Assembly (NCBI GenBank): GCA_016931935.1
Contig: JAFGDW010000157.1
Coordinates: 56,166 to 120,165 of the forward strand
Length of the DNA: 64,000 nt
From: Candidatus Zhuqueibacterota bacterium
GTDB taxonomy: Bacteria > Zhuqueibacterota > Zhuqueibacteria > Thermofontimicrobiales > Thiofontviventaceae
Direction of reading: 5' to 3'
Shown here piece by piece: positions 1 through 64,000 of the stretch (position 1 is the first letter of the stretch; each line of letters begins with the position of its first letter). The position numbers and the translations under genes were made by a program. A model generated the notes under the pieces. The model saw only the letters and a program-made list of their open reading frames with translations, did not search any database and was not told the DNA's origin.

Positions 1-330
1 ATCATTACGACTCCCAATTTCCTGTGGGAACCAGTTCACTGGCTGGCAGCTATTACCGGAATTCATCGCAGCGAAGGGCCACATCGTTTCCTGCGGCGCC
101 ACACACTGCGACGATTGATAAAGAAAGCTGACTTGAAAATTATTACAGAATCAACAACAGTGCTAATCCCTGGGGGACCTGCTTTTTTAATAAAATTCGG
201 AGAGTTTTTAGAACATATATTACCAGAAACCATTAAACGGTTTTTCGGCCTCAGACGAATATTTATTTGTACAACTAATGTGGATGAAGATGAGATAAAG
301 GAAGAAACGTATGTTGCAGTCGAAGATTAA
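1..330 (+). CDS. C-terminal part of a class I SAM-dependent methyltransferase (left-truncated)
   Basis: The frame is open from base 1 to a TAA at 328-330, giving 109 residues of a protein whose start lies left of the window. The first residues contain the TPN motif typical of the strand after the SAM-binding core in methyltransferase type 11/12 proteins, followed by an EGPHRFL segment and a basic helix. An internal ATG-like start at 115 would cut this domain, so I read it as a truncated gene. It overlaps the next gene by 20 bases, so it belongs to the same glycan operon. Family is recognisable but substrate is not; N-terminal SAM-binding motif I is outside the window. Confidence 0.7.
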   Translation: MITTPNFLWEPVHWLAAITGIHRSEGPHRFLRRHTLRRLIKKADLKIITESTTVLIPGGPAFLIKFGEFLEHILPETIKRFFGLRRIFICTTNVDEDEIKEETYVAVED

Positions 331-1312
331 ACGTGTGCTTGTATCCGGTGCCAATTGTGACATCGGGCCGTATGTTATTCGTATGTTAGAACATAATGGT
401 CTCATAACAAAGGTGATGATTCCATCGCAGACAGATGCTTCGCGTTTGAATGGCATCTCCAATGAAATTATAGTGGTTGACTTTCCGGACATACAATCTG
501 TTCAACACGCAGTGAACGGTTGTGACGCCGTCGTCCACCTTGCGCCAAATTCCAATTCAAATAATAATAACAAATCCGCGCGTACCATGACAAGTCGCAC
601 GTGTCATTTGGTGGAAGCCTGCCATATGCAGGATGTAAATCGATTTATTTATGTTAGTTCAGTAAGTACAATCCACCCTGAGCCAAATTCCTACTCACAT
701 TATGCACAGGCTGCAGAAAATTGTGTTACACAATCAGGCTTGGATTATACAATACTTCGCCCGGCTATGATCTACGGTAAAGGCAGCGATGATCTCAATT
801 ATATCGTTAAAAAAATTATCAACTTTCACAATTTTACTCCGATACCCGGCGTTGGACGACATCTTATCCAACCGGTTTATGTGTGGGATGTTGCGGATGC
901 TATTTTCAAATGTCTGTTTCAGCCGCGATCAATCACCAAATCATATAACATCGGTGGCCGTGAGACAATTTCGTACCATAATCTAATTTTGATGATACAG
1001 GATATGTTAGGAATTAAAAAACATATCGTGCCAATTCCGCCAACTATCTATCGGTTAGTGAGTAAAATAGCCCGATCACTACAAAACCACAATTGCCCGA
1101 TAGAGAATTTTTACATGGATGATGCAAATATTTCCCTGGATATTTCAGCCGCGATGCGGGATATGGATTATTCGCCGCATTTCCTGCAACCGACTTTACT
1201 TAAGGTGCTCGATCAAATAATTAATGATCGTGATGATACCCAGGTTCCAGATGAGTTTGATAATATTATGCTGCCAATTACCGAAACACGGATGTTTACA
1301 AATCGGGTTTGA
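311..1312 (+). CDS. Atypical SDR, NAD(P)-dependent epimerase/dehydratase-like protein
   Basis: A 333-residue Rossmann protein of the extended/atypical SDR group. The nucleotide-binding loop lies at residues 13-19 (GANCDIG); the central glycine of the usual GxxGxxG is a cysteine. The RPAMIYG segment matches the conserved RPxxxYG of NAD-dependent epimerases. The active-site Tyr is followed by AQAAE where the family normally has YxxxK, so the catalytic Lys appears to be missing, as in atypical SDRs (NDUFA9 or NmrA-like) that bind a nucleotide without classical catalysis. It starts inside the end of the preceding methyltransferase gene and lies in the glycan operon. A role in sugar-nucleotide modification is inferred from context only. 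Confidence 0.75.
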   Translation: MLQSKIKRVLVSGANCDIGPYVIRMLEHNGLITKVMIPSQTDASRLNGISNEIIVVDFPDIQSVQHAVNGCDAVVHLAPNSNSNNNNKSARTMTSRTCHLVEACHMQDVNRFIYVSSVSTIHPEPNSYSHYAQAAENCVTQSGLDYTILRPAMIYGKGSDDLNYIVKKIINFHNFTPIPGVGRHLIQPVYVWDVADAIFKCLFQPRSITKSYNIGGRETISYHNLILMIQDMLGIKKHIVPIPPTIYRLVSKIARSLQNHNCPIENFYMDDANISLDISAAMRDMDYSPHFLQPTLLKVLDQIINDRDDTQVPDEFDNIMLPITETRMFTNRV

Positions 1313-1350
1313 ATTATTTCATAATTTCTTATAGGCTTCGTTTCGCTTAC

Positions 1351-1379
1351 AAACCAGGTATTTCAGAAATACTTGGTTT
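1351..1379. repeat. AAACCAGGTA-type palindrome, possible terminator
   Basis: AAACCAGGTATTTC (1351-1364) is followed after one base by its near-perfect inverted copy (1366-1379), 13 of 14 matching. It sits between the SDR gene and the FrhB-type gene. A second palindrome with the same AAACCAGGTA core occurs at 32620-32648. No long T-run follows, so it may be a dispersed palindromic element rather than a dedicated terminator. Confidence 0.55.
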
Positions 1380-1485
1380 ATTATCCTGAAAAAAATTACG
1401 ATGCACAATTTTTGAAAAAGATATGAATATCTAAATATGTTCATTTAAAATTACCACAAATGTAAACCACTAATCCTGGACATTC

Positions 1486-2823
1486 ATGAGCACAGAACTA
1501 TCATTTAATACGTTGGAAAAGCAGGTGATTCGGGCAAAACTTTGTACCCATTGCGGTACGTGCGAAGGCGTTTGTCCTGATGATGCAATCCAGATGGATG
1601 ATGTGATGGGTCATTGTTTGCCTCGATTGATCGGGACGTGTAGCGAATGCGGTGCATGCATCCGTTGCTGCCCCGGGGGAAATGTTAATTTCTCAGAATT
1701 AACGCCGGCGCTTCCACCATTTGATGACGATGGCTGGTTGGGCAGGTATCGTTCCATTTGGTTGGCGCATGCTGCAAAAAAATCGATCCGATTAAAGGGC
1801 GCAAGTGGCGGGATAGGGACTGCTCTGGCCCACTATCTGATTCGTAAAAAACACGTGGATGCTGTAGTCACGCTGGATTTCGACGCAAACATGCCCTGGA
1901 TCCCAATCGTTAAAATTATTTCGCAGCCGGACCACATTATGCGTGCGGCGCAAAGCAAATATTTCATTTATCCGCAAAATCGCATCCTGCGCATACTACG
2001 CAATCAACCAGTGGATCACGTGGCGTTCTTTGCTTTACCATGCCAGGTACACGGATTGCGCAAGGCAATCCAAAATAATATTCCCGGTACCGAAAAAATT
2101 CGATATATTATTGGGCTTTATTGTGGTAACAATTTATATTATGATGCCACACGCAGCATTTTCAGACGGTTTGGCATTACTGATTTCAACCGAATTCGTT
2201 CGCTATCGTACCGCACCGGCGCGTATCCCGGTCATTTTGAAGTTCAATACGATCAGCAGCGCTATCGTCTCGACAAATTTTCATTTAATTATCTGTCGTT
2301 TTTCTTCACAGCGTTTCGTTGTTTGTATTGCACGGACCTCGCCAATGAACTGGCGGATATTTCCCTGGGCGATGCCTGGCGTGGCACTGTAACAGAAACC
2401 GATATTGCCGGAACAAACGTTGTTATCATCCGGAATCCCGAATTGGGCGAGATATTCCAACAAGGTATAAAGAATGATTATTTTGTAGCCAATGAAATTT
2501 CCGCTACCGAGGCGCGGCGTATGCATGCCAATGTGTTATCCAATAAAAAAATAGGTGCAGCAGCTCGAATTGCCTGGTTACGACGTTTTAAACGACCGGT
2601 TCCCGAATATGATAACACCCAAATTTATATTTCATTCCGCCGGCACGTGTTAGAAGGCTTCACGCTGGTGCTGTTACGCGTACTACGCATCCGTATCATC
2701 CGATCACTGTCACATCGCATATCCATGGTACTCATCAAACCGTTGATGCAATTTTTTCGCGGCTCATGGCGCAAACAGTCCATGAAATCGATCAACAAAT
2801 TAATCTCAGAAAAAACTTCATGA
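1486..2823 (+). CDS. FrhB-type (coenzyme F420 hydrogenase/dehydrogenase beta subunit family) iron-sulfur protein
   Basis: A 445-residue protein with two N-terminal 4Fe-4S motifs, Cys20-23-26-30 and Cys52-55-58-62, followed by the FrhB N- and C-terminal domains. The SGG motif near residue 107 and the DxSLGDAWRG segment near residue 300 are typical. In bacteria this family often occurs in polysaccharide clusters next to pyruvyl transferases and glycosyltransferases, where its flavin/Fe-S redox role is poorly defined. No F420 biosynthesis gene is seen here. Its stop codon overlaps the next start (ATGA), which indicates translational coupling. The region near 2650-2800 is basic and hydrophobic, perhaps membrane-associated. 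Confidence 0.85.
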   Translation: MSTELSFNTLEKQVIRAKLCTHCGTCEGVCPDDAIQMDDVMGHCLPRLIGTCSECGACIRCCPGGNVNFSELTPALPPFDDDGWLGRYRSIWLAHAAKKSIRLKGASGGIGTALAHYLIRKKHVDAVVTLDFDANMPWIPIVKIISQPDHIMRAAQSKYFIYPQNRILRILRNQPVDHVAFFALPCQVHGLRKAIQNNIPGTEKIRYIIGLYCGNNLYYDATRSIFRRFGITDFNRIRSLSYRTGAYPGHFEVQYDQQRYRLDKFSFNYLSFFFTAFRCLYCTDLANELADISLGDAWRGTVTETDIAGTNVVIIRNPELGEIFQQGIKNDYFVANEISATEARRMHANVLSNKKIGAAARIAWLRRFKRPVPEYDNTQIYISFRRHVLEGFTLVLLRVLRIRIIRSLSHRISMVLIKPLMQFFRGSWRKQSMKSINKLISEKTS

Positions 2824-3332
2824 ATCAATCAACTATCGGCATTTTTTCATACCATTGGAATCCGGACTGGATAATTGGCAAAACCCGAATTCAATCGCGC
2901 TGGACCCAGCCATGGTCATTATATAAACAGGTATTATGGTACAAGGCTCGTCCGCGCCGGGAAGCATATATGCAAGAGTTGTTCGAGACCTATTATCCCG
3001 ACGGCATATTCATCAATATTGATAACGAGCCGGATTGGCAACACCATATCGTGTCGGCATCGACAATCGTTTTACTTTACCCGGATGCAACCGGATTGGG
3101 ATTTATGTCCGTCGAACGGACAATATGGAAACAAAAACGCATGTGGGCAAATATAAAGGTAATGAACGGACGGCGTCGGCAATTTGTTATTAATTGGTCG
3201 GTTTACATACAGTTACTAATTCGCCGGATTTTAGAGCGCACCATGCTGATCGAATTGTGTGCCACAATCCCGTTTGTATTGATAACGCCTATTCTGCTGC
3301 TGATTGATCAACGGAGACATGCACATGAATGA
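2820..3332 (+). CDS. Hypothetical protein with C-terminal membrane segment in glycan operon
   Basis: 170 residues if translation starts at the ATG at 2820, which overlaps the preceding stop as ATGA; an upstream in-frame start would run deep into the FrhB-type gene. I do not recognise the family. The N-terminus (IGIFSYHWNPDW) and the centre are soluble and rich in Trp and Arg; the last 40 residues form one hydrophobic segment (IELCATIPFVLITPILLLI) followed by a basic tail. It overlaps the methyltransferase start by 8 bases. Its place among glycan genes suggests a cell-surface assembly role, but nothing in the sequence proves it. Confidence 0.6.
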   Translation: MNQSTIGIFSYHWNPDWIIGKTRIQSRWTQPWSLYKQVLWYKARPRREAYMQELFETYYPDGIFINIDNEPDWQHHIVSASTIVLLYPDATGLGFMSVERTIWKQKRMWANIKVMNGRRRQFVINWSVYIQLLIRRILERTMLIELCATIPFVLITPILLLIDQRRHAHE

Positions 3333-4221
3333 GATGGACCAGGAACTTCGTGCGTTCATGAGCGACGTCAAACAGGAAATTCAACAATTCTGGGACGAAC
3401 GACCGCAGACTTATGGCGACACACACGGTGTTGCATCGTATGATGGTCAATTATTTGAACCGGGTACGAGAGAATTTTTCCAACGGTTGGATAAAGAATT
3501 TACTAGCTGGAACCATCCACTGCACAATCAAAAGCCGTTCGACCGACTGTTTCCATTTGATCATTACGGACCCGGCCACCAGGTGCTGGAAATCGGTTGC
3601 GGTATGGGCACGATGGCAATGCAATGGGCGCTACATGGTGTGGAACTGAGTGCAATCGATTTGAACCATTATGCAGTCACGCAAACCCGGACACGCTTCG
3701 AATTATTCCAATTAACCGGCGACATTCGGCAAGGCGATGCCCGAAATCTGGATTTTCCTGACCAGCAATTTGATTACGTGTATTCGTGGGGTGTGCTGCA
3801 TCACTCACCTAATCTGGAAAAATCGCTTGCTGAATTAATACGTGTACTTAAACCGGGTGGACGCTACGGTATTATGCTCTATCATCGGCATTCGTTTCTG
3901 AATTGTTACTGGACACACTTCATCGAAGGCTTTCTACATTACGAACATCGATTTCTTGGGCCACTGGAACTCAGCAGTCGTTATGGGGACGGCTATGCAC
4001 AGGAAGGCAATCCACACACCTGGCCGGTGACTCGTAAGGAAATTATTGCTATGCTTCGCCCCCACTCCGCTGAACTTGCCACTAGAACACTGGGGACGGA
4101 GTTGGATAGTATGTTCAAACTGATGCTACCGGGCATCGGAGTGCTGCTTCCGCGAGCAGTCAAAAAATGTTGGGCCCGGAGGTTCGGGTGGAGTTTATGG
4201 ATATATGGGGTAAAAAAATGA
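3325..4221 (+). CDS. Class I SAM-dependent methyltransferase
   Basis: 298 residues. SAM-binding motif I (VLEIGCGMG) lies near residue 90, the acidic loop ending strand 2 (AIDLN) follows about 20 residues later, and motif IV plus the typical SWGVLHHSP and LKPGG segments are present, as in methyltransferase type 11 proteins. The start at 3325 is chosen because a GGAG ribosome-binding site at 3313-3316 is well spaced for it; the ATG at 3319 is too close, and an upstream TTG at 3304 lies inside the previous gene. The stop overlaps the deacetylase start (ATGA). The acceptor is probably a sugar or lipid-linked glycan intermediate, inferred from context. Confidence 0.85.
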   Translation: MNEMDQELRAFMSDVKQEIQQFWDERPQTYGDTHGVASYDGQLFEPGTREFFQRLDKEFTSWNHPLHNQKPFDRLFPFDHYGPGHQVLEIGCGMGTMAMQWALHGVELSAIDLNHYAVTQTRTRFELFQLTGDIRQGDARNLDFPDQQFDYVYSWGVLHHSPNLEKSLAELIRVLKPGGRYGIMLYHRHSFLNCYWTHFIEGFLHYEHRFLGPLELSSRYGDGYAQEGNPHTWPVTRKEIIAMLRPHSAELATRTLGTELDSMFKLMLPGIGVLLPRAVKKCWARRFGWSLWIYGVKK

Positions 4222-5114
4222 GCAATTATTTTTGGAACATATTGGCCAGACTGGCTTATCCGCTGTTCTGGGAACGTTACAAAAAACAGGCATCCGCCCT
4301 GGGATTAAGAGAACCGGTATTCGTGCTTTCATTCGATTGCGACACGGATGCCGATGCCGAAGCCACTGTGGATATATTGGAATGGTTGACAGCACACGAC
4401 ATAAAAATCAGCCTGGCTGTCCCCGGTGAACAATTATTAAAGCATGCCGATCTTTATCGGGCTGCTGCCGAACATGCCGATTTTATCAATCACGGCGCTC
4501 GCCCCCATGCCGAATGGCATGATGGCCGGTACTGGAGCACAACCTTTTACGACCAAATGTCAGTATCCGATGTGGTGAATGATATTGTACAGGGGCATCG
4601 GATAGTGTGTGACACGACCGGTAAAATTCCCCGGGGATTTCGCGCACCGCATTTTGCCCATGTGCAACACCCCCGTTTGCAAAGAAAAATTCATCACGCG
4701 TTACGAAAATTGAAATATGCCTATTCGTCATCGACGCTTCCGCGTGAGGCATTTTTTAAGGCGCCAATTTATAAGATCGATGAAATCTATGAAATTCCTG
4801 TAACTGGCCGCTATAATGCGCCGTTCAATGTATTCGACTCATGGAGCCACGTTCACAGTCCTGAATTTCCGACGATTCTCCAAACGTATCCGCGTCGCTT
4901 ACAGGATACTGTGGATGCCCTCCAGGAATTTAATATTCCCGCAATTCTGAACTATTATGTCGATCCTTCGCACGTAATTAAACAACCATTATTTTACGAA
5001 ACGCTATTAACAATTCAGGAGCAAGGTATCTTATTTTATAGTTTTGAAGATGTGCTTGTTCGTCTGCACCTGATCGAACAGCCGCACCCACAATATGAGG
5101 AAGCAACGCTATAA
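4218..5114 (+). CDS. Polysaccharide deacetylase family protein (NodB homology)
   Basis: 298 residues starting at the ATG that overlaps the methyltransferase stop. It shows the NodB-type motifs: an Asp-rich strand end (LSFDCDTDAD, near residues 37-46) supplying the catalytic and metal Asp, a metal-binding HGARPHAEWH segment near residue 93, and RGFRAPHF near residue 135 corresponding to motif 3. The family removes N- or O-acetyl groups from glycans with a divalent metal. The sequence resembles deacetylases seen in exopolysaccharide or glycoprotein clusters. It ends one base before the asparagine synthase start, so it is part of the same operon. Confidence 0.85.
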   Translation: MSNYFWNILARLAYPLFWERYKKQASALGLREPVFVLSFDCDTDADAEATVDILEWLTAHDIKISLAVPGEQLLKHADLYRAAAEHADFINHGARPHAEWHDGRYWSTTFYDQMSVSDVVNDIVQGHRIVCDTTGKIPRGFRAPHFAHVQHPRLQRKIHHALRKLKYAYSSSTLPREAFFKAPIYKIDEIYEIPVTGRYNAPFNVFDSWSHVHSPEFPTILQTYPRRLQDTVDALQEFNIPAILNYYVDPSHVIKQPLFYETLLTIQEQGILFYSFEDVLVRLHLIEQPHPQYEEATL

Positions 5115-5115
5115 T

Positions 5116-7023
5116 ATGTGTGGTATTTGTGGATACTGGGGGGGGGATATAACTCAGGATGAAGGCAGGACATTGCTTCATCGCATGATGGACCAGATAA
5201 CGCACCGTGGTCCCGATGAAGACGGCATGTTTGTAGGAAACGGCGTTGGCCTCGGAATACGACGCTTAAAGGTGATTGACCTGCAATCGGGCAGTCAGCC
5301 GATGACCAATGAGCAGGGATCAATGCAACTGGTATTTAACGGCGAGATTTATAACTATCATGCATTGCGTAGCAGGCTTATGGAACAGGGGCATCGTTTT
5401 GCCACCCGCTCCGATACCGAGGTAATTGTTCATCAATTTGAAACCGATTCGATTGATTGCCTGCACTTGTTGAATGGTATGTTTGCGTTCGCCCTTTACG
5501 ATGATGAACACAAGGCATTGATGCTCGCCCGTGATCGGGTCGGGATAAAACCGCTTTATTACTATTGGAATGGTGATCTGCTGCTGTTTGCATCGGAAAT
5601 TAAAGCGCTGATGGCCAGCGGATTGATAGATTACCATATCAATTGGCATTCTGTCTGGCATTATCTAACCTTCCGCTATGTTCCGGCTCCGGAAACAATT
5701 TGGAAAAATGTCTATAAACTTCCACCTGCGCACTTTATGCTGTTAAATTCATCGTTCAAAACGCCGATGCCAGTACGTTATTGGGATTTTCCCTACCGTG
5801 ACGATTATCCATCAATTTCCACTGAGGAGAGCGTTGATGAGTTTGAAAAACTGTTTCTTGATTCAGTAAAAAAACGATTGATTGCCGATGTCCCGGTGGG
5901 CGTCTTTCTCAGCGGCGGACTCGATTCCAGTGCAATTACAGCAGCAATAGCTGAAGTACATAATCATCGCCTGTCGAGCTTTTCAGTGGCGTTTGAAGGT
6001 GCATCTGCAATAGATGAACGTCCGTTTGCCCGCGAAATCGCTCATACATTTGGTACCGACCATCATGAGGTAGTCATCGATCAGCAGCAATTCATGGATT
6101 TTTTACCAGAGTTTGTCTATTTTAGTGATGAGCCGCTGGCCGACCTCACGGCTATTCCTCTTTATTATCTTTCACAACAGGCTCGGCAACATGTAACGGT
6201 CGTTCTTTCCGGCGAGGGCAGCGATGAAATTCTCGGGGGCTATGATTTCGCTGATAAATTTCGAATCCTGCAATGGGTAAAACGGTACAACCATGTCCCT
6301 TCCGGTATTCGAGTTCTGGCATCACCATTCATGAAACGATTGTTTCACGGGAAAGAGATCAATTCATTTTCGATTCGAAATATAACAACCGATCAGTTAA
6401 TCGAACAACGCTGGGGACACATGACCCGGCTGATGCAATCGGAACAGAAACACCAATTACTGCCCGATATTATTGGCTGTCAGGATTCAATTTCAATGGT
6501 GGCACGGCAACTTGAACGCTGCGCATCAAACGATGCGTTTCAGCGTATGTTGTTTTTGTACAGTCAGTCCTGGCTGGTCGAAGATTTATTGATGAAGGCT
6601 GATAAAATGTCAATGGCTAATTCGTTGGAACTGCGGGTACCATTTCTCGATCACCGATTGGTGGAATGGGCAGCCCGACAGGCATCCAACGTCAAAATAA
6701 ACACAGATCGTAATGGGAAATTGGTCACAAAATGGGTACTGCGCAGGTTTGCTAAAAAGCGTATCCCACAATCTGTACTTGAACGACCAAAGGCGGGCTT
6801 CCCTGTGCCCGTATACAATTGGTTGACTGATAATCTCAAAACCTGGGCGCACGATTTACTACTCGGAACAGATGCAATGCTCCCACAATGGTTGAATCAT
6901 GCCGGACTTTCCGACATGCTGCAACAGGCAACGGCGGATTCAACGCCGTCACTTCATCAGCACCGACTGTGGAATTTACTTATTCTGGAATTATGGATGC
7001 GACGATGGAAACCAACCGAATAA
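5116..7023 (+). CDS. asnB: Asparagine synthase (glutamine-hydrolysing), AsnB type
   Basis: 635 residues. The start at 5116 is fixed by the class II glutamine amidotransferase active site: Met is removed to expose Cys2 (MCGICGYW), so the upstream in-frame start at 5095 would be wrong. The N-terminal glutaminase domain includes RGPDEDG and FNGEIYNY; the C-terminal synthetase domain carries the ATP-pyrophosphatase loop SGGLDSS near residue 270 and SGEGSDE further on. In glycan clusters such AsnB-like enzymes often amidate sugar acids or peptides rather than make free asparagine. Nine consecutive G bases at 5138-5146 lie in codons 8-11. It overlaps the next gene by 19 bases. Confidence 0.92.
   Translation: MCGICGYWGGDITQDEGRTLLHRMMDQITHRGPDEDGMFVGNGVGLGIRRLKVIDLQSGSQPMTNEQGSMQLVFNGEIYNYHALRSRLMEQGHRFATRSDTEVIVHQFETDSIDCLHLLNGMFAFALYDDEHKALMLARDRVGIKPLYYYWNGDLLLFASEIKALMASGLIDYHINWHSVWHYLTFRYVPAPETIWKNVYKLPPAHFMLLNSSFKTPMPVRYWDFPYRDDYPSISTEESVDEFEKLFLDSVKKRLIADVPVGVFLSGGLDSSAITAAIAEVHNHRLSSFSVAFEGASAIDERPFAREIAHTFGTDHHEVVIDQQQFMDFLPEFVYFSDEPLADLTAIPLYYLSQQARQHVTVVLSGEGSDEILGGYDFADKFRILQWVKRYNHVPSGIRVLASPFMKRLFHGKEINSFSIRNITTDQLIEQRWGHMTRLMQSEQKHQLLPDIIGCQDSISMVARQLERCASNDAFQRMLFLYSQSWLVEDLLMKADKMSMANSLELRVPFLDHRLVEWAARQASNVKINTDRNGKLVTKWVLRRFAKKRIPQSVLERPKAGFPVPVYNWLTDNLKTWAHDLLLGTDAMLPQWLNHAGLSDMLQQATADSTPSLHQHRLWNLLILELWMRRWKPTE
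5138..5146 (+). repeat. G9 homopolymer inside the asnB start region
   Basis: A run of nine G encodes Trp-Gly-Gly near residue 10 of the asparagine synthase. A one-base slip would frameshift the protein almost at its start. This is visible sequence; phase variation is only a possibility. Confidence 0.8.
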
Positions 7024-8294
7024 AATCGATTTTAGCGATCTCCTGGTCGATGCCGCCATTTCTATCGGCGCGATCGATTCAGGTATCACGTACTCTTCGG
7101 GCATTAGCACGGTTAGGGTGGGATATTACACTGCTGACAGTCGAACCGATTCAAGGTATGGAATTCAGTAACGAAAATAAACTGAATGCGCTTGCAAAAC
7201 AGCCATTTCGGCAAATTCAAATCGCTATCCCCGAACGTTTTTTTCTGTATCGATCAATGCATTATCTGCTGCCAAAAGCCATATGGCTACCCGATCACAC
7301 CCGTGGCTGGATTCGCCGGGCAGTTGCCGCCGGCATTAAGGCATTTACGAATAAGCCATTCGATGCGATCGTCAGTTTCGCCCAACCGATGTCCGACCAT
7401 GTCGTTGGCCGGGATATTCATCGTATCACCGGTGTTCCCTGGATTGCCCATTTCAGCGATCCTTGGGTCGACAGTCCGTTTTATCGGTCGGCGAACAGGT
7501 GGCACGATAAAAAAATGCGGGAATATGAGCGCGATTTTATAACAGAAGCGTCGACAATTATTTTTACGTCCGATCAAACCATGGATCGGGTTATGCTGAA
7601 ATATCCGCCCAAATTACGCGAAAAAGCATTCGTCATTCCCCATGGATTTGTCACCGATGAACCAATACCGACGTTGGAGAATTCCGGTAATAACCGTATG
7701 CAAATCGTTCATACAGGCCGGTTTTACAATTTCAAACGTACGCCCGAACCGATCTTGTTGGCGTTGAGTTTTTTAAAACGACACAAACAATTACCGTCAT
7801 CATTGGAAATCCACCTTATCGGCGCCATGCCACGCCGGTTCCAGCGGATGATTGATGATTGTTATCTTTCAAATACAGTTTTTTATCACGGACAGCTCGA
7901 TTATTTTCAAACGAAAGCATTTGTCCATAATGCAGATGTATTATTGCTGGTAGATGCACCATCCAAAGAACCCAGTCTGTTTTTACCGTCAAAGCTGATT
8001 GATTATTTGCCCGCCGAAAAACCCATTCTGGGAATCACTCCACAGCAAGGCGCCAGCGCCGATCTATTGCGACGGCTCGATTGTCCGATCATTCCGCCCG
8101 ATGATCATTTTGCTATCGCGGCCACTTTGCTGGACATGCACAGCCACTGGATGCTGGGGACATTGAATTTGTCGCCGCAATTCAGGGATGTCGCACGTGA
8201 GTATCACATCGACAATACTACTCAAAAATTCGCTGAATTATTAGAAAGTTATACGCCCCAATATCAGGAAGAATTTGAATATATTCACCACTAA
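7005..8294 (+). CDS. Glycosyltransferase family 4-like (GT-B fold)
   Basis: About 429 residues from the ATG at 7005, which lies just inside the end of asnB; an ATG at 6993 is an alternative. The N-terminus begins with the GT4-type first strand and loop (SILAISWSMPPF, then ARSIQVSRTLRALARLGWDITLLT). The C-terminal half has the nucleotide-sugar domain: IVHTGRFYNFKRTPEPIL, then HGQLDYFQTKAFVHNADVLLLVD and a LPSKLIDYLPAEKPILG segment carrying the conserved acidic/Lys region. It would act on the cytoplasmic face, building a lipid-linked or surface glycan. The next gene (first of seven GT-C paralogues) begins 20 bases before its stop. Confidence 0.85.
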   Translation: METNRIKSILAISWSMPPFLSARSIQVSRTLRALARLGWDITLLTVEPIQGMEFSNENKLNALAKQPFRQIQIAIPERFFLYRSMHYLLPKAIWLPDHTRGWIRRAVAAGIKAFTNKPFDAIVSFAQPMSDHVVGRDIHRITGVPWIAHFSDPWVDSPFYRSANRWHDKKMREYERDFITEASTIIFTSDQTMDRVMLKYPPKLREKAFVIPHGFVTDEPIPTLENSGNNRMQIVHTGRFYNFKRTPEPILLALSFLKRHKQLPSSLEIHLIGAMPRRFQRMIDDCYLSNTVFYHGQLDYFQTKAFVHNADVLLLVDAPSKEPSLFLPSKLIDYLPAEKPILGITPQQGASADLLRRLDCPIIPPDDHFAIAATLLDMHSHWMLGTLNLSPQFRDVAREYHIDNTTQKFAELLESYTPQYQEEFEYIHH

Positions 8295-10185
8295 AAAATT
8301 TCATATTAGTGCAATTATTGTCGCTGGTATTGTCGTTTATAGCCAGACGTTCCACCATGCATTTCATTTTGATGATTACACGGATATTGTCGATAATCTG
8401 CTTATTCGTCAGCTAACCAACCCTGCAATCTTTTCCACAACTCGCCCGTTCGCGTATCTCACATTTGCACTGAATTATCACTTTCATGCTCTCAATGTGG
8501 TTGGTTATCATCTAACAAATATTGCAATTCACATCGCGACCGCATTACTGGTTTACTGGCTCATTTACTTGCTCGCCCAAACACCTTATGTATTAAAACA
8601 TCAGCGACAAATTCCAATTACCTGGATAGCATTCATTCTTTCTCTATTATTTGTCATACATCCAATTCAAACGCAGGCAGTAACATATATTGTTCAACGA
8701 ATGGCATCGCTGGCGACATTTTGGTTTATTTTAGCCGTATGCCTGTATTTGAAAGCATTACTTAGCGCCGGTAAGCATCGAATTTTATTAATAATATTTT
8801 CAATCGCAGGCGCAGGTTGCGCCATTCTTACCAAGCAAATTGCCGCAACACTCCCCGCAATTCTTTTGCTATTTGACGTTGCATTATTCAAGGACAACCA
8901 TACTCATTTTCGACGTATCCGGCGCTCCATCTTAATGATAATTGTTATCACCGGTGCTATCTTGTTAGTACGTTCAAATGTATTTTTACGGACAGTTCCG
9001 GTCCAGCAGGATATCGCTGAACCAATTTCAGGGACGACCTATTTGTTCACTCAATTCCGGGTCATTCTGTTATACATTCGCTTGCTCATTTTTCCGATCC
9101 ATCAGAATCTGGATTACGACATACCGCTTGCACATGGAATTGCTAATTTCCCAATAGTACTTTTTTTGTTAGTTTTAGTGTCGTTAGTAACTATCGGTTT
9201 TCTCCTTTACAAAAAACACCGACTAATCGCGCTTGGTATTTTCTGGTTTTTTATCACGCTTTCCGTGGAATCGAGTGTCATTCCCCTGGCGAATGTCATG
9301 TTTGAACATCGTTTGTACCTGCCATCAATCGGATTTTTTATTGCTGTTGTATTCGCTGTGTCGGAATTCATTGATAATAAATATCATCGATATGCGTTGG
9401 GCACCTTTTTTATTATCATCTTGATATATGGTGGCGCCACGCTAAAACGCAACCGTGTCTGGAAAGATGAACTCACAATATGGACGGATGTCGTCAAAAA
9501 ATCACCCGGAAAACCGCGTCCCTGGAATAACCGGGGAGAAGCATTACGGAAAGCGGGAAAACTGGAGCAAGCCATTCGTGATTATTCGCAGGCAATTCAA
9601 TTATACCCGGCCTATCCGACGGCCCGCAATAATCGTGGCTCTGCTTACATGCTCTACAAAAAATATGATTTGGCGCTCACTGATTTTAACGTTGCGATTG
9701 AAACCGGAGCGAGTCAGAAACCGGAATTATTTTTTAACCGTGGTACGTGTTATTACATGCTCGGCAATATTGATGCTGCCATTGCTGATCTCTCGTATGC
9801 AACCGAAGCCCAGCCTTCCTACATCAAGGCATGGATGAATTTAGGCAATGCGTATGTGGCTCAACAACATTACGATTGTGCGCGTGCATGCTTTCAGAAT
9901 ATACTAATATACCAGCCCGAATCATCGAACGCATGGTTTGGATTGGGAGTTACATGGTTTGAACAGCGAAACTGGCAGGAAGCCCGGACACATCTGGAGC
10001 ATGCCATCGACAAGAATAAAGATAATGCCAATGCCTGTTACCTGCTTGGCCAGACACTTTTCCACTCAGGTGATTATACGAATGCACTCAAATATTTTCA
10101 ACAAGCGCAAACACTGGGTGTCAAAGTCGATCCTGCATTTTTCAAAGGCATATCTGCTAAACTAAAACCAAACAAAGAATCTTAA
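8275..10185 (+). CDS. GT-C membrane glycosyltransferase with TPRs, paralogue 1 of 7 (TMTC/GT105-like)
   Basis: 636 residues, starting at a TTG preceded by AGGAAG. The N-terminal ~400 residues are polytopic. The first extracytoplasmic loop carries FHFDD (Asp33-34), the likely acidic metal/substrate site of GT-C enzymes. Then come GYHLTNIAIH, HPIQTQAVTYIVQR and a FEHRLYLPSIGF motif before the soluble part. The pattern matches TMTC proteins, O-mannosyltransferases of CAZy family GT105 that use lipid-linked mannose. After residue ~410 about six TPRs follow. It begins inside the GT4 gene, tying the array to the glycan operon. Sugar and acceptor are not predictable; a TPR membrane protein without activity is the alternative. 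Confidence 0.85.
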   Translation: MNIFTTKKFHISAIIVAGIVVYSQTFHHAFHFDDYTDIVDNLLIRQLTNPAIFSTTRPFAYLTFALNYHFHALNVVGYHLTNIAIHIATALLVYWLIYLLAQTPYVLKHQRQIPITWIAFILSLLFVIHPIQTQAVTYIVQRMASLATFWFILAVCLYLKALLSAGKHRILLIIFSIAGAGCAILTKQIAATLPAILLLFDVALFKDNHTHFRRIRRSILMIIVITGAILLVRSNVFLRTVPVQQDIAEPISGTTYLFTQFRVILLYIRLLIFPIHQNLDYDIPLAHGIANFPIVLFLLVLVSLVTIGFLLYKKHRLIALGIFWFFITLSVESSVIPLANVMFEHRLYLPSIGFFIAVVFAVSEFIDNKYHRYALGTFFIIILIYGGATLKRNRVWKDELTIWTDVVKKSPGKPRPWNNRGEALRKAGKLEQAIRDYSQAIQLYPAYPTARNNRGSAYMLYKKYDLALTDFNVAIETGASQKPELFFNRGTCYYMLGNIDAAIADLSYATEAQPSYIKAWMNLGNAYVAQQHYDCARACFQNILIYQPESSNAWFGLGVTWFEQRNWQEARTHLEHAIDKNKDNANACYLLGQTLFHSGDYTNALKYFQQAQTLGVKVDPAFFKGISAKLKPNKES

Positions 10186-10203
10186 TCCTGAATTTACTCG
10201 TTG

Positions 10204-12543
10204 ATGTTAGTTCCCCCAAATTCCAAACAGCGAACCGCCATATATTTCGTGATAGTGTTGATCGCTCTCATTGTAACCTATGGCCATACGCTGGATGCAT
10301 CGTTTCATTTTGATGACGAACAGGATATTGCCGAAAATCCGTCGATTCGATCTCCATGGAATCCACATATCTGGAAAACAACGAGGCCGGTTGCCTATTT
10401 TAGTTTCGCTTTAAATTATGCGGCTGATGGGTTGGATGTCACCGGCTATCATCTCGTGAATATAGCGATTCATTTCCTGAACGCAATATTGATTTTCTGG
10501 TTCATCATCATCACTTTTCATACGCCCTGTATGAAACACCATCCGTTGTCAGCTTCCGGTGAAGCGATTGCTTTTCTATGCGCCTTGCTCTTTTTGGTTC
10601 ATCCTCTGCAAACACAGGCGGTCACGTACATCGTGCAGCGCATGGCATCGCTGGCGACCACGTTTTACCTGCTTACCCTTATTTTTTATGCAAAGGCGCG
10701 ACTGCATGCCGATGCAGGCAAAGAAGCGCTTTTCTACAGTGCCGCGCTAATTGCAGCCATTCTGGGATTACTTACAAAACAAATTGTGTATACAATCCCG
10801 GTTATCATTGTACTTTACGATCTGATATTTCTAAGGTCGCTGGCAAACGTGAACCTGAATAAAACGAATCTTGCTATCGCAGCGGGACTGCTGATAAGTG
10901 TGTGCCTGGTTGGCTTGCTCACCGGCACATTTAATGTATCACGGCTTTTACGCACAATTCCGCCGCAACAGGGCCAAACGTTTTCCATAACCGGATATGA
11001 ATATCTGCTCACGCAGATTCATGTTATTGTAACCTACCTGCGTCTATTACTGTTTCCGATTCACCAGAATCTTGATTATGACTACCCGATCACCCACACG
11101 TTTTGGGGAAGCGGTACTATTTTATGCAGCTTACTTCTCATATCGCTGTTCGTTGTCGGATTGTTTTTGCTACGCAACCATCGCCTGATCGGATTTGGCA
11201 TACTTTGGTTTTTTATCACACTTTTGGTGGAATCCAGCTTTTATCCACTGCCAAATGTACTATTTGAACACCGCATGTACTTGCCAGGTATTGGCGGAAT
11301 CCTTGCAATAGTCTCAGCGATCGAAACCGCATGTCACCGGCATTCCGGACGGCTTAAACTAACAATCGCCGTCATAATTATATTGATGTTCATAAGCATG
11401 ACCTGGCAACGAAACAAGGTGTGGGCCAGCGAGTATTCGCTCTGGACAGATGTTGTGAGTAAGTCCCCCAACAAAGCCCGCGGCTGGTGTAATCTCGGCA
11501 AGGCAAACTTCGAGCTGAACAATTATGATATTGCAATTGAACAATTTAACCGATCGCTCTCAATTAATCCATATTATGCGGTAGCGCGATTTAATCGCAG
11601 CCAGGCATACATCGCGACAAAAAATTATAATGCCGCTCTCATCGATTTGAATAACGACATTGCGTTTCGGCCAGATCATGCAAAAGCTTATTATTTCCGT
11701 TCGATCGTGTATTACGAAGTCGGCCAATACAATTCATCCTGGTTGGACATAAATCGCGCATTGGAGTTGGATTCCACGTTAGCATCCGGCTATTTTCAAC
11801 GCGGATTGCTTTCCGTACAAAAACAAGATTTTCCGGCAGCGTTCATCGATTTCAGGAAAACACTTCAATATGAACCGAAGCATGCGGAAGCGATGACCAA
11901 TCTCGGAATTCTCTGTTCACGACAAAATGATTTCACCCATGCACTGAAATATTTCAGCGATGCAATCACCATTCATCCCGCCAACGCTGATATCTACGAT
12001 AATCGCGGCCTGTGTTATTTTCGGATGGGCGATTTCAGTAACGCAATCAAGGATTACAATTTTGCGCTCGCCATTGATTCTACAGATGCATCAATTTTGT
12101 TGCATCGTGGCAAGTCCTACAGCCGTCTCGATTCGCTGGAGTTGGCGCTGAAGGATTTTTCTGCGGCGATTGCCTGTTCAACCGATTTTGTCGACGCCTT
12201 TTTTCAACGGAGCCTGGTTTTTGCAGCGTTGGGCTACTACAAGCAGGCAATCAACGATCTTTCCTTTGTAATTGCTAAACAACCGGACAACGATGGCGCG
12301 TATGTGAATCGTGGATTGAACTATGCCAATCTGAATCAATGGAAGTCCGCCATTTCCGATTACAATCACGCGCTCAAACTGAACCCGGCCCAACAAACCG
12401 CACTGCTGAACCGCGCGATTGCCTTCTATTACACACATCAATTTTCGTTGGCACAGCAGGATATTGATCGATATCAACCCGGTCTCAACGATGCCAATCA
12501 GGCACTTATTGAGCAGATTAAAAACGCAATCAGACAAAATTAA
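10204..12543 (+). CDS. GT-C membrane glycosyltransferase with TPRs, paralogue 2 of 7
   Basis: 779 residues from the ATG at 10204 (an in-frame TTG directly precedes it). It keeps every motif of paralogue 1: FHFDDEQDI in the first loop, GYHLVNIAIHFLNA, HPLQTQAVTYIVQRMASLAT, LLTKQI, RTIPPQQG, FPIHQNLDYD and FEHRMYLPGIG. Roughly ten TPRs of the NRG type follow residue ~410, the last ending in a short polar tail. The gap to paralogue 1 is 18 bases without an obvious Shine-Dalgarno site. The TPR region would face the periplasm if topology follows TMTC proteins, and may choose the protein to be modified; that is inference. Confidence 0.85.
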   Translation: MLVPPNSKQRTAIYFVIVLIALIVTYGHTLDASFHFDDEQDIAENPSIRSPWNPHIWKTTRPVAYFSFALNYAADGLDVTGYHLVNIAIHFLNAILIFWFIIITFHTPCMKHHPLSASGEAIAFLCALLFLVHPLQTQAVTYIVQRMASLATTFYLLTLIFYAKARLHADAGKEALFYSAALIAAILGLLTKQIVYTIPVIIVLYDLIFLRSLANVNLNKTNLAIAAGLLISVCLVGLLTGTFNVSRLLRTIPPQQGQTFSITGYEYLLTQIHVIVTYLRLLLFPIHQNLDYDYPITHTFWGSGTILCSLLLISLFVVGLFLLRNHRLIGFGILWFFITLLVESSFYPLPNVLFEHRMYLPGIGGILAIVSAIETACHRHSGRLKLTIAVIIILMFISMTWQRNKVWASEYSLWTDVVSKSPNKARGWCNLGKANFELNNYDIAIEQFNRSLSINPYYAVARFNRSQAYIATKNYNAALIDLNNDIAFRPDHAKAYYFRSIVYYEVGQYNSSWLDINRALELDSTLASGYFQRGLLSVQKQDFPAAFIDFRKTLQYEPKHAEAMTNLGILCSRQNDFTHALKYFSDAITIHPANADIYDNRGLCYFRMGDFSNAIKDYNFALAIDSTDASILLHRGKSYSRLDSLELALKDFSAAIACSTDFVDAFFQRSLVFAALGYYKQAINDLSFVIAKQPDNDGAYVNRGLNYANLNQWKSAISDYNHALKLNPAQQTALLNRAIAFYYTHQFSLAQQDIDRYQPGLNDANQALIEQIKNAIRQN

Positions 12544-12562
12544 TTAACTTTCTTATTTCACT

Positions 12563-15052
12563 ATGAATACAAATCACTTCGTTAAATTCATCCATACTCA
12601 TCGAGGCTATTTAATAGTTGGCAGTTGCAGCATTATCGTTGCTGCGTTGCTGGGATATGCACACACACTGCACTACGGCTTCCATTTCGATGATATGGAT
12701 GACATTCTGCGTAATCCGGCAATCAAAAATCTGGCGGATATTGCCGCCATGTGGCGCTATGCTCCGACACGTGTTGTTGCCATCATTTCACTGGCATTGA
12801 ACTATCATTTCCATCAATACGATGTTCTCGGTTATCATCTGGCGAACATCAGCATTCACATTATCACAGCATTAGTACTGTGGCTGTTTGTCAGGACAAT
12901 ATTAAAAACGCTGGGAACGCTCGCGCAGCAGGACCAACGCTGGCTGGCATTACTCGTGGCGCTGATTTTTGTCTCCCATCCGATTCAGACCCAGGCAGTT
13001 ACCTATATTGTCCAGCGCATGGCCTCGCTTGCCACGTTATTTTTTCTGTTATCCATCACGACATTTGCTTTAGCACACAACAGCGATAATTCCATCAAGC
13101 GACGCAATCTGTTACTTGCCTGTTCATTCTTATCCGGTGTGCTGGCGATGTTCACCAAACCGATCGCGTTCACGCTGCCATTTGTCATCTTGCTTTATGA
13201 ATACGCTTTTGTGCCGCCTGAAAATCGTTGGATTACACACAAACGCAATCGCCTTCGACTAATCCCGATCATGGCGCTTGCCCTGATTGTTCCTGCACTG
13301 CTGAAGTTTAATTTCTCGGTTGTTTTTCGGACCATTATTCCCCAACAAGGAAACACCTTTTCACTCAATGGCAAGGAATATCTGTTCACGCAATTTCGTG
13401 TTATCCTGAATTATATTCGTTTACTCCTGTTTCCGCTGGACCAAAATTTTGATTACGATGTCCGCATCTCCACTCATTTTTTCGATCCGGCAATGCTTCT
13501 TAGTTTCGCGATCCTATCTTTACTTCTGGCTGTCAGCATTCTTCAATGGAAAAAAAATCGCTTGTTCAGTTTCGGAATGTTATGGTTTTTCATTACGCTC
13601 AGCGTTGAATCCAGCATCATCCCCATTCCCAATGTGATGTACGAACATCGGCTGTATTTGCCAGGTATCGGTTTTTTTATTGCCGTGCTATCATTGGTGT
13701 ATGACAAACGGCTGGGTTGCCTCAAACCGCACATAACCAAAGCAGCAGTAATGGCGGTACCGCTGTTGATAATTATGACCCATCAGCGTAATCGGGTGTG
13801 GGAGAATGAATATACACTATGGAATGATGTCGTTTTAAAATCACCGCACAAAGCGCGCGGGTGGAATAATCGCGGACGTTTCTTCATGGATCGTTACGAT
13901 TTCAAAGCAGCAATTTCTGATTTCAACAAAGCAATTGCTATCAATCCTGCCTTTTTCGCACCCTATTTTAATCGGGGATACAGTTATCAGCAGAATGGTC
14001 AGTTAGATTTTGCCGAAGCTGACTTCCGCCGAACCTTGTCGCTGGCGCCCGCTTACCATGAAGCATTTAATTGTTTGGGTGTTATTCAAGCTTTCAGAAA
14101 TCAGAATGATAGTGCACTGGTCAATTTTAACAAAGCATTGGATTGCAATCCGACTTATGTGGAAGCGCTCATTAATCGCGGCATCATTTTGTTGAAGAAT
14201 GGTAGTACGGCATCGGCAATTAAAGATTTTCAACAATCATTGAAACTGGCGCCGGATAATCCGCAGGCATTGTTTTATTTAGGACTGGCTTATCAGCAGT
14301 CATCAGACAATCAAGCAGCCATACAGGCATTCTCGATCTACCTTTCCAAACATCCGCCTGTCAGTGACGTGTTGCTGTATCGCGGTAAATCCTACCTTGA
14401 GCTTGGTGATCACACTCATGCGCAGGCAGATTTAAACGCTGCCGTGAAACTAAAACCAAACGATGCCCGCAGTTGGTTTTATCGGGGAAAAAATCAATTC
14501 ATACTAGGATCATTCCGGAATGCATTAAGTGACTTTGAGCGGACATTGTCCATCGACAAGCAGATGTATGAATGTTATTATTTTTTAGGTTTAATTTTAA
14601 ACGAATTGGGTAATCCTGATGCCGCCATGGATTATATAGATTCGCTGCTCATCCACGAGCCAAAGCATCCCAAAGGATTAGTGGCAAAGGGTAACTTGCT
14701 GACACAGCAGAAAAAAAATCGCCAATCACTCACTTTTTATGATTTAGCACTTAACATCAATCCACAATATGCCGATGCATATTATGAACGTGGAACGGCT
14801 TTCATGAAACTTAACAATATGGCAAAGGCTATTTCCGATTTTTCAGCAGCGGTGAAAATCGATAGCAATCTGGCACGGGCATACGCAAATCGCGCCGAAT
14901 GTTACTATCGCACACATCAATATCAACTCGCGCGGAACGATCTTGCCAAAGTAAAGACGTTAAACGGCATGGAGGATCCGGAATTGTCAACGGCCATGAA
15001 AAAGGTGAAGGGCGCCAGCTACCACAAAACCAACTATGAAAAATCGAATTGA
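12563..15052 (+). CDS. GT-C membrane glycosyltransferase with TPRs, paralogue 3 of 7
   Basis: 829 residues. The first loop reads FHFDDMDDI, then GYHLANISIHIITA, HPIQTQAVTYIVQRMASLAT, a changed MFTKPIAFTLP (other copies have TKQI), RTIIPQQG, FPLDQNFDYD and YEHRLYLPGIGFF. Eleven TPR units follow, including some with longer spacing. The Q-to-P change in the TKQ segment and the loss of His in the FPIHQ segment set this copy slightly apart. It overlaps the start of paralogue 4 by 17 bases, so translation is probably coupled. Confidence 0.85.
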   Translation: MNTNHFVKFIHTHRGYLIVGSCSIIVAALLGYAHTLHYGFHFDDMDDILRNPAIKNLADIAAMWRYAPTRVVAIISLALNYHFHQYDVLGYHLANISIHIITALVLWLFVRTILKTLGTLAQQDQRWLALLVALIFVSHPIQTQAVTYIVQRMASLATLFFLLSITTFALAHNSDNSIKRRNLLLACSFLSGVLAMFTKPIAFTLPFVILLYEYAFVPPENRWITHKRNRLRLIPIMALALIVPALLKFNFSVVFRTIIPQQGNTFSLNGKEYLFTQFRVILNYIRLLLFPLDQNFDYDVRISTHFFDPAMLLSFAILSLLLAVSILQWKKNRLFSFGMLWFFITLSVESSIIPIPNVMYEHRLYLPGIGFFIAVLSLVYDKRLGCLKPHITKAAVMAVPLLIIMTHQRNRVWENEYTLWNDVVLKSPHKARGWNNRGRFFMDRYDFKAAISDFNKAIAINPAFFAPYFNRGYSYQQNGQLDFAEADFRRTLSLAPAYHEAFNCLGVIQAFRNQNDSALVNFNKALDCNPTYVEALINRGIILLKNGSTASAIKDFQQSLKLAPDNPQALFYLGLAYQQSSDNQAAIQAFSIYLSKHPPVSDVLLYRGKSYLELGDHTHAQADLNAAVKLKPNDARSWFYRGKNQFILGSFRNALSDFERTLSIDKQMYECYYFLGLILNELGNPDAAMDYIDSLLIHEPKHPKGLVAKGNLLTQQKKNRQSLTFYDLALNINPQYADAYYERGTAFMKLNNMAKAISDFSAAVKIDSNLARAYANRAECYYRTHQYQLARNDLAKVKTLNGMEDPELSTAMKKVKGASYHKTNYEKSN

Positions 15053-17213
15053 TATTTCCAGAACAATTTTCACTGTTTTCCAATCACCCTGGCTTGCCCG
15101 CATAACTATCGTTATAGCCGGCATAATTTGTTATGCACAAACGCTAAATTTCAGCTTCCACTTTGATGATTTTTATGATATCGTAAACAATCCGGATATT
15201 CGTAATCTGTCCGATATTTCAGCCTGGTGGCATACATCGCATGGCCGACCAATCGCCATGCTGACCTTTGCGTTGAATTATCATGTACACGGATTGAGCG
15301 TGCAGGGCTACCATAGTGTCAATATTCTTATTCATCTCATGAACGCATTTTTAGTTTATGAATTAACAAAAATCACACTTACTACTCCGAAAATTGATAA
15401 TGATCTTATCCGGCTCAGTGACTCCATCGCCTTTGTTGCAGGCTTGTTATTTGTGATTCACCCGGTGCAGACACAGGCAGTGACTTACATAGTTCAACGC
15501 ATGGCGTCTCTGGCGACATTGTTTTATTTTGCTTCTTTGCTCTGTTACATAAACGCCCGGATAAGTACAAATCGTCGAACTCGTCTGCTTTATTTCGGGA
15601 TCAGTGCATTATCAGCGCTACTGGGCATGTACACAAAGCAAATTGTGTTTACATTGCCGATTATTATCATGCTGTATGAATTCACATTCTTTTCGTCATT
15701 CAAGTCAATCAGCATGAAACATAAAATTGGTGCCGGTATTCTTTTGGCGACTGCACTTGTAATCATTCCATTGACGAATGGATTGGATTTATCGCTGTTA
15801 AACCGGGAAATTCCGCCTCAGCAGGGGCATCCGGAAACGATTACCACATTCACTTATTTTTTGACACAAACGCGGGCGCTTATGACTTACTTACGACTGT
15901 TTTTCATCCCGATTCATCAGCAACTGGATTATTACTATCGCCTGTCCACCCAGGCAGGTGATCCGGCAGTGCTGTTAAGTTCAGCCGGTTTGATTGCATT
16001 GTTGCTGCTCGCTGTATTTAGCTTCAAAAAGAACAAATTATTTGCATTCGGGCTGATCTGGTTTTTTGTTACCATTTCGGTAGAATCGGGAGTTATCGCC
16101 CTGCCCAATGTTATTTTTGAGCATCGCATGTATTTGCCACTGATGGGACTGATCTGGGCGGTACTTGCACTGCTGTACTCATTTGCATCATTGCGTCGAC
16201 CGCGAATATCATCGGGGGTGTTAGTATTCGTTTCAATGGCATTTATTGGCATGACTGTCCAGCGAAATCAGGCATGGCAGAATGAAACGACGCTTTGGAG
16301 CGACAATGTATTGAAAGCGCCCGAGAATCCCCGTGCCTGGGCGTCACGCAGTACTGTTTACCTTGAAACAAATGAACTCAATCCGGCGTTGGCAGATGCA
16401 AATAAGGCGCTCGATTTGTGCCCAACCTATACAATTGCACGTCTGAATCGCGGTATTATCTACTACCGGTTACAGCAGTTCGAACGGGCGTTGGCAGATT
16501 TTAATAATGTCCTGGAATCGCATCCGGATCATTTTCAGGCGTTGAATAATCGTGGTTTGGTTTATATAGAATTGAAACAATACAGTCGCGCACTCGATGA
16601 TTTTAACAAAGCGATTGCCCTTAATCCGGTCGATGTAAAAGCACGCTTTAATCGAGGCAAAGCATATTTTCTGGAACAACAACTCAAACCTGCCATCGCG
16701 GATTTTTCCTTTGTCATAAATCAGCAACCTGACCAGACCGATGCGCTTCTTTACCGCGGCCTCAGTTATTCACGATCAAACGACGTACCAGCAGCGATTG
16801 CTGATTTAACAGAACTGACTCATATTCATAAAGCAAACGCAAACGTATATCTGTTACTTGGGCAGTTATACATTCAGCAAACAGAATATCAACACGCAAT
16901 CACAGCGTTCACGTCTGCCTTGAATTTACAGCCTGATTTAGTGGAAGCGCTCAACAATCGCGGCAATTCGTACATGCTGATTGGCCAGTTTGAAAAAGCA
17001 CTTGATGATTACAGCCGGGCAATTACGCTATCACCGGATTATACCAACGCACTGTATAACCGTTCTCGCTGCTATTACAGCTTAAATAAATACAAGCTGG
17101 CGCTCAACGATGCCACCAAAATTCGCCAACTAGGGGCTGACATTCCCAATGGATATTACAAAGATTTGGTAACCAGAACCAGTAGACAACAAGCGGCCAG
17201 GAGAAACAAGTGA
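15036..17213 (+). CDS. GT-C membrane glycosyltransferase with TPRs, paralogue 4 of 7
   Basis: 725 residues. Motifs: FHFDDFYDI, GYHSVNILIHLMNA, HPVQTQAVTYIVQRMASLAT, MYTKQIVFTLP, then REIPPQQG (others have RTIPPQQG), FIPIHQQLDYYY and FEHRMYLPLMG. Eight TPRs follow. It begins inside paralogue 3 and its TGA overlaps the GTG start of paralogue 5. The R-E change and the LDYYY variant (others LDYDY) are the main departures in otherwise highly conserved segments, and could reflect a shifted substrate or relaxed constraint. Confidence 0.85.
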   Translation: MKNRIDISRTIFTVFQSPWLARITIVIAGIICYAQTLNFSFHFDDFYDIVNNPDIRNLSDISAWWHTSHGRPIAMLTFALNYHVHGLSVQGYHSVNILIHLMNAFLVYELTKITLTTPKIDNDLIRLSDSIAFVAGLLFVIHPVQTQAVTYIVQRMASLATLFYFASLLCYINARISTNRRTRLLYFGISALSALLGMYTKQIVFTLPIIIMLYEFTFFSSFKSISMKHKIGAGILLATALVIIPLTNGLDLSLLNREIPPQQGHPETITTFTYFLTQTRALMTYLRLFFIPIHQQLDYYYRLSTQAGDPAVLLSSAGLIALLLLAVFSFKKNKLFAFGLIWFFVTISVESGVIALPNVIFEHRMYLPLMGLIWAVLALLYSFASLRRPRISSGVLVFVSMAFIGMTVQRNQAWQNETTLWSDNVLKAPENPRAWASRSTVYLETNELNPALADANKALDLCPTYTIARLNRGIIYYRLQQFERALADFNNVLESHPDHFQALNNRGLVYIELKQYSRALDDFNKAIALNPVDVKARFNRGKAYFLEQQLKPAIADFSFVINQQPDQTDALLYRGLSYSRSNDVPAAIADLTELTHIHKANANVYLLLGQLYIQQTEYQHAITAFTSALNLQPDLVEALNNRGNSYMLIGQFEKALDDYSRAITLSPDYTNALYNRSRCYYSLNKYKLALNDATKIRQLGADIPNGYYKDLVTRTSRQQAARRNK

Positions 17214-19282
17214 ATACATCCCGCCTGATGCATATATTTCAACGCATAGCAAACAATAAAACCCTGCTCGCCATTGTATTAGTTTTTCTGATTGCGCTTG
17301 TAGCGTATTCCAATTCATTTCATTGCGCATTTCACTTTGATGACTTTCGGGATATCCGTGATAACACGGCAATCCGGAATATTAGCAATATAGCGAGCTG
17401 GTGGAAAATGTATCCGAGCCGGGCACTAGCAATGGGCACGTTCGCCCTCAATTATTGGTTGCATGGCAACAATGTATTTGGATTTCATATCATCAACTTT
17501 CTGATTCATGTTATCAACGGATTATTGGTGTTTTGGCTGATTCGTCAGACATTTCGGACCTATCGGTTCCTATCAGATTCGAACGAACAACATACATGGC
17601 TACTGGCTCTGATCGGGGCACTGGTGTTTGTATCGCATCCGGTACAAAGCCAGGCGGTTACGTATATCGTCCAGCGAATGGCCTCACTCGCGACTTTGTT
17701 TTATCTGCTATCTTTGAATGTATATATTTTCGCGCGAACACAGGTCGCTGTGCCGGGCAAACGAATTTTGTTGTTTGCGCTCTCATTCCTGAGCGCGCTG
17801 GCTGGTATGCTGACGAAACAAATCGTATTTACGTTACCGGTCGTTGTAATTTTGTATGATTTGATATTTCTTGTTCATTTACCATTCTCACAGCTTCTCC
17901 GCCAGAAGAAAATTTATTTATTGTTAACTGGACTTGTTGCGCTATTGTTGATCGTGCCCTTCCGCGAGTCATTTAATTTTTCAATTCTGTTCCGTACGAT
18001 TCCGCCGCAACAGGGACACGCCTATGCAATCACCGGAATGAGTTATCTGCTAACTCAATTTCGCGTTATTGTGACTTACATCCGACTGTTGTTTCTTCCG
18101 ATCAATCAGAATCTCGATTATGATTTTCCTATCGCGCATCATTTTTTTGAATGGCCGACGATGTTAAGTTTCGGATTTCTGCTTGCTCTGTTCATTTTTG
18201 CAATCGTTATGGTACATCGTAATCGGTTCATCGGTTTTGGGATTCTTTGGTTTTTTATTACATTGATGGTGGAATCCAGTATTATTCCCCTACCCAATGT
18301 TATCTTTGAACACCGACTTTATCTTCCTTCCATTGGTTTTATCTTTATGCTGGTGGGAATTTTCAATATTTCGTATTTACAGAAGCATGCGATATCCACA
18401 TGTGCACTCATTATACTGGTACTGACAACATTAACATACCAACGCAATAAAGTATGGCAAACTGAACTTACACTTTGGACGGATGTTGTTAATAAATCAC
18501 CAGATAAAGCGCGCCCCCAGTATAATCTTGGCCTTGCTTATCACAATTCCGGTGATGATGAAAAAGCAATCGTGCATTTGCAGAACAGCATTCGCTTAAA
18601 TCCGCTAATGCTTGAACCAATGAATCTGTTGGGAATTATTTATTTACGTCAAGATAAGTTCGACGAGGCATTGGCATGTTTTAATACAGCGATCGAAGCC
18701 CAACCGGCTTATCCCGAGGCGCTTAATAATCGTGGCCTGATTTATATGGCCCGTGACAGCTTTCAGGTTGCGCTTGATAATTTTAATGAAACGATTAAAG
18801 CGGATTCGAATTACGCGCTCGCATACCAAAATCGCGGCGATGTCTATAAATTGATGAGCCAAACAGAGCTTGCCATGCGCGATTATAACACGGCTATCCG
18901 CAAAGATCCGGCGTTTGCCAGAGCATATTATAAGCGTGGTTTGCTGTACCTCGATGACAAAGCATACAACCGGGCGCTTGCTGATTTCCGTTTGGCAACA
19001 ACTTACGATGACAAAATGGCGACAGCGTTTTATAATGAGGGCATTTGTCTCTATCAGAAAGCACAATTTGATGGAGCAATTGCCGCATTCACCGCAGCCA
19101 TCGAAGCCGATTCCACGCACGAGAAGGCTTATTATAATCGTTCACTGGCATACGCCTATTACAAAAAACAATTTGAAAAGGCCTGGGAGGATGTGCAACA
19201 GGCCAAAGCACGCGGGTATAAAGTCGACATGACCTATTACAATACCCTGGCTGATCATTTTTCAAAAACAACACATCAGTAG
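17210..19282 (+). CDS. GT-C membrane glycosyltransferase with TPRs, paralogue 5 of 7
   Basis: 690 residues. The start is a GTG overlapping the preceding stop codon, with AGGAG about seven bases upstream. It contains FHFDDFRDI, GFHIINFLIHVING (GF rather than GY), HPVQSQAVTYIVQRMASLAT (a Ser replaces the usual Thr), MLTKQIVFTLP, RTIPPQQG, FLPINQNLDYD and FEHRLYLPSIGF. Seven TPRs follow. It ends four bases before paralogue 6. In its role it should match the other copies: a membrane glycosyltransferase whose periplasmic repeats contact the acceptor. Confidence 0.85.
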   Translation: MNTSRLMHIFQRIANNKTLLAIVLVFLIALVAYSNSFHCAFHFDDFRDIRDNTAIRNISNIASWWKMYPSRALAMGTFALNYWLHGNNVFGFHIINFLIHVINGLLVFWLIRQTFRTYRFLSDSNEQHTWLLALIGALVFVSHPVQSQAVTYIVQRMASLATLFYLLSLNVYIFARTQVAVPGKRILLFALSFLSALAGMLTKQIVFTLPVVVILYDLIFLVHLPFSQLLRQKKIYLLLTGLVALLLIVPFRESFNFSILFRTIPPQQGHAYAITGMSYLLTQFRVIVTYIRLLFLPINQNLDYDFPIAHHFFEWPTMLSFGFLLALFIFAIVMVHRNRFIGFGILWFFITLMVESSIIPLPNVIFEHRLYLPSIGFIFMLVGIFNISYLQKHAISTCALIILVLTTLTYQRNKVWQTELTLWTDVVNKSPDKARPQYNLGLAYHNSGDDEKAIVHLQNSIRLNPLMLEPMNLLGIIYLRQDKFDEALACFNTAIEAQPAYPEALNNRGLIYMARDSFQVALDNFNETIKADSNYALAYQNRGDVYKLMSQTELAMRDYNTAIRKDPAFARAYYKRGLLYLDDKAYNRALADFRLATTYDDKMATAFYNEGICLYQKAQFDGAIAAFTAAIEADSTHEKAYYNRSLAYAYYKKQFEKAWEDVQQAKARGYKVDMTYYNTLADHFSKTTHQ

Positions 19283-19286
19283 TTGA

Positions 19287-21314
19287 ATGGATTTAAAAAC
19301 TTCCAAACATACTGTTCTTTTGCTCATTATTTTCGTCATTGGAAGTGTAGCCTATGCCAACAGCCTGGATTGCAGTTTCCAGTTTGATGATTTTAAGGAT
19401 ATTGTTGACAATCCGGCAATCCGAAGTTTCGGAAACAATGCGGCATGGGCGCGCTACGCTCCCAGCCGAATGATTGCCATGTTTACATTTGTGGTGAATT
19501 ATCAGATACATGAATTGCATGTACTCGGCTATCACATGACCAATATCCTGATTCACATAGTCACCGCCGCCCTGGTGTATGTGTTGATATTTCTTACCGT
19601 TGGATTCATAAAAAAAATGCATCCCTGGATGGAACGACGTGCGCATGAAATTGCACTATTCGGCGGACTAATCTTTGTCAGCCATCCGGTACAAACACAG
19701 GCGGTCACCTACATCGTGCAACGGATGGCATCACTGGCAACACTTTTTTATGTAGCAGCGCTCGTGTTACATATTCTCGGCCGCACGTTGCAAACCAGCC
19801 AACGTAGGCGCACTTTGCTTTTTTCTGGTGTTATTCTCAGTTCATTACTGGCAATGTTAACCAAACAAATCGCGTTTACGCTTCCGGTAATGATTGGTGT
19901 TTATGAGTGGATGTTTTTGCGGGATTTTACGGTAAGGAATCATCGGAATAAGCAAATACTGGCAGCTTGTTTGCTGGCAATCTGTCTGATTGTACCAATG
20001 CACCAGCATTTTAATTTATCAGTGCTGTTCCGTACAATTCCGCCGCAGCAGGGTCACACAGCTTCGATTACAGCAGCAACGTACATGCTCACTCAACTGC
20101 ACGTTATTGTTACATATTTGCGCCTGTTATTTTTTCCAATAAATCAACAGTTAGATTATGATTATCCATTATATAGCAATCTGTTTCAATTATCGACATT
20201 ACTGTCGGCCGGATTGCTTGTTGCACTAATGCTGCTGGCAATTCTGTCGTATAAAAAGTACAGACTTATCACGTTCGGGATCATCTGGTTCTTTATTACC
20301 TTGTCAATTGAATCGAGCATCATTCCGCTACCGAATGTGATATTCGAACATCGGGTATATTTGCCGAGTATTGGCTTCATATTTTTACTCGCCGGAGTTT
20401 ACAACTGGTTGCAATTGCATCGTTTTCCCGCGCAATCACTCATTATTATTTCTTCGTTAGTGATTGTATGTACAGTGCTCACTGTCAAGCGAAACGAGAT
20501 TTGGCGCACCGAAATGTCGATGTGGGATGATAATGTAAAAAAGGCGCCGGATAATGTTCGAGCACGCACGATCCGTGGAAAATTGTTTGCCAAAGCCGGT
20601 GATTATAATGCTGCATTAGAAGACTTACATCATGCATTGTCGCTAAATCCTAATTATGAAAACGCCAGATTGAATTTAGGAGTTATTTACGCAAAACAAG
20701 GTCAGTTTAATTGGGCATGTAATGAATTTGAAACGATTTTGCGTGATCATCCCGACAATCTCGAAGCCCATAACAACCTGGCGAATGTATTGATGGCCAT
20801 GAAACAATTCCAGCAGGCAATTGAGAATTATAACACTATTCTCAGCAAATGGCCGGATAAATATGAAGTCTACGTGAATCGGGGGATTGCCTACGCCGAG
20901 CTGAACAATTTCGATAATGCGGTCCGGGATTTTAACACATCAATTTCACTAAATCCGAAATACGACAAAGCCTATCTTAATCGCAGCAACATGTACATGC
21001 AAATGCAAGAGTGGCAGGCAGCATTTGATGATTTAAACCGTGTGCTCGAACTGTCTCCGGCCAATATTGATGCACTTATCGATCGCGGTACCATCTATTT
21101 AAAGCTTCACCAGTTTTCCAAAGCACTCTTCGACTTTAACCGGGTGATTGAACTCGATGACACAAACGGGCACGCCTATGCCCGACGAGCGTTAACATTT
21201 TATTTGCAGCACAATACCAATGCCATGTTGCGAGATATCAAACAAGCTCAACAATTAGGCATGAATGTTTCACCTGCAAAAATTCAGCAATATGCAGCAT
21301 TGTTTGAGCATTGA
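19287..21314 (+). CDS. GT-C membrane glycosyltransferase with TPRs, paralogue 6 of 7
   Basis: 675 residues, beginning four bases after paralogue 5. The first-loop motif is FQFDDFKDI, the only copy with Gln instead of His before the Asp pair region; both Asp are kept. Other motifs: GYHMTNILIHIVTA, HPVQTQAVTYIVQRMASLAT, MLTKQIAFTLP, RTIPPQQG, FPINQQLDYD and FEHRVYLPSIGF. Seven TPRs follow. After its stop there is a 118-base gap, the only real break in the array, which may contain a separate promoter for paralogue 7. Confidence 0.85.
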   Translation: MDLKTSKHTVLLLIIFVIGSVAYANSLDCSFQFDDFKDIVDNPAIRSFGNNAAWARYAPSRMIAMFTFVVNYQIHELHVLGYHMTNILIHIVTAALVYVLIFLTVGFIKKMHPWMERRAHEIALFGGLIFVSHPVQTQAVTYIVQRMASLATLFYVAALVLHILGRTLQTSQRRRTLLFSGVILSSLLAMLTKQIAFTLPVMIGVYEWMFLRDFTVRNHRNKQILAACLLAICLIVPMHQHFNLSVLFRTIPPQQGHTASITAATYMLTQLHVIVTYLRLLFFPINQQLDYDYPLYSNLFQLSTLLSAGLLVALMLLAILSYKKYRLITFGIIWFFITLSIESSIIPLPNVIFEHRVYLPSIGFIFLLAGVYNWLQLHRFPAQSLIIISSLVIVCTVLTVKRNEIWRTEMSMWDDNVKKAPDNVRARTIRGKLFAKAGDYNAALEDLHHALSLNPNYENARLNLGVIYAKQGQFNWACNEFETILRDHPDNLEAHNNLANVLMAMKQFQQAIENYNTILSKWPDKYEVYVNRGIAYAELNNFDNAVRDFNTSISLNPKYDKAYLNRSNMYMQMQEWQAAFDDLNRVLELSPANIDALIDRGTIYLKLHQFSKALFDFNRVIELDDTNGHAYARRALTFYLQHNTNAMLRDIKQAQQLGMNVSPAKIQQYAALFEH

Positions 21315-21432
21315 AATTATTGACATACTGAGATATGCTGCTTAAGGTTAAGAATGTAACACCCACATGTTACACACTAACCCGTAACTAGTTATACTTC
21401 GCTTAATTTGAAATCCCACACATCCTGGAAAA
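21315..21432 (+). promoter_or_regulatory. Intergenic gap with possible promoter and TGTAAC-N8-GTTACA palindrome
   Basis: This is the only sizeable gap within the seven-gene array. It has a perfect TTGACA at 21320-21325, but the hexamer 17 bases on (TAAGGT) is a poor -10. A perfect inverted repeat TGTAAC/GTTACA with an 8-base spacer at 21355-21374 resembles a dimeric regulator site. I infer that paralogue 7 may be separately controlled. Confidence 0.35.
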
Positions 21433-24048
21433 ATGAAAATGCAATCACGGTTCATAAATTTGTGTATTCAAAAAATCAAAAAATTCCCCTTTGTTGCGAC
21501 TATTTTGCTTATCACCATTGTCACACTCATTGGTTACGCCAATTCATTTAATTGCTCATTTCATTTTGATGACATCGGTGATATTGTAGAAAACGCAGCG
21601 ATCCGGGACATTCATAACGTCGATTTGTGGTGGCATTACGCCAAAAATCGCCCGATTGCCATGTTTACATTCGTCCTGAACTATCATTTTCACAAACTCG
21701 ACGTTGTTGGTTATCATATTGTTAATTTTCTTATTCACTTATTCAATGCCTGGCTGGTCGCCTGGTTGTTTCTGCTCACGCTGAAAACACCAACAATGCG
21801 TGATCATCGGATTTCCCGTTATCAATATCAATTGGCTGCGTTTGCAGGATTATTATTCGCCGTCCATCCGATCCAAACGCAGGGGGTCACCTATATTATT
21901 CAGCGCATGGCCTCGCTGGCAACGTTGTTTTATCTGGCGTCATTAGCATGTTATATTAGCGCACGGTTGCAGCCTACCAATAAATTAAAAAACATAACGC
22001 TCTTCATAACGGCCACCGGTTGTGCTATCCTTGGCATGCTGACAAAACAAATTACTTTTACGCTGCCGTTTGCTGTCATCCTGTACGAATTTACATTTTT
22101 TCACTCAACCATCCGAAAGGCGTATGAAGCCAATAAACGCTTGTATGGATCACTTGCTTTGGTTAGTATTATGCTGCTGTTAATCATACCGCTCACCGGG
22201 AATCTGAAATTTAACGTACTATTTCGCACCATCGTACCACAGCAAGGGCATACCTATTCGATAACCGGACTCGAATACTTGCTTACGCAATTCAATGTAA
22301 TTGTCACGTACATTCGTTTGTTGTTCATTCCTGTCCACCAAATGGTGGATTATAATTATCCGATCGCTCACAGTTTCTTCTCATTTCCCACATGGTTTAA
22401 TTTCAGTATTCTGATTGCCATAATAATTCCTGCGATAAAATTACTCCGCTCGCAGCGACTGATTGCGTTCGGTATTTTTTGGTTTTTTCTAACACTTTCA
22501 ATTGAATCCAGCATTATCCCGATCCCAAATGTTATTTTTGAACATCGGGTTTATTTGCCATTCGTTGGGTTTGCTTTTATTATTGCGACAATTGCCGGCA
22601 CAATAGCTGACAGAATTAAACCCACATACATTCAGGCGGGCGCGATTGTTTTGATTGTTCTTTTTTCCGGTCTCACCATTCTTCGTAACCAGGTTTGGAA
22701 AACTGATGAAATACTTTGGGGTGATGTCATCAAAAAATCACCGACCAATGCACGCGCCTGGAATAACCGGGGCACATATCGGGTGGCCCAGCATAATTAT
22801 GAAGGCGCGCTTGCGGATTTTGATCAGGCGATTAGCGTTAATCCATTTTTTTACGCAGCCGTAAATAATAAGGGATCGGTGTATCTGAAACAGGAAAAGT
22901 ATGAGCAGGCGCTGCAACAATTTAATATTGCGTTAGAGATGTCGCATACGTATGTCCAGGCATTTAACAATCGCGGATTAGTGTATCTAAATTGGAAACA
23001 ATACGAACAGGCGCTCTCCAATTTTGATCAGGCACTGTTTAACAATCCGAACTTCACACAATCGTTCAACAATCGTGGAATCACGCTGATGGCTTTAAAT
23101 CAATATGATAAAGCTGAGAAAGATTTTAAACGCCTGCTGAGCCTCGATCCGGATTTTATTGATGCACTGAACAACCTGGGTGTTCTGTACCGCGATCAGA
23201 AAAATTATGACCATGCCATTTACTATTTTTCGCTGGCGGTAAAGAAACAACCATCGTTTGTTCGGGCATGGGTAAATCGGGGAATTACCTACCAATATCA
23301 ACACGAGTACAAAAAAGCAATTGCCGATTATACAACAGCATTGCAATACGATCCCAATCATATCGATGCGCTGTTCAACCGTGGCTTAATTCACATCGAA
23401 CAGCACAAGTACACCGATGCCATCGCTGATTTCACAAAGCTGACAACCTTATATCCTGACACGCTTTCAGCCTGGTTCAGCCGCGGAGTTGCATTTAAAG
23501 AATTGAAAAAATATGACAATGCGCTATCAGATTTTAATCATGTATTGACAGTCGAACCCGAAAATGTAGAGGCGCTAACCTATCGCGGCGTCGTGCAATT
23601 CGAACTGAAACAACTTAACGAAGCGCTGAAAGATTTTGAAAATGCCATCCGTCACAGTCCTGATTATGCGCCAGCGTTTGAAAATCGTGGTTATTTTTAT
23701 GCGCAAACCGGAAATTATGAGCGAGCAATTCATGATTTTAACCGGGCGATTGAGCTTGATTCAAGCTATGTTGATGCCTACAATAATCGGGGTAATACCT
23801 ATTCCATTCTCAAAAAATTCGCTCTTGCTATCCACGATTATACGATGGCATTAAAGCTCGATCCGAGTTACCTTAACGCGCGTTACAATCGCGCTGTATG
23901 TTATTACCAAAACAAGCAATACCAACCGGCAGTCGAAGATTTAAAAATCTGTCAAGCAGCCGGAATTCAAATAAATCCTAAATTTGCACAGGCACTTAAA
24001 AGCAAACTCAACTATGAAACCGAAATCTCAAAGACAAACCTGCATTAA
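21433..24048 (+). CDS. GT-C membrane glycosyltransferase with TPRs, paralogue 7 of 7
   Basis: 871 residues, the longest copy. N-terminal motifs are FHFDDIGDI, GYHIVNFLIHLFNA, HPIQTQGVTYIIQRMASLAT (Gly for Ala and Ile for Val), MLTKQITFTLP, RTIVPQQG, FIPVHQMVDYN (the LDYD segment is altered) and FEHRVYLPFVGF. Twelve TPRs follow, the most regular in the array, many beginning with AxNNRG. The next gene, a putative lipoprotein, begins 35 bases before its stop. It sits behind a 118-base gap and may have its own promoter. Confidence 0.85.
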   Translation: MKMQSRFINLCIQKIKKFPFVATILLITIVTLIGYANSFNCSFHFDDIGDIVENAAIRDIHNVDLWWHYAKNRPIAMFTFVLNYHFHKLDVVGYHIVNFLIHLFNAWLVAWLFLLTLKTPTMRDHRISRYQYQLAAFAGLLFAVHPIQTQGVTYIIQRMASLATLFYLASLACYISARLQPTNKLKNITLFITATGCAILGMLTKQITFTLPFAVILYEFTFFHSTIRKAYEANKRLYGSLALVSIMLLLIIPLTGNLKFNVLFRTIVPQQGHTYSITGLEYLLTQFNVIVTYIRLLFIPVHQMVDYNYPIAHSFFSFPTWFNFSILIAIIIPAIKLLRSQRLIAFGIFWFFLTLSIESSIIPIPNVIFEHRVYLPFVGFAFIIATIAGTIADRIKPTYIQAGAIVLIVLFSGLTILRNQVWKTDEILWGDVIKKSPTNARAWNNRGTYRVAQHNYEGALADFDQAISVNPFFYAAVNNKGSVYLKQEKYEQALQQFNIALEMSHTYVQAFNNRGLVYLNWKQYEQALSNFDQALFNNPNFTQSFNNRGITLMALNQYDKAEKDFKRLLSLDPDFIDALNNLGVLYRDQKNYDHAIYYFSLAVKKQPSFVRAWVNRGITYQYQHEYKKAIADYTTALQYDPNHIDALFNRGLIHIEQHKYTDAIADFTKLTTLYPDTLSAWFSRGVAFKELKKYDNALSDFNHVLTVEPENVEALTYRGVVQFELKQLNEALKDFENAIRHSPDYAPAFENRGYFYAQTGNYERAIHDFNRAIELDSSYVDAYNNRGNTYSILKKFALAIHDYTMALKLDPSYLNARYNRAVCYYQNKQYQPAVEDLKICQAAGIQINPKFAQALKSKLNYETEISKTNLH

Positions 24049-24949
24049 TCGGCTACTCAACCTGATAGTACTGTTCGCGCTGGTTAGCCTTCAGAGCTGC
24101 GCGACATCGCAACTGTTAAAAAAAGAGAAAACCGTCAAATTTCCTCCAACAACAAAGGTAGATTTACTTTTGGTCAAGCCGCAGGAGCCTTATGTAGCGA
24201 TCACAACAATCGAATCTCGTGGTGATTTGAAGTCCAATTTAAAAGACTTGTTTTCCAACATGAAAGTAAAGGGCCAGGAAGTTGGCGCCGATGCCATCAT
24301 CCCCACGCGTGATCTTGAATCCGGTAACCAAAAAACGTTTGAGGCGTATATCGTCAGTTATCAGGAAATTTCCGGAACAAAGGTGCCGATCCTGCGCGGC
24401 CAGGCTATCAAGTATCGCTCTACAATCCAAAAACTGAAGCAACAGGGTGTTGAGGTGGAATTTGTATCCCAGAGCCTGTACCTGGGTGTCCAGACGGATA
24501 TCGTTTCGACTGCATTTTCCGGGTTCAGCATGTCTGCCTGGGCCGGACGCAACGATTATCGAATTCGCCTCGGTTGGAAACGCCTGCACGTCCCGGACTT
24601 TTTTCTGGCTTACGATTATCAAGACGGACGACTTGATAGCGATTTCAATTTCAGCGGTGATTATTTTTTCTCACCACGATTTAAAGGGATGTATGTATCC
24701 GGCGGCACGCATTTTTGGAGCGGCAGCCTGGCACATAAGGATGAAGTCGATACAGGAAATTTCAGTGCATTTGTCGTATCGCTGGGCATGGGCTACTCTC
24801 GTCCATTGGTCAAGGGCATCTACTTGAACTCACTGGTTGAAGGTCAATTTCTCGTTGGCGGCGACGCTAGTGTGGATGTGGGAACCCGGACTGCATACTT
24901 TTACAGGGTGGTACCTGTGGTATCAGTAGAGATTGGGTGGCAGTATTGA
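24014..24949 (+). CDS. Putative outer-membrane lipoprotein of unknown function
   Basis: 311 residues if the ATG at 24014 is used; this gives a basic N-terminus, a hydrophobic stretch (LIVLFALVSL) and a lipobox-like LQSC, so a signal peptidase II product is likely. The first half contains a segment (VGADAIIPTRDLES) resembling small YajQ/DUF4156-like 'GADAII' folds often seen in lipoproteins. The second half has alternating aromatic/polar strands (YDYQDGRLDSDFNFSGDYFF, GMGYSRPL) that look like outer-membrane beta-strands and ends in WQY, with a terminal aromatic as in barrels. Function unknown. It overlaps paralogue 7, so it may be an envelope partner of the array. Confidence 0.6.
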   Translation: MKPKSQRQTCINRLLNLIVLFALVSLQSCATSQLLKKEKTVKFPPTTKVDLLLVKPQEPYVAITTIESRGDLKSNLKDLFSNMKVKGQEVGADAIIPTRDLESGNQKTFEAYIVSYQEISGTKVPILRGQAIKYRSTIQKLKQQGVEVEFVSQSLYLGVQTDIVSTAFSGFSMSAWAGRNDYRIRLGWKRLHVPDFFLAYDYQDGRLDSDFNFSGDYFFSPRFKGMYVSGGTHFWSGSLAHKDEVDTGNFSAFVVSLGMGYSRPLVKGIYLNSLVEGQFLVGGDASVDVGTRTAYFYRVVPVVSVEIGWQY

Positions 24950-25220
24950 ACTAATTGAAGGTTGGAGAGTCGCCTCTCCATTATCGAAGCTAACCTTTGA
25001 CATAAATAATGTGCGATGCATTTCTATCATTAATAATTCAAATTCAATTATTAGAAAATTCACGGTTGATGATATGAGGAAATCGGGTCGTGACTGGCTC
25101 TTTAGATTTTCTCCGGCAATTAACATTTGGGGATATTCATAAGTTTTCAAATCTAGCCAAAATCAACACCACGGCTAAAAATGGTTTCAATTTAAAAAAT
25201 CCATCTTCAAATTAAAAGCC
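24950..25220. other. Intergenic region without a recognisable gene
   Basis: AT-rich sequence between the lipoprotein gene and the DUF433 promoter. Short open frames on both strands overlap each other, lack ribosome-binding sites and resemble nothing I recognise. Confidence 0.5.
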
Positions 25221-25249
25221 TTGACATTTTGACGTATCGTTTGTATTTT
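25221..25249 (+). promoter_or_regulatory. Sigma-70-type promoter of the DUF433/DUF5615 pair
   Basis: TTGACA at 25221-25226, a spacer of exactly 17 bases, then TATTTT at 25244-25249, followed by a leader of about 40 bases with GGAG before the ATG at 25292. Confidence 0.75.
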
Positions 25250-25260
25250 CGAATACGAAC
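25239..25260. promoter_or_regulatory. Palindromic operator over the -10 box
   Basis: GTTTGTATT (25239-25247) and AATACGAAC (25252-25260) form a 9-base inverted repeat with 8 matches and a 4-base spacer, covering the -10 hexamer. This placement fits autorepression by the downstream pair, as in many type II toxin-antitoxin operons. Confidence 0.6.
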
Positions 25261-25291
25261 TACTATTTATTAATGAAATTGGAGTACAAAA

Positions 25292-25522
25292 ATGTTTGAC
25301 CGAATTTCAATTAATCCCAACATTTGCCATGGCCAGGCATGTATCAAAGGTACGCGGATTCCGGTTCATCAAATTGTCAAAATGTTGGCCAATGGTGATA
25401 CTATTAATGATTTATTGGAAGCATACCCATCAATTGAATACGCTGATATTGCTGCATGTTTGGAGTATGTTGCATCATTAGCCGAAGAACAAATAAGTCC
25501 ACTTGAAATGATTGAGATGTAA
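25292..25522 (+). CDS. DUF433 domain protein, probable antitoxin
   Basis: 76 residues, the usual DUF433 length. The signature is clear: RISINPNICHGQACIKGTRI near the start, then VHQIVKMLANGDTINDLLEAYP and IEYADIAACLEYV, forming the winged-helix-like fold of the family. DUF433 proteins commonly precede DUF5615 PIN-like proteins and are predicted antitoxins (VapB45-type). The gene has its own promoter and a palindromic operator, a good GGAG site, and ends one base before the partner gene. DNA binding and antitoxin activity are family inference. Confidence 0.85.
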   Translation: MFDRISINPNICHGQACIKGTRIPVHQIVKMLANGDTINDLLEAYPSIEYADIAACLEYVASLAEEQISPLEMIEM

Positions 25523-25523
25523 A

Positions 25524-25880
25524 ATGAAAGTCCTGGTCGATGAAAATATACCGAATATTACAGTGAACGCTCTTCGAAAGATGTATAATGACGTTAAAGA
25601 TGTCCGTGGAACAAGTGCTGAAGGCATTCCCGACACTAAAATATGGGAACTGGTTGAAAAGGAAAATCGCCTTCTTATATCGACAGATAAAGGATTCGCC
25701 CAATACCGGAATATGAATCATAATGGAATTTTAATCATTTTACTTAAGAAACCGAATAAAGATAAAATTCATCAACGAGTTGTTCAAACCATCCAACAAT
25801 TTTCCGAACAAGATTGGAAAAACACGTTGGTCATTGTGAGGGACCAGGTACAAAGTATCTGGAAACCTGCAATTGAATAA
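25524..25880 (+). CDS. DUF5615 PIN-like protein, probable toxin
   Basis: 118 residues from the ATG at 25524. It opens with KVLVDENIP, supplying the first acidic residues of the PIN-like (Mut7-C/VapC45) fold, has DVRGTSAEGIPDTKIWELVEKENRLLISTDKGFAQY with the second and third acidic positions (LISTDKGF), and ends with a beta-strand LVIVRDQV. All acidic residues expected for a metal-dependent RNase appear present. It follows the DUF433 gene by one base. The pair is predicted to be a toxin-antitoxin module; ribonuclease activity is inferred from the fold. Confidence 0.85.
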   Translation: MKVLVDENIPNITVNALRKMYNDVKDVRGTSAEGIPDTKIWELVEKENRLLISTDKGFAQYRNMNHNGILIILLKKPNKDKIHQRVVQTIQQFSEQDWKNTLVIVRDQVQSIWKPAIE

Positions 25881-25901
25881 CCAATCATAATTTTGATTAT
25901 T

Positions 25902-27998
25902 TTACTTCCTCACCAACCGCCTTGCCAACCTTACATACTCACTCTTCGGATGCTGCGCCATCATTTCGTTCAGAACCCGCCTGGCGTCAGCTTGTTTTCC
26001 CATCCTTATATAACTCATCGCGGTCATCATTAGTGCATCATCGCGCTTCGGTGAATGTTTGTAGCGTTTTACTTGTTGAAACGCTTCCAGCGCCTGCTGA
26101 TACAATTTGTTTCCGAAATAACATTCGCCAATCCAGTATTGGAAATTGCTGGCCAGAGGGTGTGTGGCATTATTCTTTAGCAGCGATTTTAATTTTTCGA
26201 TTCCCGCAACATAATTACGGAAGTAGAATTCATTCAATGCCTGCTGATATGTATCATCGACCGAAATCGGTTGTGCAATCTGTTTTTGACTAGATGTTTT
26301 GGGCTTTGGTTTTCGCACGGTTTCTCCGACCCAGAAGTCAAAATCCACTGGCGAAAGTGGCTGCCCCATGGTGTCTTTACATAACAACCTGACATGATGC
26401 TTGCCATTGGGAATTGGTGGCGGACTAAATGATAACAAATGCGTTGATACCATCGCCTGATCAGTCACATTTTGTTTATCAAAAAAAAGCTGGACAGTGG
26501 ATAAATCCACCTCCCCCTGGTCGGCCAGAAAAGAAAGCGCAACAACAGTTTCCGGTTCATTGAGTTTTGAACCCGGCTCAGGGCTGAGAATTACAATGGT
26601 TATCTTCGAGCCAATCGTTTCATTTTCAATCCGATCGGCGTCTGGTTGGTTTCGTGATTGCAATGAAGAACCAGTCGTACCAGCGAACATAGCGGATAAA
26701 TCATTTTCATCCGGTGGCGAAGCAGCAAACTTTTCTTCAATATCAGCTTCATTCGATTGGCTGTCGGTATCAATATTATCGATACCGAACAATCCCGCTA
26801 ATTCATCCTGATTTGTTGGTATTTCCGATTGGGGCACAATTTCCTGATCGTTTGTGACCGTTGGTGTGGTACTGAACATATCCATCATATTGTCGTCTGT
26901 CGGAAGCGTGGTATTAGATTGCAGCGACTCATTACTCTCATCAAACATCGACATAACATCATTGGTCGAGGCGGTTTCACTTTCCAGGGGCTGCTGCAAC
27001 TGATCATCTCCAAACATTCCCGCTAATTCATTCGCTTCGGTATGCGATGTTGATTCAATCGGAATTTCAGCAGCAATGCCATTTTGATTGCTATCTCCGA
27101 ACATCCCCATCATATCTTCGTTGGCAGAATTGTTCGGCGTTGTTTGCTCACTCTGAGCTGCGCCAAACATTGACATCACATCATTCGCAACTACGGGCTC
27201 ACTCGTATCCGATTGTTTACTGCTATTGTCAATTTCATTTTCTGCAAACAGGTTCATCATATCGGCATCTGCCGGGCTTGACGTGATTTCACCAGAACTA
27301 TCAGCATCAGTTTCGAATATATCGGACAGATCATTCAAATTCAATGCGTTGGATTTGGCCGGCAGTTGTTCGACTGGATTCCCGTCGTTACCATCCGAAC
27401 CAAACATATCCGCGAGATTATCTTGAGCCAGCGGGATCACCGCTTGTTGCATCTGTTTTTGTTCAATCCCAAACAGACTCATCACGTCGTCAGTCGTTTG
27501 ATCGGATTTGTCAGCAGTTTTTTGACTATCTGCATTCTTCCAGTCAGTATCGTTCTGCATGATATCGAGCAAACCGGATTGGGGAATATTTTGCCCGGAA
27601 GTTGGTACGATTCTTACCCGATGCGGCCTGATGTACGGATGCGATTCCGGATGCGTTACCAGCTTTTGATCATCTTTAATCAGCATCAGAAAATACTGGA
27701 GTAGCGGTGCATCAACTTCGATATGAAGTTCAGCAGTATAGACACCATCTTTAAGCAATAGCTTTTGTGATGAATAATCTTTGCGTTCACTATTTCGAAA
27801 AAACACCAATAATGTATTCCCCTGGGAATCAGGTGTAATTTCAGCGGTGATACGTAGGGATCGATTCCTTTCAATAACCTGAACGGGTTGATGGACAATC
27901 CGGGTAGTTGATGCAAATATTATATTAGCAAAACATAGTAATACTATCCCCACAACAGACCACTTCGTCAGCCCCGTAAAAGCATTGTCACACTTCAT
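25902..27998 (-). CDS. Secreted TPR protein with eleven short MF-type linear motifs
   Basis: About 698 residues from the ATG at 27998 (a GTG at 28016 is the alternative). The N-terminus has a signal peptide (VVGIVLLCFANIIFA), then an Ig-like beta-domain to residue ~135. A disordered, Asp/Ser/Asn-rich region of about 270 residues carries eleven copies of a short motif such as NDVMSMFG, EDMMGMFG, NELAGMFG, DELAGLFG and NDLSAMFA, spaced 22-29 residues. A second Ig-like segment (ITIVILSPEPGSKLNEPE) follows, then C-terminal TPRs resembling YbgF/CpoB (YQQALNEFYFRNY onward). It is the last gene of an envelope operon, three bases or less behind the FecR gene. Overall role unknown; a periplasmic scaffold is plausible. 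Confidence 0.75.
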   Translation of the reverse strand: MKCDNAFTGLTKWSVVGIVLLCFANIIFASTTRIVHQPVQVIERNRSLRITAEITPDSQGNTLLVFFRNSERKDYSSQKLLLKDGVYTAELHIEVDAPLLQYFLMLIKDDQKLVTHPESHPYIRPHRVRIVPTSGQNIPQSGLLDIMQNDTDWKNADSQKTADKSDQTTDDVMSLFGIEQKQMQQAVIPLAQDNLADMFGSDGNDGNPVEQLPAKSNALNLNDLSDIFETDADSSGEITSSPADADMMNLFAENEIDNSSKQSDTSEPVVANDVMSMFGAAQSEQTTPNNSANEDMMGMFGDSNQNGIAAEIPIESTSHTEANELAGMFGDDQLQQPLESETASTNDVMSMFDESNESLQSNTTLPTDDNMMDMFSTTPTVTNDQEIVPQSEIPTNQDELAGLFGIDNIDTDSQSNEADIEEKFAASPPDENDLSAMFAGTTGSSLQSRNQPDADRIENETIGSKITIVILSPEPGSKLNEPETVVALSFLADQGEVDLSTVQLFFDKQNVTDQAMVSTHLLSFSPPPIPNGKHHVRLLCKDTMGQPLSPVDFDFWVGETVRKPKPKTSSQKQIAQPISVDDTYQQALNEFYFRNYVAGIEKLKSLLKNNATHPLASNFQYWIGECYFGNKLYQQALEAFQQVKRYKHSPKRDDALMMTAMSYIRMGKQADARRVLNEMMAQHPKSEYVRLARRLVRK
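26679..27491 (-). repeat. Eleven degenerate (D/N)-x-(L/M)-x-x-(M/L/I)-F peptide repeats
   Basis: Within the 25902-27998 gene, the motif core is an acidic/Asn residue, two hydrophobics separated by a small residue, then M/L/I-F and usually G. Linkers differ in sequence and length, so this is conserved short motifs in disorder rather than a tandem DNA duplication. Confidence 0.75.
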
Positions 27999-28019
27999 AA
28001 ATATTGAGCTATCCACTCC

Positions 28020-28700
28020 CTACCGATCATCATACTCAATCTTTAATTTCTTCTTATGGCCGGAACCATCTTCAAATTCAATACCAAGTTCATACTCGGT
28101 TTTGTCGTCTGTTCCCCAGGTCGGAATTTCAACTTCCGCCGAATTGTGCTTTGTGGGTGGTTTCTCTTTCGTGACGAGTCCGGTAGTACCTTTTGTCACA
28201 AACACTTCACCCAATTCATTCTGCAACTCGACCTTGCCTTCAATACCATGTAATGTAGTATTGCCCTTGTTATCCACAATCGTATAGAATTCCGTACCCT
28301 TCACAGCAGCGACCCCGGATGGGGTTTCGACCTTTAATTCGCTGTTTTGTTTGCTCACTTTGAGCCACATTTCCCCGACAGGGAAATTTAAGCGTTTCGC
28401 GATGGTCGATTGTTCACGGTTGCCACTAATCGTGAGTGTCGAATTTTGCCGAACTTTGATCAACGATTTGTCATCAGTAAACATAACAGCAGCAAACCCA
28501 TCTGCACCCGTTTGAATAACGTCACCTGAGTTTACATGCTCCCCTCGTTCTGCTTTGGTGAATGATGCCGCGTTTGCTTGTTTCAACTGGACCTGGCCGG
28601 TCGCTTTAAGCACGATGGCAATATCTTTGCCTTGTTCACCTGTCATACCGGTCAACGTCAATAAGCACACGATTATCAGGCATATCATAACATATCGCAT
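28020..28700 (-). CDS. FecR-domain secreted protein
   Basis: 226 residues preceded by a strong GGAGGAG ribosome-binding site. A signal peptide (MICLIIVCLLTLTG) is followed by a FecR domain: GQVQLKQA, a GDVIQTGADGFAAVMFTD segment and SGVAAVKGTEFYT, the classic FecR blade motifs. The C-terminus is charged and ends in a Lys/Asp-rich tail. FecR domains of this stand-alone type occur in envelope proteins rather than only as anti-sigma regulators. It is the middle gene of a three-gene operon, 14 bases after the upstream gene. Confidence 0.85.
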   Translation of the reverse strand: MRYVMICLIIVCLLTLTGMTGEQGKDIAIVLKATGQVQLKQANAASFTKAERGEHVNSGDVIQTGADGFAAVMFTDDKSLIKVRQNSTLTISGNREQSTIAKRLNFPVGEMWLKVSKQNSELKVETPSGVAAVKGTEFYTIVDNKGNTTLHGIEGKVELQNELGEVFVTKGTTGLVTKEKPPTKHNSAEVEIPTWGTDDKTEYELGIEFEDGSGHKKKLKIEYDDR

Positions 28701-28714
28701 ACTCCTCCTTTCGC

Positions 28715-29830
28715 TTATTCAATTTTAAGCTGATTAATTTTTATTTCGCCTGTAATTAATTTATTTATCAATTCGTTTAAGGCCGACATGTTAACGGTTG
28801 AATCATTTCGGGTTATTGTTCCGGTGGCAGTGAATTGATTCAACGAACCGCTATCTCCAAAATAGTCCTGATATTTTTCATCCCCTATAAGCATTTTTAA
28901 ATAGACTGACAGTTGATACTGGAACCGTTCCTTATCACCACCGGCAAATTCCTGTAAACGAAATCCGCGTACTTCACTGGCGACATCCATGACACCATCA
29001 AGCGTATGACCAGTTGCCACTACTTGCCAGTAATAGGTATTACCACTTTTTAGTGTTGGCACTCCGGAAATCGGGTATTGGAAAATGGTCTGATCCGTAC
29101 GTGTAACAAACAACGGTTCATTTTTGATAATATCATCTGCCGATTCATTTGGGCTTGTCACTTTCCAAATTTTGAGTTGAAAGGAAGTCGCATCCGATGA
29201 CCATATAAATAATGGCTGTGGGAGATAAGTATCATGTATATCACCATAATTTACCAATCCGCCCGGCGATTTCAGTTGAATATCGATTGGTGTAGTCCGT
29301 TCGATGAGTAAATTATAGGTTTGAATTATTTTATTGGAAGATGCATCTAGTGCCGATAGTTCAAATTCATATGTCCCAAGCGGTATTTCACCTGTAGTAT
29401 AAATGGACTTATTAATTTTCTCTACAATGACATCGTTCATTATCAATTGTAGCAATCGTCGTTTATCGCTCTTCGAGAACAATTGTTGATTGGTGAGTAC
29501 TGAAATTCCTGGCACTGATTTAAATTCACCAGTCTGCCCATAAACTATCTTTGTCTTGGATTTTCCTGTCTCCTGGAAAAAAAGTGTCAATCGAATGGAG
29601 ATATTTAATTCTTTGGATGTGGCATTATTAATTGCTAATTTAAATAGCAATGGACTCGTCCCGGTGTCACTATAATAAATTTCATTGATAAAAAATTCAC
29701 TAATTTTGTTATCCTGCAAATCTGCTTGCATTTCAATTTGAGCAAGGACACGGGTAGAAAAAGAGCCAAGAAAGATGCCCATTAGTAAAAAATAAAATTT
29801 GGCGGGTTTGTACAACGTCACTAGATTCAT
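28715..29830 (-). CDS. Secreted protein of unknown function
   Basis: About 371 residues from the ATG at 29830, chosen because it places a hydrophobic segment (FYFLLMGIFLGSFSTRVLAQ) at the N-terminus as a signal peptide; an upstream in-frame start adds 22 unlikely residues. The body is beta-rich, with an Ig/CARDB-like N-half and a central part resembling fibronectin-III strands (SPGGLVNYGDIHDTYLPQPLFIWSSD, then TYYWQVVATGHTLDG). I do not recognise a named family. It is first in the operon with the FecR and MF-motif genes, and likely acts in the periplasm or at the outer membrane. Confidence 0.65.
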   Translation of the reverse strand: MNLVTLYKPAKFYFLLMGIFLGSFSTRVLAQIEMQADLQDNKISEFFINEIYYSDTGTSPLLFKLAINNATSKELNISIRLTLFFQETGKSKTKIVYGQTGEFKSVPGISVLTNQQLFSKSDKRRLLQLIMNDVIVEKINKSIYTTGEIPLGTYEFELSALDASSNKIIQTYNLLIERTTPIDIQLKSPGGLVNYGDIHDTYLPQPLFIWSSDATSFQLKIWKVTSPNESADDIIKNEPLFVTRTDQTIFQYPISGVPTLKSGNTYYWQVVATGHTLDGVMDVASEVRGFRLQEFAGGDKERFQYQLSVYLKMLIGDEKYQDYFGDSGSLNQFTATGTITRNDSTVNMSALNELINKLITGEIKINQLKIE

Positions 29831-30046
29831 GCTCACCCCGGTTTGAAAGTACGGTATGATCCCAATCGGTTTCACTACTATATTTATCGACGCCAATGAA
29901 ATTTTCTTAATATTCTGTTTAGATATTTTGATTTTCTGCCGATATTGCTTGTAGTTACGTTAACAGATAAGCCGTTACAATTTAAAATCCTTATCAGGAA
30001 ACTTATTAATACCAAGTAATATACTAACAGATGCGATTTACATTCA

Positions 30047-30544
30047 ATGAATGAAGAAATTTTAAACTCCCTGATTTATATTCCCTTGTTTGATAAACTC
30101 GATACTGACGAACTTAAGTTTATCGCATCGTACATGCAATTGATAAACTTAAAGGAAGGTGAAATCGCTTTTAAAGAAGGGGATGTTGGTGATTTTGTAT
30201 GCTTTGTTGTGGATGGAAAGCTGGAGGTCACCAAACGATCGAATCAAGGTGGAAATGTAGTTTTAGCGAAACTGTCCAAAGGTCGTTCGATCGGGGAAAT
30301 GTCCATTATAGATAGCTATCGTCGCTCGGCAACTGTTAAAGCTATTTCGGAGACAAAATTAGTAACACTTTCACAATATGGATTCGAAACCATTATAAAC
30401 AAGTTCCCCAAAACCGGAATAAAAATTTTAAAGGAACTGGCTCGACTGCTTAGCCTGAATTTACGTAGCACATCGAGCCGGTTTGTAGATTCCGCACTAC
30501 CACCGCGGGAAGTTGCCCGGGCAACTGCTGTGAATCATAGATAA
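30047..30544 (+). CDS. Cyclic nucleotide-binding domain protein without DNA-binding domain
   Basis: 165 residues, one CAP_ED-type domain. The N-terminal helices (LIYIPLFDKLDTDELKFIASYM) are followed by the beta-roll with EGDVGDFVCFVVDGKLEV and a phosphate-binding cassette (IGEMSIIDSYRRSATVKA) that keeps the Gly-Glu and the Arg-x-Ala-Thr elements. After the C-helix there is only a short tail, so the Crp-type helix-turn-helix is absent; it probably signals by protein contact. It is transcribed divergently from the envelope operon, with about 215 bases between starts. Confidence 0.85.
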   Translation: MNEEILNSLIYIPLFDKLDTDELKFIASYMQLINLKEGEIAFKEGDVGDFVCFVVDGKLEVTKRSNQGGNVVLAKLSKGRSIGEMSIIDSYRRSATVKAISETKLVTLSQYGFETIINKFPKTGIKILKELARLLSLNLRSTSSRFVDSALPPREVARATAVNHR

Positions 30545-30550
30545 ATTCCA

Positions 30551-30667
30551 TTATTCTCTATTTTTCAGTTCCGCATGCAATTTAGCGGGAATTGGCGCAC
30601 ACTGACAGTTTTTCTGATGTTCAATGTGCCATTTCACACGCTCTTCAAATGTAGCACTTTTTGGCAT
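30551..30667 (-). CDS. Small 38-residue protein with WHxxxH and CxC motif
   Basis: The 39-codon frame from ATG (30665-30667) to TAA (30551-30553) encodes a protein starting MPKSATFEERVKWHIEH and continuing with NCQCAPIPAKL. The His-x3-His-x4-Cys-x-Cys arrangement could bind zinc. I recall similar small FeERxxWHxEHxxNCxCRPxP proteins in related bacteria, which would support it, but I cannot verify this here. It converges on the cNMP-binding gene, six bases from its stop. No clear Shine-Dalgarno sequence is seen. Function unknown. Confidence 0.55.
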   Translation of the reverse strand: MPKSATFEERVKWHIEHQKNCQCAPIPAKLHAELKNRE

Positions 30668-30742
30668 TATGTTTGACTCATGCCGCGCTTTACTAATTCG
30701 TCCCATAATAACAACTTTGCTTTTGTTAAATAATACTGGAAA

Positions 30743-30836
30743 CGAATTGGTTTTCGGATTTCCTTTTTATAAACCTTCCCTTAATCCCTTCCTTCAAAAG
30801 GAAAGGAATCTATGATTAAATCCGAAAACCAATTCG
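30743..30836. repeat. 19-bp perfect inverted repeat with 56-base centre
   Basis: Bases 30743-30761 (CGAATTGGTTTTCGGATTT) and 30818-30836 are exact inverted copies. The centre holds a second partial palindrome around TTCCTT/AAGGAA. It could fold as one long hairpin or be a small mobile (MITE-like) relic; the 30668-30991 gap otherwise holds nothing I can call. Confidence 0.6.
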
Positions 30837-30991
30837 GCCTTAGTATATATTAAATGACTATGTAGATGTTTCAACTGGATATTTGCCTGATCTTGTCGAA
30901 GCATCCATTAATTACACAAGTGCTAGATAAAATGTGGAATTCCTTCGAAGAGAAGCAAATCATTAAGAAGGCGGGAAGAAATTAAAACTAA

Positions 30992-31543
30992 TCATTGGCC
31001 CCAGCGTTGATATAAACTGTGAGTGACGCCGATTGCATCCAGCATTTTACCTACCATAAAATCAACAATATCGCTGATCTGCTTGGGATGATGATAAAAG
31101 CCAATAACCGGCGGCAATATAATAGCGCCGTCCTTACGTAACCGCAACATATTTTCTAACGCGGATGCCGAAAGTGGCGTTTCGCGAGGCACCACAACCA
31201 GGCGACCGTTGGTGCGTAGCGTGTTTTCCGCTGCCCGAACAATCAAATTATTGGCGTAGCCATTGGCAATTGCAGACAGCGTTTTCAGTGAACAGGGAAC
31301 AACTATCATAGCATCGATTAGGCAGGAACTGCTGTTCAGAGGAGATTCAGCATCATGTTCGGAATATGCAATAACACTATCCGGAGTCGTATATTTTGCA
31401 TCAATTTCATGGGCAATCACAGCACGGGCATTATCGGAGATGATCGAGAAAATCGTGTGGGATGATTTCACCAATTCGTCAATCAGCCGGGTTCCCAATA
31501 TCACCCCGGAAGCTCCTGTTATGGCCACGGCGATCTGCATCAT
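30992..31543 (-). CDS. ubiX: UbiX-family flavin prenyltransferase
   Basis: 183 residues, the normal UbiX length. The N-terminus has the flavin/phosphate loop VAITGASGVILGTRL; the centre has LIDAMIVVPCSLKTLSAIANGYANNLIVRAAENTL, the conserved S-x-K/T-x-A-x-G region, and the C-terminus has RETPLSASALENMLRL and ILPPVIGFYHHP, which position the prenyl phosphate. UbiX attaches a dimethylallyl group to FMN, making the cofactor for UbiD decarboxylases. Its start overlaps the mevalonate kinase stop (ATGA), so the two are translationally coupled: the kinase pathway provides the isoprenoid, UbiX uses it. No UbiD gene is in the window. Confidence 0.9.
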   Translation of the reverse strand: MMQIAVAITGASGVILGTRLIDELVKSSHTIFSIISDNARAVIAHEIDAKYTTPDSVIAYSEHDAESPLNSSSCLIDAMIVVPCSLKTLSAIANGYANNLIVRAAENTLRTNGRLVVVPRETPLSASALENMLRLRKDGAIILPPVIGFYHHPKQISDIVDFMVGKMLDAIGVTHSLYQRWGQ

Positions 31544-32496
31544 TGAAACTCCTGCTTCAAACGTGTGTAGAAACTATTAGCGGCGCCCGCATTGTCCAGA
31601 GCTTGTTTAACTTTCCCTGCATGCTGCTCATTCTTGGCAAGCGCAACCATGCAGCCGCCCCGTCCGGCGCCACATAATTTTGCGCCGCACGCCCCTGCCG
31701 ATAACGCCGCACTAATCAAATTTTCAAGTTCATCGCACGACACATTTATTTGCCGTAATAATGTCTGATTGGAATTCATCGCTGCACCCAATCCTTCATG
31801 GTCACCATTCTCAAGCATTAGTCGGCCAAATCGCGCCAAATCGCCAATGCACTGAAACAACTCTCCATATTTCTTTTCATCGTTTTTATATGCAGACGCT
31901 ACATCAGCAACAACATCACCGGTTTTTTTCCCAATCCCGCAATCTCCGATGACAAGATGAAACTGGGCAGGTTCCAGCAATTCGAACGGTTCGCCTTTGA
32001 TAAAATAGACAGGCTGAGATGTGGCGACGACAGTATTATCCACCCCACTTGGCGTGCCGTGGTGGTATTTTTCCAGTTCGTATGAAAGCCGGATAAGATC
32101 GTCCATCGCCAATGGAATGCTCACAAATTGGTGCATTATCCGAATCAATAAAACACTGATCGCCGCGCTACTTCCCATACCACGACCGATGGGAATATCC
32201 GAACGAATGTCAAGCCTCCATCCGGTTTCCGGAATCTCCATTTGTTGACGTATTAGAAATCGCATGGCCTCATCAATATGCTTTACTTTTGATGGAATTT
32301 TCTGAGCGGCGAATTCATATTGAATTTCAAGATCCGACGCATGAATCACCGCAGTTTCACGTTCATCTATCCGGATCATTTCCGCATGTGCACGCACGTC
32401 CAGCACAGGCACTGCCACAGCCGGCTGACCATAAACGACAGCGTGCTCACCGAATAGGATAATTTTCGCGGGCACGGAAGCAGTTATAGTATGCAT
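31540..32496 (-). CDS. mvk: Mevalonate kinase (GHMP family)
   Basis: 318 residues. All three GHMP motifs are visible: PAKIILFGEHAVVYGQPAVA at the N-terminus, the ATP-binding loop PIGRGMGSSAAISVL near residue 105, and the C-terminal CGAKLCGAGRGGCMVAL. The first motif fits mevalonate kinase better than homoserine or galactokinase. It phosphorylates mevalonate, the step after HMG-CoA reductase, whose gene lies about 200 bases upstream on the same strand. Diphosphomevalonate-forming and -using genes are not in the window, so the pathway is only partly encoded here. Confidence 0.9.
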   Translation of the reverse strand: MHTITASVPAKIILFGEHAVVYGQPAVAVPVLDVRAHAEMIRIDERETAVIHASDLEIQYEFAAQKIPSKVKHIDEAMRFLIRQQMEIPETGWRLDIRSDIPIGRGMGSSAAISVLLIRIMHQFVSIPLAMDDLIRLSYELEKYHHGTPSGVDNTVVATSQPVYFIKGEPFELLEPAQFHLVIGDCGIGKKTGDVVADVASAYKNDEKKYGELFQCIGDLARFGRLMLENGDHEGLGAAMNSNQTLLRQINVSCDELENLISAALSAGACGAKLCGAGRGGCMVALAKNEQHAGKVKQALDNAGAANSFYTRLKQEFQ

Positions 32497-32619
32497 TGTT
32501 GCGTCCGGAATTTTTCAAAAATTTAAGAAAAGAAAGCGGGAATTGGTCAATTATTAGTTACATTAGGATCAAGTTAAGTAAGAAATGAGATTTCAGTTCA
32601 CTATCGATGAGATTGAAAC

Positions 32620-32648
32620 AAACCAGGTACTATTTCAATACCTGGTTT
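32620..32648. terminator. AAACCAGGTA-type palindrome downstream of HMG-CoA reductase
   Basis: AAACCAGGTA (32620-32629) and TACCTGGTTT (32639-32648) form a perfect 10-bp stem with a 9-base loop, about 50 bases past the reductase stop. The core equals that of the element at 1351-1379, so it may be a dispersed repeat acting as terminator. Confidence 0.5.
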
Positions 32649-32698
32649 GAAGCCATCTATTATATTTAAAATCGTTATCTGCTCAATTGACAAAATTC

Positions 32699-34093
32699 CT
32701 AGTTCTCATCGGTTGAATCGGATTCGCCATTTTCTGGCAGTTCTTTCACGAGAAAATGTTTCAGGAGCTGTTTTGCGCGGTCGAAACGAACGCGGCCCTC
32801 GTGTGCCATTTCGTTAGCAATTTTTATCGCCATCTCTCCAATTGCGCCGGCAAACACAGCAACATTGCGTGCGTGCAGCGTCATATGTCCTTTTTGGATG
32901 CCCTCGGTTGCAAGCGTCCAAATTGCTGAAAAATTCTGAATTAAACCGGCAGCAGCGACAACTTGTGCTAATTCTGCACTTGTCGTTACTCCCATCATCT
33001 TCAATAATATTTTGACACCGGGATGAATCGCTGTTACGCCCCCAACAATTCCAATCGCCATCGGGATCTCCAATTCGCCGATTAATCGCCCCTGATTATC
33101 CCGATAATATTTGCTCACCGAGCGGTATTGGCCGTCGCGGGCAGCAAACGCATGCACACCGGCTTCAACGGCACGCCAATCGTTACCGGTAGCAATCAGC
33201 ACTCCATCAATACCATTCATTACCCCCTTATTGTGTGTGGCCGCACGATGCGGATCAGCATCGGCGAAATGGTACGCTTTAACAATACGATTAGCTGCCT
33301 GATCACCTGTGTAGCCAGCACGGGCCAGACATTCCACATTATTTAGCACAAATTTTACTTTGACAGTCCGATGATCTGACAAATTGCTGACTATTTTGCA
33401 AATGACATCCCCTTCGGCCAGTTCAGCCACAATCGGCCCAAGCGCTTCTGCCATCGTGTTTACCGCATTAGCACCCATAGCATCCCGCGTATCCACCAAA
33501 ATATGAACGATCACCATGGGGCCGCTCTGTGACTCGATTATGCGTACTTCAATATCTTTGGCTCCGCCGCCAAGCTCGAGTAGTGTTGGGTCTTGCATGT
33601 TCGCCAAATCCAACAATTCTTTTTTCTTTTTAAGGATGGCTTTTTTTGCCAGTTCAGGTTTGGGAACATCTACAATTTGTATCTGGCTGATCATAACTTG
33701 TTCAGAAGCTATGGCTGTCAATTCCCCGTTTTCACGAATGAGTCGAGCAGAATTACTGGCGGCTGCAATAACTGACGTTTCTTCAATTGCCATGGGAACA
33801 ACATAATCTTTCCCGTTAATTTGAAAATTGACAGCGATCCCCAATGGCATACTAAACACACCAATCGAATTTTCCACCATGACATCACCCAAATCCGGTG
33901 TGAGTGTTTCTCGTTTGAGCATCCAACGTTCATGTGTGGAGAGTCGATACCATTCATCATTGAGTTTTTGCAAACGTTGATCTACATCCAATTTATAAAA
34001 ACCTGAAAATCTCGATGATCGTCCATTCACATGTTTGGTGTCATCTTCCGCCACTACAGGCTTCTTCTCAATTTCCTTCATCTGTCGATCCAT
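32699..34093 (-). CDS. mvaA: Hydroxymethylglutaryl-CoA reductase, class II (degradative-type)
   Basis: 464 residues. The class II pattern is clear: ENSIGVFSMPLGIAVNFQINGKDYVVPMAIEETSVIAAAS with the catalytic Glu, DTRDAMGANAVNTMAEAL with the catalytic Asp/cofactor region, ATGNDWRAVEAGVHAFAARDG, IPMAIGIVGGVTAIHP, and a C-terminal GHMTLHARNVA carrying the catalytic His. The enzyme interconverts HMG-CoA and mevalonate with NAD(P)H. Class II enzymes serve mevalonate biosynthesis in several bacteria as well as breakdown in Pseudomonas; the neighbouring mevalonate kinase favours biosynthesis. The N-terminal ~25 residues are charged and variable; MKEIEKK at residue 5 is an alternative start. Confidence 0.92.
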   Translation of the reverse strand: MDRQMKEIEKKPVVAEDDTKHVNGRSSRFSGFYKLDVDQRLQKLNDEWYRLSTHERWMLKRETLTPDLGDVMVENSIGVFSMPLGIAVNFQINGKDYVVPMAIEETSVIAAASNSARLIRENGELTAIASEQVMISQIQIVDVPKPELAKKAILKKKKELLDLANMQDPTLLELGGGAKDIEVRIIESQSGPMVIVHILVDTRDAMGANAVNTMAEALGPIVAELAEGDVICKIVSNLSDHRTVKVKFVLNNVECLARAGYTGDQAANRIVKAYHFADADPHRAATHNKGVMNGIDGVLIATGNDWRAVEAGVHAFAARDGQYRSVSKYYRDNQGRLIGELEIPMAIGIVGGVTAIHPGVKILLKMMGVTTSAELAQVVAAAGLIQNFSAIWTLATEGIQKGHMTLHARNVAVFAGAIGEMAIKIANEMAHEGRVRFDRAKQLLKHFLVKELPENGESDSTDEN

Positions 34094-34185
34094 CCCAATT
34101 TAATTCATAAAAAAACCTTCCACGACTGCCATTGCAGCATATGGAAGGTAAAAAATATAAAAAAAATAGACAAAAAGCAATGATT

Positions 34186-37100
34186 TTATCGTACGATTGT
34201 CATCTTTCGCGTTGCCTTAAAGGAACGAGTGTGCAACTGGTAAAAATAGATACTACTCACAACAGGTTCACCACGTTCGTCTTGTCCATCCCAGGAAAGC
34301 GTGTAAAAACCGGCGTCCTGATCTTCATCTATTAATGTACGGATTTTCCGCCCCAGCACATTATAAATATGGATCATGACGTGAGTTTTATGTGGAATCT
34401 GGTATTTGAATTGAGTCATTCCATTAAAAGGATTGGGGAAATTCTGGAACAGCTCATAATGCATCGGCGTCGTGGCCTCTAATGCGATAGGGCTATGTTT
34501 CTTTGTATTACCGGTTCGGCTCACTTGCTCCAGTTGATAATAAAACGTTTGCCCCAGGATCGCCGATGCATCATTGAAAGTATATTGCTCTTGACCGACA
34601 ATTATCGATGAATTTAGTTTTTGGTATCCCCCGTTCTGATTCTGGCTTCGGTAAACATTAAAGCCGGCAGTAAAGAATCCATTTTCGATTCGCCACTGAA
34701 TGTTGATCGTTCCATCTGTTTTCTGTTTGGTTACAGGACTGGCTAATTCAGAAAATTCAGGATAATACACAAATTCCCGTGCAGCGAGTTGAAATTCGTC
34801 CATCATCAATTCACAATTTCGCACCCGCCAGAAGAAACGCTTTCCAGCCTGGAGCAGTCCGGCAAGTTTTGTGAAATCTTTTAGAACAAGCGTCGTATCT
34901 TGTCCGCAGCTATCCACAACTACATTCGTTTGGAACAATGAATCCAATGCAATTTCCACAACATATTCAGGATATATTTTATTCAGGACAGTCGCTGTGT
35001 CTCGACGCCATTTAAATATATCACCATCACATACAGCATCACCATTAAATGGATATATCAGTTGTGGTTGATGCTGTGCAACAACCGTGGAGTCCTGTTG
35101 ACGGATATGAAGCGTCCAGGAATGAGTAAGCAGAGAATCATTTCCCTGTATGTTCATGGTCACAATATCATGTATTTGGGCCTGATCAGCAGTGTAAAAA
35201 AATACAGAATCGGTGATGCTCGTGAGTGAATCGTTGACCAGCCATTGTATTTTTAGCGAATCCGCTGGCATTAGCCACTGGGCATACAAATGAAGCGTTT
35301 CACCTGGCGTAAGAGTTGTATCTTGTGGTGGTGAAAATATAATTTGCTTATCGTTCTTCAACTCTTGTTGAATGACATTGATTTGCCAATAAAAGGAATC
35401 AAGCGTATCACCTTGCTCAGATAAAATTATCACAGCAATGCTATCAGCTTGATTTCTTTCGTCGAAAGTTGTATAGTTAAATTTGTCATCATTAGCCGTG
35501 TCGACCAGTGTCTGGTTCAAGTACCAATGATATTGAACCAGCGAACTATCGCCCCTAACTGCTAAATATAATGTGTCGCCACGAATAATGGTCGTGTCCG
35601 AACACGGGGAAAACGTATATCGATGTTCCTCCGTTGATGATTGAAGTCGAATCTGCCACACACAAATTGCCAGTGTATCGTTAGCGGCATTTTTCCCAAT
35701 CGCCTTAATTTGATTTTTGAGCGAATCTGTATTTGGTTCTGCAATATAGGTAAAGCTCGTGCTTTTTAAATTTTCAGTAAGAATTCCGTTATGATACCAG
35801 ATCCATGCCAAACTATTACGCTGCATTACCTGCCAAGGAATGACACATTGCATTGTATCACCTACATTAATCAGAGTATCAGCGTGCCAGTTAAATACTG
35901 ATGAATCACTCGTGACCAGCTTTTCAGGATATGTAATGATCTGCCAGTTGTGCGAAGCCAAATGATTCATATTCTCACTTAACACTTTAACAGAAACGGT
36001 ATCCATAGCAGAATCAGCGCTGGTCGCTACGAACATATACGATAGTACATTTTGACCGGAACTGGAATCATACGCGGTTTTCCAATGGCAATAAAGCTGT
36101 TCATCCCACGTTAAGGCAGGTACAATCTGTAATTGTATACTATCGCCGGATGCAATTGAAATGATCGAATCCGGGACAAAGGTGAATTCGGGAATGGTTC
36201 TAAGTGATGAATCAGAAACAACAGCTCGAATATACCATATATGTTCTGCCAAACCAGCATCGTTTGCATCATGAATTTCAAGCCGAATTGAATCCAACCC
36301 GGTAACGGAAGCATGATATTGGAATAGGCTATCGATTACAGTACACAATGAATCATTTACTATCCATTTAAACGCCACGCTATCCCGATACGCTGGTGGA
36401 ATCGCCGCATGTAATAGTAGTGAATCGTGAATAGAAATGGTTGTATCGGAAATTGGGAAGAATTTCGCTTCAAATAAATTTTTGAGATTCCGTTGGACGA
36501 GCCATTCATGTGAAATTGTTGCATCTATGTCGATAAAATTTAGCTTCACTCGAACGGTATCAAAAATATTTTTCCCGTCAGCCGCTTGGGAAAGCCACAC
36601 CGAATCCGCCTGAGAATTTATATCCTGACGATTGATGAACCATTGAGTCGAATATGCGAATGAATCCACCATAACACGAAACAAAAGTGAATCCTGCCAT
36701 TGCAATATCTGGGTATCTGTGGGGAAAAATACAGGAACTGGTAAAGCGCTTACTGTATTAACGATACTCTCCGGCTGAAACAGTTCCGTAATACTACCTG
36801 AGTCCACCTTAGTAGTATCATGCACGATTGAATTATCAACGAAGAACAATGAATCGGATATGATGCTTGTATTGGCACTCGTGTCAATACTGCTCGTATC
36901 TGTCGAAGCGAATTCCGAACTTTCCTGACTAGACAGCATTGTAGTATCCAGGGCGACAGACTGATTAGTTGAGTCCGATGACACAAATGAGAAGCTGTCG
37001 GAATCAACGATTCCACTTGATTCACTTGCATCCGCTTCAACATACCCATTAGCAACAGTCGTGTCATTCATGCTCTCAACCGATTGATTCATCAGAGTTG

Positions 37101-38853
37101 TATCCGGACTTGAATTTGTAGTAATTGAGGTTGTACTATCTATCCCCGTTGATTCGTTGCCGGTTGTCGTCATGGAATCAGAATTAGTAAATGCAGTTTC
37201 GGGCGACGCCTCATTATTTTTTTCAACGACCTGTAATGTCGTGTCCGGTTGCATCAATTCCGAATCATCCGAAGGCGGTACTGCTGAATTTATCCCGGTA
37301 GCTACTTCTGTACTATCATTTTCGTTCAGATGATTTAAATCACCTATTTCAGTTGAACTGACATCCAATTGGGTATTTTCCGCTTCGGTGCCGGACAAAG
37401 CATTATTCTTATCTATTGATGTATCTTCATCCGGAATATTCGTCGTATATACAATTTCAGAATAGTGTGACTGAATGTGCTGTTGATCAATAATTCCGAT
37501 TCCCAATTTACCAGAATAGCGTGGATTTTTATCATTAACCGGTAAAACGGATTGAGAGATAATCTGAATCAAACTATCAACCTGAACATTTCCTGCATCA
37601 AGGACTGCACGCGCAGCGACTGCTGAAACATGCGCCGCAGCGAGCGAAGTCCCGGTCTCTTGATTATCATAGTCCTTATCAATACTGGTCTCAAATGCAG
37701 CAATATCAATCCATTTGCCATAATTTGCGTTTTGGGATTTTACACCTGTTTCATCTACTGCGGTAACTGACAAAACATGTTGATAGGCAGCCGGATATTG
37801 CTTTGTCTGCTCGTTTTGGTTTCCTGCTGCGGCAACGATAAGCACATTTTTTTCATATGCAAACGCGAGCGCCTGTTGAAGCAATCTTGAATTATGTTTA
37901 CTGTTCCAGCTAAGATTTATAATGTCAACATTCATCAAGACCGCTTTGACAATCGAACTTGATGCATCAGATGCCCGAATGCAGGAACTACCTTTGCCAG
38001 CCGCATCTATCAGCAATAATTTGTACGGAATGTATTCTTTAGGGAGGCAATCGTGCAATATTGTGCGCCCAACTTTTTGGATATGATTATTGCTATCAGG
38101 CATGGTCTCCACGTTATCTGCGAAATTCGTCAGGACTGTCATTCTCAGTGACCGGCAGGTCGCATTTTCATCTTCGTGCCACTGACAGTCCATCAGATGC
38201 CTGATTTCAAATTCACTCCGAGGAAGTTTTCCACCATCCACAACGGCAATAACAACATCATCATCTGCAAATCGATCGGGAAATGCTTTTCTGACTTTTT
38301 TATTTTTATGCACAATATTTTTTTTCTTTACCTGTCCGGATTCCGACAATCCCGTTGGCTTTTCAGATTGTGTTGCTACATTGCGTGCAGGCAATTCAGA
38401 AACAGAATTAATTTTCAATTTTGTCGGTATTCTCTGCGGTGCATTAATAGCAAAATTAAATAGATAATTGGGCTCAGCAAAAATTACATTTTCTAAACGA
38501 GAAAATGAATTTATTAATCTATCGCTGATAATTTTGTAGGCGAAGCTGAAAAGGTAGGTGCCGTGAAGAATTTCATCTGAGCTGCCAGCATTGAATAAAG
38601 GACAAATTTTAACAACATCCAATTCCTGAAGTAAGGAATCAATCTCATTATTACCGGAAAATCCTGTACTGTCGAGCATAATTTCCGGGGTGAACTGTAC
38701 AATTAGTTCACCGACTGCCCATTCTGTACAATCGTCTGCACGTACTTCTGCCGGTCGTTCGGCCAATACGGAAATTGGGAACAAAATCAGCATCCAGATC
38801 AGAAAGTTTGCCCGGAAGGTTTGGATGTAATATTTCCATCGATCCTTTGACAT
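34186..38853 (-). CDS. Giant secreted subtilase (S8) with repeat stalk and T9SS sorting domain
   Basis: 1555 residues: signal peptide (residues 15-31), an inhibitor-like propeptide (44-131), then an S8 domain with Asp206 (AVVDGG), His257, oxyanion Asn345 (AAAGNQN) and Ser403 (GTSLAAAHV). The triad is kept, but around His257 the usual HGTH is HIQK and the usual Pro after the catalytic Ser helix is Ala. A ~200-residue Ser/Thr/Asp-rich linker follows, then about seven PKD/Ig-like repeats marked by GDxLxL and DSxFxY, then a fibronectin-III-like module and a Por-type C-terminal sorting domain (FPNPFNG ... YFYQLHT, ending KMTIVR). It is likely exported by type IX secretion and attached to the cell surface. 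Confidence 0.85.
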   Translation of the reverse strand: MSKDRWKYYIQTFRANFLIWMLILFPISVLAERPAEVRADDCTEWAVGELIVQFTPEIMLDSTGFSGNNEIDSLLQELDVVKICPLFNAGSSDEILHGTYLFSFAYKIISDRLINSFSRLENVIFAEPNYLFNFAINAPQRIPTKLKINSVSELPARNVATQSEKPTGLSESGQVKKKNIVHKNKKVRKAFPDRFADDDVVIAVVDGGKLPRSEFEIRHLMDCQWHEDENATCRSLRMTVLTNFADNVETMPDSNNHIQKVGRTILHDCLPKEYIPYKLLLIDAAGKGSSCIRASDASSSIVKAVLMNVDIINLSWNSKHNSRLLQQALAFAYEKNVLIVAAAGNQNEQTKQYPAAYQHVLSVTAVDETGVKSQNANYGKWIDIAAFETSIDKDYDNQETGTSLAAAHVSAVAARAVLDAGNVQVDSLIQIISQSVLPVNDKNPRYSGKLGIGIIDQQHIQSHYSEIVYTTNIPDEDTSIDKNNALSGTEAENTQLDVSSTEIGDLNHLNENDSTEVATGINSAVPPSDDSELMQPDTTLQVVEKNNEASPETAFTNSDSMTTTGNESTGIDSTTSITTNSSPDTTLMNQSVESMNDTTVANGYVEADASESSGIVDSDSFSFVSSDSTNQSVALDTTMLSSQESSEFASTDTSSIDTSANTSIISDSLFFVDNSIVHDTTKVDSGSITELFQPESIVNTVSALPVPVFFPTDTQILQWQDSLLFRVMVDSFAYSTQWFINRQDINSQADSVWLSQAADGKNIFDTVRVKLNFIDIDATISHEWLVQRNLKNLFEAKFFPISDTTISIHDSLLLHAAIPPAYRDSVAFKWIVNDSLCTVIDSLFQYHASVTGLDSIRLEIHDANDAGLAEHIWYIRAVVSDSSLRTIPEFTFVPDSIISIASGDSIQLQIVPALTWDEQLYCHWKTAYDSSSGQNVLSYMFVATSADSAMDTVSVKVLSENMNHLASHNWQIITYPEKLVTSDSSVFNWHADTLINVGDTMQCVIPWQVMQRNSLAWIWYHNGILTENLKSTSFTYIAEPNTDSLKNQIKAIGKNAANDTLAICVWQIRLQSSTEEHRYTFSPCSDTTIIRGDTLYLAVRGDSSLVQYHWYLNQTLVDTANDDKFNYTTFDERNQADSIAVIILSEQGDTLDSFYWQINVIQQELKNDKQIIFSPPQDTTLTPGETLHLYAQWLMPADSLKIQWLVNDSLTSITDSVFFYTADQAQIHDIVTMNIQGNDSLLTHSWTLHIRQQDSTVVAQHQPQLIYPFNGDAVCDGDIFKWRRDTATVLNKIYPEYVVEIALDSLFQTNVVVDSCGQDTTLVLKDFTKLAGLLQAGKRFFWRVRNCELMMDEFQLAAREFVYYPEFSELASPVTKQKTDGTINIQWRIENGFFTAGFNVYRSQNQNGGYQKLNSSIIVGQEQYTFNDASAILGQTFYYQLEQVSRTGNTKKHSPIALEATTPMHYELFQNFPNPFNGMTQFKYQIPHKTHVMIHIYNVLGRKIRTLIDEDQDAGFYTLSWDGQDERGEPVVSSIYFYQLHTRSFKATRKMTIVR

Positions 38854-39186
38854 AGATTACAGCAGCTCAAGACAGGTTATAGCAGAGGAAACGTGAATCC
38901 TGCACGTGGAAAAGTTCCACTAAAAGCAGATTTATTTGACAGGAATTAAGTTAGAAGTTGTATCAACGCTCGATAATCACTCCTCCGCGATGTTATTATT
39001 AAAATATCATGTTTAAATACAAATATCAAGCAAAGTTTTAAAAATTAATGAAAAATAACTTTCTGATAATATTTGTCACTTTGTTTAATAATATGAAAAA
39101 TCCTCGTTCAAGTTTTTATTAGACATATAATTACTTAAACGAGGATAATTGAACAAAGTTACAATCTTGAAATTTCACCAAACACA
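38854..39186. other. Intergenic region upstream of the subtilase
   Basis: A 333-base AT-rich gap. It should contain the minus-strand promoter of the subtilase, but I see no convincing -35/-10 pair. Its left-to-right end holds the terminator of the sigma-factor operon (next entry). Confidence 0.5.
39096..39146 (-). terminator. Terminator of the sigma/anti-sigma/Spy-like operon
   Basis: On the minus strand ATCCTCGTTTAAG and CTTGAACGAGGAT form a 13-position stem (one G-T pair) around a ~21-base loop, followed by TTTTC, about 40 bases after the last gene's stop. Confidence 0.7.
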
Positions 39187-39657
39187 TCAAAACGGATCAC
39201 CCGGTGGCGGTGGCGGAGGAGGAGGAAAATCATCATCCGGAGGATTTCTATGACCGCGCCTTCCTTCGTGTGGTGGAGGCGGGAATCGATTGCTTCGCAT
39301 TTCTTTCATCCGTTTGATATGTTCATCAAACTGCTGCTTCTGTTCATCAGTCAAAACCGAATCCAACGCAGTATCAAGTGAATCCATCACAGTAATGACT
39401 TTCTGTCGCGATTGTTCATTAATATCATGGATTTGTTTTGTATAACGATCAATTATCCCGTTAATTTTTTCAGATTGTTCATCTGAAGGATTAATAATAC
39501 GCTCAATCATGTGCGACAGGCCGCGTGGATTCCGCATATTCGACAGCCGTTTCTGAAATTGTGACCGCACCAGCGATCTATCGGTGAGCATTCCTAATGC
39601 AAATCCAATACACAGCGTTAATACAATTATTAACCCGGATTTCGTTCGTACATTCAT
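39187..39657 (-). CDS. Spy/CpxP-like periplasmic protein with polyproline tail
   Basis: 156 residues: a membrane anchor or signal segment (LIIVLTLCIGFALGML), then a helical hairpin typical of Spy/CpxP/zinc-resistance (heavy-metal sensor) proteins, including LSHMIERIINPSDEQSEKI and VLTDEQKQQFDEHIKRM, the LTxxQ-type motif of that family. The last 35 residues are almost only Pro, Gly, Asp, Arg and His, with runs of PPPP and PPPPPPPP. It is third in the ECF sigma operon, so it probably is the periplasmic sensor or effector of an envelope-stress response. The proline tail could bind metal or the peptidoglycan; that is open. Confidence 0.75.
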   Translation of the reverse strand: MNVRTKSGLIIVLTLCIGFALGMLTDRSLVRSQFQKRLSNMRNPRGLSHMIERIINPSDEQSEKINGIIDRYTKQIHDINEQSRQKVITVMDSLDTALDSVLTDEQKQQFDEHIKRMKEMRSNRFPPPPHEGRRGHRNPPDDDFPPPPPPPPGDPF

Positions 39658-39661
39658 ATCC

Positions 39662-40090
39662 TTACTCCCAATTCATAACAAATGCAGGATCGACAACCTG
39701 TTCAAGGGTAATGTCCGGCTCACCCAACGCGCTTGCCACAGAAATTGTTTTGCTTTTAAATAAATTGTACGATATGAGCACAATCATCACGACTGTAGCG
39801 GCTATCGCGATTGGGCGAAATGCAGCAATAATGCCTTCCCAAACTGATTCTATTCGAAGCCCAGTGGCTGTTTGTGAACGAATTCTGCTCATGACCCGAT
39901 CCGCAAAAAATGGTCGAAATTTGGTATCCACAGAGGAGTCGGTAACGCGCTGTCGAAGTCGTTCAAGAACAGCTTTTTCACGGCGCAATGTTTCTGACGT
40001 TTTCAAAGCTTCATCCAGTCGTTTTTGTTCAAGCTGGGTTAAAGCCCGCTCGAACGACTGATATAATAAGTCATGTACTTTGCTTGCCAT
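39662..40090 (-). CDS. Probable anti-sigma factor (single membrane span)
   Basis: 142 residues. The N-terminal ~75 residues form a helical, charged cytoplasmic domain (DLLYQSFERALTQLEQKRLDEALKTSETLRREKAVLERL); one transmembrane segment follows (IAATVVMIVLISYNLF), then a short periplasmic tail. No zinc-binding HxxxCxxC is seen. The family is not recognisable by motif; the call rests on position: its ATG overlaps the sigma gene stop and the Spy-like gene follows five bases after its own stop. Confidence 0.65.
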   Translation of the reverse strand: MASKVHDLLYQSFERALTQLEQKRLDEALKTSETLRREKAVLERLRQRVTDSSVDTKFRPFFADRVMSRIRSQTATGLRIESVWEGIIAAFRPIAIAATVVMIVLISYNLFKSKTISVASALGEPDITLEQVVDPAFVMNWE

Positions 40091-40638
40091 TACGAATCTC
40101 CTAATAGTGGCATTAATACTGCTTTCAATTTTTTTTGGGCGCGCGCGAGTCGTGAAAGTACCGTTCCAAGTGGTACGTTTAACATGTCCGCTGTTTCTTT
40201 GGTCGAATAACCTTCCATCATGCGTAACACCACAACAGCGCGGAAGTCCGGCTCTAGGTCCTGAATTGCTTTCCGGACAATCTCCTTCTCGTCGTCATAC
40301 TCGATTCCACCGGTTTCATCGACAAGGGTTTCTTCATCATCATCTTTGGATTTGGAAAAAAATAAAAATTGACGCTTACGCCGACGTTTTAATTCGTTCA
40401 ACGACAAATTTATGGCAATACGAGTAATATAGGTACCAACGCTTGCCTGACCTCGAAACTGATCCAGCGAATTATGAAACCGAATAAATGTTTCCTGACC
40501 CACATCATCTGCTTCCGGGCAATTCCCTAACATACCGATTACAGTAGCAGCAACGCGTGGTTCATGTCGTTTTATCAGCGTTCGGAACGCGTCTTCATCA
40601 CCTGATTTATAGGCCTGAATCAGTTGTTCATCAGTCAA
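40090..40638 (-). CDS. ECF-family RNA polymerase sigma factor
   Basis: 182 residues with both ECF regions. Region 2 includes LIKRHEPRVAATVIGMLGN, DDVGQETFIRFHNSLDQFRG and the DNA-contacting TYITRIAINLSLNELKRRRKR; region 4 has LEPDFRAVVVLRMMEGYSTKETADMLNVPLGTVLSRLARAQKKLK. Between them an acidic linker of ~30 residues. It should direct core RNA polymerase to its own regulon, held by the anti-sigma protein encoded next. Confidence 0.92.
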   Translation of the reverse strand: MTDEQLIQAYKSGDEDAFRTLIKRHEPRVAATVIGMLGNCPEADDVGQETFIRFHNSLDQFRGQASVGTYITRIAINLSLNELKRRRKRQFLFFSKSKDDDEETLVDETGGIEYDDEKEIVRKAIQDLEPDFRAVVVLRMMEGYSTKETADMLNVPLGTVLSRLARAQKKLKAVLMPLLGDS

Positions 40639-40805
40639 CGTATTTTCACCTTATAACCAGCGATTAATATTCATCTAATTACGCTGGCAAACAAGTTTAA
40701 AAATTTGTCAGTTACCATCATATAATTTCAATTGAATCCGATTCCATTCATGAGGTTTTTCAATTAATTAGACAAATCAATATAATCATTTATTCCCTAA
40801 AATGC

Positions 40806-40844
40806 AAATAGATGATAGCCACATTGTAAGGCTATCATCTATTT
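40806..40844. terminator. Bidirectional hairpin between two convergent-spaced operons
   Basis: A perfect 15-bp stem, AAATAGATGATAGCC (40806-40820) and its inverted copy (40830-40844), with a 9-base loop, lies 46 bases after the DUF4097 gene stop. T-rich flanks are present on both strands. Confidence 0.75.
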
Positions 40845-40889
40845 TGAAATTTTACACAATCATTAAAACAATTTTTAGTCTGAACCGAT

Positions 40890-41699
40890 TTAATACCCAT
40901 TAATTGTAATTATACCATTCGTCACTGATAACGTTATCGAACCCCGGCCATCGCCCAGCTTTCCTTCAATCTGCCGAATTGTTTGAGTCATATCATTAAG
41001 CGTAAGTCCACTTAAAGATGTGGTTCCGTTAATGACATTTGCTTTTAAGATCGCGGATGTCGTTATAGGGACATCCAATGCTATCGTCCCATTTATTGTG
41101 GATAACTCACAATTACCATCTACTGGAAGCTCAATATTTGCTGATATTTTACCGTTCAATAGACCAACCGATGTGCTGGCTTTAATCTGGTCGATTTCAA
41201 CATCGCCATTCATATTTTGAACTGCGACAGTATTTTCAATACGTTCCACTTTTATAAGACCATTCATATTGGTGACATTAACAATCCAGTTTTTGGGAAT
41301 TAATATTTCATAATCGACCTGATAACTTACGCCATTTTCCGAATTGGGTTGTTCCGTGCGAATACTGACTTTCGTATCCGTTGATGTCACAGTAACGGAT
41401 ATTTCGTCCAACGCATCATTAGCAGCGGCCTGTGTTTTTGCTTTAGCGATTCGCTTTCCTGAAACTCGTACTGAATCCGTCTCATCACTTCCACTTACAA
41501 TAATTTCACCATTTAGATTGATCACTTCCAACGCGTATTGATCAGTAATCTCAACTGCGTAATAAAAAGCTGAAGTAGCGTTTTTGTCGCCATTATCATT
41601 TTCATTTTCATCGACATTGACAACAGAACACGAACTGAATAGAGCGACAAGAATGAAAGCAAGAGCGAGTACATTCCGGACCAAATAATATAATTTCAT
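40890..41699 (-). CDS. DUF4097-like beta-solenoid lipoprotein
   Basis: 269 residues from the ATG at 41699, which has AAAGGA upstream and gives a lipoprotein signal (LALAFILVALFSSC with FSSC lipobox). The rest is a run of short strand repeats, INLNGEIIVSG, VTNMNGLIKVER, VQNMNGDVEI, VGLLNGKISANI, STINGTIALD, VINGTTSL, VTNGIITING, matching the DUF4097/DUF2807 adhesin-like solenoid where each turn carries NG. It is the last gene of the operon started by the barrel genes and precedes the terminator at 40806-40844. Probably periplasmic-face or outer-membrane anchored. Confidence 0.8.
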   Translation of the reverse strand: MKLYYLVRNVLALAFILVALFSSCSVVNVDENENDNGDKNATSAFYYAVEITDQYALEVINLNGEIIVSGSDETDSVRVSGKRIAKAKTQAAANDALDEISVTVTSTDTKVSIRTEQPNSENGVSYQVDYEILIPKNWIVNVTNMNGLIKVERIENTVAVQNMNGDVEIDQIKASTSVGLLNGKISANIELPVDGNCELSTINGTIALDVPITTSAILKANVINGTTSLSGLTLNDMTQTIRQIEGKLGDGRGSITLSVTNGIITINGY

Positions 41700-41738
41700 T
41701 TTGGATTCCTTTCTGTAATAATCAGGAAACAAGGCACT

Positions 41739-42461
41739 TTATTGCATTTCTGCCTGCAACCGATTCATCGATTCACGCGCATCGTTCAACCATGATGGCC
41801 GATCGCATTTTTGTTCCTGCTGTTTTAATATCGCGGCTTGAAATTCATCAACCGCCTGACCATTTTTATTCAAAGCGGAAAATGACTTTCCTAACAAATA
41901 ATGAATTTCACCACAATCGTTGACGGACGAATATGTGGAGAGAATCCGGTGTAATTTTATAATACTGTTGGGGTAAAGCTTATGATTGTATAGTGCCCGC
42001 GCACCGTTTATTTCAAATTCGGGTTCGTTTTCAGACTGTTCGGTTACATCACTTGTATGTGGCGCTTTGGATTCGCCATGCACAACACTAACGTTGCCTA
42101 TCCGCAATGGTTGTTTCTCTGATTTCGAATCGAGAGTTTTGATTTTATTTGACATCATCCATAAAAACATGTCACGCTCGGAAATGTTGCGTAAATCGCT
42201 AATATCCAGTTCAGAGCGCGATCCTAATTCAAATACAACGCCGGATGAAAGCTTCAGGACAACTATTCCATCCTTTCCGGATAAAATCGAATCGATCTCA
42301 CGCAAAACTATTCCGGTTTTGGCTTGTTGCCAATTTTCATCCAGACCGCGGCGCACCAATACGTCACCTTTAATCGATTGAACGGTTGCGGTCAACTGAG
42401 CCTGCGCGCCGGAGAAAATTCCTAGCAATAATGTCGCTGTTAAAATTATGCGGTGTATCAT
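41739..42461 (-). CDS. FecR-domain periplasmic protein with C-terminal TPRs
   Basis: 240 residues: signal peptide (IILTATLLLGIFSGAQAQ), FecR core (VQSIKGDVLVRRG, IDSILSGKDGIVVLKLSSGVVFELGSRSELDI), and after a linker two to three TPR-like helical hairpins (ARALYNHKLYPNSIIKLHRIL, CGEIHYLLGKSFSALNKNGQAVDEFQAAI). The FecR part shares layout with the other FecR gene at 28020-28700 but not the C-terminus. It lies 61 bases downstream of the barrel-transglutaminase gene, within the same operon. Confidence 0.8.
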   Translation of the reverse strand: MIHRIILTATLLLGIFSGAQAQLTATVQSIKGDVLVRRGLDENWQQAKTGIVLREIDSILSGKDGIVVLKLSSGVVFELGSRSELDISDLRNISERDMFLWMMSNKIKTLDSKSEKQPLRIGNVSVVHGESKAPHTSDVTEQSENEPEFEINGARALYNHKLYPNSIIKLHRILSTYSSVNDCGEIHYLLGKSFSALNKNGQAVDEFQAAILKQQEQKCDRPSWLNDARESMNRLQAEMQ

Positions 42462-42522
42462 ACTCTCTCTCCTTTAATTCTGTATGGTAGATCAACAAAA
42501 TAAATCATACCAGGGAAAACAT

Positions 42523-44130
42523 TTATTCCACATCAAAAATTGACAGCCAACCTTCTCCCATACCATTACGCAGAACTGCTTCTTCCAGATATGAAAGTGC
42601 AGCCGAATTCCAGGCTTCGGTAAAACCCTGATCCAGCAATGTTGTTTCAACTGGAATCCAAATCGTCTGCTTGCCTGTTTTATCTTCACGAACAATATAT
42701 CGTTTGGCGTTCGTGCTGATTTGGTCACCATTTGGGGCTTCAACTTCTGTATCGAACATTAAATAAACGTGCGCAAGTGATTTAGATGGATCTCTTACTT
42801 CCACAAAAGCTGTTTTAATTCCAATACTGCTAAGCAATGATGCATACAGAACAACCAAATCGTCGCAGTCACCGTGCCCCAGGCTCATTGTTTGTTCGGC
42901 AAACTGGACGCGATCATCCTGATAAAATGGTATTGTTGGGTCTGATTGATAACGGATGCCCAGGGCGCTTAAAGCATCGAATAAATGGCGTGCTTGAGCC
43001 AGTCGTTCGGGACCGTCATCGGTTTCAGAGGCTATCTGAGCCATCACCTTTCGACTGAATTCCATAACCTGTGGCGCTTCCGGTGTCAGGAAGAAACTGA
43101 GTTTGTCCATTTTGCCGTCCCAGGCATTGCGACTGTGTACCATAATCGGTGTGCTGAAATTCCTGGTTATCGTTTGTCCGGCACGCGCTTCCACAATAAT
43201 ATCTAACATCGCAGGCTTGCGGGTATCCACATTTTGAATCGTAGCGCCAAAAATCGCTGAAATCGGAATGTCTTCGGTTTTACCTCGCTGGATTGTAATA
43301 AAACCGCTTTCTTTCATACGCTCACTCACGCTGGCAATGCGGCTCTTTACATTGACTTCAATTGGAAACCCGGCAACATTTTCGATGGAAATCAATGCCA
43401 GTGGTACCAAATTATAAAATGGATAGTATGCCGGATAAATATCGCTAACCACTGGCCGAATTGCTTTGATTTGAAAAAGCTCACGCTTTTGTCCCCACAT
43501 CACACTAAAACCGAATCCAAATTCCATCCCACTGGCTTCATAATCCGGGCTAAAATTAACCAAATGATAACGAATGTCCATATTAAGCGCAGCCCAACTT
43601 GTCATCATCAAATTCATACCGCCGCCCAAATAGAGACCGTTTTTAACTTTTGATTTTACTTCCTGCTCTCCGGCAAATGCATCGTTACCATTAACATGCA
43701 TGATCCAATAGGGACCGCCGCCTGTGCTGAGATAAGGCTGAATTCGACTGGGGAATCGCGGGGATAGTATATCGTAGCGCAAGCCAATAAGAAATGGCAG
43801 AACAACCGTGACATCGACTTTTTCGACCAAATAGGAACTAAACTCTTCATTTACTCCGGCAACAGAGCCCAGTTGAAATTCAAGGAACCAATTATTGTGC
43901 ATGCGGGAAAAAAAGTAAATCCAGCCACCAGCACCACCAATATTGACAGACCCTGACTCGCCAAAACTGTTTGTATTCACCTGTGTTGGTTGATCCTTGA
44001 CATTCCAGAAACTAGCGCGCAATCCAATGCCATTGGATCGTTGTACTGCAAGCGTAGATGTCGTAAAAATTGAAAAGATGATTATGCAGGATGAAATTGT
44101 TTTCATTAATATTGGTTTCATTGTTTTCAT
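42523..44130 (-). CDS. Outer-membrane beta-barrel fused to a transglutaminase-like domain
   Basis: About 535 residues from the ATG at 44130 (44121 is an alternative). After a signal peptide ending around TSTLA, residues ~30-220 form an outer-membrane barrel domain with the same landmarks as the 217-residue protein encoded next to it (ASFWNVKDQ, GGGWIY-like, YLGGGMN, DIRYHLVNF, MWGQ). The C-terminal 200 residues carry a transglutaminase-like (papain fold) core: GHGDCDDLVVLYASLLSSIGI with the catalytic Cys, AHVYLMFD with the His, and an Asp further on. Such domains may crosslink or cut proteins. The fusion is unusual. A weak -24/-12-like sequence lies upstream at 44224-44238. Confidence 0.75.
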   Translation of the reverse strand: MKTMKPILMKTISSCIIIFSIFTTSTLAVQRSNGIGLRASFWNVKDQPTQVNTNSFGESGSVNIGGAGGWIYFFSRMHNNWFLEFQLGSVAGVNEEFSSYLVEKVDVTVVLPFLIGLRYDILSPRFPSRIQPYLSTGGGPYWIMHVNGNDAFAGEQEVKSKVKNGLYLGGGMNLMMTSWAALNMDIRYHLVNFSPDYEASGMEFGFGFSVMWGQKRELFQIKAIRPVVSDIYPAYYPFYNLVPLALISIENVAGFPIEVNVKSRIASVSERMKESGFITIQRGKTEDIPISAIFGATIQNVDTRKPAMLDIIVEARAGQTITRNFSTPIMVHSRNAWDGKMDKLSFFLTPEAPQVMEFSRKVMAQIASETDDGPERLAQARHLFDALSALGIRYQSDPTIPFYQDDRVQFAEQTMSLGHGDCDDLVVLYASLLSSIGIKTAFVEVRDPSKSLAHVYLMFDTEVEAPNGDQISTNAKRYIVREDKTGKQTIWIPVETTLLDQGFTEAWNSAALSYLEEAVLRNGMGEGWLSIFDVE

Positions 44131-44260
44131 TCCAAATTCCAACAAAAATATCTCGATGCAGTTACGAATTTTAAGAGTTACGATTCAAATGGTTGAACCT
44201 TTAAAAAAACTACAAAAGACCATTCAAGACACGTGCAGAAATCGCTATAAAGTTTGGAAT

Positions 44261-44302
44261 TCCGGTTCCATCATGCTGAAATGTTAATACGATGGAACCG
44301 GA
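44261..44302. terminator. 12-bp palindrome between the two barrel genes
   Basis: TCCGGTTCCATC (44261-44272) and GATGGAACCGGA (44291-44302) are perfect inverted copies around an 18-base loop, about 140 bases past the smaller barrel gene. No T-run, so termination is uncertain; the 44146-44441 gap otherwise holds a weak sigma-54-like box. Confidence 0.5.
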
Positions 44303-44441
44303 TGATATGCTTTAAATTTATTGAGAACTGAATTACTTCTTTATTAGCGTTTAAATATATTTTAAAACTTTTTAGCTTAGATTTCTTACGTCAACATCAT
44401 CCATGAGTTTCGAATAGTATATCCGTTTTAATTTGAAAACA

Positions 44442-45095
44442 TTATTCGAATTGTCCCCAGTAAAAATTCATCCCGATTCCATAATCAAAACCGCTTCGGT
44501 CATAATTTTTGTCAAAATCAATAAAATGGTATTTCATATCGAAATTAAACGCACACCATGAAGCCAATCTGAAATTCATACCACCACCAAGATAACCACC
44601 GGGTTTTAAATTCGTGTCAATATTGACTTCATCTTCCATAATATCGTTATGTCCCTGAACTTTGGAAATCCAATACGGACCAGCACCAAATCCAACATAG
44701 GGAATTAAAGCAGTGCGATTACGTGGACTCATAAATTCGTAGCGAACACCAAACAGCAATGGGGTAATCACATAACCTTCAAATTCTTCCCTTGTATAAT
44801 TTGTAGTTTCTAACTTATCCATTTGTCCGACAGCCCCAACCTGGACTTCCAGCCATGACATATCAGAAAGTCGTGACGCCAATATAAGCCATCCACCACC
44901 GCCGCCCGTATGAACAGATGATTCATCTCCCCAACGACTTGAAACGTGCACCGAATTGGTTTGATCATTCATATGCCAAAAACTTCCCCGACAACCAATG
45001 GATGTTGATTTCAATTGTGCGCTCGCTTGCCCGGAAAATGCAGTAAGAGATACTAATCCAAGCACTGCAACAACAAGTCTATATTTCGTTTTCAT
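44442..45095 (-). CDS. Outer-membrane beta-barrel protein (OmpW/porin-like fold)
   Basis: 217 residues with a strong AGGAGG site. A signal peptide (LVVAVLGLVSLTAFSGQASAQ) precedes a barrel of alternating strands, ending in the aromatic-rich FYWGQFE, as outer-membrane barrels do. The GGGGGWLILASRL, YEFMSPRN, YVGFGAGPYW, YLGGGMNFRL and MKYHFIDFD segments are shared with the barrel part of the 42523-44130 gene, so the two are paralogues. It lies directly downstream of the sigma-54 activator gene and has a candidate sigma-54 promoter in front. Confidence 0.75.
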   Translation of the reverse strand: MKTKYRLVVAVLGLVSLTAFSGQASAQLKSTSIGCRGSFWHMNDQTNSVHVSSRWGDESSVHTGGGGGWLILASRLSDMSWLEVQVGAVGQMDKLETTNYTREEFEGYVITPLLFGVRYEFMSPRNRTALIPYVGFGAGPYWISKVQGHNDIMEDEVNIDTNLKPGGYLGGGMNFRLASWCAFNFDMKYHFIDFDKNYDRSGFDYGIGMNFYWGQFE

Positions 45096-45149
45096 AATAA
45101 TCCTCCTGATTCAATAATAAAATTAATTACAAGTTCACTTTACCGTCAT

Positions 45150-45164
45150 TCAATCATTGTGCCA
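45150..45164 (-). promoter_or_regulatory. Candidate sigma-54 (-24/-12) promoter of the barrel gene
   Basis: On the minus strand TGGCAC, five bases, TTGA: the consensus is TGGCAC-N5-TTGC, so only the last base differs. It is about 55 bases upstream of the start codon, on the correct strand, and next to a sigma-54 activator gene. Confidence 0.55.
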
Positions 45165-45267
45165 AATGCGTTAGTGTACTTGTAGCTTTTATTTTTCAAT
45201 CAGTTAGGACAACACAGTTAATGATCTGAAACTGCGGAAGATTTCGTTTCCGCGGAATTTTTCCGCA

Positions 45268-47904
45268 TCAGGAAAGACCGGAATCCGATGAATCCACATC
45301 CGAAACCGATGATTGAAGGAATTTTATCACGGTATCTAATGCTTCATGATACTTTTTGGGAAGTCCTTGATATATTGAACGAGGAATTTCATCTTCTTTA
45401 GACAAATTTTCTAAAGCAGCTTTCAGATTTTCAAGATAACTATTTATTTTTGCAATCACGCGATCATGTATCAATCCGCTGGTACTATTGGCGATTGTTT
45501 GTGCCGCACGTTCAATATTGAAATCATTCTCGATCAGATGGATGAAACATATCCCTCTTACATATTCGGTTATCGTGCCACGATCGCGATTTCCCAATGC
45601 CTTTGCTGTTTGTGATATGGCAGAACGCGAAAATTCGAACGAACGCATGGCTTCCAGAATTTGATCTTCCAGCGCTTGAAATTCAACTTGTGGAGCTTGT
45701 GCTTTATTGGCATTTTGTCTAATTTCTTGCGGTAAATGATTCTCGCGAATGACATCACTACCCTCACTCTGGGCAAGAATTGCTGCCCGGCGCACCACAT
45801 TTTCAAGTTCACGGACATTGCCCGGCCAATGATAAGCTCGTAGCGTTTCCATAGCCCGGTCGGAAAACGAGGCTATTTTATAATCGTATTTTTCCAAAAA
45901 ATGCTTTGCCAACAATGGAATATCAACATTGCGTTCCCGCAGCGGCGGAATTGAAATCGGAAAGCCGTTCAAGCGGTAGAACAAATCATGCCGGAACCGT
46001 GCTGCTTCCATTTCGGCTTGCACATCTTTGTTGGTCGCGGCAATCACCCGTACATTCACTCGAATCGGCTGTTCTCCTCCAATCCGCTCAAACACACCTT
46101 CCTGCAACACTCGCAGCAGCCGTGCCTGAAACGCGGCATTTGTTTCGGTTATTTCATCCAGAAAAATTGTGCCGCCATCTGCCAGTTCAAATCGCCCGCG
46201 CCGTCGGGTTTGTGCGCCAGTAAAGCTACCTTTTTCATGACCAAACAATTCACTCTCAAGCAACGTTTCCGGCAAGGCGCCACAGTTGACAGCCACAAAC
46301 GATTCTCCGCGACGCTTACTCGATTCGTGAATCGCCCGCGCGATCATTTCCTTCCCGGTACCGGTTTCTCCCATGATCAGCACGGGAATATCGTCATTGC
46401 TGACTGTCGTTACCATTGCCAGCACCTGCGCCATGCTTCCGGACGGATCATAAATCAGATTGGCGAAGCGTGGCTGGGGCGATGTTTTGGTCGGCATTCG
46501 GTACACTTTCAGATCACGCAAATCCTTCTCCAGCTTCAAAATTGCCCGTTGACGTTCATTGGCCAATTGTTCTGTTTGTTCCGATTTGCTGGACTCCTGA
46601 TCCAGTTGCTGCTTAAGAGTGTCCAGTTGCTGTTTGGCAGAAACAAGTTCGATTTCTTTTGTAGCAATTTGCTCGTTGAGAATCTTCTGATGGGCATCCA
46701 GTCGTTCATGTCGCGACCAAATTCGTTCCACACTCACGACAGATACAACCACAATGAAGCCAATCGTTGGCCAAAATAGCGGCAGAACCAAATGTAGCGA
46801 ATTGAAAATAATTGTGGCAACTGCCCAGTAACCGATGAGCAGCAGCAAGTAACCAGGTACACGCCAAAGCCTTGTTTCGATTTTACTGATGAGCAGAATA
46901 CTTCCGATGACCAAAAGCAAAATGACGATTTGCCAACCGGGAGCTGCCAGGCGCAGCAGATTATTTTGAATGACATTATCCGCAACATTTGCATGCACGT
47001 ATGTGGCCGGAAGTGTACTTCCAAGCGGTGTAGTACTGAGTTTGGCAATACCCGAGGCAGTGACTGCGACCACGACAAGATGCTCTTTTAGATCCAATGA
47101 ATCCGGTGACTGCTCAAATTTACTAAACAATTCCAGTAAACCCATATGATGGAATTGCTCCAATCCACCGTAAAAATTGATGCGAATAAATCCGTGTGAA
47201 TCGACCTTGAATTGCCGCACAGTTTTAATGCCATCCACAAGATGCACACGATGATGTTGGAAATGCACCTGACAGCTATCATTTAAAAACTGACGAGCCA
47301 TTTCAGCGCCAAAAGATAGCATGTATTTGTCGTCCATTGTCGCGATCACTGGAACGGTGCGCACCAGCGTCGTCGGCCCTAAATTGCTGAAACCAATCCC
47401 CGTGGCGCTTTCCTGAAAGTCCGGGATCGGCATAATCGGCGATATGCCAATCGGGACGTCAGCCGAATCGCTGTTTCGTAACTCGGCAAACGTCATCGGC
47501 AGACAGGTACGTTCAGTCGATTCCAGAAACAGCTTTAAATTTTGGTCGAATTCCGGGTAATGGGTCATTGGTTGATCTAACAGCACATCCAGGCCGACAA
47601 CACGCGCCCCGGCGGTTTGCAGCACATGCAACAGGTAGGCATAATAATTCCGGGTGATCGGCCAGCCACCCAACGCCCGAATGTCATCATCGCCAATGTA
47701 TACAATTAGCAATTTATCGGATGCCGGCATGGGGCCGCGCAGGGCAAACAACCAGTCGATCATGCTGTTTTCCAGGGTATCCATGCCGGGGACAGGCAAC
47801 AGCGTCGTTAGGCATGCTACGATTATCAAGCATGCAAGAATGATAATCGTAAGACGGGAAAAATCGAACGTGATGAGTTTTTTTAAGATGTTTTTAGGTT
47901 TCAT
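45268..47904 (-). CDS. CHASE2-sensor sigma-54-dependent transcription activator
   Basis: About 878 residues from the ATG at 47904; an upstream start adds 20 unlikely residues. Order: a membrane segment, a large extracytoplasmic CHASE2 domain (WLFALRGP, IVYIGDDDIRALGGWPITRNYYAYLL, VVGLDVLLDQPM), three transmembrane helices (~residues 325-410), a coiled coil (ERIWSRHERL to RDLK), then the AAA+ domain: Walker A GETGTGKE, the sigma-54 contact loop GSFTGA, Walker B GGTIFLDEI and the arginine-containing NVRVIAATNKD region. The C-terminus has a helix-turn-helix-like region (AISQTAKALGNRDRGTITEYVRG) rather than a textbook Fis domain. CHASE2 usually feeds kinases or cyclases; here it is wired to transcription. 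Confidence 0.9.
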   Translation of the reverse strand: MKPKNILKKLITFDFSRLTIIILACLIIVACLTTLLPVPGMDTLENSMIDWLFALRGPMPASDKLLIVYIGDDDIRALGGWPITRNYYAYLLHVLQTAGARVVGLDVLLDQPMTHYPEFDQNLKLFLESTERTCLPMTFAELRNSDSADVPIGISPIMPIPDFQESATGIGFSNLGPTTLVRTVPVIATMDDKYMLSFGAEMARQFLNDSCQVHFQHHRVHLVDGIKTVRQFKVDSHGFIRINFYGGLEQFHHMGLLELFSKFEQSPDSLDLKEHLVVVAVTASGIAKLSTTPLGSTLPATYVHANVADNVIQNNLLRLAAPGWQIVILLLVIGSILLISKIETRLWRVPGYLLLLIGYWAVATIIFNSLHLVLPLFWPTIGFIVVVSVVSVERIWSRHERLDAHQKILNEQIATKEIELVSAKQQLDTLKQQLDQESSKSEQTEQLANERQRAILKLEKDLRDLKVYRMPTKTSPQPRFANLIYDPSGSMAQVLAMVTTVSNDDIPVLIMGETGTGKEMIARAIHESSKRRGESFVAVNCGALPETLLESELFGHEKGSFTGAQTRRRGRFELADGGTIFLDEITETNAAFQARLLRVLQEGVFERIGGEQPIRVNVRVIAATNKDVQAEMEAARFRHDLFYRLNGFPISIPPLRERNVDIPLLAKHFLEKYDYKIASFSDRAMETLRAYHWPGNVRELENVVRRAAILAQSEGSDVIRENHLPQEIRQNANKAQAPQVEFQALEDQILEAMRSFEFSRSAISQTAKALGNRDRGTITEYVRGICFIHLIENDFNIERAAQTIANSTSGLIHDRVIAKINSYLENLKAALENLSKEDEIPRSIYQGLPKKYHEALDTVIKFLQSSVSDVDSSDSGLS

Positions 47905-47941
47905 ATTTTTACAGGAATAGTGTTGGCATTTTATTTGTTTA

Positions 47942-48003
47942 ACCACGAAACACGCTAACCACACGAAAATCTCTCCGTTCGTGTATTTCGTGTGGTTCGT
48001 GGT
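47942..48003. repeat. Nested inverted repeat ACCACGAA ... TTCGTGGT
   Basis: An outer 8-bp arm (47942-47949 and 47996-48003) encloses a perfect 11-bp arm ACCACACGAAA (47958-47968) with TTTCGTGTGGT (47986-47996). This phrase looks like the dispersed intergenic palindromes seen in many environmental genomes. Confidence 0.6.
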
Positions 48004-48161
48004 AATTTCAAGTTCAGAATATTATATAGGGGTCTAATCCTAAAGATTAGCAGAGTACGGACAACCATCAATCTTACACGAAATTAACAACGGAAAGATA
48101 CAAAAATCAATTAGAAAAGTCAAGCATCAGCTAGTTATTTGCAAAAATAGCAAAGATGTGC

Positions 48162-48190
48162 TTGCATGCCTGATGATAATTTCGTATAAT
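48162..48190 (+). promoter_or_regulatory. Promoter of the MATE transporter gene
   Basis: TTGCAT (48162-48167), a 17-base spacer, and a perfect TATAAT (48185-48190) lie about 115 bases before the gene. Confidence 0.65.
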
Positions 48191-48241
48191 GCGTTTTATT
48201 CAAAATTTGATTCAGAGACTGTAAAACGTCAAATCCATGTG

Positions 48242-48270
48242 CATCCGTTCTATCCGTTTCATCCGTGTTC
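48242..48270 (+). repeat. Short direct repeats of the ATCCGT type
   Basis: ATCCGT recurs three times within 29 bases (CATCCGTT, TATCCGTT, CATCCGTG) in the leader of the MATE gene. The phrase resembles a family of intergenic repeats common in bacteria of this kind. Confidence 0.5.
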
Positions 48271-48304
48271 CATTTAATTCATAAACATCAACTCAAGATA
48301 TATT

Positions 48305-49657
48305 ATGATGCTAAATTCACAGACTACAAATCCAATTCTCGAGGGCCGACTGTATAAAGGCCTGCTGCAACTGGCGCTTCCGGCAATGGTTTCGATGGTA
48401 TCGATTATGCTGTTTGAATTTGTGGATTTAATGTGGATTGGCCGGTTGGGCGCAGAGGCAGTGGCTGCACTCGGCGCCGCCAGTTGGGTGGTCTGGGCAG
48501 TAAAATCTATCGCCAGTTGCGTCACGGCCGGATTAAACGCTCTGGTTGCCAGGAATGTCGGCGCCAGAAACAGCGACCGGATGAACATGTGGGCATCGGA
48601 GGGTATGGTGCTGACGGTGCTATTCTCGCTGCTGATTGCCGGGAGCGTGTTCGCAATCAGTCTATTTTTATTCCAACTGCTTGGGTTGGAACCTAACGTT
48701 GCGGAGATGGCCAAATTGTACACCATGTACATCTGTTTCGGACTGCCGTTTATCTTCGCCATCAGCTCAATGGACAGCATTTTCCGCGCCTGTGGCAATA
48801 CGTTCATTCCCATGATAGCAATCGTTATCTCTCTGTCACTCAACGCACTGCTCGATCCGTTGTTCATTTTTGGCTGGCTCGGCTTCCCAAAACTTGGCAT
48901 GCCGGGCGGCGCGGTTGCATCGGCGATTGCCCATGTGATCGGTACGATGATTTTAATGCTGCGGCTGCCGGCGGTGCATATCCGGCTGCGTTGGGACATT
49001 ACCAATTTTTGGCTTCACAGCCTGGAAATTCTGCGCATCGGCACGCCAATCGGTTTGCTTGGCGCGGTATTCTCGATCATTTACATTATTCTTTCGAAAA
49101 ATATCGCTTACTTCGGCACCATTCCCATGGCCGCAATTTCCATCGCTCATCGGATTGAGGGCATTCCGTTTTTTGTAGCGTTTGGCTTTTCAATGGCAGT
49201 GTCGGCCTATGTCGGACAGAATCTCGGCGCCGGCAATGTTCGGCGGGCGGAGCGGGCGTCGTATCTTTCGTTGGGATTTGTGTCTGCGTTTCTCGCAGTC
49301 ACCTCGATCATTTTCATTTTGTTTGGCAAAGAATTGCTAGGATTTTTTATCGATAATCAGGCAGTGATCGATGAAGGTTACCGCTACCTGTTCGCGGTGT
49401 CATGTCTGGAAATTTTTTTGGCATCGGAAATTGTCCTGGAAGGGGCATTCACCGGCGCTGGTGACACCAAGCCGCCATTTCTGATTTCGATCCCGTTGAC
49501 CTTTTTGCGTATTCCATTTGCCTGGTATTTTTCAATCCATCTGGGATACGGCGTGAGTGCGATCTGGTGGGTGATCAGCGTAAGTACGTTTCTAAAGGGT
49601 ATATTATTCTTCCTTTGGTTCTTACGTGGAAAATGGAAAACGGTTGTGATCGGGTAG
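48305..49657 (+). CDS. MATE family efflux transporter
   Basis: 450 residues with about 12 transmembrane helices in two MatE halves: PAMVSMVSIMLFEFVDLMWIGRLG for helix 1-2, AGLNALVARNVGARN, and in the second half GTPIGLLGAVFSIIYIILS and YVGQNLGAGN, the repeated Q-N/R-x-G-A motif. Family members export organic cations or drugs using Na+ or H+; the subgroup is not clear. It stands alone, with its own promoter, and converges on the SDR gene. Confidence 0.92.
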   Translation: MMLNSQTTNPILEGRLYKGLLQLALPAMVSMVSIMLFEFVDLMWIGRLGAEAVAALGAASWVVWAVKSIASCVTAGLNALVARNVGARNSDRMNMWASEGMVLTVLFSLLIAGSVFAISLFLFQLLGLEPNVAEMAKLYTMYICFGLPFIFAISSMDSIFRACGNTFIPMIAIVISLSLNALLDPLFIFGWLGFPKLGMPGGAVASAIAHVIGTMILMLRLPAVHIRLRWDITNFWLHSLEILRIGTPIGLLGAVFSIIYIILSKNIAYFGTIPMAAISIAHRIEGIPFFVAFGFSMAVSAYVGQNLGAGNVRRAERASYLSLGFVSAFLAVTSIIFILFGKELLGFFIDNQAVIDEGYRYLFAVSCLEIFLASEIVLEGAFTGAGDTKPPFLISIPLTFLRIPFAWYFSIHLGYGVSAIWWVISVSTFLKGILFFLWFLRGKWKTVVIG

Positions 49658-49875
49658 GTGGCCACGTTTGTAGTACATCGTCTCTAACGCTTTTTTATCG
49701 AGTGAATTTTGACATGGTGACCAGTCATCAGTGAACAGTGATCGAGACAAAATTTCAGTTAGTTAAACAATGTACAATTTATCACTTGATGGGTAGTATC
49801 TATTCTATATTCTAAGACTTTGTTTTTTTAGCTGAAGTCTGATAGCTGAACGTTGTAAATCCATCTCTTGTTGAT

Positions 49876-49889
49876 GGGTGCTCGCACCC
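49876..49889. terminator. Small GC hairpin between convergent MATE and SDR genes
   Basis: GGGTGC and GCACCC with a 2-base loop, 12 bases past the SDR stop on the minus strand. Weak, with no long T-run on the minus side. Confidence 0.35.
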
Positions 49890-49901
49890 TTTAGATTAAT
49901 A

Positions 49902-50666
49902 TTATACACAAGCAGCCATTCCACCATCAACAAACAGAATGTGCCCGTTCACATAGCTTGATGCATCTGAAGCCAGAAAAACGGCCGCGCCGATTAATTC
50001 ATGTGGTTCGCCCCACCGATTCGCAGGTGTTCGCTGACAGAGCCAGGTATTGAATGTATCGTCTTCAACCAATGTTTTCGTTAATTCTGTTTTAAAATAG
50101 CCCGGGGCAATGCCGTTCGCTTGTATATTGTATTTTCCCCACTCAGTCGCCATCGACTGCGTCAACATCTTCAAACCACCTTTTGCGGTAGCATACGGAG
50201 CGATTGTCGGTCGGGCAAGAATACTCTGCATCGAACATATATTGATAATCTTCCCGTTTTTGCTTTCAATCATTCTTTTTACTACCACTTTTGAAGTCAG
50301 AAATGCCCCTGTTAGATTTGTATCAAGGATTTTTTGCCAAGATTGCTTAGTAAATGACTCCAATGGTCCACGAATTTGGACACCCGCATTATTGACAAGT
50401 ATATTGATCGGTCCCACTTCCGACTCAATACGATTGACTCCGGCTATAATTTGATCTTCGTTTGTCACATCAAATTTGATTGCGTATACATGTATTCCGG
50501 CATGATGTAAGAACTCTTTTGCCTTCGATAGTTTATCTGTATTTCTTCCATTAAGCACAACAGTCGCGCCCGCTTGTGCGAAACCTTGAGCAAGAGTAAG
50601 TCCGATTCCCTGACTCGAGCCGGTAATCAATGCAATTTTCTTATTTAGGTCAAACAGGCTATTCAT
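49902..50666 (-). CDS. Classical SDR oxidoreductase, gluconate/2-keto sugar-acid type
   Basis: 254 residues with all classical SDR elements: the cofactor loop TGSSQGIG near residue 16, NNAG, the active-site Ser in ICSMQS, and YATAK with catalytic Tyr and Lys; the C-terminus ends in ILFVDGGMAACV. The closest recognisable group is the gluconate 5-dehydrogenase/2-deoxy-D-gluconate 3-dehydrogenase (KduD/IdnO) branch. It follows the DapA-like gene by 28 bases, suggesting joint use in keto-sugar-acid catabolism. The exact substrate is not set. Confidence 0.85.
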   Translation of the reverse strand: MNSLFDLNKKIALITGSSQGIGLTLAQGFAQAGATVVLNGRNTDKLSKAKEFLHHAGIHVYAIKFDVTNEDQIIAGVNRIESEVGPINILVNNAGVQIRGPLESFTKQSWQKILDTNLTGAFLTSKVVVKRMIESKNGKIINICSMQSILARPTIAPYATAKGGLKMLTQSMATEWGKYNIQANGIAPGYFKTELTKTLVEDDTFNTWLCQRTPANRWGEPHELIGAAVFLASDASSYVNGHILFVDGGMAACV

Positions 50667-50694
50667 AGTATCATAATATAGTGAAAGTTATCTG

Positions 50695-51639
50695 CTACTT
50701 TTTCAATATCGTGTTAATTTCATCAGATAAATTGCATTTTTCAAGATATGTGTGTATGCGCTCGCGTTCATCCTTCCGAAATCGATGAAACGGCTCTGCC
50801 ATAAAATCGCTACAAATCCCCATTATTGAAAGCGCACATTTGATACCTTTAATGAATCCGGAACTATATTTGCCAATCTCAAATATATTCAGCACAATCC
50901 CCATCACCAATTGATGTAATTCCATCATTCTATCAATTTGTCTATCCTGCGCAGCCTTAAAAAGTTCAACATATATTTTGGGAAACAAATTGGCGCCACC
51001 ACAAACGCCTCCATGTGCGCCAAACATAACTGCCTCCGCCAGGAGATTATCCGGTCCCATCAGCAATGAAAAGTGTGGCAAATCAAGTGTCATATTTCGA
51101 ATAAGTTGGAAATAAGTCATATTGGCGGAACTGTCTTTAAGTCCAATAACACCAGGCAATGTTAATGCGGAACGAACCGTTTCAGGTTCAAATACTAGTT
51201 TCGTATGACTGGGCATATTGTACAGAAAAACAGGCAAAGGTAATTGGGGAATAATATGTTTTAAATATTCCAGTAATTCCGGTTGCCCCGCCGGAAAATA
51301 ATAAGGCGGCGCAAGCACGACAGTTGTTGCCCCATGTTTGGCAGCTTTATCCGCTAAATGAAGCGATTCGATGAAAGCGGTATCGGTTATTCCCACTAAA
51401 ACAGGTACACGTCCCGCTACCAGTTTGCATACATTCTCAATCAATTCATAACGAAGTCGATAACTTAAACTTTGGGCTTCACCAGTCGTGCCGAGCACAA
51501 AAATTCCCTGAACGCCTCCTTCAAGAATGTGTTCAATTAAGCGTTCCAGACCAGTGTGATCAAGCGTATCACAGTCCAGCAACGGCGTAACGATTGGCGG
51601 TATAATTCCGCATAACGGAAGATTTATATTATTAGTCAA
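50695..51639 (-). CDS. DapA-family aldolase (dihydrodipicolinate synthase / NAL superfamily)
   Basis: 314 residues of TIM-barrel type. It has PPIVTPLL, the GTTGEAQSL substrate-binding loop, YNMPSH with the catalytic Tyr and IGLKDSS with the Schiff-base Lys, then GGVCGGANLFP. Members make dihydrodipicolinate or cleave keto-sugar acids. Its TTG start directly follows the DUF3667 stop, and no ATG lies before the first conserved motif. Placed with an SDR and a hydroxyacid dehydrogenase, an aldolase for a keto-deoxy sugar acid is more likely than lysine synthesis; that is inference. Confidence 0.85.
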   Translation of the reverse strand: MTNNINLPLCGIIPPIVTPLLDCDTLDHTGLERLIEHILEGGVQGIFVLGTTGEAQSLSYRLRYELIENVCKLVAGRVPVLVGITDTAFIESLHLADKAAKHGATTVVLAPPYYFPAGQPELLEYLKHIIPQLPLPVFLYNMPSHTKLVFEPETVRSALTLPGVIGLKDSSANMTYFQLIRNMTLDLPHFSLLMGPDNLLAEAVMFGAHGGVCGGANLFPKIYVELFKAAQDRQIDRMMELHQLVMGIVLNIFEIGKYSSGFIKGIKCALSIMGICSDFMAEPFHRFRKDERERIHTYLEKCNLSDEINTILKK

Positions 51640-52437
51640 TCAGTACCCCAGCTTGAGTGCAACAATCGTATAAAAAAATAGGAATTGCACATAAAGACTG
51701 AAAATAAAAAGATATCCCGAAAATAAAAGAACAACTTTTATGATTGCTTTATACCCCGTGTCAGCATACATATTCCGATTAATTAAAAATAAATACACTA
51801 CAAACCAAATCATACCTGAAATAACAATACCGATTGCCAGGATTCCTTCTAAATGTCCCGAAAAATTAAATAGGGAAGTGAATATCCGAAAGGTAATGAT
51901 TATTAATAGAAGAAGCACTAAAAAAAATGTAATAACTTGTGTCGCAAAGTCAAAATGTTCCAGGTAAGAACGTTTTTTCCAATGTTGGACAAATGACACA
52001 AATAGCGCAAAAATTGGAATAAGTACTACTACTAAAGCCGGTTGATTATATTTTAAATGCGCGTTGAATCGTTCCGCATAAATTGCATCACTGATGTGCT
52101 TGGACGTGTATTCTGCCTCAATAATATGCTGATAATGCTGATTGCTCTCAATAAAACTGTTCAAATTAAAATTAAACACCTGAAATTGAGGGGTAACAAG
52201 CACCGGGATAAGTAGAAAAAAGATGAAATTTATCGCCAAATACAATTTGAATGGATTGATTAGGCGCTCGTTTGATATATCTGGCACCCGTTGTGTCATG
52301 ATCCCTGGCTTAAGCAGCAATATGGCCACACTTCGGAATATTTTGCTATCAAAATGATATACTTCATTCGCCAGGTGTTTGAGCGTTTTTTTTAAGTCAG
52401 CGTCAATTTTTGGGGGAGAAGAGTTTCTTTCAATCAT
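51640..52437 (-). CDS. DUF3667 membrane protein
   Basis: 265 residues with five or so transmembrane helices. The N-terminal cytoplasmic part has KIFRSVAILLLKPGIMTQRV and RLINPFKLYLAINFIFFLL, the signature of the DUF3667 family (LLxPGxxxxxYxxGxRxxYxxPFxxYL). Function of the family is unknown. It is directly coupled to the aldolase gene (stop and start adjacent), which makes it a possible partner, perhaps a membrane transport or sensor component. Confidence 0.7.
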   Translation of the reverse strand: MIERNSSPPKIDADLKKTLKHLANEVYHFDSKIFRSVAILLLKPGIMTQRVPDISNERLINPFKLYLAINFIFFLLIPVLVTPQFQVFNFNLNSFIESNQHYQHIIEAEYTSKHISDAIYAERFNAHLKYNQPALVVVLIPIFALFVSFVQHWKKRSYLEHFDFATQVITFFLVLLLLIIITFRIFTSLFNFSGHLEGILAIGIVISGMIWFVVYLFLINRNMYADTGYKAIIKVVLLFSGYLFIFSLYVQFLFFYTIVALKLGY

Positions 52438-52551
52438 GGCTGTTTGTATAAGAGCGTGTAATAGTTATGATAAACATTCGAACATTTTTTTTTATGAAAC
52501 CCATAACGCAATTCGTCATGCCTGTTGCCTGTAATTGTACAATGAAAACTT

Positions 52552-53511
52552 CTAATTTAAACAGTCCATCGTCGATTGGCCCTGTAAAATTGCTAACATA
52601 TTTTTCGCGGCCCGACGTTGCAATTCGAGCATCGATGAATCAGAATACCAGGCGTAATGCCCTGTGCCAAACACATTGGGACGTGTTAAAATGGAAAAGT
52701 AGCTTTCATCCGGTGGCTCGGTTTCATAAACATCCAGACCGGCGCTGTGAATCAACTTTTTATCAAGCGCCTGTTGCAACGATGGCGTATCAATTACCGC
52801 GCCACGTGAGGTATTAATAATAATAGGTTGCTTTACCATTTGTTCGAAAGAATATAAATCTATCATATGATGGGTTTCATCGGTAAGATTGCAGTGTAGC
52901 GAGATCACGTGGCATTCCTGAAGAACAGTTTCCAGGTCGGTTTTCACTGCGCCGAGGATTTTAAAGCGCTGATCAGAAATATACGGGTCATAAGCCAACA
53001 CATATTGAAATAACCAGCGGGCTTTAGCACACAATGTCCCCCCGATTCTGCCAAGCCCGATGATACCAAGCGTTTTATCATGGAATTCAAAAATTTCCTG
53101 ACGCGGTGGCTTTGTAAATGCAGCGTCGACTTGCTCCTGTCCTAATTTAAGGGAGCGTGCACAAGCGAACATAAGCGCCAGCGCATGGTCCGAAACCGCA
53201 TGATTGGCATACCCCTGTACATTAGCGACTTTTACATTGTGCTTTGTTGCGGCATCGAGGTCGATATTATCATAACCAACGCCGTAACGCACTACAGCTC
53301 GCAAGCCCGGCAAGGCAGCAAAAAAATCATTATTTACTACCATCCAACGTACGAATACACCGATGGCATTTTCAGCAAATTTAACTTTAGCATACCAATC
53401 GTCCTGAGGTCCATCGAACAATTCAAGAGAATAACCGTGTTTGGCAAGCAATTCTTTTTCAAAAGCATATGACTGGTAGCCACCATCCAACACAGCGATA
53501 CGTTCGCCCAT
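52552..53511 (-). CDS. D-isomer-specific 2-hydroxyacid dehydrogenase (CtBP-like)
   Basis: 319 residues from the ATG at 53511; the longer reading adds 43 residues without family features. It has VVRYGVGYDNID, the NAD-binding GIIGLGRIG, INTSRGAVID with the substrate Arg, and GTGHYAWYS with the catalytic His. Members reduce 2-keto acids to D-2-hydroxy acids. The order in the genome, hydroxyacid dehydrogenase, DUF3667, aldolase, SDR on one strand, suggests a catabolic group for sugar or keto acids. Confidence 0.88.
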   Translation of the reverse strand: MGERIAVLDGGYQSYAFEKELLAKHGYSLELFDGPQDDWYAKVKFAENAIGVFVRWMVVNNDFFAALPGLRAVVRYGVGYDNIDLDAATKHNVKVANVQGYANHAVSDHALALMFACARSLKLGQEQVDAAFTKPPRQEIFEFHDKTLGIIGLGRIGGTLCAKARWLFQYVLAYDPYISDQRFKILGAVKTDLETVLQECHVISLHCNLTDETHHMIDLYSFEQMVKQPIIINTSRGAVIDTPSLQQALDKKLIHSAGLDVYETEPPDESYFSILTRPNVFGTGHYAWYSDSSMLELQRRAAKNMLAILQGQSTMDCLN

Positions 53512-53795
53512 TTTAATGCGCCCTTCCGGGGTTTGGTTAAAACAAATTCCAAAAAAATATTCAATAAAAGAAATCAAGCTGCGCGTCGTTGGATGCAAAA
53601 TATTAACCTTTAAAGTAGAAAAACTAATTAATAAATGCAAGCAATTTATTATGAATCAAGGAACTGATTTGTACCATTAATCGTTGAATTAAAATGTTCA
53701 AATACAATTTCTTAATATTGTTCTCGTCATTTTTAACGCTTTGCATGTATAACACAATGATATCAATTGCCAGCCATTAAAACGGATGTTACCCC

Positions 53796-54398
53796 ATGCT
53801 AGATTTTTCTGATGTGAGTGATGATATATTAGTCAATGCGATCTCACATTCAAACATGAACGCTTTCCAATTATTATATGAGCGTTATTTTCAGAAAGTG
53901 TTGCAGTTTGTCTGGACACGTTCGAAATCGATCGAAATGTGCGATACCATCATCGAAGAGACATTCGTCCGGCTGTGGGCATACCGTACTATCATTTACA
54001 ATCCGATCAAATATAAAATTTACCTGATCTTTATTGCAGCCAACTACATCATGAAGCCCGATCAGGACCCAGCGCCGTTACCTGTTAATGGGAATCCATA
54101 TCCGCTCGACCAAAATCAATTCTTATGCATTGCCGATATTACACGTACGATTTCCACAGATGAAAAAATTCAACTTCATACATGGCTTAATGAGAATCCA
54201 GCCAATCAGGAATATTATTTCCAATTAGCCCAAACATGTAAACATAAGGCCGATGAAGATTTACCTTTTTCACCGGATCGCGATGCGATTTGGCAGAAAG
54301 TCGAAAAGCGAATCACTCCACATCATCCCCAACAACAATCATTCACATTCCAGCGAATTGTTAACTTTTTTAAACGTACACCGATAACTATTTTATAA
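53796..54398 (+). CDS. ECF-sigma region 2 fused to FecR-like N-domain; region 4 absent
   Basis: 200 residues. Residues ~1-85 are a sigma-70 region 2: AFQLLYERYFQKVLQFVWTR, ETFVRLWAYR. Region 4 (promoter -35 recognition) is missing. Instead, after a loose linker from residue ~95, a FecR/anti-sigma-like N-terminal helical domain follows (TDEKIQLHTWLNENPANQEYYFQLAQTCK and RDAIWQKVEKRI), and the protein ends at a short basic segment before the FecR membrane span would start. I read it as an in-frame fusion left by a deletion between a sigma gene and its neighbour, or a deliberate sigma/anti-sigma chimera. Activity as a sigma factor is doubtful. Confidence 0.6.
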   Translation: MLDFSDVSDDILVNAISHSNMNAFQLLYERYFQKVLQFVWTRSKSIEMCDTIIEETFVRLWAYRTIIYNPIKYKIYLIFIAANYIMKPDQDPAPLPVNGNPYPLDQNQFLCIADITRTISTDEKIQLHTWLNENPANQEYYFQLAQTCKHKADEDLPFSPDRDAIWQKVEKRITPHHPQQQSFTFQRIVNFFKRTPITIL

Positions 54399-54491
54399 TA
54401 TCACAACATTGTTATATGGGTGTCATTAATTTTTCATTTAATGATAACATATGCTTGTTATTATTGAAAATTAATTATCGGGTGGTGGCGA

Positions 54492-55181
54492 ATGCGTATC
54501 TATGCAATGTTACTCGTATTGCTGATCTCTTCAGCTTCTCATGCAGAAATCATGTGTTATCGTCTTGAGCAAGGCGATGAAATCTCGATGCTTGAATGGC
54601 ACGAAAATCAAATCACGGCCAACAATATTGAAATTAAATCGATTAACAAAACCAGTGATATCACACACAATCTCATGTGTGATAGTACATATGACTGTCG
54701 ATCCTGGACGTATCATAACGCCGAACTAAATATCAATCTCGAATTTGAGAAACAACAGAACCGGATAATCTGTCAGGGCATTTTTGAAGGCAATACGGTT
54801 TACAAAGAATTTGATACGGTTGGTTATAAGTGGCTTCAGTTTCACGGATTCGCGCTCGAATCGTTTTTAAAATCATCGGAAGATGAAATTGAGTTCATCA
54901 GCATCTTGCCTGACAAAATGAAACTATATAAGCTACGTGCACGCAAACAACAAACAGAAACAATTGATGTTGACGGTCAAACCATGCGAGCCATTTGTGT
55001 GAATGTTTCATTAACCGGTTTTATGTCACGATTGGGACATGTAAGTTATTGGTTTCGAGATACAGATCATCGATTTGTCAAATTCGAGACGCAGGTTAAA
55101 GTTCCTGGCTATCCCAAATCAACTTATCAACTAATTCACAGTGAACTTTCTACTGAACGCACAGCACACATTTTGCCTTGA
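54492..55181 (+). CDS. Secreted protein of unknown function
   Basis: 229 residues with a signal peptide (MRIYAMLLVLLISSASHAE). The body alternates beta-strands: a SWTYHNAELNINLEFEKQQNRI segment, FDTVGYKWLQFHGFALESF, and VDGQTMRAICVNVSLTGFM ... FRDTDHRFVKFETQV, reminiscent of DUF3108-like periplasmic beta-barrel folds. I do not recognise a specific family. It follows the sigma/FecR chimera by 93 bases and precedes a terminator. Confidence 0.65.
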   Translation: MRIYAMLLVLLISSASHAEIMCYRLEQGDEISMLEWHENQITANNIEIKSINKTSDITHNLMCDSTYDCRSWTYHNAELNINLEFEKQQNRIICQGIFEGNTVYKEFDTVGYKWLQFHGFALESFLKSSEDEIEFISILPDKMKLYKLRARKQQTETIDVDGQTMRAICVNVSLTGFMSRLGHVSYWFRDTDHRFVKFETQVKVPGYPKSTYQLIHSELSTERTAHILP

Positions 55182-55207
55182 GTTAATCAACATCATCATA
55201 TAAACGA

Positions 55208-55237
55208 AAAGGCCGGATCACATATTATCCGGCCTTT
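55208..55237. terminator. Rho-independent-type terminator
   Basis: A perfect 11-bp stem AAAGGCCGGAT (55208-55218) with its inverted copy (55227-55237) and an 8-base loop, 27 bases past the stop. Confidence 0.8.
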
Positions 55238-55352
55238 CGCATTATAATCCTTCTACTAATCTTCAATTCCAAAACAATTTCCTCCGCACCAATCATTAAT
55301 AGCCTGTATTTATTACCGATTATTCGTATCCATTCAATAAATGATGGTGATT

Positions 55353-55444
55353 GTACCCTTCGATACCGTTCGTGCCGCGAACGGCGGCGAAACGGCAAGC
55401 TCAGGGTACGTCACATACCGTTGACTGAGCCTGTCGATGTCAAC
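55353..55444. repeat. Nested palindromes (intergenic repeat element)
   Basis: Three inverted repeats: GTACCCT/AGGGTAC (55353-55359, 55403-55409), CCGTTCG/CGAACGG (55366-55372, 55378-55384) and GTTGAC/GTCAAC (55420-55425, 55439-55444). Sequences of the TTCGACAAGCTCAGxxx type are frequent intergenic elements in many genomes. The remainder of the 55182-55651 gap shows no gene. Confidence 0.55.
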
Positions 55445-55651
55445 ATAACCATCCAATACTGAAAGAATACGATTATTCTCTTAGTTCGATAGCATGAAGA
55501 TTCAATCTTCCTTATTAAATTCCCCACATATTCCCCATCCTCCATTACAAGCCAACAATTCATATGAACAACATGCACAACCTTTGCTGATGTTTGTTGA
55601 ATGTAAAAATGAGTATTAGCTTGTTCAGGCTGAATAAAACTGGAGGACCAA

Positions 55652-57229
55652 ATGAAATACATCACATTTACGACGCTCATGCTTTTCCTTGCGACGGAAC
55701 TATTTGCCCAGGTGGCTGGTGTAAAAAAAGTTGGTGACCGCGGTGATTACCCGACGCTTTCGGCTGCAATTGCCGACATTAACTCCCAGGGATTGATCGA
55801 TCATACAATTCTGGAACTGATGAACGGTTACGATCAGACAGAAAGTTTCATCATTCATAATTATCCGGGTTGTACGGACTACAATTTAACGATCCGGCCG
55901 GAAGCAGGTGCGACAACTGCAATCCTTCGCTCGGATGATGCGTACATTATATTTTGTGATAGCAGCAATAACGTCGCAATTGACGGACGTGCCGGGGGAA
56001 TGGGTTCACAAAATTGCTTGAAATTTGAACATACAAACAACGGTAACTCGTCGACGCTGCGGATTGATAACGGGTCAGGCAATACCCATATTCACAATTG
56101 TACAATCCGGTTCGACGGATCGCGCGCGATTAATTTGTTCCAGGCGACGAACTCACTGGTTGAATATTGCGATATCGCCAGCTACTCATCGGGACCGGCT
56201 TCCAATACGGCAACTATCGGCATAAAAACCAGCCATAGCATTAATTCAGTGATTCGTAATAACCGTATTCATCACCTGCATGTAAATCAGGATCAGTATT
56301 TCATTTATGGAATTCAGGGGTACGTTCCCACCGTTGCAACATCAAACGATTCTATTTACAACAATTTCATCAGCCTGAATGCGGAGCGAACCGACACCAC
56401 TGCATTTGTCGATGGCATAAATTTTAACGGCAGCGCCGACCATCATTTGTACATATATTTCAATACAATTTATATCAGTGGTGAAAACGTTGCTTTCGGC
56501 AGCGGGAAGAATATAAATATTACTACAAAAGGCGTGGCGGATGTTTTCAATAATATCTGTCTGAACACCCGTTCTAACGGAACCGGTAGTGATTTCCACA
56601 TGGCGATGTTTTACAACATATCCGATGCTGGCATGATTCAGTCGGACTTCAATATCGTCAATGTCTCGGGTGAAGGCGCTGCACTGGGCTTCAATAATGG
56701 ATTCTTTTTCACGTTTGATGAATGGCAGGCCTATTCCGGCGTTGATGGCAATTCGATTTCCAAACCGGTTCACCTCGCTGACGTTCGCAATGGCGATTTA
56801 CATCTGGCGAATCAATCCTGCAATGACGCCGATCTGTTGGGCGAGCCTGTCCTTAATTTACCATATGACATTGATGGTGAACTTCGGCACAGCAGTCTCC
56901 CCTACTGTGGCGCCGATGAACCGGCAAAAGCTGCATTTATTGAATCGGGCACAATAAAGACTCCAGCGCAAGCGCAATTAATGCCCAATTACCCCAATCC
57001 ATTTAATGCGCAAACGATGATTTCGATTACCGTGCCCGAGTTAGCGGATGTAAGTCTGGAAATTTTCAATCTACGGGGGGAAATTGTCGCAACAATCTTT
57101 CAGGGAATGCATGAAGCAGGTACATTCTCATATATATTCGATGCAAACAATTTACCATCCGGCGTTTATTTTTACAAATTAACCGCCCGTGGCATGTCAC
57201 AGTCACGAAAATTACTTTTAATCAAATAA
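55652..57229 (+). CDS. Parallel beta-helix secreted protein with T9SS sorting domain
   Basis: 525 residues with GGAGG upstream. Signal peptide MKYITFTTLMLFLATELFAQ; then from residue ~25 a right-handed beta-helix like pectate-lyase folds, opening with VKKVGDRGDYPTLSAAIADIN and showing many short NxI/NxF turns. The C-terminal ~80 residues form a Por-type sorting domain: NYPNPFNAQTMISI, LEIFNLRGEIVATI, GTFSYIFDANNLPSGVYFYKL, ending LLLIK. It is likely a cell-surface or secreted protein, perhaps binding or degrading polysaccharide. No catalytic residues are certain. Confidence 0.85.
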   Translation: MKYITFTTLMLFLATELFAQVAGVKKVGDRGDYPTLSAAIADINSQGLIDHTILELMNGYDQTESFIIHNYPGCTDYNLTIRPEAGATTAILRSDDAYIIFCDSSNNVAIDGRAGGMGSQNCLKFEHTNNGNSSTLRIDNGSGNTHIHNCTIRFDGSRAINLFQATNSLVEYCDIASYSSGPASNTATIGIKTSHSINSVIRNNRIHHLHVNQDQYFIYGIQGYVPTVATSNDSIYNNFISLNAERTDTTAFVDGINFNGSADHHLYIYFNTIYISGENVAFGSGKNINITTKGVADVFNNICLNTRSNGTGSDFHMAMFYNISDAGMIQSDFNIVNVSGEGAALGFNNGFFFTFDEWQAYSGVDGNSISKPVHLADVRNGDLHLANQSCNDADLLGEPVLNLPYDIDGELRHSSLPYCGADEPAKAAFIESGTIKTPAQAQLMPNYPNPFNAQTMISITVPELADVSLEIFNLRGEIVATIFQGMHEAGTFSYIFDANNLPSGVYFYKLTARGMSQSRKLLLIK

Positions 57230-57263
57230 GGAAATCTATCGATATAAATCAGGGAGAAATTCA

Positions 57264-58580
57264 ATGAAACATCTCATTGTCTTTTCAGCCACCATCTTAC
57301 TAATAATGTCATGCAAATCAACCGTGATTGTAAATCATAAAAAGCTCGATTCCATTGCTGAATCATACGTAAAACTTGCGCTCCGGCTTGGTCAGTACGA
57401 TGCCAATTATGTCGACGCCTACTACGGTCCCGACGAATGGAAACCGGCTCCGACTTCTCTCGAAAATATGCCGCCGTTTCCATATCAGACGTTCCGTTCC
57501 GAGGCGGATTCGTTATTAAACCTGCTCAATCACATGAATATTGCCCGCTTCGACAAGTTATGGACGCTACGTTATAATTTTCTGACCAAAGCGGTTGCAT
57601 CGCTTCAGACAAAAATTGAAATGATCCATGGTCATCATTATAATTATGATGAAGAAGCCCGGCAACTGTTCGATGTGGAATTGGCAGACATGGATACAAT
57701 CTATTTCCGTTCGATCATTCGGACATTGAATGAATTATTACCCGGCGACAAGCCACTTTATCAACGCATAGATGAGTTTTCGTCCCAATTCAATATTCCG
57801 GCAGATAAACTGGAACATGCGTTTCGCGCTACACTGGATGAGTGCCGTCGACGCACATTGGCGCACATAGAACTACCACAAAATGAACGCTTCGATCTGG
57901 AATTTGTCCTGGATAAACCGTGGTCCGCATATAACTGGTACAAAGGGAATTATCAAAGCCTAATTCAGGTAAATACAACCCATCCGATTTCCGCATACGG
58001 CATCGTATCACTGGCAACCCATGAAGGTTACCCCGGCCATCATGTTAATTCTGTGCTGATTGAAAAATACCTGTATCGTGATTGTGGCTGGGTTGAATTT
58101 TGCATTTCCCCGTTGTACGCTCCATACAGTGTTATCATGGAAGGATTAGCCAATGCCGCTATCGACATCACATTCCCCGATAATGAGTTGCAGTTGTTTA
58201 TGAAAAATGTGCTGTTTCCAATCGCCGGGCTGGGCACATCCGATATTGAGCGTTATATAGAAGTGCGTCATTATGTTGAAGCGCTGGAATTTGCACGGCT
58301 GAATACGCTGCGCGCATTCTCCAACGGAGACATTTCCCGAGAGCAGGCGATTGACCAGTTGCAGACAATGGCGCTGATACCGCTTGAAAAAACCGCCCGT
58401 GTGCTGAAATTTTCTGAAACGTATGGCGCGTATTCTGTGACTTATGTTGTCGGCTTGCAACTCATTCGCGATTATCTGAAGCAACACGGGGGCATCGATA
58501 GCGACTCGCAGTGGCAGATAATGTCGGAATTGCTTTCCACACCACGCACGCCCTCCGGCATGTCAGATCGGTTACAATAA
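57264..58580 (+). CDS. DUF885 family lipoprotein
   Basis: 438 residues with an AGGGAG site. A lipobox (LLIMSC) suggests lipid anchoring. The DUF885 core is clear: YYGPDEW, and HEGYPGHHVN near residue 252 with HExxxHH-like His/Glu pattern that could bind a metal, as in peptidase-related DUF885 proteins. The family contains putative carboxypeptidase-like enzymes, so hydrolytic function is possible but not established. It follows the beta-helix gene by 34 bases. Confidence 0.8.
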   Translation: MKHLIVFSATILLIMSCKSTVIVNHKKLDSIAESYVKLALRLGQYDANYVDAYYGPDEWKPAPTSLENMPPFPYQTFRSEADSLLNLLNHMNIARFDKLWTLRYNFLTKAVASLQTKIEMIHGHHYNYDEEARQLFDVELADMDTIYFRSIIRTLNELLPGDKPLYQRIDEFSSQFNIPADKLEHAFRATLDECRRRTLAHIELPQNERFDLEFVLDKPWSAYNWYKGNYQSLIQVNTTHPISAYGIVSLATHEGYPGHHVNSVLIEKYLYRDCGWVEFCISPLYAPYSVIMEGLANAAIDITFPDNELQLFMKNVLFPIAGLGTSDIERYIEVRHYVEALEFARLNTLRAFSNGDISREQAIDQLQTMALIPLEKTARVLKFSETYGAYSVTYVVGLQLIRDYLKQHGGIDSDSQWQIMSELLSTPRTPSGMSDRLQ

Positions 58581-58628
58581 GAACTCGGTTGAAAACCAAC
58601 GAGGTAATAGAATCAAATTTATGTAGAG

Positions 58629-58661
58629 AGACTTCCGAAGTCTTCGAGACTTCGGAAGTCT
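58629..58661. repeat. AGACTTCCGAAGTC palindrome, REP-like copy A
   Basis: Perfect 14-bp stem (58629-58642, 58648-58661) with a 5-base loop, in the gap between the DUF885 and GH99-like genes. A second copy lies at 63359-63391. The rest of 58581-58800 shows no gene. Confidence 0.75.
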
Positions 58662-58800
58662 ACACTGTAATCAACCAACAAACTTGTATTCATCTGACCA
58701 ATTCTGCAAATTGTAATTTTACTTTCTCAAACAGATTGCACTCCTTCAGTTCATTACCACGCTGCCGATAAATATTCAATAACAAGATCATGACAAAAAC

Positions 58801-60594
58801 ATGCGCTTACTTAATTTCTGCTCAAATCGGCGACCGATCCCTGTCGCTGTTTCACTTCAAATTATCAATTTGTGGCGACACACTTTTTGTGCTTCTCTAT
58901 TTCTGATAATGCAAGTGATTAGCGTTAAAGCTCTCACCATTAACGCCCATCGCATTGAAATTACAATAACCACAACCTCAGACTGGAGCTGGCTGCAATT
59001 GGCGGGAGATATCCCGCTGGCGCTGGGCGGCTACACTGTTGCGCTAAACCAATCCCCAAATGCAACGATTGGCGCCAATTTGTATGTCGAACAGCCCGGA
59101 CATACCGATTCCGTTCAGGTTCACTATATCGCATATCTTGTGCCGGATGCCTTGACAGATGATCTGCAATTTATCAGCATGAAGGGCGACTGGGGCGAAA
59201 TGTCAATTGCTATTGACGGTTGGCATTCAGGAATGGCCGCGTCCATTTGTACATTTCGTAATCAAGATTATGATCCCGATGATCCATTAAATATACAACA
59301 ATTTAGTGTATCGGCAGCAGCACTTCGCTCGCTGGATACCGAACCGCTAGAAATTACTGAACCGGAAATGCAACCTTTGGTGTTCGCATTCTATTATCCC
59401 TGGTACGGCAGTCCGGATGGCCCGCATGGCGACTGGTACCATTGGAATCCTGAAGGCAACACGTACGAAGCTGCCCATGAGCCGCTGCTCGGGTATTATG
59501 ATTCCGGTTCGCCGGAGCTGCAACAGCAGCATCTCCAATGGGCTGAAGCATATGGGATTGATGTTTTTATTTATTCATGGTGGGGAATTGATACGTATGA
59601 AGATCGTTATTTTGCCGGATTTCTCGATCAGATGGCGGCCTCCCCGATTCGGTTATCTGTTTACCTGGAACCAATAGCTGACGCTGAACTGGCGCCGCCG
59701 GATGAGCGTCCGCGAATTATCGAAACCCAGTTGCGTTATTTGCTCACAAATTATATGCAGCATTCGGGCTTCTTTCATTATGAAGACAAGCCAGTGATTT
59801 TTATTTACGGCACCACAATTTCGCTTATGCCTGTTACTGATTGGAAGCATGTGTTCGAAAATCTGCGCGCTGATAATTTAGACATGTATCTTCAGCTTGA
59901 TACGCGCGACAAAGACATGCGGTTACTTGGCGACGGATTTCACGATTACAATCCGGTCGCCGCAGATACCTGCCGGATGAAAACAGTTTATCGGCAGCAG
60001 ACAATTGCCGCCGGACTGCTTAACCTTCCGTACGCAGCAACGGTTATCCCCGGTTATAATGATACCGCCATTCGGATTCCGGGACAATACGTTTCACGGG
60101 ATGATGGCCGTTTCTATCAAATACAGTGGAATACCTTAGCAGAACTTCAACCCGCCTGGATTTTGATTACAAGTTGGAATGAATGGCATGAGGGGACTGA
60201 AATTGAACCATCCGTACAGTACGGGATGACCTATTTAAACATAACACACCAGGAGCGCGCTCGCTGGCAACAAGCCGTTTCGGATGTCCGGCGAGCATCC
60301 GGCAGCATCACACGGCCAGTGTCGATGGCGATGGATGCGTTTCCCAATCCATCGTCCGCTGACATGCATTTTACATTGCACGGAATGCCCGATCAAACTG
60401 CCCGTTTTCACATCTACAATATCGCCGGCCAGCAGATTGCATCACTTGTCGCGCGCACCAATTCATTCGGTAGCTCCCGCCAAATTTGGGATGGCAATAC
60501 CGACCGCAATACCGCTGCACCATCGGGAATCTATTTCGTCCGTGTGGAATCCGGGCAGCAAACACTCACGCATAAAATTACCATCGTGCGTTAG
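58801..60594 (+). CDS. GH99-like glycoside hydrolase with T9SS sorting domain
   Basis: 597 residues; the first ~45 include a hydrophobic stretch that may be a signal peptide, though a later start is possible. From residue ~190 the enzyme core begins: LVFAFYYPWYG, GPHGDWYHW, AYGIDVFIYSWWG, LSVYLEP and ITSWNEWHEGTEIEPS, matching the GH99 endo-alpha-mannosidase/mannanase-like group, with the EWHEG segment near the active site. A C-terminal sorting domain (FPNPSSADM ... SGIYFVRVESG, ending KITIVR) marks it for type IX secretion. It probably acts on mannan-like glycans at the cell surface; specificity is inferred. Confidence 0.85.
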   Translation: MRLLNFCSNRRPIPVAVSLQIINLWRHTFCASLFLIMQVISVKALTINAHRIEITITTTSDWSWLQLAGDIPLALGGYTVALNQSPNATIGANLYVEQPGHTDSVQVHYIAYLVPDALTDDLQFISMKGDWGEMSIAIDGWHSGMAASICTFRNQDYDPDDPLNIQQFSVSAAALRSLDTEPLEITEPEMQPLVFAFYYPWYGSPDGPHGDWYHWNPEGNTYEAAHEPLLGYYDSGSPELQQQHLQWAEAYGIDVFIYSWWGIDTYEDRYFAGFLDQMAASPIRLSVYLEPIADAELAPPDERPRIIETQLRYLLTNYMQHSGFFHYEDKPVIFIYGTTISLMPVTDWKHVFENLRADNLDMYLQLDTRDKDMRLLGDGFHDYNPVAADTCRMKTVYRQQTIAAGLLNLPYAATVIPGYNDTAIRIPGQYVSRDDGRFYQIQWNTLAELQPAWILITSWNEWHEGTEIEPSVQYGMTYLNITHQERARWQQAVSDVRRASGSITRPVSMAMDAFPNPSSADMHFTLHGMPDQTARFHIYNIAGQQIASLVARTNSFGSSRQIWDGNTDRNTAAPSGIYFVRVESGQQTLTHKITIVR

Positions 60595-60648
60595 TATCTG
60601 ACAAGATATTTTCTAACATTTTTGGGCAGAAAATTAAATATGTAATTC

Positions 60649-60680
60649 AAGCTTCCAGCTTGATCGCAAGCTGGAAGCTT
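60649..60680. repeat. AAGCTTCCAGCTTG palindrome
   Basis: Perfect 14-bp stem (60649-60662, 60667-60680) with a 4-base loop, in the gap after the GH99-like gene. It may act as a terminator between convergent genes. Nothing else is evident in 60595-60891. Confidence 0.65.
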
Positions 60681-60891
60681 GCGTTACACTTCTGGCTTGT
60701 CCAGGTTAGGCAAATAATCCACCTTCCTGAAGCTAATCCAAAAACTAAAGTTCGCTTTAAGCGTCGGCAGAGCCTGCTGTCTCGCCCCGATATGATCTCG
60801 CAGTATCAGGCATTCAACGGATAAGCGCATGGCGGTTGCAGTACACGCACCTTTTTGAATGATGAAAATGCTGTTTCCACTTTCAACATGA

Positions 60892-61650
60892 TCACAAAAT
60901 TTGCGCCGCAGAATGCGGATCGAGCAGCAGATGAGCATTGGTATGAAACCGCAGCACCGTTGCGGGAAAGCTGTGTGAAAACGGCTGCGTCAGTGTGTTG
61001 TAAACTGCCTGGGCTTTTCGTAAATCAGGCACGCAGCAAATAACCGTACGAGCTTTTATAATTGCGGAAATTGTTATGGTAATGGCCTGGCGAGGCACAT
61101 CGTCCGGATGTAAAAACCAGCCTTCGCCGAACTGTTGCCGGCGGCTGGCGTCACTTAGCTCAACAATTTTGTAATAGGTATCTTCATCAAAGATAGCCGG
61201 TGATTCGTTGAAAGCCAATTGCCCGTTTTCACCGATGCTGGCAAACACAACATCCAGCGGGCGACGCCGCGCCAACAAGTCTAACCGATGGCATTCACTG
61301 TACACATCGTCAGCATCACCCTTAATCATATGGAATTTGGCAATAGTCACGTAATCCAAAAGTCGTTCGTGTAAATACCGCCGGAAACTGCCGGGATGCT
61401 CCTCCTGCAAGCCAATATAAGCATCCAGATGAAACGCTTCGACTTTCGACCAGTCAATTGGCTGCTTGACCAGCGCTTTATAAAATTGTAACTGTGATGT
61501 ACCGGTTGAAAATGCAACCACCGCCCGTCCGCATTGCTCGATAGCATCGGTAATATATGTTTTTGCCATCTGCGCCGCAGCATCACCCAACAAATTCCTG
61601 TTTTCAAACACAGTCACATTTAAGTTGTCCACTTTCCAGGTTTGTGGCAT
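60892..61650 (-). CDS. Glucosamine-6-phosphate deaminase-like protein with altered active site
   Basis: 252 residues of the NagB/6-phosphogluconolactonase fold: FSTGTSQLQFYKAL (phosphate loop), FHLDAYIGLQEEHPGSFRRYL, and GENGQLAFNES near residue 143. In NagB the last segment reads GxDGHxAFNE; Asp and His there, both catalytic, are Asn and Gln here. The proton-donating Asp of FHLD is kept. It may therefore be inactive or use another phosphosugar. It is followed on the same strand by the DGR; there is no nagA or permease gene nearby. Confidence 0.8.
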   Translation of the reverse strand: MPQTWKVDNLNVTVFENRNLLGDAAAQMAKTYITDAIEQCGRAVVAFSTGTSQLQFYKALVKQPIDWSKVEAFHLDAYIGLQEEHPGSFRRYLHERLLDYVTIAKFHMIKGDADDVYSECHRLDLLARRRPLDVVFASIGENGQLAFNESPAIFDEDTYYKIVELSDASRRQQFGEGWFLHPDDVPRQAITITISAIIKARTVICCVPDLRKAQAVYNTLTQPFSHSFPATVLRFHTNAHLLLDPHSAAQIL

Positions 61651-61743
61651 GGTTGCGTCCTGTTGTTTTTAGTATTTAAATCATGCTTTTTCTGGTTGAA
61701 TGCAATTCGGGGGCGAGATGTTCCTTAGAATAATACGAAATAT

Positions 61744-62766
61744 TTATTTTCTAAATAACAATTTTAATAACTCCGTGGAATCTGCTTGCATAGCGTGTCC
61801 TCGCCAACTTGCGATTCGTTGTATCAAATTGTCCGGAGGATATTTATTCCATTGTTTCATCCGGCTACGTAATTTTCGAATATTTTTTGCCGACAGACGC
61901 CGGTGAGTGCGATAAACAACCTGCCCAAGAAATCGTCGTCCGGTAAGTGCAGGAAAAATGTGGCACTGGTTTGGATTGAGTTTCAATTTATACAATGAAA
62001 GAAAGTCAGCTACCCGTTTCCACCAATCTTTCAAAATAGTTTTTGTATTATCCAGTAAAACAAAATCATCAACATATCGGACATATGCCTGACACCCCAA
62101 TTGTTCTTTAATAAAATGATCCAGCGGATCGAGATAAACGTTGGCAAAAAACTGGCTGGTTAAATTTCCAATCGGCAGCCCCTGTCGCCGTTCAACTGGT
62201 GTTAGTAAATCATCACCAGGGAAATATTGCACCACGGATTCCTGAAGATTGCTGTAATCGATTATGGTATCAATTAGCCATAATGCATTTGCATCAGCGA
62301 TGCGCCGGCGGATGAGTGTTTTTAATATGTTATGATCGATCGATGGGAAATATTTCCGGATGTCGCATTTCAGGGCAAATTCATACTTTCGTAGAAACAA
62401 CTGAAATCGTCTGATGGCGGCGTGGGTGCCTTTGCCAATACGATTGGCATAGCTATCGAAAATAAAGCGGGTTTCGAAAATCGGTTCGATAATATTAATC
62501 AGCGCATGATGAACCACCCGGTCGCGAAATGGTGCGGCGCTAATCAAACGCGGTTTGGGATCATAAATATGAAAGGTGGAATATCCTCCGGGTTGATAAC
62601 TTTGTGTTTCCAGTTCGTGCTGTAATTGCCACAGGTTATCTTCCAACCTGTCGAAAAACAACAAAACATTTGGTTGTTCCCGTTTGCCTCGGGCCGCGTT
62701 CCGGGCTGCATTAAACAGGTTTTCAAACCGGATGATTTCAGGAAATAAATTATTATATGTTTTCAT
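61744..62766 (-). CDS. DGR reverse transcriptase
   Basis: 340 residues, typical of DGR enzymes. The palm shows DIRKYFPSI (Asp135), the [24 protein letters not shown] segment at residues ~195-218, which is the DGR/retron-related motif, and the YVDD catalytic box at 231-234. A thumb region with [21 protein letters not shown] follows. There is no maturase/endonuclease extension, so it is not a group II intron enzyme. The template repeat lies at 63173-63302 and the Avd gene at 63357-63740, all on the same strand. It would reverse-transcribe TR RNA with adenine-specific errors. Confidence 0.93.
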
Positions 62767-62845
62767 CGTTTAAATGAAATTGTGGAGAAACAATTCGATC
62801 AGGCATAAACAGACAGATTTGACACCATCCGTCTGATGACTAACG

Positions 62846-63056
62846 CCGCCATTAATGGCGGTGAATCGGTATGACAGGAATAGCGGGCTTCAGCCCATCA
62901 GTTTTTTAATTGTCTGGAGCGCAGGGCTAAAGCCCGTTTGTCCTTATACACCGCAATCTACGCCCTGAAGGGCGTAGTTAGTCAATAATTGTCTCTTCGT
63001 GTGTATAAAAACATCCGGGCCGGACGTTCGACAAGCTACTTGCCCGGCCCGGGTGT
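62846..63056. repeat. Cluster of strong palindromes between TR and RT gene
   Basis: Four hairpins: CCGCCATTAATGGCGG (62846-62861, a perfect palindrome); GGGCT/AGCCC pairs at 62885-62936 that can also pair with each other; CTACGCCC/GGGCGTAG (62958-62977); and a 13-position stem with one wobble pair and a 20-base loop (63011-63023 with 63044-63056). On the minus strand they lie directly behind TR. They may structure the template RNA or simply be dispersed elements. No gene lies between 62767 and 63356 besides TR. Confidence 0.6.
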
Positions 63057-63172
63057 ATCTCTGTTCGGGACGATTCCGTATCTAAACCGCCCCCGGCAAA
63101 AGAACCGTATGTCATGCCAAATAACGGTCCGCTATTCCGTAAAATACCAGCATCCGGTTTGACTAGTTTGGA

Positions 63173-63302
63173 ATGATTCGGCCGGGACGGCCAACACACG
63201 AAACCCGTTATTGTTGTTCCTGTTATCGGGATTGTTGTTGTTACGCGCATCGCAGCGCAACCTGGTTGTATCATTGTTCCACGAGCCGCCACGCAGCGCC
63301 CG
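63173..63302 (-). repeat. DGR template repeat (TR)
   Basis: 130 bases that align without gaps to the VR at 63853-63982 (offset 680). On the coding strand it is full of AAC/AAT codons ([16 protein letters not shown] when translated). Homology stops sharply at both ends. It lies outside any gene, between avd and the RT gene. Thirty-three of its bases are A on the coding strand. Confidence 0.95.
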
Positions 63303-63356
63303 CCGTCCGCCTGGTTCTTCGCCGCCTGGCTAACAGCCAAGCTTTATTGTTGATAT

Positions 63357-63740
63357 TTAGACTTCCGAAGTTTTGGAAACTTCGGAGGTCTGAGCTATTT
63401 GAATTCCCGGCTTCTTTATCCACCCACCTAACAAACGTCCCAGTTCTGCCATTTGTCTGCTACCATATTCATAGGATTGCATGTTAATGAACTTCAATTC
63501 AAAACTTAACCGTAAAAACAATCGCAAGCGCGCCAGCGCTTCATCGGCTTTGCGTAAACAAGGGACTTTATCCTTCTGCATATTGGCGATGGTTGTCATT
63601 TCCAAAAAATCAAGCATGGCATTCTCCAATTTGACAGCCACGCTGAACCGGTGACTTTTGGGAAATTTGTTTGAATGATTCAGTAACCATTTGCAAAAGT
63701 CATAACCACGTTTAATAATCAACAAATCTTCTGTTGCCAT
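63357..63740 (-). CDS. avd: Avd-like DGR accessory protein (four-helix bundle)
   Basis: 127 residues, mostly helical and basic, with the bAvd/S23-like four-helix pattern: LLIIKRGYDFCKWLL, HRFSVAVKLENAMLDFLEMTTIA, LRKADEALARLRLFLRLSFELKF, and YEYGSRQMAELGRLLGGWIKK. Avd proteins form basic pentamers that bind the RT and RNA. GGGAG lies upstream of the ATG. The last ~10 residues (TSEVSKTSEV) and the stop are encoded by a palindromic repeat that also occurs at 58629, so the tail is likely acquired. Confidence 0.85.
   Translation of the reverse strand: MATEDLLIIKRGYDFCKWLLNHSNKFPKSHRFSVAVKLENAMLDFLEMTTIANMQKDKVPCLRKADEALARLRLFLRLSFELKFINMQSYEYGSRQMAELGRLLGGWIKKPGIQIAQTSEVSKTSEV
63359..63391. repeat. 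AGACTTCCGAAGTTT palindrome, REP-like copy B
   Basis: Stem 63359-63373 with 63377-63391, 14 of 15 matching. Same core as the element at 58629-58661. It overlaps the 3' end of avd. Confidence 0.7.
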
Positions 63741-63780
63741 ACAAACTCCCGGAATGTTTACGATGCATCAAGTTAACGTG

Positions 63781-63803
63781 GCAACCACCCTGCGGGTGGC
63801 TGC
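63781..63803. repeat. GC-rich hairpin between target gene and avd
   Basis: GCAACCACCC (63781-63790) pairs with GGGTGGCTGC (63794-63803) around 3 bases. It lies 48 bases behind the VR stop on the minus strand, roughly where some DGRs have a target-site hairpin, but further away than in the Bordetella phage. Confidence 0.5.
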
Positions 63804-63850
63804 GTTTTTTCAGAGTTTCAGATGGACAGAGTTACAGAGTTTCAAAAAAT

Positions 63851-64000
63851 TTATGACTCGGCCGGGACGGCCAACACACGAAACCCGTTATTGAGGCCCC
63901 TGCTAACGGGATTGAGGACGTTACGCGCAACGCAGCGCAACCTGGAAGTATCATAGCTCCACGAGCCGCCACGCAGCGCCCGGTATTTTTCTTCCTTACC
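63851..64000 (-). CDS. C-terminus of DGR target protein (C-type-lectin/FGE-like), right-truncated
   Basis: Fifty codons including the stop (TAA at 63851-63853); the gene starts beyond the window. The residues RALRGGSW, then CVARN and the ending [11 protein letters not shown] match the C-terminal end of formylglycine-generating-enzyme/C-type-lectin domains used as DGR targets (RGGSW ... R ... GFRV). Variable codons relative to TR give S, Y, S, V, V, L, V, S, G and L where TR has N, N, T, D, N, N, D, N, N and N. The target probably binds ligands; its N-terminal part, localisation and partner are unseen. Confidence 0.9.
   Translation of the reverse strand, partial: GKEEKYRALRGGSWSYDTSRLRCVARNVLNPVSRGLNNGFRVLAVPAES
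63853..63982 (-). repeat. DGR variable repeat (VR)
   Basis: The 130-base partner of TR. It differs at 16 positions, all where the coding-strand TR has A (T on the plus strand): 16 of 33 such sites changed, 0 of the other 97. The GC-rich block near its 3' end (TTGGCCGTCCCGGCCGA on the coding strand) fits the initiation-of-mutagenic-homing position. Confidence 0.95.

Follow-up and report, generated by a model that had tools for sequence, protein, structure and literature searches.

In the DGR of Bordetella phage BPP-1, the components stand in the order target-avd-TR-RT, with a tropism-determining phage tail protein as the target. A hairpin or IMH signal is expected to adjoin the VR in DGRs. For cellular DGRs, Dore 2024 (PMC10907252) calls the purpose mysterious and untested, and proposes a sensor role that it likewise describes as untested. 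In Thiohalocapsa PB-PSB1, a genome with more than one DGR, the targets of DGR 3 and DGR 6, like those of clade 5D, join a STAND NTPase (NACHT/nSTAND1) to a C-terminal C-type-lectin/FGE domain holding the VR. The same paper names NACHT-CLec targets, has one of the two DGR 3 NACHT targets predicted to be periplasmic, and assigns genomes with multiple DGRs, with few exceptions, to multicellular bacteria. STAND NTPase-FGS conflict systems are described in Kaur 2020 (PMC7159879) and Kaur 2021 (PMC8195603), the latter proposing that such proteins with DGR parts bind molecules of invaders. Most membrane-anchored cellular DGR targets are read in Roux 2021 as facing or binding the outside of the cell.

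The locus analysed here is a new member of this already published kind of DGR. It occupies positions 61744-64000, minus strand, of the window, by which we mean the whole 64,000-nucleotide stretch under analysis (contig C291 of the genome, positions 56166-120165). A first-pass annotation had read the order target (VR), avd, TR, RT on the minus strand, as in BPP-1, and all of these parts were located there (Table 1); its identification of a DGR stands for the RT, the Avd, the TR and the VR alike. It had also noted that the target gene leaves the window, and indeed C291 ends at position 120165, the last base of the window and 18 bases past the VR.

As in Thiohalocapsa PB-PSB1 and clade 5D, a STAND NTPase is joined to a C-terminal FGE domain with the VR, and the genome holds more than one DGR; unlike those systems, this one belongs to another lineage, and no adapter (EAD) or protease gene was recognised at the window locus. 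With the STAND NTPase-FGS systems (PMC7159879, PMC8195603) it shares the NTPase-FGE fusion, the DGR parts, an exchange of several N-terminal modules between relatives and the presence of two systems in one genome. It differs from them in the N-terminus of the target, which consists of a signal-like start and a membrane helix and is without a recognised effector or adapter domain. The RT and Avd are homologous to those of BPP-1, whereas the target is a cellular NTPase fusion. Among the matches listed, no account of this locus appeared in titles or abstract openings of open-licence PMC papers.

Table 1. Parts of the DGR cassette, in window positions, with the evidence for each
Feature	Position	Strand	Evidence
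RT, DGR reverse transcriptase, 340 aa	61744..62766	-	PF00078, 71.4 bits; PDB 8ub7_A, 190 bits; RT tree
TR, 130 nt, 33 adenines	63173..63302	-	TR/VR mismatches only at TR adenines: 16/16 (C291), 22/22 (C26)
avd, accessory protein, 127 aa	63357..63740	-	NF033474 and PF22296 above cut-off; PDB 4dwl_A, 8ub7_B
Inverted repeat, 10-nt arms, 3-nt loop, 90% complementary	63781..63803	.	about 50 nt downstream of VR
Target gene 3' end, truncated by contig end	63851..64000	-	stop codon 63851-63853; 972-aa version at C26:6-2924 (minus)
VR	63853..63982	-	TR alignment; second version at C26:8-137 (minus)

The RT reads YVRYVDD, in agreement with the DGR-type motifs noticed at first pass. Among solved structures its best match, 8ub7_A, was deposited together with an Avd chain (8ub7_B), and we take 8ub7 to be the BPP-1 complex. 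The Avd itself exceeds the cut-offs of both NCBIfam NF033474 DivGenRetAVD (105 bits, cut-off 80) and Pfam PF22296 bAvd (75.3 bits, cut-off 40), and its two PDB matches are chains named Bbp7 (4dwl_A) and Avd (8ub7_B). A group II intron or retron origin of the RT, which the first-pass annotation had named as one of two findings that would overturn it, was rejected on the PDB scores (190 bits, against 67 for the best group II RT) and on an RT tree. Within NCBIfam the group II model scored best, with 132 bits far below its cut-off of 300, and there was no DGR-RT model among the matches. The tree comprised 45 rows: 40 of 80 related loci, selected to cover their spread, and five RTs from this genome, two of DGRs and three others. 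It placed the window RT among 42 DGR-type RTs, apart from the other three, at 97% SH-aLRT, the only support measure used, with two of those three outside RTs on long branches. Inside the DGR-type set, the window RT groups with those of PRO9 and Caldithrix sp. N075bin58 (94%), and this trio joins eight Chlorobiaceae/Chlorobium sequences (99%) in a set of 11. Whether the TR lies before or after the RT switches at least three times on the tree.

The inverted repeat downstream of the VR is possibly a terminator or a DGR hairpin, both roles being guesses. Several further inverted repeats, with arms of up to 30 nt, lie in the spacer upstream of the RT (62846-63056). No known RNA family scored above its gathering threshold between 58 and 64 kb of the window.

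The TR aligns with the VR of C291 over 130 nt without a gap, and the restriction of all mismatches to the TR adenines has a chance probability of about 1e-11. Twenty TR codons contain an adenine, no TR codon can become a stop by changes at A, and up to about 10^17.6 protein versions could be made from this TR. In at least one of the two VR versions, 28 of the 33 adenines are altered, 26 of these at codon positions 1 or 2. Ten adenines are altered in both versions, three of them to the same base.

The second version emerged when the VR end was searched as DNA against the genome, which returned three places: the query itself, the TR and C26:1-155. At the start of contig C26 lies the 3' end of a 972-aa gene, and its final 43 codons make up that second VR. 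The first-pass annotation would have fallen had no open frame led into the VR; the 972-aa frame runs into it. Their overlap of 155 nt contains 25 differences, each of them at a TR adenine (chance about 3e-22), and the variable core is bordered by exactly 42 identical bases before its first and 42 after its last variable site. C291, beyond which the assembly offers no DNA to the right of the window, breaks off at the outer end of one 42-base stretch, as C26 does at that of its counterpart. Equal overhangs are what a de Bruijn assembler is expected to leave where paths fork, and because the overhangs are equal, both contigs would end at a single fork, which the diversity of the VR among the sampled cells would have created. 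C291 and C26 are thus likely to be a single locus that this diversity has split. C26 could instead carry a second target served in trans, with the gene at the window edge being another copy whose body is absent from the assembly and the DGR itself being real. An assembly in 381 contigs that is 92% complete gives this some room, as do the two targets common in clade 5D DGRs (Dore 2024, PMC10907252) and the two VRs of several related loci. We nevertheless consider a target in trans unlikely. Searches of the genome with VR and TR DNA hit only C291, C26 and, weakly and with the TR, C152, so that no third VR-bearing contig came to light; the non-TR flanks, 18 and 7 nt, are identical between the versions, and the stretches that they share on either side of the variable core measure exactly 42 nt; and an intact relative has its target in cis. 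Even in that case, the VR in the C26 gene still derives from the window TR. Two strains might also be the source of the two versions, which would then be old alleles of mixed strains next to a DGR no longer active. Against this stand the open frames of the RT, avd and target and the complete lack of non-adenine differences in 155 bases, which is unlike ordinary strain divergence, and we regard an inactive DGR as highly improbable. The DGR is probably active now, and the presence of two VR versions in one assembly lends indirect support to mutagenic retrohoming in cells.

The remaining alternative concerns the side of the membrane on which the target works. The 972-aa protein carries a NACHT domain (residues 195-359, 42.4 bits, Pfam cut-off 26.7), with GGPGSGKTTLL and LVMLDGLDEIS as readable motifs, and an FGE-sulfatase domain (residues 734-966, 134.5 bits, cut-off 23.3). 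Residues 10-28 form a hydrophobic, signal-like start and residues 67-85 a predicted membrane helix. Were the target an outward-facing surface or adhesion protein, the DGR would vary what the cell sticks to; the signal-like stretch would fit such a role, which has been proposed for most membrane-anchored cellular targets (Roux 2021). A NACHT NTPase, however, is expected to need cytosolic NTP. Moreover, a hydrophobic segment falls within residues 65-113 in 10 of 21 aligned homologues (target included), and by simple hydropathy and charge counts, on which the topology is based, all 10 are richer in K/R over the 15 residues that follow the segment towards NACHT than over the 15 that precede it. 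The other 11, some of them incomplete or with other N-terminal sequence, show no such segment in their first 160 residues. With the K/R excess on that side, NACHT and FGE would face the cytosol, and the hydropathy of this family argues against the outward reading of Roux 2021 for it. The NACHT target predicted to be periplasmic in Dore 2024 (PMC10907252) counts in the opposite direction, against a cytosol-facing sensor. On balance, we hold an outward-facing target to be quite improbable, and predict that a helix close to the N-terminus spans the membrane and leaves both NACHT and FGE in the cytosol.

The fold of the target was modelled with AlphaFold2. From a 21-row alignment the whole protein reached a mean pLDDT of 72.8, good over NACHT and the following helices and bad at 869-960. 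The best PDB matches of this model in Foldseek were NLRC4 (5.6e-12), NOD2 and NLRP3, and Avs4 bound to a phage portal was matched at 3.4e-5, with TM-scores on the query of 0.34 or less among the 50 matches listed. Thus, the NACHT part is predicted to have an NLR-like fold, and the target resembles animal NLRs and bacterial Avs4 in this fold and in a three-part layout. It differs from NLRs in sequence (11-17% identity in the NLR rows listed, with partial coverage and low TM-scores), so that we note a likeness of fold and claim no membership, and in that a hypermutable lectin-like sensor takes the place of the repeats. Since the VR end of the whole-target model was too poor, the FGE domain was modelled alone (38 rows, pLDDT 88.5). 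This model matched enzymes of the FGE fold and, in 19th place, TvpA from another DGR (2y3c, 1.9e-10), which a sequence search also matches across the VR. The VR domain is therefore predicted, from the model, to have an FGE/C-type-lectin fold.

Filing the target with Avs or bacterial NACHT proteins was rejected on the N-terminal effector domain that such a filing calls for: no Pfam domain stands before NACHT among those listed for the target, and neither the target nor the neighbours scanned yielded a recognisable effector domain or gene. The best PADLOC match was weak (PDC-S60, 23.6 bits). The next large ORFs code for a nucleoside hydrolase (upstream of the target, on C26) and for an isomerase-like protein (downstream of the RT). 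Further along C26 (25425-28079, minus) lies another NACHT-FGE-like gene with an open frame of 918 aa, which shares 31% identity with the target over one stretch and 57% over another and is unmatched by the VR and TR DNA searches.

To the left of the DGR, 10 ORFs were scanned at 45-61 kb of the window, of which six have Pfam matches at 1e-5, exclusively to families of cellular type, and four match none; families of 21 of the ORFs at 0.3-44 kb are mostly TPR repeats and metabolic enzymes (25 of 48 families listed). A phage origin was rejected for the genes scanned, no phage family being found at 45-61 kb or among those 25 of 48 families at 0.3-44 kb. TPR repeat families are matched at 1e-5 by eight of the 21 ORFs. 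Two proteins with Por-secretion C-terminal tails, one of them a GH99-like glycosidase, are encoded near the DGR (55652-57229 and 58801-60594).

A second DGR lies elsewhere in the same genome (locus L029, 3293-9362, contig C152, minus). Its target of 1053 aa has an FGE domain (132.5 bits) and a P-loop NTPase whose NACHT score of 18.1 bits is below the cut-off of 26.7; its avd scores 62.7 bits with bAvd and 89.4 bits with NF033474. The RT has 366 aa, and the TR is placed just past the RT end, overlapping it. TR and VR mismatch only at adenines (18/18 over 110 nt), and the next gene after the TR belongs to the caspase family (PF00656, 107.9 bits). The C152 RT falls outside the set of 11 that contains the window RT, so two RT branches coexist in one genome. 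Another RT, on contig C346 (locus L002), stands at the start of a 981-aa ORF with TPR-like and, by reading, primase-like parts, and the ORF ahead of it looks Cas6-like by reading; this is perhaps a CRISPR-associated RT.

Related loci were collected by an RT scan of genome contigs, in which 172 stretches were confirmed and 80 loci kept. A TR/VR pair was found on the RT strand in 64 of the 80 and on the opposite strand in four, under criteria (at least 60 nt, at least five adenine mismatches, few others) that are tuned to adenine bias. From 67 listed target ORFs of at least 200 aa we dropped L042, which has the same coordinates as L040, and L096 and L101, long ORFs in which the VR sits well away from the end; adding the two targets of this genome gave a set of 66. 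At E 1e-3, FGE occurs in 59 of these and NACHT in 28, next to metallophosphoesterase (4), DUF4062 (2), caspase (2) and trypsin (2). The intact relative mentioned above, from a genome of the same class (G031, contig C87), has target, avd, TR and RT in the order of the window. Its target of 999 aa combines NACHT (54.6 bits) and FGE (133.2 bits) with a hydrophobic segment at 73-91, its avd scores 99.5 bits with NF033474, and its RT (81.4 bits) is 66% identical to the window RT; TR and VR differ at 18 adenines and one other base.

We consider it probable, with a real margin for error, that this DGR diversifies a NACHT-FGE protein which is tethered to the membrane, faces the cytosol and senses phages or other invaders in an NLR-like manner. 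In such a system, the RT and Avd would copy the TR RNA with errors at A, and the error-bearing copy would replace the VR. The putative variable face of the FGE domain would then bind something in the cytosol, the bound ligand would switch the NACHT NTPase, and the membrane part or some partner would carry the output, with defence or cell death as the outcome.

Contig ends were compared across the 80 loci; in 39 the contig runs out within less than 6 kb on the upstream side of the RT. Of these, 24 have a detected VR on that side, and eight of the 24 contigs end no more than 200 nt from the VR 5' edge (L033, L081, L084, L085, L088, L095, L100 and L105). L040/L042, which are one stretch, and L061, judged by a match of 22 nt, seem to break off inside a truncated VR. 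Contig ends 750-1250 nt from the RT, a strip picked after the data had been seen, are found upstream in 12 of 39 loci and downstream in two of 33 (Fisher P 0.015, and still 0.015 with L040/L042 counted once). Compared with an even spread, the eight of 24 ends near the VR give P of about 3e-6, but contig ends crowd near the RT in any case; compared with the local density, the excess gives P of about 0.006-0.008. Fragmented assemblies are described as limiting DGR detection in Ye 2014 and Roux 2021, where the relevant statements do not name VR diversity as the cause. VR diversity may break metagenome assemblies, which we offer as a lead rather than a result. In practice, the break of this contig at its VR hints that DGR targets may be hidden from metagenome assemblies by such diversity.

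In conclusion, the genome holds two DGRs, one directed at a NACHT-FGE protein and one at an FGE/P-loop NTPase beside a caspase gene, which fits a role in defence. Both occur in a lineage that the main text of Dore 2024 (PMC10907252) leaves unnamed, as neither 'Calditric' nor 'KSB1' is found there, and the rule in that paper linking multiple DGRs to multicellularity predicts that this bacterium aggregates. It is likely that the bacteria keep producing new versions of an infection detector. The fuller picture, to which we give slightly less than even confidence, is of a bacterial NLR anchored to the cytosolic surface of the membrane, whose NTPase is inflammasome-like and whose sensor face is rewritten in the wild by error-prone reverse transcription, already present in two versions within this one assembled genome and so diverse that the assembly breaks. 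If true, such receptors would be systematically cut off in metagenomes, and bacteria would diversify an intracellular immune receptor by a built-in process comparable to the hypermutation of antibodies.
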